From positions 1 to 34,466 of the forward strand of contig JANQEK010000026.1 of assembly GCA_028278405.1 (NCBI GenBank): a DNA stretch of 34,466 nucleotides, read 5' to 3'. The position numbers were made by a program, and so were the translations under genes. Source of the stretch: Nitrospinaceae bacterium. GTDB lineage: Bacteria; Nitrospinota; Nitrospinia; Nitrospinales; Nitrospinaceae. Under the pieces are notes generated by a model, which was not told where the DNA came from, made no database searches, and was given only the letters and a program-made list of their open reading frames with translations. This document shows positions 1-34,466 of the stretch, piece after piece. Position 1 is the stretch's first letter, and each line of letters starts with the position of its first letter.

Positions 1-1
1 A

Positions 2-163
2 GTATCGATGGCATCGGGGGACCTGGACAACAACGGACTGGACGACATGGTGCTGTCATTGACGGGCATAGGCACGCTGATGTTCAAGAACCTGGTGACC
101 CTGGACCTGCTCGATCCTGCGGTCGCACTCGATCTTGCCACCGGCAATGTCGATGGGAATTAA
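2..163 (+). CDS. FG-GAP/VCBS-repeat protein, C-terminal end (partial)
   Basis: Reading from base 2 gives 53 residues ending in TAA, with the gene running off the left edge. The fragment carries a GDLDNNGLDD motif, the calcium-binding-like Asp/Asn-rich signature of FG-GAP/VCBS beta-propeller repeats, and another Asp/Gly pair near the end (GNVDGN). Proteins with these repeats are usually large, secreted or surface-attached. Only the last repeat and tail are visible, so nothing can be said about the total size, signal peptide or ligand. The next gene converges on it from the right, 47 bases away, with no convincing terminator between them. Confidence 0.6.
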   Translation, partial: VSMASGDLDNNGLDDMVLSLTGIGTLMFKNLVTLDLLDPAVALDLATGNVDGN

Positions 164-210
164 AGGTTGAGAAATAGTAAGGTAAGGCTCAGACTAAGCA
201 ATACGAGGGT

Positions 211-507
211 TTATTTCGCCCGGTTGCCCTTCCAGGTGATGGTGACGTCGCCTTTGCGGATTTTGAGCTGGCAGCCGAGGCGCATGCCGTTTTCGAGGTC
301 TTCCTCGTAGAGGTAATCCTTTTCTTCTTCCGTGGACTGATTACAGTTTTCCCGGCCTTTCACCACCGTGAGCTCGCATACCCCGCAAGTCCCCTCCGTG
401 CAACCGAAGGACAGTTCGGTATCGACTTCTTCGCAGATATCGATCAGCGCCATGCCATCCTCACACTCGTGAGTAAAGTGGTCGGGTTGAAAAGTGATTT
501 TTGCCAT
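211..507 (-). CDS. 2Fe-2S ferredoxin (plant/adrenodoxin-type fold)
   Basis: A 98-residue soluble electron-transfer protein. Cysteines at 36, 41, 44 and 79 follow the C-x4-C-x2-C...C spacing that ligates a [2Fe-2S] cluster in the beta-grasp ferredoxin family, and the sequence FGCTEGTCGVC is the classical cluster loop. The protein is complete at the family's usual length, with no signal peptide, so it should act in the cytoplasm. An acidic C-terminal half (EEEKDYLYEEDLE) could be a partner-docking surface, which is inference. It lies downstream of dnaJ on the same strand across a 118-base gap, so it may have its own promoter. The partner oxidoreductase is not in the window. Confidence 0.9.
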   Translation of the reverse strand: MAKITFQPDHFTHECEDGMALIDICEEVDTELSFGCTEGTCGVCELTVVKGRENCNQSTEEEKDYLYEEDLENGMRLGCQLKIRKGDVTITWKGNRAK

Positions 508-625
508 AGAGTTCGGTAATTTTATAAATGAATCTGTTGACTGTGGTTATAGATGCGAATCAACCAGTGGAGGATTTTTTAATTCCGCAGAAATTTGATG
601 ACTTATTTTCCATTTAATATTCAAT

Positions 626-1537
626 CTATAGACCATTTTCCTTAAGGGATTCAATTAGCTTGGTCTGCTCCGGTGTCAGAGATTTCGGAAGGGTCACGAT
701 GATTTTGACGAACTGATCGCCCCGGTCACCGCCCCGGCTGTGTATCCCGAGTCCACGCAAACGCAGCTTGGTGTGGGACTGGGTACCTGCCGGCACTTTA
801 ACCTGTTTTTCACCTTCCAGGGTCGGCACATGGATAATGGTGCCGAGGAGGGCATCGGTCAGATTCACCGAGTGCTCCACCACAATGTCGTTACCCTCGC
901 GTTGAAATGTCGGATGTGGAAGCACGTGTACTTTAAAGTAAAGGTCACCCGGGGGACCACCCTGGCTGCCGGGAAAGCCTTTGCCAGCAAGACGCAGTTT
1001 TTTGCCTTCACTGATGCCCGGCGGTACCTTGACACTGGTGTTCTCGTTCCGTCCGCCGCGGTCGATGGTGAATTTTTTTTCGGTTCCCCGTGCCGCTTCT
1101 TCAAAAGTGACGGTGATTTCGCTCATCATATCCTGACCTTTACGGGGTCCTCTGGGACGTCCACCGCCGAAGATGTTTTCAAATGGACTGGAAAAACCTG
1201 CCGGACCACCGAAGATATCGTCAAAACCGGAGGGTGACCGACCCCCGCCGAATCCAAAGTTGCGAAGGATATCGTTGACGTCGAATCCACTGAAAATGTC
1301 TTCCTGGCTATACCGTTTTCTGAATCCTTCGGCTCCGAACGTGTCGTATTGTTTTCGCTTATCCTTGTCTTTCAGCACTGCGTAGGCTTCGTTAACGTCC
1401 TTGAATTTTTCCTCAGCCTTGGGATCGTTTTTATTTCGGTCAGGGTGATACTCCATGGCTTTCTTTTTGAAGGCTTTTTTAATCTCCTCTTCTGTAGCGG
1501 TTTTGGAGACACCCAGTATGTCGTAGTAGCTTTTCAT
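626..1537 (-). CDS. DnaJ-family co-chaperone, class B (CbpA-like)
   Basis: A 303-residue Hsp40. Residues 1-70 are a J domain with the HPD tripeptide at 31-33 that stimulates the ATPase of DnaK. A Gly/Phe-rich linker follows at about 90-130, and then the two-lobed C-terminal peptide-binding domain. The four CxxCxGxG zinc repeats of true DnaJ are absent, so this is the shorter class B type (CbpA/DnaJ2). It would deliver unfolded substrates to Hsp70 in the cytoplasm. No DnaK or GrpE gene is nearby. The ribosome-binding site is weak. The gene is divergent from the lipoprotein operon at 1606, sharing a short AT-rich intergenic region. Confidence 0.92.
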
Positions 1538-1548
1538 CGTCTAAACAA

Positions 1549-1577
1549 TTGAATTATTTAAGTTTTTAATCTATGAT
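1549..1577 (+). promoter_or_regulatory. sigma70-type promoter for the lipoprotein-thioredoxin-methyltransferase unit
   Basis: A -35 box TTGAAT (1549-1554) and a -10 box TATGAT (1572-1577) are separated by exactly 17 bases. Transcription would begin near 1584. This places the upstream ATG at 1573 inside the -10 element and supports the ATG at 1606 as the true start of the lipoprotein gene. Confidence 0.5.
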
Positions 1578-1605
1578 GGGACACCTTTTTCATTATATTA
1601 TTTTT

Positions 1606-2457
1606 ATGAAGCAAACACTTAAAAATTTTTGGCTTCTGATCCTGCTCATGACCTGGGGGTGCACCCATATGGTAGAGGAGCCGCCCATGCAGACGAAGGA
1701 ACAGAAATTTCAATCCATGCATCCCGAAGAGAGGCACATCTGGCTTCCTCCAAGTGAAGAAGAACTGGAGGTACGTCGTCAGCGTCAAAGGGATCTGGAT
1801 GTGGTGGCGGCTGACTTGGAACGTTTATTCATGGGTTTCGCCGATATTCTGGGAGACGAGATTATACTGGAAAATCTTCTCAGAGGAAAAGAATCGGAAC
1901 TCCAGCAGTTGGAAGCCCGATTGAATCAACAAAAGGCTCATGAAGAAAAAGCGAAGCAACTGAACCAGGTGCTTCAGGAATTGGAAGGCAATGTTCAGGA
2001 AATGGATGCCAGTCTTGAGGCGATCCGTAAAGAGCGTCTACCCGGCCCGGCTGCTCCACAAATTGAGACGGATGATTATCGTTTAGCCATTCTATTGTTC
2101 CGCGACGGTCAGTATATGAAAAGCATTGCCGCGTTTGAACGGATTCTGGAAAAAGATCATCCGGAACACCTGAAGGACAATATTCTGTTCGGACTGGCTT
2201 CGAACTATTATAAGTTGAAGCAATACGATGCCGCTCTCAAGCAACTGGACACAATTATCGAAAGTCATGTCAAAGGCGATAAATGGCTCGTTTCGCATGC
2301 CATGTCCGCGCTGATTCACAATCGACAGGGTCAATCCGGTAAAGCGATTCCGTTACTGGAGTCGGCGCTCCAGCATCAACCCAATCCGGAGCTTCTTAAA
2401 ATTATCAATCGCTTGCTGAAACTGGCGAAGGAAGGAGTTGCGGATGCCAGCAGTTAA
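1606..2457 (+). CDS. TPR lipoprotein with coiled coil (CpoB/YbgF-like layout)
   Basis: A 283-residue protein from the ATG at 1606. The N-terminus is a textbook lipoprotein signal: KQTLK, a hydrophobic stretch, then TWGC with the lipidated cysteine at residue 19. A Glu/Gln-rich coiled coil spans roughly 68-145, and tetratricopeptide-like helices fill about 155-270. Coiled coil plus TPR resembles the periplasmic CpoB/YbgF family, but that family is soluble and linked to tol-pal genes, which are absent here, so the resemblance is one of layout only. An in-frame ATG at 1573 is rejected because it lies inside the promoter -10 box. The 3' end overlaps the next start by 14 bases, indicating translational coupling. 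A scaffold role at the membrane is inferred. Confidence 0.8.
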   Translation: MKQTLKNFWLLILLMTWGCTHMVEEPPMQTKEQKFQSMHPEERHIWLPPSEEELEVRRQRQRDLDVVAADLERLFMGFADILGDEIILENLLRGKESELQQLEARLNQQKAHEEKAKQLNQVLQELEGNVQEMDASLEAIRKERLPGPAAPQIETDDYRLAILLFRDGQYMKSIAAFERILEKDHPEHLKDNILFGLASNYYKLKQYDAALKQLDTIIESHVKGDKWLVSHAMSALIHNRQGQSGKAIPLLESALQHQPNPELLKIINRLLKLAKEGVADASS

Positions 2458-3100
2458 CGAGCCTGCACCCAATCTTCAGGTGGCGGAATGGGTGCAGGGG
2501 AGTCCTTCCAACATCGACCAGGAACGCGGTCGGGTTATTCTCATTGAAGTATTCCAGGTCAATTGTCCCGGCTGTTTCATCGGGGGACTTCCGGAAGTGA
2601 TCCAAACTTATATGACCTTTAAAGGGAAGCCGCTGACGGTGTGGGGACTGGCCACCGCGTTTGAAGATTATCATCTTAATACTCTGGACAATTTAAAGAA
2701 ACTGATCGATACCGGTGAGGTCGTGGGAGAAACCATGGCCATGCTTTCCGAACGGGACATGTTGAGCATGGGACGTCTTCAATATTTCATGCCGTTTCCG
2801 GTTGCCATGGATCAGGTCGTAAAGCGGTCGGGAGGTGTGAAAGAAGGAGAAGTTCAGCGATGGATTGATCGGGATTTTCCGGATTTTAAAACGATGCCGG
2901 AATTGCACCGGAATCAGATTGAAGTACAAATTCACGAATACCTCGATAAAAAGGAATACGACGCGTTGACATTTGATCAATACGGTTTGCGCGGTACCCC
3001 TTCCAGTATCATCATCGATAAAAGAGGGATCGTTCGACACAAGCTATTTGGTTCCAATCTGGAACTGGAGAAGCTTATCGAGCCTCTCCTCAACGAATAG
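2444..3100 (+). CDS. thioredoxin-like/redoxin-family protein
   Basis: A 218-residue protein with a thioredoxin fold. CPGC at 41-44 sits after a hydrophobic strand (VILIEVF), where the active CxxC of TlpA/AhpC-like redoxins lies, and a later GTPSS segment supplies the expected cis-proline before a strand and IDKRG turn. A long helical insertion (about 85-165) lies between these, larger than in plain thioredoxin. There is no signal peptide, so it probably works in the cytoplasm. I chose the ATG at 2444 because GAAGGAG ends six bases before it; a TTG two codons upstream is less likely. It is tightly coupled to the lipoprotein gene and six bases from the methyltransferase. Substrate unknown. Confidence 0.8.
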   Translation: MPAVNEPAPNLQVAEWVQGSPSNIDQERGRVILIEVFQVNCPGCFIGGLPEVIQTYMTFKGKPLTVWGLATAFEDYHLNTLDNLKKLIDTGEVVGETMAMLSERDMLSMGRLQYFMPFPVAMDQVVKRSGGVKEGEVQRWIDRDFPDFKTMPELHRNQIEVQIHEYLDKKEYDALTFDQYGLRGTPSSIIIDKRGIVRHKLFGSNLELEKLIEPLLNE

Positions 3101-3106
3101 GCGCTT

Positions 3107-4087
3107 ATGTTGACTCTCAAGCAGTTCACGGAAACTATTGACCGATTGGAAGAGGCGCGGGTCTTAATGGCGGCTCTTGAATTCAAAATTTTTTCGATTC
3201 TGAAACAAAAGAGCATGACGGCCGGCCAGGTGGCCCGTCAGTCCAAAACACAGCCGGGAGAAATGGAAGCGTTGCTCAATGCGCTGGCCGCAATGAAAGC
3301 GCTCCGATTCGAAAAGGGAAAGTATTCCAGCGCGCCTCAGATGTATAAATATTTGTGTGATTCGAGTCCTCATTATTTAAAAGGGACGGCGTTTTTGAAG
3401 CTGGAGAAGAATGATGAATGGGCGCGTTTGATCGATATTGTTCGGAATGGCCGTGATCTTTCGGAGTTTGAAGAAGAGGACGACCCGGAATTTCGTGATT
3501 CCTTTACGCACGCCATGCATGAGCGAAGCGGGCCTTTTGCCCGTAAGATTGCGGAAATCATCACACGCAAACAGGCAGGGCGATTCCTGGACCTGGGGAG
3601 CGGCCCCGGGACTTACAGCGCGGCTGTCCTCAAAAAGGATAAAAAAGCGCAGGCAATTTTGCTGGATCGTGCGGCAGCGCTAAAGGTTGCCCGGGAGTTG
3701 CACGGCAGTTCTTCTTATTGGTCGCGCATGGAACTAAAACCCGGCGATTTGTTCCATACACCCTACGGTCAAAAACTGGATACCGTATTTTATTCTAACA
3801 TTCTGCACATCTATAATTCCGAAGAGAACAAACAACTGTTCCTGAAAATGAAGCGGTCGTTGGTCAGGGGAGGGCGTTTGATTCTGGTTGACTATTTTCA
3901 TACCCGCGATGCCACTCAACCTTACGAAGCTGCTTTGTTTGGAGTGACCATGCTTTTGTTCACTGCGACGGGTAAAACGTATTCTTATGATGAAACCGAA
4001 AAACTTTTAAGTCAAACCGGTTTCCACAAATTCCGCAGAGTTTCATTGGGAGAAGGAGCCGGGATGCTGGTGGCGTTTAAGAAGTAA
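3107..4087 (+). CDS. SAM-dependent O-methyltransferase-like protein
   Basis: A 326-residue class I methyltransferase with an N-terminal winged-helix dimerisation domain (about 10-85) followed by the Rossmann catalytic domain. The SAM-binding glycine loop is LDLGSGPGTY at 161-170. A later segment, SLVRGGRLILVDYF, matches the post-motif strand of the acetylserotonin/hydroxyneurosporene O-methyltransferase group (Methyltransf_2). The acceptor cannot be read from sequence. It ends the three-gene unit with the lipoprotein and redoxin genes and converges on bioC with only 15 bases between stop codons. Confidence 0.85.
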   Translation: MLTLKQFTETIDRLEEARVLMAALEFKIFSILKQKSMTAGQVARQSKTQPGEMEALLNALAAMKALRFEKGKYSSAPQMYKYLCDSSPHYLKGTAFLKLEKNDEWARLIDIVRNGRDLSEFEEEDDPEFRDSFTHAMHERSGPFARKIAEIITRKQAGRFLDLGSGPGTYSAAVLKKDKKAQAILLDRAAALKVARELHGSSSYWSRMELKPGDLFHTPYGQKLDTVFYSNILHIYNSEENKQLFLKMKRSLVRGGRLILVDYFHTRDATQPYEAALFGVTMLLFTATGKTYSYDETEKLLSQTGFHKFRRVSLGEGAGMLVAFKK

Positions 4088-4102
4088 CAAATCCTCTTAA
4101 TA

Positions 4103-4882
4103 TCAATTCTTTCCCTTGCGTGCAAAAAAATAGAACAGTTCCCAGTTCGTATACACACCCTGCGGAGATGAATACTCCTTGTCGTAATCCCGGATCAATT
4201 GTCTCAGTTCTCCAGGCTTCAAAATTCGCAACGGCGCAGCCCCAATCTGCTGCAGGTTTTTGATCAATGCGTTGGTATTTTCAAAGAATATCTGACGCGT
4301 TTCAGTCTGGAAAGTCTCCAATTCAAACCCCGCCTGAGTGAGAAGGGTTTTCCATCGCTTTTGAGAGAGGAGATGCGTGGGTCCCTGGAACTGAGCCGTG
4401 CTACGAAATTCTTCGAGAGTTTTAGGACCAAATGTGCTGAAAGCCAGGTATCCCTCCTTTGCAAGGCAAGCGTGAAATCGCTGCAGCGTGTTCTGGGGAT
4501 TTTGGAACCATTGGAACACCGCGTTTCCCGCAATGAGATTCACTTTGGGAATCTGAATGCGCTCGGCATTTCCCACAAGAATTTTTGAATGAGATGGTAT
4601 ATCCAAATGACTTTTCAAATGTTCAATCATAAGTGGTGCAATATCATTCAGCGTAATGACTGAAGGAGAACGCGCCAGAAGATGACGGGTAAACACACCG
4701 GTTCCGCATCCAATTTCCAGTATTTTTTTGGGGAAGGGGTTGGGAATCAATGCAGCTAGGCGTTCGGCCATTGAGCGCTGGAGTTGGGCATGTCGATCGT
4801 AAGTTTTGACATGTTTCGAAAAACTTTCAATGATCCTTTGTTCGAAGTCAGACTCAGAGGGATTAGGGGAGTTTCCGGGCAT
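4103..4882 (-). CDS. bioC: malonyl-ACP O-methyltransferase BioC
   Basis: A 259-residue methyltransferase that, in the BioC-BioH biotin pathway, methylates malonyl-ACP so that the fatty-acid synthase can build pimelate. The N-terminal FSKHVKTYDRHAQLQ segment is typical of BioC, and the SAM loop LEIGCGTG lies at 55-62. Length matches the family. I chose the ATG at 4882; a TTG three codons upstream directly follows the TGA of the preceding gene (TGATTG) and could also be used. It is the last gene of the biotin operon, abutting the DUF429-kinase gene. Context with bioF and an esterase gene makes BioC far likelier than a generic methyltransferase. Confidence 0.9.
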   Translation of the reverse strand: MPGNSPNPSESDFEQRIIESFSKHVKTYDRHAQLQRSMAERLAALIPNPFPKKILEIGCGTGVFTRHLLARSPSVITLNDIAPLMIEHLKSHLDIPSHSKILVGNAERIQIPKVNLIAGNAVFQWFQNPQNTLQRFHACLAKEGYLAFSTFGPKTLEEFRSTAQFQGPTHLLSQKRWKTLLTQAGFELETFQTETRQIFFENTNALIKNLQQIGAAPLRILKPGELRQLIRDYDKEYSSPQGVYTNWELFYFFARKGKN

Positions 4883-4891
4883 GGTGGTCAA

Positions 4892-7147
4892 TCAGAAGAG
4901 ATCTGTCGACCGCCTTCTTTCGGGCGGAGTGAATGGAATGACTTTGGCCGGCAATTGGACCGTAAAGGTTGAACCTTTGTTCATTTCGCTGCTTACGGCG
5001 ATGCTTCCTCCCATCATACGGCAAAACCGCTGGCTGATGGCTAACCCCAACCCGGTACCGCCATATTTGCGGCTGGTGGTGGTGTCTGCCTGGGTGAATT
5101 CGGAGAAAATTGATCTTAGTTTATCTTGAGGAATACCTATTCCTGTATCCACTACTTTAAAAACAATCCATGGAGTATCCTGCTTTTTGATACGCGTGAC
5201 TTCCAGGGTGACTTCTCCATTCTCGGTAAATTTGTTGGCATTGCTCAACAAATTGATTAGCGTTTGCCGAACCCGGTTCATGTCCGCTACCATATATCCC
5301 AAATTTTCGTCGCATTGTAACGTCAGGGTATTTCGATTCTTTTGAAGCATGGGCTCGATCGTATGCGTGGCCGTTTCAACAATTTCTTCTATTTTAAATG
5401 AATCCAGATGGATTTCCATTTTTCCCGCTTCGATTTTTGATAAGTCCAAAATTTCGTTGATCAATTGCAGCAAAATCTTGGCGGAACTACCTATTTTTGC
5501 TAAATCTTTATGAATTTCCACCATATTTTTTTCTTCAGTTTCCTCTAGCAGCATTTCAGTGTAACCGATGATAGCATTCATAGGGGTACGGAGTTCATGT
5601 GTCATATTGGCAAGGAACTTGCTTTTCGCCGCATTTGCTTCCATGGCCATATCGCGCGCCGAAGCGACTTCCGAGTAAGCCTTCCGGATTTCATTGACCA
5701 AAGAAACATGAGTAATCGCCACCGCGGCCTGAGAAGCCAGAGACTGAATCCAACGAACATTTTCTTTGGAAAAGGGGACGATTGTTTTGGGCTCTCCGGT
5801 TTTTCTGGCATTCAACAATTGAATCACTCCAATGACTTCCTCGTCCTTGTTTCGCATTGGAACCAGAAGCATGGATTGCGTCTGGTAATCGAATTTTTTG
5901 TCAAATTCCAGGGAACCTGAAAAATCGTGATCCTCATATTTTCTAATATCAGGAATGTTTACGGTCTTTCCAGTCAAAGCGACATAAGTAGAAACGTTAG
6001 ATGGATTCATCTCCAGCGGTGGGATAAGAATAGGAGATTCGTCATTACCCCCCATACGTATCTCCAGGGTGTCATTCTGAAAGATTTTAAAATGAAGTTT
6101 GCTTTTTTCTAAAATGTACAATGTGCCGCCATCCGCATGAGTGAAGTTTCGAGCTTCTTCCATGATCATCTCAAGAAGAAAATCGAGATTGCGTTCGGCA
6201 GACAAGGCAAGGCCGATATCAGTCAGTTTTGTTAACTTGTCAAGGAGGCTTCTGATGATTTCCTCCCCATGTGGAGCCATGGCAGAGTGAGACTGCTTTC
6301 GTTTTTTGCCGTTTTTCGAAGCAATTGATTTCATAGACGGATCAACGATCCAGCCTTCTGACTGGATCAAATGCTTATTGACCGTTGGAATTCCATAATT
6401 CGGCTTTCCTTCCCTCCAGGCCCAGGCCGCTTGCAGAGAACAAAGCACCGCGTCCAAAGAATCTCCTTTGGCATCATTCAACATCTCACTTTTTAGTGAG
6501 TTCTCGATTGCTACTGAAAAACCAAATTCAGCTTCTGAATTTGAGTTCATAATTCCCGTAATAATCTTTTTTCTTGCTGATTTCTTTTGTGATGCATCGT
6601 TGCCTTCGCTCTTATACGCTTTTGCAAAGCGACGGGCTACGAGAGCCGGATAGGCCTCCAACACAATGCGGTTTCCTTTTTTGGGATTACAGGGAAGGAT
6701 TGAGGCCCCCGAATTCAAGATAATTTTGGATCCTTCATAGAACATCTTTGCGACCGGTGCATTGACCAGTTTTAAAGGACTTTGGGCAGACGCAAGGATG
6801 TCTGTAAATCGCAGTGGCTCCTTGTAAGGCGAGGAATGTTTCGATTTGAAATTTTTGACTTTTTTTTCAAACTCGGCTTTGGAACGACGGGTCAATTTTT
6901 GTGCATAACTCCGCCAATCGTGCGGTAACCCAAGTGTGGACAAAAAGGCGCCGGGCAAGCCAAAGGGAAAATCGATTCCGGCGATCCAGGGTCCTTTTTG
7001 CTTTAAAAAATCCTCAAACTCATTAAAGCTGTACAAATTGTGGATTTTTTGTACAGTCAGTTTCCCTTGTTTAAGGTCACCCTCCGCAACCGTTATGGGT
7101 TTCTTTCGGCTGGGGGCGCTGGTGAAATCAATTCCAAAAATCTTCAT
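4892..7147 (-). CDS. DUF429 domain fused to GAF sensor histidine kinase
   Basis: A 751-residue continuous frame with two normally separate proteins. Residues 1-270 are DUF429, a predicted RNase-H-like nuclease fold, with GIDF motifs at 5-8 and 57-60, EAYPA at 164-168 and GDSLDA at 228-233. A basic linker (272-290) leads to a GAF domain (about 315-480), then HisKA with the H box THELRTP (phospho-accepting His517), N box NLLSNANKF (632-640), G1 DTGIG (667-671), F box FSEF (681-684) and G2 GGTGLGL (696-702). There is no receiver domain and no membrane segment, so it should be a cytoplasmic kinase. Its ATG overlaps the TGA of the esterase gene (ATGA), and bioC starts at its stop, so it is inside the biotin operon. 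A cognate response regulator is not adjacent. A sequencing error merging two genes is possible but no frame break is visible. Confidence 0.85.
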   Translation of the reverse strand: MKIFGIDFTSAPSRKKPITVAEGDLKQGKLTVQKIHNLYSFNEFEDFLKQKGPWIAGIDFPFGLPGAFLSTLGLPHDWRSYAQKLTRRSKAEFEKKVKNFKSKHSSPYKEPLRFTDILASAQSPLKLVNAPVAKMFYEGSKIILNSGASILPCNPKKGNRIVLEAYPALVARRFAKAYKSEGNDASQKKSARKKIITGIMNSNSEAEFGFSVAIENSLKSEMLNDAKGDSLDAVLCSLQAAWAWREGKPNYGIPTVNKHLIQSEGWIVDPSMKSIASKNGKKRKQSHSAMAPHGEEIIRSLLDKLTKLTDIGLALSAERNLDFLLEMIMEEARNFTHADGGTLYILEKSKLHFKIFQNDTLEIRMGGNDESPILIPPLEMNPSNVSTYVALTGKTVNIPDIRKYEDHDFSGSLEFDKKFDYQTQSMLLVPMRNKDEEVIGVIQLLNARKTGEPKTIVPFSKENVRWIQSLASQAAVAITHVSLVNEIRKAYSEVASARDMAMEANAAKSKFLANMTHELRTPMNAIIGYTEMLLEETEEKNMVEIHKDLAKIGSSAKILLQLINEILDLSKIEAGKMEIHLDSFKIEEIVETATHTIEPMLQKNRNTLTLQCDENLGYMVADMNRVRQTLINLLSNANKFTENGEVTLEVTRIKKQDTPWIVFKVVDTGIGIPQDKLRSIFSEFTQADTTTSRKYGGTGLGLAISQRFCRMMGGSIAVSSEMNKGSTFTVQLPAKVIPFTPPERRRSTDLF

Positions 7148-7830
7148 GGCACCCGTTGGGAATAGGTGGGTTGAAGTGACGGTGCATCAGCCTCCTGCAC
7201 ATACTGTGATAGGTGAGCCAGTAATTTATTTGGAGCGTGATCACACCCGTCCACCAGAATCAATTGAGGAATGAGTTCTTTTAGCTGGCATCCGTCCAGC
7301 AATGAATCCCGCAACCCGGATATGGCGATACAATCCTGAGTTGCGTGAGGGACAACGCTGGCACTTTCCAGAAAATCAAGGCCTCGGATCAAGGTTTCCC
7401 TACTGAAGGGCGGATGAAGAATATCTTCAGGCTGACGAATTCCGCTCAAGTCAAAGAATCCTTTGAGAGAAGCCAGGTAGTCATCAGAAGAGTTCAGCAT
7501 TTTTTTCTGATATTTTAATTTTCCAAGAGGTGTTTTCCCGCCCAGGTTTTTCTCAGCAGGAAAGGCGAGAATAGGGGCCATCAGAATAATTTTTGTTTGC
7601 AGTGGAATTTCACTCTTGTGTGTCAGAAGCCAGAGACTGCCTAGAGAATAGCCGATAACCCAATCCGGTTGCGAATGAAATACTTCTGCGGCTTCTTCTT
7701 TGCTCTCCGGATTTTTCGGGTAGTAAGCCTGAACCTCCGCATTTGGAAAATAACTTTTCACCAACTGGCAGAACCACTCTTCTGAAAGTGCCCAGCCGCA
7801 AATGGCAGTTATCTTTATTTTTTTCTCCAT
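7144..7830 (-). CDS. pimeloyl-ACP methyl ester esterase, BioH/BioG type
   Basis: A 228-residue alpha/beta hydrolase. The nucleophile elbow is GYSLGS with Ser62, and the likely rest of the triad is Asp175 (GLRDS) and His198 (DGCDHAP). Its role, by family and by position between bioF and bioC, is to cleave the methyl ester of pimeloyl-ACP and so end chain building. It is shorter than E. coli BioH and diverged, so I cannot choose between BioH, BioG and another non-homologous-replacement subtype. Its start overlaps bioF by 16 bases and its stop overlaps the next start by 4, so translation is coupled across the operon. Confidence 0.8.
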   Translation of the reverse strand: MEKKIKITAICGWALSEEWFCQLVKSYFPNAEVQAYYPKNPESKEEAAEVFHSQPDWVIGYSLGSLWLLTHKSEIPLQTKIILMAPILAFPAEKNLGGKTPLGKLKYQKKMLNSSDDYLASLKGFFDLSGIRQPEDILHPPFSRETLIRGLDFLESASVVPHATQDCIAISGLRDSLLDGCQLKELIPQLILVDGCDHAPNKLLAHLSQYVQEADAPSLQPTYSQRVP

Positions 7831-8957
7831 GAGTTTAAAAGGCTAAAAATTTCATCCACCTCTTCTTCTTTAACATTTGCGTGAAAAGAGAAACGCAGAC
7901 GAGAAGAATTTTGCGGCACAGTGGGGGGCCGTACCGCTCCTACCAGTATTCCATATTCAAGCAATTTGTTGCGCAATTCAAGCGCATCCTTTGGCTCTCC
8001 CAAAATTATCGGTATGATCTGTGAGTCAAATGAATTTGTTTGCCAACCTTCGTTCGTCAATAGTTCCCTAAACCGAACAGCTGCATCGCGGATACTTCGA
8101 GCCGTTGTCTGAGATTTTTGAATAATCTTCAAGGCCGCTTCGGCTGCCCCTACTTGGGGTGGTCCCAGATAGGTGGAGTAGATCAACTCTCCTGAGTAGT
8201 TGACCAGATAATCAATGATGGTTTTGGAATTTGTCAGAACATAGGCTCCCATGCTAGCCAGCGCTTTTCCAAGAGTTCCGACGAGAATATCAACTTCTGA
8301 AAGTACACCTTGCTCCTCGGCCAAACCACCGCCTGTGGGGCCGAATACTCCGGTACCGTGAGCTTCATCCAATACCCAAATAAAGGTGTATTTTTTTTTC
8401 AGTGCTGCTATCTGGCGAAGGTCCGGATAGTCGCCGTCCATACTGAACACACTCTCAGTGACAACAAATATTGTTTCATTTTCATGGTTATGCCGATAAA
8501 GTAACTCCTCCAGATGACCCAAGTCCAAATGGTGATAACGTTTGAATCGGGTGCTCTGTTTTCCCAGGGTCTGGGCTATGGAATGATGAATCAAGCGATC
8601 GGCCAATATCAAATCCTGCGGACCCGGTAAATGTGTCAACAGGGCCTGGTTGGCTACGAATCCGGTATTGAATAAAAGGCCGTGGGATTTTTTTTTCCAA
8701 GTCTTCAGTTGACCGATCAGATGTTCATGGCAGGGCAGGTATCCCGAGAGTAAAGGAGAGGCGCTGCTGCTGGCTCCGTAACGCTCCAAAGCGGCTTGGG
8801 CTCCTTCAATAACCTGCGGATGCGAGCGCAACTGAAAATAGTCATTACTGATGAGATTGATTTTGCAAGCATCCAGAACCTCCAACGTCCGGAGAAGTCC
8901 CGTTGCTTGCCTTTGCTTCAATTCGCTTTGAAGTCGCAATTCCAGAGGTTGGGTCAA
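7815..8957 (-). CDS. bioF: 8-amino-7-oxononanoate synthase BioF
   Basis: A 380-residue PLP enzyme that condenses pimeloyl-ACP (or -CoA) with L-alanine, the first ring-forming step of biotin synthesis. It shows ISNDY near the N-terminus, DEAHGTG (197-203) and the PLP lysine in TLGKALASMGA (Lys231), all typical of alpha-oxoamine synthases. The start is a TTG: the frame closes with a TAA upstream and no ATG or GTG intervenes, and the next methionine is far inside the fold. It is the first gene of the operon; bioA, bioD and bioB are not in the window. Confidence 0.92.
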   Translation of the reverse strand: MTQPLELRLQSELKQRQATGLLRTLEVLDACKINLISNDYFQLRSHPQVIEGAQAALERYGASSSASPLLSGYLPCHEHLIGQLKTWKKKSHGLLFNTGFVANQALLTHLPGPQDLILADRLIHHSIAQTLGKQSTRFKRYHHLDLGHLEELLYRHNHENETIFVVTESVFSMDGDYPDLRQIAALKKKYTFIWVLDEAHGTGVFGPTGGGLAEEQGVLSEVDILVGTLGKALASMGAYVLTNSKTIIDYLVNYSGELIYSTYLGPPQVGAAEAALKIIQKSQTTARSIRDAAVRFRELLTNEGWQTNSFDSQIIPIILGEPKDALELRNKLLEYGILVGAVRPPTVPQNSSRLRFSFHANVKEEEVDEIFSLLNSWRKK

Positions 8958-8989
8958 GGGATTGACTCTATTAAATGGATGATCGAAAA

Positions 8990-9018
8990 ATTATGGTATA
9001 AAAGCATTTTCTTGTCAA
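8990..9018 (-). promoter_or_regulatory. sigma70-type promoter of the biotin operon
   Basis: On the minus strand a perfect -35 TTGACA (9013-9018) lies 17 bases from CATAAT (8990-8995), one mismatch from the -10 consensus. Transcription should start about 25 bases before the bioF TTG. I see no BirA-type operator palindrome over it, so biotin-responsive repression is not evident. Confidence 0.65.
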
Positions 9019-9040
9019 AAATCATCTGGAATTAAAAATC

Positions 9041-9433
9041 GTGCCTGAAATTAAAGATGATGGGAAAGTATGGATACGCGGTAAGACGGGTACATCCTTT
9101 GCCGTTAAAGTGGATGACAAGGTATTTGTTCCAGGGCAGGAAGAAGGACAATCCATTGAATATTGGCTGGAAGGAAATTTTTTGTGCGTGGATTTGCACG
9201 ATCCGAACAAAAAAGTTCGAATTGCCCGCCGATTCTCTCTCGACTTGGCGCCTATCCATCCTGCAACCTTATTCAACGGATTCAATAAAACCAAGCATGC
9301 GGATGTAAAGGTGATCACGTATGAAGATGAAGGGATAGCGGAAAAAATTTTCAACAATAAAGGATACTCGGAAAGCGGTGTTCAAAGTATGGACCGAAAC
9401 GATTTTTGGCAGCAGGCTGGACTTTCCGATTGA
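9041..9433 (+). CDS. hypothetical protein, 130 aa
   Basis: I do not recognise this family. A GTG start at 9041 gives a 130-residue soluble, charged protein without signal peptide, membrane segment or cysteine motif. The first half is strand-rich (KVWIRGKTGTSFAVKVDDKVFV), the second more helical. It is divergent from the biotin operon, and its GTG lies about 20 bases beyond the bio -35 box, so the two promoters would face each other. It converges on the DUF1566 gene with a 10-base gap. The even composition and antisense-free position support it as a real gene, but start choice and function are uncertain. Confidence 0.55.
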   Translation: MPEIKDDGKVWIRGKTGTSFAVKVDDKVFVPGQEEGQSIEYWLEGNFLCVDLHDPNKKVRIARRFSLDLAPIHPATLFNGFNKTKHADVKVITYEDEGIAEKIFNNKGYSESGVQSMDRNDFWQQAGLSD

Positions 9434-9443
9434 TGTTATATTC

Positions 9444-9938
9444 TCAAGTAATCGAACGTACTAGGCGCACTGCTATATTGTCCCGGGTTTGTTTGTCGAT
9501 GAACTCGGTCGACCCATCCTGAAAATTGACCGCCAGCGCCTGGTTTTCATCATTTTCTTCACTCGTCCAGACTTGACGAGCACACTTGGAAACAAAGAGG
9601 GGATGTATATGAACATGTTCCCCTTCCCAATCCAGTTGATTCAGCTCCTCATTGTATAAGCCCAGCGCTTCTTCCTGAGTTGGAAAGCGCCAATCATTAT
9701 GTCCGCCGGCATACACGCTCACCATGGTCGTTCGGTAAGAATGAGCCTCCTGGAAGTTTACCCATTTACCGAGGTCCCCGTAGGAATCTTTAGGCAACCA
9801 TTCCAAGTTTCCTTTTTTATCTGAGATGACACCGTTTGGGTTATCCGCGAAACTGTCGAATGCTTCCATTATGAATTTCTGTATGATGTTGGGGTTGAAA
9901 AGTAAAGAGCGAAGCTTATCATTTTCCGATTTCTGCAT
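9444..9938 (-). CDS. DUF1566 (Lcl C-terminal) domain protein
   Basis: A 164-residue protein. The core has the DUF1566 pattern: KWVNFQEAHSY, then GGHNDWRFPTQEEALGLYN, a mid segment with HPLF and a QVWTSEE strand, and a C-terminal VRLVRS. These domains usually read as NDWRLPT...LYN...W(T/S)S...VRCVR and occur in secreted or surface proteins, but no signal peptide is present here. I chose the ATG at 9938, which overlaps the 3' end of pabC by 20 bases; the frame stays open upstream inside pabC but reads as antisense-like noise there. Function unknown. A second DUF1566 gene lies at 29332. Confidence 0.7.
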   Translation of the reverse strand: MQKSENDKLRSLLFNPNIIQKFIMEAFDSFADNPNGVISDKKGNLEWLPKDSYGDLGKWVNFQEAHSYRTTMVSVYAGGHNDWRFPTQEEALGLYNEELNQLDWEGEHVHIHPLFVSKCARQVWTSEENDENQALAVNFQDGSTEFIDKQTRDNIAVRLVRSIT

Positions 9939-10788
9939 CAACGCATTTTCGGAATTCCCGCTGCAGAGCCTGTGTGAGGGGACCGGGCTGGCCGGAACCG
10001 ACTGTTTTGCCATCGACACGGGTGACTGGTAGAATTTCCCATCCGGTATTGGTGAGAAACACTTCATCTCCCTGTAAAACATCATCTGCGCTAATGGATG
10101 TTTCTTTACAAACGGTTCCCGTTTGAGCGGCAAGTTTTAAAACCACCTGACGCGTCACTCCTCCAAGAACATAGCTATTGATTGCGGGGGTGGATAACAA
10201 GTTTTCCTTAACCATGAAAATATTGGAAATGGTTCCATCGCAGACTTCCCCTTGATCGTTAACCATGATTCCTTCTACTGATTTCAAATCCTCCGCCTGC
10301 TTTCGTGCCAGAATAGAACTCACATAGTTGGCCGATTTAATCTGTCTTTGTAGATTTCCCAGTTTGCTGGCGGAGTCGGGGATAAGAGAAACCGAGACAC
10401 CATTTTGATACCATTCATGTGGAGGACTGATGTATGGCCGCACATAAACGGACAGGGCAGGGGTGGTGTCTTCTTGCCACAGTTTTCCTGGAATACCTTC
10501 GCCGCGAGAGATGGTCAGGCGAATTACCGCATCCGCTCCCTGATTTCTATTAAATGTTTGATAAAGAATTTTTTCAATGCGCTCCCGAGTTTCTGGAAGC
10601 TTTAAGAAGAGACTTTCAGCGCCACGTTCCAAACGATCAAGGTGTAGATCCAAGCGGAATATTTTTCCCGAATAAACCCGCATAGTCTCGAATAAAGCAT
10701 CTCCATAACAAAATCCGCGATCCAGTATGGATACTTTGGCCTGCGACAGGGGAACGAATTCTCCATTCAGGTAAACAATAGGTTCCAT
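9919..10788 (-). CDS. pabC: 4-amino-4-deoxychorismate lyase-like class IV aminotransferase
   Basis: A 289-residue fold-type IV PLP enzyme. The N-terminus (YLNGEFVPLSQAKVSILDRGFCYGDALFETMR) is the standard class IV opening, the PLP lysine is Lys151 (QIKSANYV), and the downstream EVCDGTISNIF element is conserved across the class. Next to pabB the expected job is splitting aminodeoxychorismate into p-aminobenzoate and pyruvate for folate. Branched-chain or D-amino-acid aminotransferases share these motifs, so the assignment rests largely on context. The start overlaps the pabB stop as TGATG, a classical coupling arrangement. Confidence 0.75.
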   Translation of the reverse strand: MEPIVYLNGEFVPLSQAKVSILDRGFCYGDALFETMRVYSGKIFRLDLHLDRLERGAESLFLKLPETRERIEKILYQTFNRNQGADAVIRLTISRGEGIPGKLWQEDTTPALSVYVRPYISPPHEWYQNGVSVSLIPDSASKLGNLQRQIKSANYVSSILARKQAEDLKSVEGIMVNDQGEVCDGTISNIFMVKENLLSTPAINSYVLGGVTRQVVLKLAAQTGTVCKETSISADDVLQGDEVFLTNTGWEILPVTRVDGKTVGSGQPGPLTQALQREFRKCVDAEIGK

Positions 10789-12284
10789 CAGCAGTTTTGC
10801 TTTCCAGTCAGGACCGCGATCATGGCGGCCGCCTTGTCGAGAGTTTCTTGATATTCTTTCTCAGGAATAGAGTCTGCAACAATACCCGCTCCCACATGGA
10901 AATAAGCTTTATCGTCCTTTAACACGATGGTGCGGATGATAATGTTGAGGTCAATTGTGTCGGCGAATCCAATGTAGCCGAAACTTCCGGAATAGGGTCC
11001 GCGTGCGACGGGTTCCAGCTCATCAATAATTTCCATGCATCGAATTTTCGGGCAACCGGTAATGGTCCCCCCTGGAAAGACGGCCTTTAAAATTTCCTTG
11101 AAGGTTACTTCCGGTTTCAAGATTCCCTGGATATTGGACACAATATGACTGACATGGGAATATTGCTCGACAAACATCTGGTCGGTTACCTTGACACTAC
11201 CGTATTCGCAAATCCGGCCCAGATCGTTACGCTCCAGGTCTACCAGCATCAGGTGTTCTGCTTGTTCCTTTTCATTGAGAAGGAGTTCAGCCGCAAGATG
11301 ATTGTCTTCCTGGACGTTGCGACCCCGCGGACGGGTCCCCGCAATAGGCCGCGTTTCTAAAATACCTTTTTCGACTTTGATCAGCCGCTCGGGTGATGAA
11401 CTCACCAGGGTGAGATTTCCCATTTTCAGAAAACCGGAAAAAGGTGAAGGATTGATACGTCTGAGATTTTGATAAAGGGCCAGCGCTTCGCCTTTAAAGG
11501 TCGACTCGAACCGTTGGGACAGGTTGGCCTGATAAATATCCCCCTCCTCGATATAGCGCTTTGCCCGCTCGACCATTTCAATGTATTGGGTTTTGGAAAT
11601 ATTGGAGTGAAGTCTGGAATCGCTTCCATTGGATCGAAGTGATGAGACGAAATCGTCGGTTCCACAAACCATACCTAAGGCAGACTCCGCCTGTCGCCAC
11701 TCCTGCTCGATTTCCAGAACGGTTTCATCATAATATTTTTCGGAATCTCCCGGACTTTTCGTCGAGACGACCCGTTTTAAGACTTGAGTCGAATGGTCAT
11801 AAACCCAGAGCCGGTCAACCTGGAAAAAGTGAAGCACGGGAAGGTTGAGATCGTCCCTGGAACGAAGATCGACGGCGTCAAGCCACTGTGCCATTTCATA
11901 GCCGATCATGCCTACCCAGCCACCCCAGAAATGAGGCGCATAATCAAACAGGGCTCCTTGAGATTCGAAATTGAAATAGTCCAGTGTGGACAAAGGAGAT
12001 TTCTGGATTGTGTCGCGTGTTCCGTTATTGGCAATGATGACTTGATCTTTTTTCGCTTGGATGGTTTTGGAATTTGACTGGCCCATTAGTGTGTAACGGG
12101 CGGTGGCCTCAGGACCCTTTCCGCTTTCAAACAAAAACGTGTTGGGAGCATTCCCGAACATATGCTGAAAGAATTGAGAAGGATTAAAATGAGGTACAGA
12201 CTTTTCGCTAATAATAGGGATTCTGTCAAAATCCCTCCTCAATTCAACAAATTGATCTCGGGAAGGGCGTAAGTTCATGGTCAT
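10788..12284 (-). CDS. pabB: aminodeoxychorismate synthase component I (PabB/TrpE family)
   Basis: A 498-residue chorismate-using enzyme. The TrpE-like N-terminal domain precedes the chorismate-binding core with PIAGTRPRG (313-321), NEKEQAEHLMLVDLERND (337-354) and FPGGTITGCPK (403-413). It forms aminodeoxychorismate from chorismate and ammonia with a glutaminase partner, which is not in this window. The residue at 315 is Ala, as in anthranilate synthase, instead of the Lys of E. coli PabB (PIKGT), so sequence alone does not exclude anthranilate synthase; the coupled pabC gene favours PabB. A second ATG two codons downstream is an alternative start. Confidence 0.8.
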   Translation of the reverse strand: MTMNLRPSRDQFVELRRDFDRIPIISEKSVPHFNPSQFFQHMFGNAPNTFLFESGKGPEATARYTLMGQSNSKTIQAKKDQVIIANNGTRDTIQKSPLSTLDYFNFESQGALFDYAPHFWGGWVGMIGYEMAQWLDAVDLRSRDDLNLPVLHFFQVDRLWVYDHSTQVLKRVVSTKSPGDSEKYYDETVLEIEQEWRQAESALGMVCGTDDFVSSLRSNGSDSRLHSNISKTQYIEMVERAKRYIEEGDIYQANLSQRFESTFKGEALALYQNLRRINPSPFSGFLKMGNLTLVSSSPERLIKVEKGILETRPIAGTRPRGRNVQEDNHLAAELLLNEKEQAEHLMLVDLERNDLGRICEYGSVKVTDQMFVEQYSHVSHIVSNIQGILKPEVTFKEILKAVFPGGTITGCPKIRCMEIIDELEPVARGPYSGSFGYIGFADTIDLNIIIRTIVLKDDKAYFHVGAGIVADSIPEKEYQETLDKAAAMIAVLTGKQNC

Positions 12285-12321
12285 AGCACAAGTCTGATGA
12301 ATAGGTCAGTGATGATCCGGG

Positions 12322-12330
12322 ATTATAGCA
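12322..12330 (-). promoter_or_regulatory. extended -10 promoter upstream of pabB
   Basis: The minus strand reads TGCTATAAT, an extended -10 element with a perfect hexamer, in the 67-base gap between the permease gene and pabB. No good -35 box is seen, as is usual for extended -10 promoters. Transcription would start about 30 bases before the pabB ATG, making pabB-pabC-DUF1566 separable from the efflux operon. Confidence 0.45.
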
Positions 12331-12351
12331 AGCGAGAGGGGAGGGGGGAAT

Positions 12352-13560
12352 TTATTCGTATCGCAGGGCGTCAATGGGATTGAGATTCGAAGCCTTGGTT
12401 GCGGGATACAGACCGAAAAAAATCCCGATTCCTACTGAAAATCCGAATGCGAGCAGCACTGATTGCAGAGAAACGATCGTTTCCAGGCCTCCCATTTGCG
12501 AGGCCGCACGGGAGATCAGGACTCCCAACCCAATCCCGATACTGCCGCCCAGAAAGCTGATCAGAACCGATTCAATCAGGAATTGCTTTCGAATTTCCCT
12601 TTTCTTGGCACCAATGGCGATACGAATGCCGATCTCACGGGTTCGCTCGGTCACCGAAACGAGCATGATGTTCATAATCCCGATTCCTCCTACCAACAGG
12701 GATATCGTGGCAATGCCTCCCAGCAGAAATTGAAAGGTTTGCGCGGCCTTGCCCCAGCTTTGCAGCCACTCGGCGGAATTTTGAACATAAAAATCACTCT
12801 TTTCACCCTGACGCAGATTGTGTCGGTTTCGCAGCAGTGTCTCGATATCTTGCTTGATCGTTTCGATGTCGTTCATGTTTTTGATTTGAACGTCAATAGA
12901 CTGTATATGTTTCAGCCCGAACAAACGTTTTTGAGCTGTGGTAACGGGTATGAAAATCTGGTCGTCAGGATCGAACCAGGTGAGCGCACCTTTTGCAACC
13001 GTGGTGCCGATGACGAGATAATTATTGCCATCCACTTTGAGAGTTTTGCCGACTGGATTATCGCCTTCAAAAAGATTTTTCACGACCGTTGCACCCAGCA
13101 CACAGATTTTTCTGGCAGAGCGGACTTCTTCCTCAGTAAAAAAACGTCCCAAATCCATCTGGAAATTGCCGATCCAAACATAATCCGAGCTGACACCTCG
13201 CACGGTGCTGTTGCTGTTTTTGTTTCCGTATTTCAACTGGCTGCTTTGATATACCTGCGCGGCTACTCCGTTGATGTTGGGCACATAATCCTGAATTGCG
13301 TACGCATCTTCCAGTTTCAATGTTTCGACCTTGCCGGTGCTCACGTGACGATTTTTTTTATCTCCAGGCTTAACAGTGATGATATTGGTACCGAATTTGG
13401 CAATGGTACTGAGAGTTTGACGACGCGCTCCTTCACCCAGAGAAATCATGGAGATGACCGACGCCACGCCGATGATAATTCCCAGCATGGTGAGAAACGT
13501 CCTGAGCTTGTTGGCCCGCAGACTGCGCAGTGCAATTTTAAATAAATCCCAGATCAGCAT
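12352..13560 (-). CDS. MacB-type ABC transporter permease
   Basis: A 402-residue FtsX/MacB-family permease. A transmembrane helix near residues 18-40 is followed by a large periplasmic domain (about 45-275) and three C-terminal helices (about 280-390). The region before the first C-terminal helix and the VTERTREIGIRIAIGAKK coupling motif are typical of MacB. This is the separate-permease version: in E. coli MacB the ATPase is fused at the N-terminus, whereas here it is a separate gene. With the adaptor and TolC it should form a mechanotransmission-type pump moving substrate from periplasm to outside. An AAGGAG site lies in the end of the ATPase gene, which it overlaps by 7 bases. Confidence 0.9.
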   Translation of the reverse strand: MLIWDLFKIALRSLRANKLRTFLTMLGIIIGVASVISMISLGEGARRQTLSTIAKFGTNIITVKPGDKKNRHVSTGKVETLKLEDAYAIQDYVPNINGVAAQVYQSSQLKYGNKNSNSTVRGVSSDYVWIGNFQMDLGRFFTEEEVRSARKICVLGATVVKNLFEGDNPVGKTLKVDGNNYLVIGTTVAKGALTWFDPDDQIFIPVTTAQKRLFGLKHIQSIDVQIKNMNDIETIKQDIETLLRNRHNLRQGEKSDFYVQNSAEWLQSWGKAAQTFQFLLGGIATISLLVGGIGIMNIMLVSVTERTREIGIRIAIGAKKREIRKQFLIESVLISFLGGSIGIGLGVLISRAASQMGGLETIVSLQSVLLAFGFSVGIGIFFGLYPATKASNLNPIDALRYE

Positions 13561-14234
13561 TCTTTCTCCTTGCAGGAATCGCTGACGATCAAACCGTCCT
13601 GCATGAGCATCACCCGTCGGGCATATTGTGCCACATGTTGTTCGTGGGTGACCAGTACAAGAGTAGCGCCTTCTTCATTGAGACGGGAAAAAATTTCCAT
13701 GATTTCCTCTCCCGTTTTGGAATCCAGGTTACCCGTCGGTTCATCTGCCAGAATGATCGTAGGGTTGTTGACGATGGCACGGGCAATGGCCACCCGTTGG
13801 CGTTCTCCACCCGAGAGTTCGTTAGGCTTATGACGGGCACGGGCATCCAATCCCACCTTGGCCAGGGCTTCTCGTGCTTTGTGCTGGGGATCGGAAGTTC
13901 CACTGTAGAGTAAAGGTAGCTCGGTATTTTCCAGAGCCGATGAGCGGGGTAGAAGGTTGAAACTTTGAAAGACGAATCCAATACGGCGGTTGCGGACTTC
14001 CGCCAGTTGATCGGAGTTCAGTGTGGCTACATTGGTATCGCCCAGACGGTAGGTGCCGGAAGAGGGCAGGTCCAGGCAGCCCAGCAAATTCATCAGGGTG
14101 GACTTGCCGCTTCCGGACTGCCCCATGATGGCGACAAATTCACCCTTTTGGATCCGAAAGCTGACTCCCTTCAGAGCCGGAACTTTCTGACCCCCTAATT
14201 CGTAAATTTTACTGAGGCTTTCAACTTCAATCAA
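13554..14234 (-). CDS. MacB/LolD-type ABC transporter ATPase
   Basis: A 226-residue ABC ATPase with Walker A GQSGSGKS (38-45), Q-loop Gln90, signature LSGGERQ (140-146), Walker B ILADEP (161-166) and switch His197. It energises the neighbouring permease in the cytoplasm. The start is a TTG at 14234: MIEVESLSKIY matches the family's normal N-terminus and no upstream ATG is in frame. It begins seven bases after the adaptor stop. The closest family is MacB/LolD/FtsE; context with a HlyD-type adaptor and TolC points to efflux rather than lipoprotein release. Confidence 0.92.
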   Translation of the reverse strand: MIEVESLSKIYELGGQKVPALKGVSFRIQKGEFVAIMGQSGSGKSTLMNLLGCLDLPSSGTYRLGDTNVATLNSDQLAEVRNRRIGFVFQSFNLLPRSSALENTELPLLYSGTSDPQHKAREALAKVGLDARARHKPNELSGGERQRVAIARAIVNNPTIILADEPTGNLDSKTGEEIMEIFSRLNEEGATLVLVTHEQHVAQYARRVMLMQDGLIVSDSCKEKEC

Positions 14235-14241
14235 GGTGCTA

Positions 14242-15576
14242 TCACTTTGAACGCAGAATGAATAACATTTTGCGGATGGTGGACATGTTATCGTCCCCTT
14301 TTTGATACTCTTCCCACAGCGTTTGCCAATCGCCGATCAGGACTTCTTGGTCGGCCTCCAGTCCGGAGAGAACCTGAACATGGATCGGGTTTCTGACTCC
14401 GGTGGTTACCGGAACTTCTTTAGGCTCGTTGTTGACGAGAATGGCGGCGTATTTTTTATTTTTCTCAACCCGGAGCGCCTCCCTTGGAAGATACAAAACG
14501 TTCTTTAACTCTTCACTGATTATATCAACATTGGCCGTCATCATGGGTTTTAGAATTTCCTTACCTTTGCCCTGAATTTCAATCTTGACCTTGAAAATAG
14601 TGATGCTGTTTTCTACCTGCCCTCGGGGGGAAATCCGCTCGACTTTGCCGGCAAATGCTTTTCCTGGGTATGCGTCAGCCGTAATTTTCACCACTTGTCC
14701 GATTTGAACCGAACCAATATCCGTTTCGTCGACATCAGCAATAATAAAGATGCGGGACAAATCCGCCAGGTTGGCGAGAGTGGTTCCTCCCGAGACATTT
14801 GAAATACCGGACGAAATGATTTGTCCCTGTTCGACCAGCTTCTCAATCAGTACGCCGGAGATGGGAGCAAAAATTTCCGTTTCATCCAGCCGTTCTTTGG
14901 CTTCGGCCAACGCGATTTTCGACCGCTGGACCTCAACCTTGGCCAAGTCGATCTCATGTTTTTTGACTTCAATATCGTGGATCGAATCTTTGGCGGCTTG
15001 TACGCTTGACCGGGCTTGAATCAGGTTTTCCTGGTTGACCTTGAAGGCGGTTTGCGCTTCCTGCAAGGCTTCTTTGGACGCGAATTTTTTCTGAAACAAA
15101 TCTTCCTGCCGTTTGAGTTTGTCCTCGGATTCCTCCAGGTTGGCTTCAGCTTCCTGGACTTGGGATTCGGCGGATTCTAAAGTGGTCTTGTATTTGGTTT
15201 CCTGGGAGAGGAGAGCGGTTTTGGCTTTGTTGAGTTTGGCGGTGGCGCTGGCCAGATCCGCCCTGGCGCGAGAGACACTTCGAATCTCATCGGATTTATC
15301 CAATTGGAGAAGAAGCTGGCCCTTTTTGACCCGGTCGCCCTCCTCATATTTGAACTTAAGGACTTCACCACTGGCTTTGGATTTGACTTCGACCTGAAAA
15401 TTAGGCTCGACGACTCCGGTTGCGGAAATCTTCACCACCAGATCGCCCTGGATGACCTGGGTGGTTTTGAATGGGATTTCTTCGGGGGTTTGCTTCGTTT
15501 CCTGCCCGGTAAACGCCCACAAGACCCCCACCCCCAGAAGGCCTAGCAGTAAATAGATCAGAGTTTTTTTCTTCAT
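14242..15576 (-). CDS. periplasmic adaptor (MacA/HlyD family)
   Basis: A 444-residue membrane-fusion protein. An N-terminal anchor (KKKTLIYLLLGLLGVGVLWAF) is followed by the first lipoyl half, a long alpha-hairpin coiled coil (about 110-225, rich in Glu/Lys/Ala), the second lipoyl half (EIFAPISGVLIEKLVEQGQ), a beta-barrel domain with DVDETDIGSV and a membrane-proximal domain. It bridges the inner-membrane permease to TolC. The hairpin is long, as in MacA-like adaptors that reach a TolC tip. Its ATG overlaps the TolC stop by 4 bases (ATGA). Confidence 0.92.
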   Translation of the reverse strand: MKKKTLIYLLLGLLGVGVLWAFTGQETKQTPEEIPFKTTQVIQGDLVVKISATGVVEPNFQVEVKSKASGEVLKFKYEEGDRVKKGQLLLQLDKSDEIRSVSRARADLASATAKLNKAKTALLSQETKYKTTLESAESQVQEAEANLEESEDKLKRQEDLFQKKFASKEALQEAQTAFKVNQENLIQARSSVQAAKDSIHDIEVKKHEIDLAKVEVQRSKIALAEAKERLDETEIFAPISGVLIEKLVEQGQIISSGISNVSGGTTLANLADLSRIFIIADVDETDIGSVQIGQVVKITADAYPGKAFAGKVERISPRGQVENSITIFKVKIEIQGKGKEILKPMMTANVDIISEELKNVLYLPREALRVEKNKKYAAILVNNEPKEVPVTTGVRNPIHVQVLSGLEADQEVLIGDWQTLWEEYQKGDDNMSTIRKMLFILRSK

Positions 15577-17312
15577 GGGCTGGAGTCGGATGCCATCTGG
15601 ATATCATATTTTTCCAAGGTGGTCGCCAGAACTTTGCGGAGGTTGATCTTGGATTTATTGAAATCAATGATGGCTTTTAGTTCTTTGCTTTGTTCTTCTG
15701 CCAGGTCGGTTTGAAACTCAAGAACATTGAAACTGGTGGACAGACCGACCTCAAATTTTTTCTCTTCCGCGCTCAGTTTTTCCTCCGCCAGTTTCCGCGC
15801 AACGCGCGCTGCCTGGACACGTTTTTTATCCGTATTGATTTGCCGTGCCGCTTCCCGCACTTCCACCACGATGGTTTTTTCAAGGTCCTTGATGTCCATC
15901 AAAAGTTGTGCAGTTTCCAACTTGGAAACAGCCAGGCGACTCTTGGCAGCCCGGTTGCCAAGCGGATACGAAAAAACAAGGCCGCCTTCCCAAGTAGAGA
16001 AGTCTCCGGAAAAAGCGCGTTCCTGGCTTCTTCCGAAACTTCCTCCAAATGGATTGATACCCGGTTGAAAGCCGACCGATTGAGCGTCCCCGCTGATTCC
16101 ATTCAAGCCGAAACTTGCGACCAGATCCAGTGTGGGGTAGAGCTGATTTTCGTTAAATTTGACCTGGATGTTTTTATTGTCCAGTTCTTTCTTCTTGGAC
16201 AAATAGTCGGGGCGTTTTTTTAACGCGGTTAATATAGATTCTTTAAGCAAAACCGGAGCTTCTAAGAGAAATTTCGGGGAATCCAGAGGTTGAATTTCCT
16301 TCATGCCTTCAGGTGAATCAAAGGAAATATTCAAAATATTTTTTAGATTATCCTGATTGTCCTGGATCAGTTTACGGGCCTGAATCACTGCCTCCTCCCG
16401 CGAGGCTACCTCGGATTGGGCCTGCAGAATTTCCAATGGGGCCAGAGTTCCGACCTCTACCTGCGCTTTGACCCGGCGCTCCAAATCCTTTGCACGTTGA
16501 ACAGATTTTTGTTGAACCTTTAAGTCTTCCCGGCTGAAGACCAGGTCCCAATAGACGTTTTCCGCGTCTGTCACCACTTCGATGACTTTATTTTTAAAAT
16601 CAAAATCCGAAATATCTAGGTTGTTTTTGGCGATGTAAATGTTAGTTTTGTTCACATCCTGTCCAAAATTCTTGAGCAAAGGTTGAGTCAGGTTTGCCTC
16701 AAACCTTGTCGTGAACTGGGGGTTTAAGCCGGCGAAAGCGGAGTTGGTTTCATCCCGAGTATTTTCAAATTTCAATTCATATTCGGTGCCGGTTTTGAGT
16801 TTCTGATTGAAACTTAGATCCAGGTTTTGAGAATTTGTTATGGAGAGAGGTGGTTGAGCGAAGGCCGATGACAACAGATTTCTTTGATTGTTGGCCCTTG
16901 CCTCGAAAGCCAGTACCGGATCAAAATCAGCTTCCTGAGTAATGATTTCCTCCTTACGGATTTGCGACTGGAATTGCTGCACCGCAATTGCAACGTTATT
17001 TTTGAGGGTATTCTCGATCACGTCCTTAAGGGAAAGCTGCAGAGTCTTGGTAAGCACGATATCCGGTCTCGCAGATTTCTTAGGAGTACTTTTCCCGGAG
17101 CGAGCTTTGGATATCGAACCCTTTTGCTTTCCGTTGTCAAATACCCGGTCGGCAGCCGAGCTTTTATCCTTTTTTTTCAATGGTTTTAGTGCAGACTCTG
17201 CAAAATAGAGATTGCTCTCTTGCGCGGAAACCTCAATCGACAAAAAAATCATCAGACAAAAAAGAGCAAAGAGTAAAAAAGCGCTGGACCCAGCGCTATG
17301 ACGTATCAACAT
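15573..17312 (-). CDS. TolC-family outer-membrane efflux channel
   Basis: A 579-residue outer-membrane factor. A signal peptide ends near SAQES (cleavage about residue 30). A basic Lys/Ser-rich segment of about 60 residues follows before the first OEP repeat (from about 92: LSLKDVIENTLKNN), and the second OEP repeat occupies the C-terminal half with its long helices (ARVARKLAEEKLSAEEKKFEVG). It forms a trimeric channel through the outer membrane and periplasm for the pump encoded downstream. The basic insert between signal peptide and barrel is not part of E. coli TolC and is unusual. First gene of the operon. Confidence 0.9.
   Translation of the reverse strand: MLIRHSAGSSAFLLFALFCLMIFLSIEVSAQESNLYFAESALKPLKKKDKSSAADRVFDNGKQKGSISKARSGKSTPKKSARPDIVLTKTLQLSLKDVIENTLKNNVAIAVQQFQSQIRKEEIITQEADFDPVLAFEARANNQRNLLSSAFAQPPLSITNSQNLDLSFNQKLKTGTEYELKFENTRDETNSAFAGLNPQFTTRFEANLTQPLLKNFGQDVNKTNIYIAKNNLDISDFDFKNKVIEVVTDAENVYWDLVFSREDLKVQQKSVQRAKDLERRVKAQVEVGTLAPLEILQAQSEVASREEAVIQARKLIQDNQDNLKNILNISFDSPEGMKEIQPLDSPKFLLEAPVLLKESILTALKKRPDYLSKKKELDNKNIQVKFNENQLYPTLDLVASFGLNGISGDAQSVGFQPGINPFGGSFGRSQERAFSGDFSTWEGGLVFSYPLGNRAAKSRLAVSKLETAQLLMDIKDLEKTIVVEVREAARQINTDKKRVQAARVARKLAEEKLSAEEKKFEVGLSTSFNVLEFQTDLAEEQSKELKAIIDFNKSKINLRKVLATTLEKYDIQMASDSSP
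17281..17296. repeat. perfect inverted repeat in the tolC start region
   Basis: GCGCTGG and CCAGCGC flank a two-base centre, inside the codons of the TolC signal peptide and about 15 bases after the ATG. In mRNA two bases are too few for a tight loop, so the hairpin would open by a pair or two. It could also be a DNA-binding palindrome. Confidence 0.5.
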
Positions 17313-17351
17313 AACAAGCCGTTCGTTCAGGATTTAATATCGATAAAACTT

Positions 17352-17362
17352 ATTATATTATA
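17352..17362 (-). promoter_or_regulatory. -10 region(s) of the efflux operon
   Basis: On the minus strand two overlapping TATAAT hexamers (17357-17362 and 17352-17357) lie 40-50 bases before the tolC ATG. Neither has a good -35 box at 17 bases, which would suit activator-dependent transcription by the divergent regulator, but that is inference. Confidence 0.4.
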
Positions 17363-17626
17363 GTGAGTTGCAGAAAGGGAAGGGCGATTTATCCCTTTTG
17401 CCAGATTGTCGCTTTTGAGTTCATAGTCTTTTTCGGCTGAATTCCAACAAAAGATTAATCAATTAAGTCTTTAGAAATCAATTAGTTAGATTCCTGCTTC
17501 AAAATGACATTTGATTTTGGACAGTCAGCATTACGGACTTTTTTGATTTGTGGAAATGAGCAGGCACAGAGATTCAGTGACCGACTAAATGCTGGAAAAG
17601 ACTCAAAAAAAATTTTTAAAAAGTAC

Positions 17627-17655
17627 TTGTTGCAATTACATTTACTGTATATAAT
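17627..17655 (+). promoter_or_regulatory. promoter of the HTH-receiver regulator
   Basis: A perfect -10 TATAAT at 17650-17655 with a weak -35 (TTGTTG) 17 bases upstream. Transcription would begin near 17662, about 40 bases before the ATG at 17705. Its position excludes the earlier in-frame ATG codons as starts. Confidence 0.45.
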
Positions 17656-17704
17656 GATTGTGGATGAAAATTTAACCGGTTTACCTCTTCCTAATTTAGA
17701 ACTC

Positions 17705-18376
17705 ATGGATAACTCAAATAGCAAAAACAACAATAGCGAAGACCGCGTAACGGCCGCAGATATCCTTAAGGTAGTTCCGATAACCCGAAAAACGCTGTGG
17801 CTGTGGCAGAAGAAATATGACTTTTTCCCGGATCCGGTGAAGGAAGCTCACCCTGGAGGAAAGGGAATTGTCGGCTATTATCCTGCCTGGGTGGAGGAGA
17901 GGTGTAAACAGGTCTATTCTCTGCAAAAAAATGGGCACACCATATCCATGATCAAGGAAATCCTCAAAAAGGAAGCCGAGGACAAATCCACCAAGAAAGT
18001 ATTGATCGTGGATGATGAAAAGAAATTTGCCACGTTGCTCAAAAAGTTTTTTGTAAAAAACGACTATGTTGTTGAGGTGGCTTTTGACGGCCTGGATGCG
18101 GGACTCAAGGCCGCCCATTTTCAACCGGCCATCATTCTCTTGGATATCAATCTTCCCGGACTCAACGGGTTGGAAGTTTGTAAAAACCTGAAAAACAACC
18201 CAAGAACCAAGAATATGACTGTCCTGGTCATTTCCGCCAGCCTCCAATACACCGAAAAAGCGGTTCTCGCTGCAGGGGGAGATATGTTTTTCAAAAAGCC
18301 GGTTAATTTTTCCGAACTTCTCGATAAATGTAACGATGTGATTTCCACCAACGAGAAAATCACGATTCCTTCCTGA
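17705..18376 (+). CDS. MerR-like HTH plus receiver-domain regulator
   Basis: A 223-residue regulator from the ATG at 17705. Residues 14-88 form a MerR/AlpA-like winged helix (VTAADILKVVPITRKTLWLWQKKY ...), and 98-215 form a CheY-like receiver with acidic pair Asp103-Asp104, phospho-acceptor Asp147, Ser177 and Lys198 before a proline. The order is reversed from classical response regulators, where the receiver comes first. Phosphorylation by an unlinked histidine kinase is expected; no kinase gene adjoins, although an orphan kinase lies at 4892. Its gene is divergent from the tolC operon, a common arrangement for a pump regulator, so the pump is the first candidate target. The frame is open 67 codons further upstream, but that part reads poorly and contains the promoter. 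Confidence 0.85.
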   Translation: MDNSNSKNNNSEDRVTAADILKVVPITRKTLWLWQKKYDFFPDPVKEAHPGGKGIVGYYPAWVEERCKQVYSLQKNGHTISMIKEILKKEAEDKSTKKVLIVDDEKKFATLLKKFFVKNDYVVEVAFDGLDAGLKAAHFQPAIILLDINLPGLNGLEVCKNLKNNPRTKNMTVLVISASLQYTEKAVLAAGGDMFFKKPVNFSELLDKCNDVISTNEKITIPS

Positions 18377-18419
18377 TTTGTTTTTAAGCTGCAACCTGCA
18401 AGTTTTTTCGTTCTCTCCT

Positions 18420-18447
18420 TTGATTTCTGAAATATTGCTGTTAAAAT
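18420..18447 (+). promoter_or_regulatory. possible promoter of the transketolase pair
   Basis: TTGATT (18420-18425) and TAAAAT (18442-18447) are 16 bases apart, 60 bases before the ATG. Moderate match only. Confidence 0.3.
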
Positions 18448-18506
18448 CCCCCTTCAGGAATAAGCTTAAGGCCGTTCTTGCCCTTTAATTATTACTCATC
18501 AAACTT

Positions 18507-19340
18507 ATGAATACCGCCCAAACAATGGAAACCCAGGTTTCCGAATTGCGACAAATCGCCAAGGAAATACGGCGAAAAAGCCTCGAAATCATCCATCGAG
18601 CCGGATCAGGTCATCCGGGTGGCAGTCTTTCGGCTGCAGATATCATGACCGCCCTGTATTTCGGCGTCATGCGTTACGACTCCAAGAATCCCAAGGATCC
18701 CGGCCGTGATCGGTTTGTCATGAGCAAGGGGCACGCGACGGGCGTATTTTATTCGGTATTGTCGCGGGCCGGCTATTTTGCCGACGAGGATTTGGTCTCT
18801 TACCGAAGGATCGATAGCAAACTCAACTTGTCAGGTCATCCGCATCCGAAAACCCCCGGTGTGGAGATCGCAACCGGCAGCCTGGGGCAGGGATTGAGCG
18901 TGGCGCACGGGATTGCTTTAGGCGCTCGTCTGGAAAACAGTGACTACAAGGTTTACGTTCTATTAGGTGATGGAGAACTTCAGGAAGGGCAGGTCTGGGA
19001 AGCGGCCATGTCAGCATCGAAATTCAATACGAACAACCTGATCGCTATTGTCGATTTCAATAAGGTTGCCCAAGACAATATCACCAAGGACTTGAAAGAT
19101 CTGGAGCCGTTGGAGGATAAATGGCGTTCCTTTGGGTGGGATGTTCACCGCATCGACGGGCACGATATGGATCAAGTGTGGAAAGCGCTCACACTTCCTC
19201 TGGATGACAAGAAACCGAGAGTCATCATTGCCGATACCATCAAGGGAAAAGGCGTCAGTTTCATGGAAGGCAAGACCTCCTGGCATGGAGTTGCGCCATC
19301 GGATGAAGACTATGAAAAAGCATTGAAGGAGCTGGAATGA
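18507..19340 (+). CDS. transketolase, N-terminal (TPP-binding) subunit
   Basis: A 277-residue protein equal to the N-terminal third of a full transketolase. It carries GHPGGS (His36), KGHA (His76) and the thiamine-diphosphate motif GDG (154-156) ending in Asn185 (VDFNK). With the next gene it makes a two-subunit transketolase that moves C2 units between ketose and aldose phosphates in the pentose phosphate or Calvin-type cycles. Split transketolases are well known in archaea and many bacteria, so this is not a broken gene. The stop overlaps the next ATG by 4 bases (ATGA). Confidence 0.92.
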   Translation: MNTAQTMETQVSELRQIAKEIRRKSLEIIHRAGSGHPGGSLSAADIMTALYFGVMRYDSKNPKDPGRDRFVMSKGHATGVFYSVLSRAGYFADEDLVSYRRIDSKLNLSGHPHPKTPGVEIATGSLGQGLSVAHGIALGARLENSDYKVYVLLGDGELQEGQVWEAAMSASKFNTNNLIAIVDFNKVAQDNITKDLKDLEPLEDKWRSFGWDVHRIDGHDMDQVWKALTLPLDDKKPRVIIADTIKGKGVSFMEGKTSWHGVAPSDEDYEKALKELE

Positions 19341-20266
19341 AAGACGGAGCCACTAGAGACGGCTACGGGGCCTGCCTCGAGGAATTGGGAGCGGACACTA
19401 AAATTGTAGTACTTGACGCTGGTGTAAGCGATAGTACCCGCAGTAAGAAATTTGGTGACAAATACCCGGACCGCTTTTTCAATATGGGGATCAGCGAGGG
19501 AGATATGGTGTGCACGGCAGCTGGACTGGCAACGACCGGTAAAGTGGCTTTTGCGACCAGTTTTGCCTGCTTTCTGCTGGGCCGGACTATGGACCAGACG
19601 CTGGTCAGCGTGGCTTATTCCAATACCAACGTCAAGCTGGTGGGAACACATTCGGGTCTTGCCGTGGGTGAAGACGGTCCGACCGCCCAGATGCTTGTCG
19701 ACTTGGCCTATACGAGAGCCATGCCCAATATGACGGTCATTCAACCCGCGGATTATGAAGAAGCTGTTCAGGCGACGCGTGCCTTGATTGATCATGTGGG
19801 TCCGGCTTATATGCGGCTGGGACGTCCCAAGGTCAAGGGAATTTACGATAGCTCCTACAAGTTTGAGATCGGAAAAGGAAATGTGATCCAGCAGGGACAG
19901 AACGTCGTTATTTTTGCTACCGGAGGTATGGTGCAGGAAAGTCTGGAAGCTATGAAGCTTCTCGAAGCCGAAAACGTCAGGCCGACGCTGGTCAATATTT
20001 CCACTCTAAAGCCGATAGACAGCCAGTTGATTGCCGAACAGGCACGCAAAAACGGCGCAGTTGTGACAGCCGAGGATCACAATATTATTGGAGGTCTCGG
20101 GGATGCTGTACTTGAGGTAATGAGTGATAACGATATCAGTGTGCCTTTCCGGCGTATCGGGGTCCGAGATACCTTTGCTGAAACCGGTTCTATGAAGGAG
20201 TTATATTATAAATACGGTCTCTCCGCACAGCATATTCAGAATACCGTTTTGAGCCTTCTTAAGTAA
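19337..20266 (+). CDS. transketolase, C-terminal subunit
   Basis: A 309-residue partner of the previous protein, containing the pyrimidine-binding domain (GISEGDMVCTAAGLA, with the conserved Glu that activates TPP) and the C-terminal transketolase domain (QNVVIFATGGMVQESLEA, then TAEDHNIIGGLGDAV). Both subunits are needed because each active site forms at the interface. This layout also resembles 1-deoxyxylulose-5-phosphate synthase, but the length and split favour transketolase. The two genes are translationally coupled. Confidence 0.92.
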   Translation: MKDGATRDGYGACLEELGADTKIVVLDAGVSDSTRSKKFGDKYPDRFFNMGISEGDMVCTAAGLATTGKVAFATSFACFLLGRTMDQTLVSVAYSNTNVKLVGTHSGLAVGEDGPTAQMLVDLAYTRAMPNMTVIQPADYEEAVQATRALIDHVGPAYMRLGRPKVKGIYDSSYKFEIGKGNVIQQGQNVVIFATGGMVQESLEAMKLLEAENVRPTLVNISTLKPIDSQLIAEQARKNGAVVTAEDHNIIGGLGDAVLEVMSDNDISVPFRRIGVRDTFAETGSMKELYYKYGLSAQHIQNTVLSLLK

Positions 20267-20295
20267 GCGAGAGGGCACCTTCCTTAAAGCAATTT

Positions 20296-20317
20296 CTTAA
20301 GACAGTCTAAGCTTTTT
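20296..20317 (+). terminator. weak terminator-like hairpin after transketolase
   Basis: CTTA(A)GA and TCTAAG can pair around a three-base loop with one bulge, followed by CTTTTT. It sits 30 bases after the stop codon. The stem is short and AT-rich, so efficiency is doubtful. Confidence 0.3.
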
Positions 20318-20376
20318 CATATTAGTCGGATTCCAGCTTTTAGTTGACATAATATATGTTATGGGAACCAATAGGG

Positions 20377-21255
20377 ATGGGGCAAAAATTCTTCCAAGTT
20401 GATGTATTTACAGATCAAGCTTATGGGGGCAATCCCCTGGCGGTCTTCCCGGATCCAGGCAGCCTGAGTGACGCAGCCCATCTGCAAATCGCCCGGGAAA
20501 TGAACTTGTCAGAAACGACCTTTGTGTACCCGCCCAAGAGCGCCGACGCGGACTTTAGGATTCGTATTTTCACACCCGGTAAGGAAATTCCTTTTGCGGG
20601 TCACCCCACATTGGGAACCGCACATATTCTATGGGAGACAGGCAAAATCTCCTCTGCGAGCGATTCCATGGTCATGGAACTGGAAGCGGGTTTGATCAAG
20701 GTCTCCAAAAAGCAAAAGAATCTGTTCATGGAGCAACCACCTCCCAGCTTTGGAGATGTCTTCGAGGAAATGGATCAAGTGGCTGAGGCACTCTCGATTG
20801 ACCCCGATCAAATAGAATCTCGTTTCCCAATCCAAATTGTCTCTACCGGCTTTGCCGCTGTGTATGTTCCTTTAAAAAATTTGAAAGCCGTTCAGAGTGT
20901 GGAACTCAATCTCGCAACATTAAGAAAGGTTCTGAAAGATGTGGATATGATCTATATATTCACCGAGGAAGTACTGGGCCCTCGTTCGACAGTACATTCG
21001 AGAGCTTTTGCCCCCTTTGTAGGGATTCCCGAAGACCCGGCCACGGGAAGTGCTGGCGGTGCCCTGGGTGCTTACCTGGTCTACCATAAGGTAATTGATA
21101 AACTGGATCCATCGGCAATAGTCATTGAGCAAGGGTTTGAAATGAACCGCCCCTCTACGATTCAGGTAAGCGTAGGGGAAACTGCAGGAGAAATACATTC
21201 CATTCAGGTGGGTGGGCAATCTGTAACGGTTTTGGAGGGGAATCTGCGGATATAA
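20377..21255 (+). CDS. PhzF-family isomerase/epimerase-like protein
   Basis: A 292-residue member of the PhzF/diaminopimelate-epimerase fold. FFQVDVFTDQAYGGNPLAVF is the family's N-terminal signature, MNLSETTFV carries the catalytic Glu region, FAGHPTLGTAH is the first glycine-rich loop, and EDPATGSAGGALGAYL is the second-half signature. PhzF itself isomerises dihydrohydroxyanthranilate in phenazine synthesis, but most homologues stand alone with unknown substrate, as here; no phz genes are present. I chose the ATG at 20377 because homologues begin just before FFQVDVF; an in-frame ATG seven codons upstream is possible. A strong hairpin follows the stop. Confidence 0.88.
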   Translation: MGQKFFQVDVFTDQAYGGNPLAVFPDPGSLSDAAHLQIAREMNLSETTFVYPPKSADADFRIRIFTPGKEIPFAGHPTLGTAHILWETGKISSASDSMVMELEAGLIKVSKKQKNLFMEQPPPSFGDVFEEMDQVAEALSIDPDQIESRFPIQIVSTGFAAVYVPLKNLKAVQSVELNLATLRKVLKDVDMIYIFTEEVLGPRSTVHSRAFAPFVGIPEDPATGSAGGALGAYLVYHKVIDKLDPSAIVIEQGFEMNRPSTIQVSVGETAGEIHSIQVGGQSVTVLEGNLRI

Positions 21256-21290
21256 AAAAAGGGCGGGAATAGGGTTCCCGCCCTCTTCTG
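21254..21290. terminator. bidirectional intrinsic terminator
   Basis: A perfect nine-base-pair stem GGGCGGGAA/TTCCCGCCC (21261-21283) with a five-base loop. On the minus strand it is followed by seven T (complement of A at 21254-21260), a strong terminator for the small cysteine-rich gene. On the plus strand the following sequence is T-rich (TCTTCTGT) and would serve phzF less strongly. Confidence 0.85.
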
Positions 21291-21314
21291 TAGTCTTTTG
21301 GTTATTTCGAAAAT

Positions 21315-21524
21315 CTATGCGGGCTTGCTATAAGCACAATTATCGCAATGATGACCGGAAATACGTGAACACATAATACAACTGCTAATCTCGCCGGAAG
21401 GCCGAACCAAACCTCCGCAATGATTACAACGCGGGGCAGGCTCCGCTTTAGTAGAACTCCGGGAGCTTTGAGTAAAACGATTTTTATTTATCAAGGATTG
21501 ACTCCTGGAAACATTGATGTACAT
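21315..21524 (-). CDS. small six-cysteine (zinc-ribbon-like) protein, 69 aa
   Basis: A 69-residue basic protein. The N-terminal half is polar and Ser/Arg/Lys-rich; the C-terminal half has three CxxC pairs: Cys33/36 (CNHC), Cys49/52 (CIMC) and Cys60/63 (CDNC), plus His58-His59. Four cysteines with a knuckle spacing of 12 suggest a structural zinc ribbon, and the third pair could bind a second metal or act in redox. The start is well set: AAAGGAGG lies seven bases before the ATG at 21524. A strong terminator follows. No known family is recognised; it could be a regulatory or ribosome-associated zinc protein. Confidence 0.75.
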   Translation of the reverse strand: MYINVSRSQSLINKNRFTQSSRSSTKAEPAPRCNHCGGLVRPSGEISSCIMCSRISGHHCDNCAYSKPA

Positions 21525-21561
21525 CCTCAAGCCTCCTTTAATAGAAAAACAACAGGCAACC

Positions 21562-21585
21562 GGTCCAACCGATTTCGTTTGGACC
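21562..21585. repeat. inverted repeat in the leader of the six-cysteine gene
   Basis: GGTCCAA and TTGGACC form perfect seven-base arms around ten bases, 38-61 bases before the ATG at 21524. In RNA it makes a stable hairpin; in DNA it could be an operator. Confidence 0.6.
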
Positions 21586-21679
21586 TCTATGGTTAGTAGG
21601 GATGGGTTTGGCGACAAAAAGGTTCAAATTTTGTGAAAAATAACCAATTTTTGGAGCTTTTCTGGAAAACCTGGATGAT

Positions 21680-21709
21680 ATTTTAATAAAATAGGGATAA
21701 ATAAATCAA
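21680..21709 (-). promoter_or_regulatory. possible promoter of the six-cysteine gene
   Basis: On the minus strand TTGATT (21704-21709) and TAAAAT (21680-21685) are 18 bases apart, just past the DJ-1 stop. A transcript from here would carry a leader of about 150 bases that includes the inverted repeat. Confidence 0.35.
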
Positions 21710-21740
21710 TCAGTTATCTTTGATAGACGCAAGCGGGCGG

Positions 21741-22289
21741 TTATAGGCGAGCCATGACGCCCTGGTTCACGATCTCCATGCGGTCCCTGCCAAACAGGAT
21801 TTCCACCAGCTTGAGAGCAAATTCCAACGCCGTTCCGGGACTTCGGCTGGTGACAATGTTGCCATCCACCACCACCCGTTCTTCGGAATAACCGATGTCA
21901 CTCAGCTGATCTTTTACGGAGGGATGAGAAGTGGCCGTTGTATTTTTCAAGATTCCTGCAGAGTGAAGAATGGTGGGAGCAGCGCAAATAGCGGCTACCT
22001 GTTTGCGGGAACGATGCATATTTTGAATAATAGCCTTTACCTTTTCACTACTTTGAAGATTAGCGGTGCCCGGCTGGCCTCCAGGTAAAACAACCAGGTC
22101 AAACTCGTTGTCATCAACCTGATCGATCAGAGTGTCCGGAAGTACAGATACCCCACGCGACCCTTCGACAGGCCCTTCTACAGTCGCCGCCAGAACGACC
22201 CGGGCTCCCGCCCTTCTCAGGATATCAACTACAGTGATCGTTTCAATTTCTTCAAACCCCGGCGCCAGCGCTACCAGAACTTTTTTCAT
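21741..22289 (-). CDS. DJ-1/PfpI-family protein
   Basis: A 182-residue protein of the DJ-1/ThiJ/YajL group. The nucleophile-elbow cysteine is Cys102 (AAICAAPTIL), supported by Glu14 near the N-terminus (APGFEEIE) that tunes its pKa in this family. Members act as glyoxalase III/deglycase-type or redox-stress proteins; which activity applies here cannot be read. It is cytoplasmic, with no signal peptide. AGGG lies about ten bases before the ATG and a good promoter lies upstream. It is divergent from ubiE. Confidence 0.9.
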   Translation of the reverse strand: MKKVLVALAPGFEEIETITVVDILRRAGARVVLAATVEGPVEGSRGVSVLPDTLIDQVDDNEFDLVVLPGGQPGTANLQSSEKVKAIIQNMHRSRKQVAAICAAPTILHSAGILKNTTATSHPSVKDQLSDIGYSEERVVVDGNIVTSRSPGTALEFALKLVEILFGRDRMEIVNQGVMARL

Positions 22290-22332
22290 AATGATATCCC
22301 TGAAAGGAAAGATTTAATTTATTAAGGAAAAA

Positions 22333-22361
22333 ATTTTAAATAAATTCACTTGAGGAGTCAA
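22333..22361 (-). promoter_or_regulatory. sigma70-type promoter of the DJ-1 gene
   Basis: On the minus strand TTGACT (22356-22361) and TAAAAT (22333-22338) are separated by exactly 17 bases, giving a leader of about 36 bases. Each box has one mismatch from consensus. Confidence 0.55.
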
Positions 22362-22402
22362 ATTCTGCTACCCTGAGGCCACTTAAAATCACTTTTATTC
22401 TG

Positions 22403-23146
22403 ATGAATGATCTCATGATTGAACGCATGGAAACTCCTGCTGCCTTAAATCGGCAGGTGCAAAAAATGTTCAGTGACATCGCTCCCCGGTACGACTTTTT
22501 AAACCGGTTCCTGAGCTGTGGACAAGACCGGTATTGGAGGAAGCGTGCGGTGTCCCGATTAGCTCCTCATGCGGGTGAGCGTTTTTTGGATGTGGCGACC
22601 GGCACGGCCGATGTGGCACTCGAGATTGTCCGCAAGGGACCTAAAGATTCGGTTCGCGTCGTGGGGGTGGACTTCAGTGAAAAAATGCTGGAATTGGCTC
22701 AAGAAAAAATTAATTCCCAGGGTAAAAATCATTCCATTCAACTGAAAAGTGGATCTGCTGAAAACCTGCCGTTTGAAGATAGCTGCTTTGATGGCACGAC
22801 AACGGCCTTCGGCATCCGAAACTTTTCTGATGTGAAGCAAAGCCTGTGTGAGATGTACCGGGTACTCAAGCCTGGGGGCCGATGCGTGATTCTGGAGTTT
22901 GCCCTGCCACAAAATTCTATTTTAAAAGCCTTTTATCGATTTTACTTTGAGTTACTACTACCCAGAATAGGCCGTTTGATCTCCAAGCATCCCAGCGCCT
23001 ACACGTATCTTCCGGAAACAGTAGCTTCGTTCCCCGTGCGGAAAGAATTTTCGAATTTAATGCAACAGGCTGGATTCAGGGATGTTGCCTATCAGGAATT
23101 GACCTTTGGTGTCGTTATTTTATATACAGGTCTAAAGCAAGTTTGA
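22403..23146 (+). CDS. ubiE: UbiE/MenG quinone C-methyltransferase
   Basis: A 247-residue SAM-dependent enzyme. FSDIAPRYDFLNRFLSCGQDRYWR is the family N-terminal signature, FLDVATGTADVALEI is the SAM loop, and TTAFGIRNFSDVKQSL and RVLKPGGRCVILEF are later family motifs. It adds the ring methyl group in menaquinone (demethylmenaquinone) or ubiquinone biosynthesis; the other quinone genes are not here, so the quinone type is undecided. The first ATG is used; two further in-frame ATG codons occur within the first nine residues. It precedes the HtrA gene by 32 bases. Confidence 0.92.
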   Translation: MNDLMIERMETPAALNRQVQKMFSDIAPRYDFLNRFLSCGQDRYWRKRAVSRLAPHAGERFLDVATGTADVALEIVRKGPKDSVRVVGVDFSEKMLELAQEKINSQGKNHSIQLKSGSAENLPFEDSCFDGTTTAFGIRNFSDVKQSLCEMYRVLKPGGRCVILEFALPQNSILKAFYRFYFELLLPRIGRLISKHPSAYTYLPETVASFPVRKEFSNLMQQAGFRDVAYQELTFGVVILYTGLKQV

Positions 23147-23178
23147 TAGGATGTGCAGAGCAAACTTGAGAACATGAA

Positions 23179-24327
23179 ATGAAAAAATTCACTCTAGCGG
23201 TCTTCTTTCTTTTTGTCGGAGGTGCCGCACTCATCCATTACAGTATTGGGAAACACGAAGCCCCCCTTCCCTCTTCCCAGCCTGTCAGTTTGCAACCCAA
23301 CATTTATGAAGACCTGGAAGGCTACCAGGATATTGTTGAACTGCAAAATGCATTCATTCGCAACGCCAAGCGTTTAAAACCTACCGTCGTAAGCATCAAC
23401 GAGTTGGTTAAAATGCCTTCCAGCAAGAAAAAGTTCCGGAAGAAGTCCGATGGTTGGTTATCTGATTTTGAGGATTGGCTGTCAGATTCGTTCAAAGGAA
23501 AATACCTCGTGCAAAGTCTGGGTTCCGGCGTTATTTATGACCCCCGGGGTTATATTCTGACCAACTATCATGTGATCGAGGATACAGACGAGATCATGGT
23601 CAAATTGATGGACCAAAGCGAATATTCCGCGGAAGTGGTCGGAGTGGATCCTCTTACGGATTTGGCGGTTCTAAAGATTTTCTCATTTTCAAGCTTTCAG
23701 GTGCCCACTTTCAGTTCCAGCAAAGGCCTGGGTGTTGGGGAATGGGTCATGGCTATTGGAAATCCTTATGGATTGGACGGTACTGTGACTGTGGGTGTGA
23801 TCAGTGGTACCCATAGAACCGACTTGGGGATCACTACATTTGAAAATTTTCTTCAAACCGACGCCTCCATCAACCCGGGAAACAGTGGCGGTCCCTTGAT
23901 CGATTTGGATGGTAACGTTATTGGTATCAATACGGCGATCGCGGAGATCGGTGCTGGAGTTGGATTCGCGATTCCTATGGAAATGGCGACCAAAATAGCC
24001 GATTCACTGATCGATAAAGGAACAGTAGAACGGGGATGGTTGGGTGTGGGAATCCAGTCATTGACCCCGGAACTGGCCGTGTCCTTTGAAGTCTCGCAAG
24101 AAAAAGGTGTGCTGGTCAATAGCGTGGACGCCGGAGCACCGGCACACAAGGCTGGATTGCTTCAGGGTGATATTATTATTTCTTATGATGGGCAAATCGT
24201 TCTTGATTCCAAAAGTCTGCGAAAGCTCGTGGCCGAATCCCGCGTCGGGAAATCTGTCCGCCTCAGAATTATTCGGGAGGGTATTGAGAAAACAGTTTTT
24301 GTGGAAGTTGGAAAGTATCTCTCCTAA
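23179..24327 (+). CDS. HtrA/DegS-like periplasmic serine protease with one PDZ domain
   Basis: A 382-residue trypsin-like protease. Residues 5-21 form an uncleaved-looking anchor or signal, then a linker with a basic KKKFRKKS stretch. The catalytic triad is His131 (TNYHVIE), Asp161 (PLTDLAVLK) and Ser236 (NPGNSGGP). A single PDZ domain occupies about 285-375. One PDZ and an N-terminal anchor resemble DegS rather than two-PDZ DegP. It should sense or degrade misfolded envelope proteins. It lies downstream of ubiE on the same strand and converges on the copZ-like gene. Confidence 0.93.
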   Translation: MKKFTLAVFFLFVGGAALIHYSIGKHEAPLPSSQPVSLQPNIYEDLEGYQDIVELQNAFIRNAKRLKPTVVSINELVKMPSSKKKFRKKSDGWLSDFEDWLSDSFKGKYLVQSLGSGVIYDPRGYILTNYHVIEDTDEIMVKLMDQSEYSAEVVGVDPLTDLAVLKIFSFSSFQVPTFSSSKGLGVGEWVMAIGNPYGLDGTVTVGVISGTHRTDLGITTFENFLQTDASINPGNSGGPLIDLDGNVIGINTAIAEIGAGVGFAIPMEMATKIADSLIDKGTVERGWLGVGIQSLTPELAVSFEVSQEKGVLVNSVDAGAPAHKAGLLQGDIIISYDGQIVLDSKSLRKLVAESRVGKSVRLRIIREGIEKTVFVEVGKYLS

Positions 24328-24334
24328 GCAAGGT

Positions 24335-24547
24335 CTATTTCGATACCACTTCGAATCCCACCTCAACGATCTTTGAAGAAACAGTATCTATATCGGTTTG
24401 ACTTTCATCAAAGTCCACGCTTACCTGTTTCTTGTCTAAATCTACCGATACCTGATTGATACCATCTAGAGAATTAACGGCTTGGGTTACTGTCTCTACA
24501 CAATGTCCGCAGGTCATTCCTTCCACTTGAATATTTTTTTGGGCCAT
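24335..24547 (-). CDS. CopZ-like heavy-metal-associated (HMA) chaperone
   Basis: A 70-residue ferredoxin-like HMA domain with the metal-binding GMTCGHC loop (Cys13 and Cys16). It should bind Cu(I) or a similar soft metal in the cytoplasm and pass it to a P-type ATPase, not encoded in this window. The start is fixed by AAGGAG eight bases before the ATG at 24547; a longer frame upstream lacks support. An extended -10 promoter lies just upstream. Confidence 0.92.
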   Translation of the reverse strand: MAQKNIQVEGMTCGHCVETVTQAVNSLDGINQVSVDLDKKQVSVDFDESQTDIDTVSSKIVEVGFEVVSK

Positions 24548-24573
24548 AAGTTTTCTCCTTGAAGATAATTTTG

Positions 24574-24600
24574 ATTCTAGCAAAATTTTAAAGGAATCAA
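24574..24600 (-). promoter_or_regulatory. promoter of the copZ-like gene
   Basis: On the minus strand TGCTAGAAT (24574-24582) is an extended -10, with TTGATT (24595-24600) 15 bases further upstream. Transcription would start near 24567, leaving a 20-base leader that just contains the AAGGAG site. Confidence 0.5.
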
Positions 24601-24660
24601 TATACGATCATAACGTCAAGTGAAATGGGCCAGGAATTGGAAAATCAAAGAAAATAGTAA

Positions 24661-24703
24661 GGGCTCACTTGGGAGGCGGGGAGACTTTTCCTCAAGTGAG
24701 CCC
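24661..24703. repeat. long perfect inverted repeat in a divergent intergenic region
   Basis: GGGCTCACTTG (24661-24671) and CAAGTGAGCCC (24693-24703) are perfect eleven-base arms around 21 bases. Neither side is followed by a clear T run, so a standard intrinsic terminator is not supported. It lies between the divergent copZ-like and flgM-like genes. Confidence 0.75.
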
Positions 24704-24885
24704 TCATCAGGAGAAAAACCAGTTAAGTAAAGTATATTAATTCAATAAGTTGGAATCAATATTAAATTACATTTAATGTTAATTTACCTTTATTATCGAG
24801 GATTTACACTGGCATTTTTCTATTGGTCCGGCGGAGTCCCTTAAGAAACCTTCACAAAAAACCGAAAAATACGGAGAGAAGTGAA

Positions 24886-24915
24886 ATGATCGAGAAAGCT
24901 ATCTGCCATGAATGA
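24886..24915 (+). CDS. nine-codon leader ORF before flgM-like gene
   Basis: ATG at 24886 opens MIEKAICHE and stops at TGA 24913-24915. It has a better ribosome site (GGAGAG, about eight bases upstream) than the flgM-like gene, whose ATG at 24908 lies inside it, so the two overlap by eight bases. It probably loads ribosomes for flgM by coupling. No run of one amino acid is present to suggest classical attenuation. Confidence 0.45.
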   Translation: MIEKAICHE

Positions 24916-25201
24916 GTATCCCCTAGATTCCACTTCAGGGAAGAACCTGACACCCCGGCGACTGGAACAGGAAGCGGTTTTGAAGAAGAATTCAAAAAAC
25001 CCGCCTGTTCAAAAAGGGTCCTTCCGGAAGGTTTTAGAGAGTGCTGTAGAACAGGCCGGAGATTCACCTGAAATCAGGCGGGAGTTGGTCAACAAATATA
25101 AGACGTCTCTTGCCGATGGGACGTATGAGGTGAAAGCTCAGGAACTGGCAGAAAAAATGATTCAAAAAATCCGTGAAAGTAAAACACGAGGAGTTCCTTA
25201 A
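24908..25201 (+). CDS. flgM: FlgM-like anti-sigma-28 factor
   Basis: A 97-residue basic, largely disordered-looking protein whose C-terminal half matches FlgM: EIRRELVNKYKTSLADGTYEVKAQELAEKMI (about 57-87), the helix-turn-helix region that binds the flagellar sigma factor FliA. It should hold sigma-28 inactive until hook completion and export of FlgM. No other flagellar gene lies nearby, which is unusual since flgM often sits with flgN or fli genes. Its own ribosome site is weak and it overlaps a short leader ORF. The LRR gene converges on it with 12 bases between. Confidence 0.75.
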   Translation: MNEYPLDSTSGKNLTPRRLEQEAVLKKNSKNPPVQKGSFRKVLESAVEQAGDSPEIRRELVNKYKTSLADGTYEVKAQELAEKMIQKIRESKTRGVP

Positions 25202-25213
25202 CCGACTTATTGG

Positions 25214-25711
25214 TTATAACGTTTTAACTTCCCTTAAGTGGGGAAGACGATCACTTTCCTTCAGTTTTTCCTCCCATCGCTTACCCAGCTTATTCGACCG
25301 CAAATCTATTTTCTCCAGATGAGTCAGGGTGGTTTTCTGGGAAAGAAATTCGAGACCGGCACGGGTAATTTGATTGTTTCTCAGGTCCAGCTCTTTCAGG
25401 TTTCCCAAAACTGGTGATACCGCGATGGCCTGCAAACCGGCGTCTCCCAGAAAATTCTTTCTCAGGTCAAGAACTTCGAGCTCGGATAGATCGGGATACA
25501 GACTCAAATAGGTGGCCTCATCCGGGTTGATTTCCATGCCGGCCATCTTGAGAGCCTTCGCATTCATGCTGATACGGCTTTTGATAAACAACTCAAAGGT
25601 CGAAATTTTACGCGCGCCGTTCCTATTCAACTTGGCATCGATCGCGGCATTGATCTGGTCCAGGTTCCCGTTCAGGGAATAAAACAAGTCCAATATAAAG
25701 TCCTGATTCAC
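25214..25711 (-). CDS. leucine-rich-repeat protein
   Basis: A 165-residue protein. After a helical N-terminal part (1-70) come LRRs of the ribonuclease-inhibitor type: LEVLDLRKNFLGDAGLQAI, LKELDLRNNQITRAGLEFL and LEKIDLRSNKLGKRWEEKL. LRRs form a curved protein-binding surface; the partner is unknown. There is no signal peptide or membrane segment. The GTG start at 25711 has AGGA eight bases upstream. Few repeats make this a small LRR protein. It is convergent with flgM and divergent from tatA. Confidence 0.8.
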   Translation of the reverse strand: MNQDFILDLFYSLNGNLDQINAAIDAKLNRNGARKISTFELFIKSRISMNAKALKMAGMEINPDEATYLSLYPDLSELEVLDLRKNFLGDAGLQAIAVSPVLGNLKELDLRNNQITRAGLEFLSQKTTLTHLEKIDLRSNKLGKRWEEKLKESDRLPHLREVKTL

Positions 25712-25784
25712 GGATCCAATCCTATAAGCTTGAATTTAAAATACATGGGTCCTCCCCACTGTACCAAATAAGGTCATTAAAAGG

Positions 25785-25812
25785 TTGGTTTTCCAACAAA
25801 TTTTGTTATACT
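25785..25812 (+). promoter_or_regulatory. promoter of tatA
   Basis: TATACT (25807-25812) lies 16 bases after TTGGTT (25785-25790), 40 bases before the ATG. The -10 is good, the -35 modest. Confidence 0.45.
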
Positions 25813-25851
25813 CGTGCCATTCAATATTAATGTTCAGATGGAGAAATTGCT

Positions 25852-26121
25852 ATGATGGGTTTAGGCTTTCCGGAATTAATGATCATTCTGGTCATCATAA
25901 TGATCATTTTTGGCGCAGGAAAACTTCCGGAAATTGGTAGCGCTTTTGGTAGAAGCATCAAAAACTTCAAGACTTCCATGAAGGATGCCGAGCAGGAGGA
26001 GCTTGCTGAAGGAGAACAAACCGAGGGAAGTATTGAAGGCGCTGAAGAGCCGAAAGCGGTTCCTGAAAGCACTGGTGAAACAGCCGAGGTGAGCGAGTCT
26101 CCGGAATCTTCGGAAAAGTAA
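25852..26121 (+). CDS. tatA: TatA/E-family twin-arginine translocase subunit
   Basis: An 89-residue protein with one N-terminal membrane helix (GFPELMIILVIIMIIFGAGKLPEIG) followed by the amphipathic helix (GSAFGRSIKNFKTSM) and a long acidic tail rich in Glu, Ala and Ser. This is the TatA layout; it oligomerises to let folded proteins with twin-Arg signals cross the inner membrane. The tail is longer and more acidic than in many TatA proteins. GGAG lies eight bases before the first ATG; the second ATG is one codon later. No tatC or tatB adjoins, so it may be one of several tatA copies. Confidence 0.93.
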   Translation: MMGLGFPELMIILVIIMIIFGAGKLPEIGSAFGRSIKNFKTSMKDAEQEELAEGEQTEGSIEGAEEPKAVPESTGETAEVSESPESSEK

Positions 26122-26186
26122 TCCGTTTTTTCTAGCCTCAGGTATTCCCGGATTGCAGTAAGATTCTTCACTGGACGCCTCACCAA

Positions 26187-26199
26187 GGTCACTCTGACC
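26187..26199. repeat. short inverted repeat upstream of the DUF1538 cassette
   Basis: GGTCA and TGACC flank a three-base centre, 48 bases before the first DUF1538 ATG. The size suits a dimeric regulator's site. No clear -35/-10 pair is nearby. Confidence 0.4.
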
Positions 26200-26246
26200 A
26201 CAATGCTTCTTCTTCCGGGTAAGCGCCGGGTTATTCATGCCCAGTA

Positions 26247-26993
26247 ATGGTTAAGACTTTTCGACTTTTACTCTTCAAGTTTTTGCAATCCTTTTCGGAT
26301 GTTCTGCCGATTATTCTGGTCATCACTTTTTTTCAATTGGTGGTCATACAAAAACCATTCCCCCACCTTAAAGAAACATTTTTTGGATTTATTCTAGTCG
26401 TCATTGGATTGTTTATTTTTATCCAGGGATTAGAACAGGCGTTGTTCCCTATTGGCGAACGATTGGCCGTTGAGTTTGCAGCAAAAGGAAACGTCTTTTG
26501 GATTGTTTTGTTCGGTTTCACTTTGGGTTTCGCCACCACCATTGCCGAACCCGCATTAACAGTGATTTCTCAGAAAGCCGGCCATATTGCTGCATCAGCT
26601 GGAGCCATCGATCAATCAGAGAGTTCCGTGGCTACTTATGTCTGGGGACTCCGCCTGATCACGGCATTTTCTGTAGGGCTGGCTGGGGCCATTGGGGTGA
26701 TACGCATTATCAAAGGCTGGCCTTTGGTGATTTTTATTCTTGCAGGTTATTCACTCATAGTCACAGCAACTCTGTTTGCACCCAAGGAAATTATCGGTAT
26801 CGCCTATGACGCTGGAGGAATCACTACGTCCACGATTACCGTACCTCTTATCACTGCACTGGGAATCGGTCTGGCTTCTTCCATACGGGGTAGAAATCCG
26901 ATCATCGATGGATTTGGATTGATAGCGTTAGCCAGTTTGATGCCCATTTTGTTTGTAATGCTTTACGGTATTTTTGTTTTCGGAGTCGGTTGA
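26247..26993 (+). CDS. DUF1538 membrane protein, first half-size copy
   Basis: A 248-residue polytopic membrane protein, with about six or seven hydrophobic segments. It carries the DUF1538 motifs DVLPIILVITFFQ (18-30), GLEQALFPIG (61-70), GFATTIAEPAL (94-104), YDAGGITTSTITVP (187-200) and DGFGLIALASLMP (221-233). The acidic residues within membrane segments (Glu101, Asp188) and the Gly/Thr/Ser-rich loop look like an ion or solute site, which is inference. Function in the literature is unknown to me. Here the next gene carries a second copy three bases away. Weak ribosome site; promoter not identified. Confidence 0.85.
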   Translation: MVKTFRLLLFKFLQSFSDVLPIILVITFFQLVVIQKPFPHLKETFFGFILVVIGLFIFIQGLEQALFPIGERLAVEFAAKGNVFWIVLFGFTLGFATTIAEPALTVISQKAGHIAASAGAIDQSESSVATYVWGLRLITAFSVGLAGAIGVIRIIKGWPLVIFILAGYSLIVTATLFAPKEIIGIAYDAGGITTSTITVPLITALGIGLASSIRGRNPIIDGFGLIALASLMPILFVMLYGIFVFGVG

Positions 26994-26996
26994 GTC

Positions 26997-27803
26997 ATGC
27001 AGGAACTGAGTTACATCGATATCATTTATGATTCATTGCGTATAACCGTATTGGATATTCTTCCCATCATTCTGGTGTTCGCTTTTTTTCAATGGGGTGT
27101 GATTCGCAAAGGACTGCCGCATTGGAGAAAAATGTTAGCAGGGATGGGAATGGTAGTGCTCGGCCTGGCCGTTTTTATTGTCGGCTTGGAGGAATGCATC
27201 TTTCCCCTGGGTACTTCCATGGCAAAACAACTTTCCGATCCTCAATTCCTGATGGGTAACTCCTCTACTTTGGATATTCTATCAGCGGAAAAACGCGTTG
27301 GAGCAGAGTTTTATCTCGAAGTGATTTCATTTGGATTCCTGATAGGTTTTGCGACGACTTTGGCGGAACCGGCCTTGATCGCGGTCGCGCTAAAGGCCAG
27401 AGAAATTTCCACCGGTGCCATTTCGACATGGGGCCTCCGGATAGCCGTTGCCCTTGGCGTGGGAGTAGGCGTGGCGTTGGGAGTGTTTCGAATCATTGAA
27501 GGTACCCCGCTTCACTACTACATCATCACCGGTTATGTGATTCTTATGATCCAAACTTATTTTGCACCCAAATTTATTGTACCGTTGGCATATGATTCTG
27601 GTGGCGTAACCACCTCGACGGTAACGGTGCCGGTTCTCGTTGCTTTGGGCTTGGGATTGGCATCGAATGTTCCAGGCAGTTCGCCTTTATTAGACGGCTT
27701 CGGACTCATCGCGTTCGCCTCTCTTTTCCCTATGATAAGCGTCTTGGCGTATGCTATGATTCAAGAACGATTTTTAAGGGCGCCTAATTCGGCAATAAAA
27801 TAA
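26997..27803 (+). CDS. DUF1538 membrane protein, second half-size copy
   Basis: A 268-residue paralogue of the preceding protein with the same ordered motifs: DILPIILVFAFFQ (20-32), GLEECIFPLG (63-72), GFATTLAEPAL (117-127), YDSGGVTTSTVTVP (199-212) and DGFGLIAFASLFP (233-245). A hydrophilic insertion of about 20 residues (80-105) is unique to this copy. The two copies look like halves of a pseudo-symmetric transporter, probably forming a heterodimer. The ATG at 26997 is three bases after the previous stop, with GGAG further upstream. Confidence 0.85.
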   Translation: MQELSYIDIIYDSLRITVLDILPIILVFAFFQWGVIRKGLPHWRKMLAGMGMVVLGLAVFIVGLEECIFPLGTSMAKQLSDPQFLMGNSSTLDILSAEKRVGAEFYLEVISFGFLIGFATTLAEPALIAVALKAREISTGAISTWGLRIAVALGVGVGVALGVFRIIEGTPLHYYIITGYVILMIQTYFAPKFIVPLAYDSGGVTTSTVTVPVLVALGLGLASNVPGSSPLLDGFGLIAFASLFPMISVLAYAMIQERFLRAPNSAIK

Positions 27804-27821
27804 AACCCTTAGGAGGTTGTC

Positions 27822-28169
27822 ATGCGTTTTAAAGTAATCCTGGCTTTGGTGAATGATGATTTTCAGGACGAGGTGATCGAAGCCGCTAAAAAAGCAGGCG
27901 CCACCGGAGTGACCATTCTGAATGCGCGGGGAGAAGGTGTCCGCGATCAGAAGTCATTTTTTGGTCTGGCTATGGAATCCCAGAAAGATATGCTGTTGTT
28001 TCTGGTGGAGGATTTCAATTCAGATCAAATTATGGATGCGATCTACAAATCTGGAAAGCTGGGAGAACATGGCAATGGAATCGCTTTTTGCTGGGCGGTC
28101 GATCGAGCCATTGGCATGGAAAGCCAGATACCCATTTTGGAAAAAGATGCGAAAGACCATTATTTTTAA
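27822..28169 (+). CDS. PII-like signalling protein
   Basis: A 115-residue protein with the ferredoxin-like PII fold pattern: strand KVILALV at the N-terminus, helix with DEVIEAAKKAGATGVT, a long loop (36-55) at the T-loop position, strand DMLLFLVE, helix SDQIMDAIYKSG and the C-terminal GEHGNGIAF...AVDRAIGM that resembles the nucleotide-binding B/C loop. The T-loop lacks the classical GlnB tyrosine. PII proteins sense ADP/ATP or cyclic nucleotides and gate transporters such as AmtB, so a regulator of the adjacent DUF1538 pair is the natural reading. AGGAGG lies before the ATG. It is followed by a CBS protein. Confidence 0.8.
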   Translation: MRFKVILALVNDDFQDEVIEAAKKAGATGVTILNARGEGVRDQKSFFGLAMESQKDMLLFLVEDFNSDQIMDAIYKSGKLGEHGNGIAFCWAVDRAIGMESQIPILEKDAKDHYF

Positions 28170-28191
28170 ACACAAGTTCGGAGTCAACTGA

Positions 28192-28584
28192 ATGAGTGAA
28201 ACGACGCTGGTCAGCCAGGTCATGATGCCCAATTTTAAGAAAATCGACGGTGTCACCCGGGTTGCGGAAGCACTTAAAATGATGAAAGAGGAAGGTCTCA
28301 ACGCCATGTTGATCGAGCCGCGGGACGAATCCGATGTGTTCGGCATCCTGACGCTCAAGGATATTGCGCGCAAGGTTATTTCGCAAAGACGCAAGCTTCA
28401 CGAAACCCATGTTTATGAAATCATGTCCAAGCCGGTGTTGTCAGTTCCAGCGGGCATGCCGGTCCCTTATGCTGCAAGGTTGTTGACCAACTTCAATGTT
28501 TCCTACGCCATGGTGATTGAGAACAATCAAGTGGTGGGAATGATTTCCTTAAATGGAATTGTCACTAACTGGGAAATGGGATAA
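28192..28584 (+). CDS. CBS-domain pair protein
   Basis: A 130-residue protein made only of two CBS motifs: VSQVMMPNFKKIDGVTRVAEALKMMKEEGLNAMLIE...GILTLKDIA, and VYEIMSKPVLSVPAGMPVPYAARLLTNFNVSYAMVIE...GMISLNGI. Such pairs bind adenine nucleotides (AMP, ATP, c-di-AMP, SAM) and regulate partner proteins. Placed after the PII-like gene with GGAG nine bases from its ATG, it would be a second nucleotide sensor for the DUF1538 pair. The gene ends 29 bases before the convergent membrane-protein gene. Confidence 0.85.
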   Translation: MSETTLVSQVMMPNFKKIDGVTRVAEALKMMKEEGLNAMLIEPRDESDVFGILTLKDIARKVISQRRKLHETHVYEIMSKPVLSVPAGMPVPYAARLLTNFNVSYAMVIENNQVVGMISLNGIVTNWEMG

Positions 28585-28613
28585 CCTCCTTACCCTTCCT
28601 GAATCCGCACACC

Positions 28614-29159
28614 CTACCCTTTTTTCAGCGAACTTCCACTGGTGCTGTCCCATCGCACTGTATCGGGACTGGAATAATGTTGGGCCACGGCTGACCAGTG
28701 CTCGAAGGAAGCGTTCAACTCAACAATTTTCACGCACTCGTCCATCCCGTGAGCTCCGGCAAGATGCGACTCCAGCACCTTGAGGTCGGTAATAAAGTTA
28801 CCTTGTTCGGATTGATATCTTTCCTGCGCTTCAGCGATATTGGCCAGGGTTGCTTCCGCCTGAGCATTATAATTAAAAATGGTTTTCCGGATTTTGTCAT
28901 AATCCACCAGAAAGTTGACGTATCCCCAAATCAAAAAAGGCAGTACCGCCGCCAACCCCAAACCCAGTTTGATTTTTTTCTTTTCCAGGATTATGGCAGC
29001 GAATACCAGAATGAATCCGACAATCAACGAGTACAGAGAAGTGTCTTCGTAAAAATTTAAAGGCATGATTTTTTCGCCACAAGAAGCTCGGGCGAACACT
29101 GGACTTAAAAATAATCCGGCTGACCCTATTGTGAACAGTACTTTTTTTCTCTGCATCAT
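28614..29159 (-). CDS. small membrane protein with pilin-like C-terminal segment
   Basis: A 181-residue protein, family not recognised. It has a signal-like N-terminus (about 7-26, ending VFARASCGEK), two membrane helices (about 43-59 and 66-84) and a soluble C-terminal part. Residues 101-129 (LANIAEAQERYQSEQGNFITDL) resemble the helix-to-sheet segment of type IV pilin/pseudopilin-like proteins, where AQ..Y....G.Y is frequent, but the pilin leader peptide is absent, so the likeness may be superficial. GAAGG favours the second ATG at 29156. Confidence 0.65.
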   Translation of the reverse strand: MMQRKKVLFTIGSAGLFLSPVFARASCGEKIMPLNFYEDTSLYSLIVGFILVFAAIILEKKKIKLGLGLAAVLPFLIWGYVNFLVDYDKIRKTIFNYNAQAEATLANIAEAQERYQSEQGNFITDLKVLESHLAGAHGMDECVKIVELNASFEHWSAVAQHYSSPDTVRWDSTSGSSLKKG

Positions 29160-29331
29160 TTACCTTCGCTATACTTAAAATGAAAGGCCATACTGTATAA
29201 AATTACTCCGCACACGTCCAGTTTATTTATCGGCTTCCTTCCTTCAAAAATATGTCTTCACAAACTTTTTTTAATGGGATATTTTATAGGGCTTTATAGC
29301 AACGCAAGTTCCATATAAAAGGTGCAAATTG

Positions 29332-29757
29332 ATGAATCAGGAAACTCAGTTTACGGACAACGGTGACGGCACCATCCAGGACAATAAAACCGGCCTGGCC
29401 TGGTGCAAGAAGGATTCATTTCAAATCGAACAGGATTGGATGAATTTTCAGGAAGCCTTGGCTTTTATAGATAAAATAAACAAAGAGGACTATTTGGGAT
29501 TTCACGACTGGAGGATGGCAGAAAAAGAGGAGATTGAAAGCTTATATTCTGCTGAACTTGAGTTGATGGGGCGGTCGAACCAGACTCTTAGCATATCTCC
29601 TTTATTTGAACCTAAATGTGGTAACGGTTCCTGGTGCCTACCATTCGATCAGCAGGCCGCATTTTATTTTTCCTACCAAAGCGGACTTTCCCAGACTTAC
29701 GATCAGGATTTCACACAGGGATACGTTCGGCCGGTACGATTGTGGCCTGATGATTAA
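29332..29757 (+). CDS. DUF1566 (Lcl C-terminal) domain protein
   Basis: A 141-residue protein from the ATG at 29332, preceded by AAGGTG. It has the DUF1566 order: TDNGDGTIQDNKTGLAW (the usual opening), WMNFQEALAFIDKINK, GFHDWRMAEKEEIESLY, SPLF, GSWC, and YVRPVRLW. A signal peptide is missing, so it is probably cytoplasmic, unlike many secreted relatives. Function unknown. It shares the core motifs with the gene at 9444 but only loosely, so the two are not a recent duplication. Its stop overlaps that of the convergent gene. Confidence 0.8.
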   Translation: MNQETQFTDNGDGTIQDNKTGLAWCKKDSFQIEQDWMNFQEALAFIDKINKEDYLGFHDWRMAEKEEIESLYSAELELMGRSNQTLSISPLFEPKCGNGSWCLPFDQQAAFYFSYQSGLSQTYDQDFTQGYVRPVRLWPDD

Positions 29758-30182
29758 TCGGTAATTTGCTGGGAGCGTTTAAAGCAGGATTGAATCTTGG
29801 GCATATCCGTGTTGGGACGGATCACCTGAATGATTTGAACTTCCTTGTCGCTGTATTCCACCGAGGCCACTTCAAAATGCCCGGTGTCCACATCTTCGTC
29901 CCTGCCTACGTATTGAATCAGCGCAGACCGTAGAGCCGACCACTCCAGATAAACCAGAAACTGGCTCTCCGTGTCTTCTCCCTGGAGCTGCAGTTCTTCC
30001 AGAATATCAGGAAATTCCCATCCCAGGATTTGCTGAATAGGTCTTCCCACACAATACTGGTGAAAAGTCTGACCGTTGCCAATGGGCTTGTCGCACGATA
30101 TTTTGGCGTAATCGTAACCGAGCAGGGAATCATGGTGATCCACCCGGACCGTCATCAATGCTGTCGTATCCTTGCAGGGCAT
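29754..30182 (-). CDS. hypothetical protein, 142 aa
   Basis: I do not recognise this family. It is soluble and acidic, with no signal or membrane segment, and three cysteines (Cys3, Cys30, Cys44) plus one late (Cys132), which could bind a metal but match no known pattern. AAGGA six bases before the ATG and a TATAAT at 30215-30220 upstream support expression. Its stop TAA overlaps the stop of the convergent DUF1566 gene through the palindrome TTAA. Downstream of nadC on the same strand, 74 bases apart, it could also be read through from there. Confidence 0.6.
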   Translation of the reverse strand: MPCKDTTALMTVRVDHHDSLLGYDYAKISCDKPIGNGQTFHQYCVGRPIQQILGWEFPDILEELQLQGEDTESQFLVYLEWSALRSALIQYVGRDEDVDTGHFEVASVEYSDKEVQIIQVIRPNTDMPKIQSCFKRSQQITD

Positions 30183-30214
30183 GCGCTTTCCTTCACGATT
30201 AATTCCAAGTCGTC

Positions 30215-30220
30215 ATTATA
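30215..30220 (-). promoter_or_regulatory. -10 element upstream of the 142-aa gene
   Basis: A perfect TATAAT on the minus strand, placed so that transcription begins about 26 bases before the ATG. No good -35 is present. A near-palindromic GGAAAAGCTTTTGG lies just upstream (30227-30240). Confidence 0.3.
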
Positions 30221-30256
30221 CACCCGGAAAAGCTTTTGGAGGGCCAGGGTTTGGAA

Positions 30257-31099
30257 TCAGCTTTTGATATTCATACTGATATCTACTGCCCGCGCCGAAT
30301 GGGTCAACGCCCCAACCGAAATATAATCAATATCTAACTGGCTGAACCGGGCCAACCCCTCCAAGCTCATAGATCCGGAAACCTCGATTTTGGACTTTCC
30401 ATCTATCATTGCTACGGCTTTTTTAACGGTCTCAGGCGCCATATTATCCAACATAATGATATCCGCACCCATTTCCAAAGCCTCTTTGACTTCGTCCAGA
30501 TTTGTGGTTTCTACCTCGATTTTACCTGAGGACTGATTTCGTATCCTATCAATTGCAGGGGAAATTCCTCCGGCCATCTTGATATGATTATCCTTGATCA
30601 GAATGGCGTCATACAGCCCGAATCGATGATTGGTCCCACCTCCGCAATGGACTGCATATTTCTCAAAAACCCGGAGGCCCGGAGTGGTTTTTCGGGTATC
30701 CAGAATGGTCACCGGTTTTGCGGCATCGACAAATTTCCGGGTCAAAGTGGCAATCCCGCTCAGGCGCTGCAGGATGTTGAGAGCGGTTCTTTCTCCCTTG
30801 AGGAGCGCGGAAGTTTTGGCTTTTACCTGAATGATTTCTGACTGGGCCGGTACCTCCGACCCATCTTTCGCTGCTGAACCCGGAAACTCTGCATCTGTAT
30901 CCAAATGCAGGAAAACACGCCGAAAAATATCCAGTCCACACACGACAAGGGATTCCTTTGCAGTCACATCGGCCGTAGCAATGCCGTCCGATGACAGAAT
31001 GCCATCGGTTGTGATGTCTCCGGAGCCAAGGTCCTCTTCGAGTGCTCGTGTAACAAGGTCGTCCATTTGAGCGGCTGTGAGAGAGTTGATCTGAGTCAT
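30257..31099 (-). CDS. nadC: nicotinate-nucleotide pyrophosphorylase (quinolinate phosphoribosyltransferase)
   Basis: A 280-residue enzyme that turns quinolinate and PRPP into nicotinate mononucleotide, the last committed step of de novo NAD synthesis. DLVTRALEEDLGSGDITT is the usual opening, and TRKTTPGLRVFEKYAVHCGGGTNHRFGLYDAILIKDNH carries the substrate-binding Arg, Lys and His residues, followed by EVETTNLDE and DNMAPE and the closing IEVSGSM. nadA and nadB are not nearby. AAGGA lies four bases before the ATG. It is divergent from the DUF2157-like gene. Confidence 0.95.
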   Translation of the reverse strand: MTQINSLTAAQMDDLVTRALEEDLGSGDITTDGILSSDGIATADVTAKESLVVCGLDIFRRVFLHLDTDAEFPGSAAKDGSEVPAQSEIIQVKAKTSALLKGERTALNILQRLSGIATLTRKFVDAAKPVTILDTRKTTPGLRVFEKYAVHCGGGTNHRFGLYDAILIKDNHIKMAGGISPAIDRIRNQSSGKIEVETTNLDEVKEALEMGADIIMLDNMAPETVKKAVAMIDGKSKIEVSGSMSLEGLARFSQLDIDYISVGALTHSARAVDISMNIKS

Positions 31100-31142
31100 A
31101 TAATCCTTAATTTAACAATATCTTACAAAATATCACAAATCC

Positions 31143-31170
31143 TTGGCTTGCACCATCCATGTCTTATAAT
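31143..31170 (+). promoter_or_regulatory. promoter of the DUF2157-like gene, possibly leaderless
   Basis: TTGGCT (31143-31148) and a perfect TATAAT (31165-31170) are 16 bases apart. The ATG at 31178 starts eight bases after the -10 box, where transcription itself would begin, so the mRNA may have almost no leader. Confidence 0.45.
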
Positions 31171-31177
31171 AAAAGGT

Positions 31178-32248
31178 ATGGATGATCCTCCCAATAGAGA
31201 ACAGGCGCAACAGCGGATTGACCGAATCCACGCTTTCCAGAAGGAAATGGAAACTCTTGGGTCTGAGGGAATCCTTGAAATATCTGAAGAGGATCGAAAT
31301 TCAGTTTCCCAGTACCACTCCCGCCTGGTTGATGATTACAGCAAGCAGTTCGACACTGATACCACGATTACAGAGAAAAAGCTTTCCTGGGGTATGCGGA
31401 TTCTCACTTTCCTGGGAGGATTGGCCCTGTCCGCCAGTGTTTTCTTCTTCTTTTACCGTTTTTGGGGATTGATCCCCACCTGGGTGCAGGTCGGAATTCT
31501 GATAATCGCTCCCCTACTTGCACTACTGGGAATGAAGTTTGCGGCGAGTAAAGAAAAGACGCTTTACTACGCTTCGCTCGCCGGGTTAGTGGCTTTCGTG
31601 TGTTTTGTTCTGAATCTCAATGTCCTGGGAACCATTTTCAATATCACCCCTTCGCCAAAAGCGTTCCTGGTTTGGGGACTGATGGCTCTTTTGGTGGCTT
31701 ATCATCTGGGACTACGACTATTGCTATTGGCTGGTTTGCTATGCATCCTTGGATACCTATCTGCAACTGTCGGCACCATTTGGGGTATCTATTGGCTTTC
31801 CTTCGGGGAACGACCAGAAAACTTCATCTTTGCCGGAGCCATCATGGTGGCGCTACCTCTCATTTTCAAGCATCGGCAATATTATAATTTCCCCTGGTTT
31901 TATTACCTCGTGGGTTTGTTGTCCATTTTCATCTCGCTCCTCATAATGAGTCACTGCGGTCGTTGTAGTTATTTCTTATATGATCCGTATGCTCTCGAAA
32001 TCTTTTATCAATCATTGGGTTTTGTATGCGCTGCGGCTACCATTAGGATTGGAATTCGTTTTCATCACGCTGGAATCACCAATATTGGCGCCACTTTTTT
32101 TACAATTTTTCTTTATACGAAGTTTTTTGACTGGTGGTGGGATCTTGTACCCAAGTATCTATTTTTCTTTGTCATCAGTGTAATTTCGCTTGGCTTGTTG
32201 GCAGCGTTCAAAAAGTTACGTAGCCATTTAAAGGAGAGTGCTGCATGA
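31178..32248 (+). CDS. DUF2157-like polytopic membrane protein
   Basis: A 356-residue protein. The first 65 residues are soluble and helical (EQAQQRIDRIHAFQKEMETL), followed by about ten hydrophobic helices and ending in YTKFFDWWWDLVPKYLFFFVISVISLGLLAAFKKLR, a C-terminus typical of DUF2157/DUF4401 membrane proteins. Function is unknown in the family. I chose the ATG at 31178; the frame is open upstream but overlaps nadC. Its stop overlaps the next ATG by four bases. In other bacteria such proteins pair with a GDYXXLXY or DUF4824 partner, which matches the next gene. Confidence 0.75.
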   Translation: MDDPPNREQAQQRIDRIHAFQKEMETLGSEGILEISEEDRNSVSQYHSRLVDDYSKQFDTDTTITEKKLSWGMRILTFLGGLALSASVFFFFYRFWGLIPTWVQVGILIIAPLLALLGMKFAASKEKTLYYASLAGLVAFVCFVLNLNVLGTIFNITPSPKAFLVWGLMALLVAYHLGLRLLLLAGLLCILGYLSATVGTIWGIYWLSFGERPENFIFAGAIMVALPLIFKHRQYYNFPWFYYLVGLLSIFISLLIMSHCGRCSYFLYDPYALEIFYQSLGFVCAAATIRIGIRFHHAGITNIGATFFTIFLYTKFFDWWWDLVPKYLFFFVISVISLGLLAAFKKLRSHLKESAA

Positions 32249-33123
32249 AAAAATACGGGTTGATTCCAGCCATAGTTTTGATCGTGCTGACCAACGTTGT
32301 GGTTCTTGCCGGCGTGGTCTATAACCGTTCAGGTGAACCCGACGCCACCATGACACTCACCGAAAGAGAACTTCATTGGCGGGATAGCTGGCGAAATGTG
32401 GACAGAGAGGACTCAGGTTTATATTTGAAACTTAAAATAAATAGTTCCGGCTACGATAGATACAATTGGAAGCACAGGGAGTATGCCTTGCTCAATCAGG
32501 AAAAACTTGCGGAACTGGGTTTTGACACCACCTTTCCCTTGAAAGGCAGCATGGCAAGCCGCTATTACAGTCGTCAACTACCCCGGCAGGCCTATGTTGT
32601 TTTAGAGTTTGAAGGTGATGCTCATCAAAACTGGCTGCAGTTACAGAAAAAACAAATCGAAAAATTGAAGCAGGAGTTGCTGGAAGAAAAAAAACCAGAT
32701 AAAAAGAAAAGTCTGAGAAATTTTATCCGGCAAAATGAAAAATCATTGATTTCTGAAAGTCATCTATTTGTTGTCGATGCCGGGCAAGATGCTTCAAAAC
32801 TGAGAGAGCAATATACCGACCGATCCAGATATATTATTACACCAGCCGTATTTCGTATTTCATTGCATTACGAACCCAGCAAAAAGAACCCACATTTGCT
32901 TTCAAAGCCATATTTAAGCGGCTGGGTTCAAAAACTATCCATTGAAGAAATTCATGTCCCCAGTGACTACCGATCCTTCTTTATTTCTGATATAAAAACT
33001 CATACCAAGACTTACCTTCCCAAGGGAAAGCCCTTGTCGGATCTGAAACCGCGTTACCGGGTGACATTGAACTATGGCAAACGGCACGAACCCTGGATCG
33101 CGGATGTCAAAAAATTGAAATAG
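32245..33123 (+). CDS. DUF4824-like membrane-anchored protein
   Basis: A 292-residue protein with one N-terminal membrane helix (residues 5-26) and a large domain outside it, presumably periplasmic. RSGEPDATMTLTERELHW just after the anchor is the feature I associate with DUF4824, whose genes occur beside DUF2157-like genes; this identification is from memory and moderate. A basic helical stretch (about 132-165) may be a coiled coil. ATGA overlap with the preceding gene suggests a two-protein complex. It has no catalytic motif that I can name. Confidence 0.6.
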   Translation: MKKYGLIPAIVLIVLTNVVVLAGVVYNRSGEPDATMTLTERELHWRDSWRNVDREDSGLYLKLKINSSGYDRYNWKHREYALLNQEKLAELGFDTTFPLKGSMASRYYSRQLPRQAYVVLEFEGDAHQNWLQLQKKQIEKLKQELLEEKKPDKKKSLRNFIRQNEKSLISESHLFVVDAGQDASKLREQYTDRSRYIITPAVFRISLHYEPSKKNPHLLSKPYLSGWVQKLSIEEIHVPSDYRSFFISDIKTHTKTYLPKGKPLSDLKPRYRVTLNYGKRHEPWIADVKKLK

Positions 33124-33138
33124 CTTCATCTCAAATCT

Positions 33139-34407
33139 GTGACTCAACTTCCAAAACAACTGGTCGTGGATGTCTACGAATCGCAGGACGATTCTGTTCG
33201 ATTCCCGACCTCTGATGACAGAGCACCGGAGCAATTGATTTGCGTGGTGGATTCCTCTACCGGAAACATCTGGGGATTTGTAGTGGTGGACGATACCCGG
33301 CGCGGTCCCGGCCTGGGAGGCATCCGCATGGCGACTGATATCACACTCGGCGAAGTCCAACGGCTGGCCCGGGCCATGACACTCAAAAACAGCGCCGCCA
33401 ACCTGCCCTTCGGTGGCGGCAAGGCCGGGATCATTTGCGATCCGGTGATGATGGCGCTGAATCCCGGCATGAAGCGGGACTTGATCGGTTTATTTGCCGA
33501 AGCCTTGTTTTCAGTCGAACAATATATCCCGGCCCCGGACATGGGTACGGATGAGACTGACATACAACAAATTTATGAGTGTTTTTCCGAGCGACTGGGA
33601 ACCGGTCAACATATGCGCGGCGGCGCTTCCCGTCCTCCGGACAAGGGCGGTATCCCGATAGATGATTGGGGACTGACCGCTCACAGTCTGTTTGTTGCCG
33701 CATGCACGGTAGAGGAATTGGAGCCGGATTTTGAGCTCAAGGGAGCTCAAGTCGTGATTCAGGGATATGGTAATGTGGGGTCCATTGCTGCTTCGAAGCT
33801 AAACAACGTGGGTGCAGTGATCACCGGTGCATCGGATATTCACGGAGCATTGTGGCACCCGCACGGACTGAATGTTGAAGAATTGAACGCCGTTCGCCGC
33901 AAACCGGGTGGAATAACCAACTATTCCGGAAAAGCAGATAAACAATTTGGTCCGGATCAAATCGACTGGTTACTGGAAGCGCCTTGCGACATTCTGATTC
34001 CTGCGGCCCGGCCCGATGCCATCACCGCCCGCAATGCGGACCGCATTCAATGCCGGAAAATTTTCCAGGGAGCCAATACACCGAGCAATAAAATGACTGA
34101 ATATTATCTTAAAAACCGCCGAGGCATTACTTCTTATTCAGATTTTATCGTCAATGTGGGTGGAGTCATGGGATGCGCGGTAGAACTTAAAATGACCATG
34201 GATACGACCTACCGGGAGCAGGTCCTGGCGCAGGGAGAAAATGGAAAGACCTATGTGGATCAACTGATCGAAAAAACCGTGTCCAGCAATATGAAAACTT
34301 TGATGGGCAGATTGGGTGAGAAAGGAGATAATAACCGAATCTTTCGGGAGGAGGCCCAACAGCTGGCACAAGAGCGGCTAGATAAACCAGATCAAATATG
34401 GCTTTAA
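33139..34407 (+). CDS. Glu/Leu/Phe/Val dehydrogenase family protein
   Basis: A 422-residue NAD(P)-dependent amino-acid dehydrogenase. MTLKNSA (Lys83) and PFGGGKAG (Lys95) supply the substrate-binding lysines, PAPDMGT has the catalytic Asp134, and the Rossmann domain shows IQGYGNVG. The closing VNVGGVMGCAVE corresponds to the usual substrate-pocket helix. It reversibly deaminates an L-amino acid to a 2-oxo acid; glutamate is most likely but leucine or valine cannot be excluded. The start is a GTG at 33139, without a clear ribosome site, only 15 bases after the DUF4824-like gene, so the three genes may be one transcript. Confidence 0.88.
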   Translation: MTQLPKQLVVDVYESQDDSVRFPTSDDRAPEQLICVVDSSTGNIWGFVVVDDTRRGPGLGGIRMATDITLGEVQRLARAMTLKNSAANLPFGGGKAGIICDPVMMALNPGMKRDLIGLFAEALFSVEQYIPAPDMGTDETDIQQIYECFSERLGTGQHMRGGASRPPDKGGIPIDDWGLTAHSLFVAACTVEELEPDFELKGAQVVIQGYGNVGSIAASKLNNVGAVITGASDIHGALWHPHGLNVEELNAVRRKPGGITNYSGKADKQFGPDQIDWLLEAPCDILIPAARPDAITARNADRIQCRKIFQGANTPSNKMTEYYLKNRRGITSYSDFIVNVGGVMGCAVELKMTMDTTYREQVLAQGENGKTYVDQLIEKTVSSNMKTLMGRLGEKGDNNRIFREEAQQLAQERLDKPDQIWL

Positions 34408-34466
34408 CCAGCATTAATTAATGTAATACTTCAATTACCATAAACTTCTTTTAATATCTTATCCGC

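Follow-up and report, generated by a model that had tools for sequence, protein, structure and literature searches.

Among the biotin synthesis genes of a Nitrospinaceae bacterium, one gene joins a DUF429 domain to a histidine kinase, which raises the question of whether the two halves truly form one protein and what such a protein would do between the genes of a biosynthetic operon. The gene was analyzed in a stretch of 34,466 nucleotides (contig JANQEK010000026.1, assembly GCA_028278405.1), referred to here as the window, together with its relatives in the order Nitrospinales and with DUF429 proteins of other phyla.

The gene is a single 751-codon open reading frame at 4892-7147 on the minus strand, which also carries all other features of the locus described below, with its ATG start at 7147. 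The Pfam matches, all above their cut-offs, gave the domain order DUF429 (PF04250; residues 5-248, positions 6404-7135; 36.2 bits against a cut-off of 23), GAF (residues 321-478, 5714-6187; 58.5 bits), HisKA (residues 507-575, 5423-5629; 72.2 bits), and HATPase_c (residues 622-735, 4943-5284; 96.6 bits). The H, N, G1, F, and G2 boxes were intact in the window protein and in the relatives readable at these sites, as the preliminary description had stated for this uninterrupted frame. With the phospho-acceptor His517 (5597-5599) in HisKA and the N, G1, F, and G2 boxes in HATPase_c, the protein has the features of a class-I sensor histidine kinase. Its core is as complete as that of cytosolic GAF-HisKA-HATPase sensor kinases, from which it differs by the additional N-terminal DUF429 on a flexible linker.

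Full-length homologues covering residues 1-750 without stops, with identities of 49-80%, were found at the same locus in four families of the order (f1, f2, f3, and f4), and two of them came from single-contig assemblies. An assembly or read error, or a stop missed in the linker, was rejected as the origin of the fusion: the same continuous frame recurred in more than 20 independent assemblies, including the two single-contig ones, so that a missed linker stop cannot generally explain the fusion. The fusion of DUF429 with the kinase is therefore genuine, and it is old in the Nitrospinales. Its novelty, which had also been proposed, was borne out within the sources searched. The titles and abstract openings of the open-access literature contained no report of a DUF429-histidine kinase fusion, those retrieved for a histidine kinase with bioC likewise gave nothing on such a fusion, and a one-motif search of genome contigs found none.

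Two variants of the architecture were observed. The protein of genome G013 (locus L040), with 904 amino acids, has the order DUF429-GAF-PAS-HisKA-HATPase. In genome G014 (locus L041), a DUF429 protein of 282 amino acids stands alone, and a separate REC-HisKA-HATPase gene follows 4 bases downstream. We considered whether these were one fused gene split in two and rejected this, because the neighboring kinase is a different one, with 31% identity to the fused kinase versus 54% to another kinase of the order. Separate genes for the two parts in a relative had been named beforehand as an observation that would speak against the fusion. This one genome shows such an arrangement, but with a distinct kinase, and so leaves the fusion in the other genomes standing.

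The gene is embedded in the biotin operon in the manner first described. Its start overlaps the stop codon of the preceding putative esterase gene by ATGA (GTGCCATGAAG), its own stop codon TGA (4892-4894) directly adjoins the opening TTG of the bioC frame, which also has an ATG 9 bases downstream of that TTG, and it is co-directional with the bio genes. The bioF (7815-8957; TIGR00858, E 4e-105, 351 bits) and bioC (4103-4891; TIGR02072, E 1e-52, 179.5 bits) genes matched their families well, yet slightly under the NCBI cut-offs of 426 and 185 bits, respectively. The intervening est gene (7144-7830) encodes a 228-aa alpha/beta hydrolase without a Pfam or NCBIfam family match, so its designation as a putative pimeloyl-ACP methyl ester esterase rests on its position between bioF and bioC in the order and on a GYSLG motif. 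This familyless protein is nevertheless kept throughout the order and is perhaps an undescribed BioH-type gatekeeper. A sigma-70-like promoter (TTGACA-17-CATAAT, 11 of 12 matching positions; 8990-9018) lies 33 bp before bioF and was conserved in six genomes of the window genus. In genus g2, a gene for a MetW-like methyltransferase lies between the fusion and bioC (L026:10099-10821), and a large protein that by eye resembles the DUF115 family is encoded after bioC (L026:11518-13563).

This position would fit a regulator of the biotin operon that senses a pathway metabolite via GAF or DUF429 and controls the bio genes through a response regulator, replacing repression by BirA. The gene overlap within the bio operon holds throughout the order, the BirA of the window genome is a ligase of 262 amino acids, too short to include a DNA-binding domain as well, and searches for BirA-type operators across the window and for BioR-like sites around the bio genes found none. 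These observations define a gap in regulation, but they do not show that the fused kinase fills it. The position itself carries little weight, because the whole block MFP-LolD-MacB-pabB-pabC-bioF-est-fusion-bioC-OMT-TRX-TPR-DnaJ is syntenic across the order, with local rearrangements, and its functionally unrelated exporter and chaperone genes are as syntenic as the bio genes; long residence among the latter is thus weak evidence for a biotin role. No response regulator gene was present in the operon of the fusion, and no cognate regulator in the locus. Separately, a protein with a REC domain in its C-terminal half is encoded at 17504-18376 of the window, about 10 kb from the fusion and without an adjoining kinase, and is a possible partner.

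The distribution of the gene bears directly on this regulatory role. An enzyme or regulator required for biotin synthesis would be present wherever the bio operon is, whereas est and bioC lay near each other without an intact fusion gene in the gap in 17 genomes (G001 and G024 among them). In G001, which belongs to the window genus, the est-bioC gap holds a scar that fuses DUF429 codons ~16-29 to the tail of the kinase, and the gene has accordingly been deleted there. G024 retains remnants of both gene ends between est and bioC, and stops interrupt the gene in G027 and G034, both draft assemblies, where sequencing errors may account for them. In several f2 genera, the absence of the gene may be either original or due to loss. 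The gene has thus been lost repeatedly beside persisting bio genes and is dispensable for keeping them, which speaks against the idea that the kinase serves biotin synthesis; one of the 17 fusion-less genomes even retains the same bioF promoter. Taken with a GAF domain of a type shared with other proteins, these losses make it unlikely that the protein is the biotin regulator outlined above. A biotin role is unsupported, and the genomic evidence points away from biotin manufacture and towards a putative accessory sensor.

The GAF domain was 53-57% identical to the GAF domains of GAF-HD-GYP proteins encoded elsewhere in related genomes, which, unlike the fusion, have an HD-GYP output (a predicted phosphodiesterase) and no DUF429. 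Its best matches among solved GAF structures were the cyclic-nucleotide GAFs of the CyaB2 cyclase (1ykd, E 5e-17) and PDE5 (E 6e-14), as well as PDE2, and by eye the NKXnFX3DE motif of cNMP-binding GAFs has NA instead of NK at residues 446-447. With these relationships, the earlier suggestion that this GAF senses a metabolite of the biotin pathway is not supported. The full-length structural model was of low confidence (pLDDT 72, pTM 0.40). It predicted helices at 461-540 and 543-573, and thus a nearly continuous helical connection from GAF into HisKA (~461-573), and it showed the linker region 249-302 as disordered (pLDDT <50). From the long helix on one side and the disordered linker on the other, the kinase probably receives its direct input from GAF rather than from DUF429.

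DUF429 itself could be modeled with confidence using AlphaFold2 (pLDDT 96.2), and a sequence search gave no solved structure for it. The best Foldseek matches in the PDB were a terminase nuclease, RuvC, and Ydc2; these matches were weak (E 0.03 or worse, low TM-scores), and the best viral match had an E value of 8e-4. Such weak nuclease matches agree with Majorek et al. (2014; PMC3985635), who placed DUF429 in the RNase H-like superfamily, a fold also predicted at the outset. Through its Pfam match and its conserved acids, the domain of the window protein belongs to the DUF429 family (PF04250; COG2410/COG4328/COG4923), whose members, unlike this one, are usually single-domain proteins. The putative metal-binding acids D7 (7127-7129), D59 (6971-6973), E164 (6656-6658), and D229 and D232 (6452-6463) are all present in the window protein, were invariant in 59 subfamily members from many phyla, and were intact in most of the fusion relatives. 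Several homologues with degenerate acids fell below Pfam detection for DUF429 but matched an order-specific profile.

The Nitrospinota DUF429 domains formed a single clade (UFB/aLRT 99/100), and the relatives retrieved from outside it were nearly all single-domain proteins, none of them fused to a kinase. DUF429 fusions with Nudix, RelA/SpoT, and a thiamine-pathway kinase have been reported (PMC3985635, PMC3153485). The RelA/SpoT type is represented by RelZ, also called MS_RHII-RSD (MSMEG_5849), of Mycobacterium smegmatis, in which DUF429 is joined to a (p)ppGpp synthetase (PMC3153485, PMC4429107, PMC7591505) and for whose DUF429 RNase HII activity has been reported (PMC4429107, PMC7591505). 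According to the published description, RelZ shares with the window protein an N-terminal DUF429 and a C-terminal signaling enzyme in one soluble protein, whereas its output is the synthesis of (p)ppGpp/pGpp and it has no histidine kinase, no GAF domain, and no biotin operon around it.

Because most members of the fusion family keep all of the DUF429 acids, DUF429 may be an effector enzyme in them rather than a sensor. It would then be an active RNase HII-like nuclease controlled by the GAF-kinase half, in line with the activity reported for RelZ and with scattered DNA-repair genes (Fpg/Nei, photolyase-related, ATP-dependent ligase) beside stand-alone relatives. We consider this effector role possible but rather unlikely, as the neighborhoods of the stand-alone relatives are otherwise not conserved and one clade has retained the fusion and an intact kinase after losing the acids, as described below.

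Several observations were made on the neighborhoods of stand-alone and otherwise fused DUF429 genes. Fpg/Nei glycosylase, photolyase-related protein, ATP-dependent DNA ligase, and microbial PARG genes occurred next to stand-alone DUF429 genes (L126, L134, L144, L112, L147, L120); these repair-gene neighbors, with Pfam run on one of the three Nei neighbors, hint at DNA repair. No bio gene family was among the recurrent neighbors at the loci of other phyla. At L083:8001-9457, L100:8001-9107, and L078:8001-9786, DUF429 is fused to DUF433, and in L083 and L078 a DUF5615 PIN-like gene follows, an arrangement that resembles a toxin-antitoxin pair with a DUF429 module. Among 10 cyanobacterial loci (Pseudanabaena and relatives, including L124:6131-8807) with both a stand-alone DUF429 gene and a Ser/Thr protein kinase gene, most have the DUF429 gene a short distance after the kinase gene. 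In Ktedonobacteraceae/Chloroflexi (L081, L084, L085, L087), DUF429 follows a gene for a small GTPase (matching an Arf-family model of Pfam in L085) as well as a roadblock-like gene.

The clade that has lost the acids comprises 10 genomes of the genera g4 and g14, whose DUF429 domains group together with full support (UFB 100, stem 0.73). In this clade, D7 is replaced by N in all readable members and D59 by N in most, D229 is replaced by A, S, F, or Y in all, and D232 by N or T in the g4 members, so that it is gone in most of the clade, while E164 is retained. The fusion with an intact kinase persists despite this loss. The dN/dS of these DUF429 domains was 0.04-0.11 in unsaturated pairs, values which are rough given the many high synonymous distances, and the domains with dead acids are thus under purifying selection.

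In the same clade the linker is conserved. Its identity between g4 and g14 was 0.74-0.87, with 0.58-0.64 for DUF429, compared with 0.17-0.40 for the linker (residues 273-300, 6248-6331 in the window; taken as 272-299 for the identities) within the window genus (g1), where it is nearly unconstrained, and 0.06-0.46 in other comparisons of members with intact acids. The pooled linker pN/pS was 0.09-0.14 in the dead-acid clade versus 0.69 in g1, and because synonymous sites were near saturation, the constraint in g4/g14 acts on the protein. An exception was genus g8, where the acids are intact and the linker is 0.69 identical for a close pair, so the contrast with g4/g14 is not all-or-none. The pattern was unexpected, was found while looking through the data, in one clade, and represents one evolutionary event rather than a replicated test. 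The most interesting of the results is the dead-acid transition together with this conservation of the linker.

The linker also bears on whether the two halves are coupled at all. They could have been joined by chance in an ancestor, each remaining useful alone, as the almost free evolution of the g1 linker, the separation of DUF429 from the neighboring kinase in L041, and the repeated loss of the gene would allow. Such an uncoupled fusion is very unlikely in our estimation, because a single frame has been retained across four families, the linker is strongly conserved in g4/g14, and even in L041 the DUF429 gene adjoins a histidine kinase gene.

The explanation that we favor, which we hold to be about evenly balanced between right and wrong, is that the fusion is an accessory soluble class-I sensor histidine kinase and not a biotin enzyme, with DUF429 as a tethered nucleic-acid or nucleotide module that is dead in g4/g14. 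The GAF domain, via the near-continuous helix to HisKA, would switch autophosphorylation of His517 in a dimer, and the phosphate would pass to a response regulator whose gene lies outside the locus. DUF429, on its flexible linker of ~30-45 residues, would bind or cut nucleic acid or a nucleotide, and may either bring a nucleic-acid signal to the kinase or be controlled by it. In g4/g14, it would now be a nuclease that is dead yet retained for its binding, with a firmer connection to the kinase. Ancestrally, DUF429 was probably a tethered module acting on nucleic acids, which in these genera probably became a regulatory domain with no catalytic activity. The place of the gene between est and bioC would lead to co-expression with the biotin genes, through which it may report on growth.

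A more specific proposal is a two-component system that reads the state of nucleic acids, in which the kinase is controlled by an RNase H-like domain that binds to RNA:DNA hybrids, branched DNA, or nucleotides, and in which the dead site and fixed linker of g4/g14 record the step from enzyme to sensor. We regard this proposal, including the recorded step, as distinctly unlikely; a nucleic-acid signal, if real, would be unusual as the input of a two-component kinase. The fusion is a real, conserved new architecture built of known parts, with a putative function. Since DUF429 is widespread and nearly uncharacterized, its conserved attachment to a kinase, whose output can be measured, would provide a handle on what DUF429 recognizes, and the dead-acid clade would serve as a natural experiment separating binding from catalysis.
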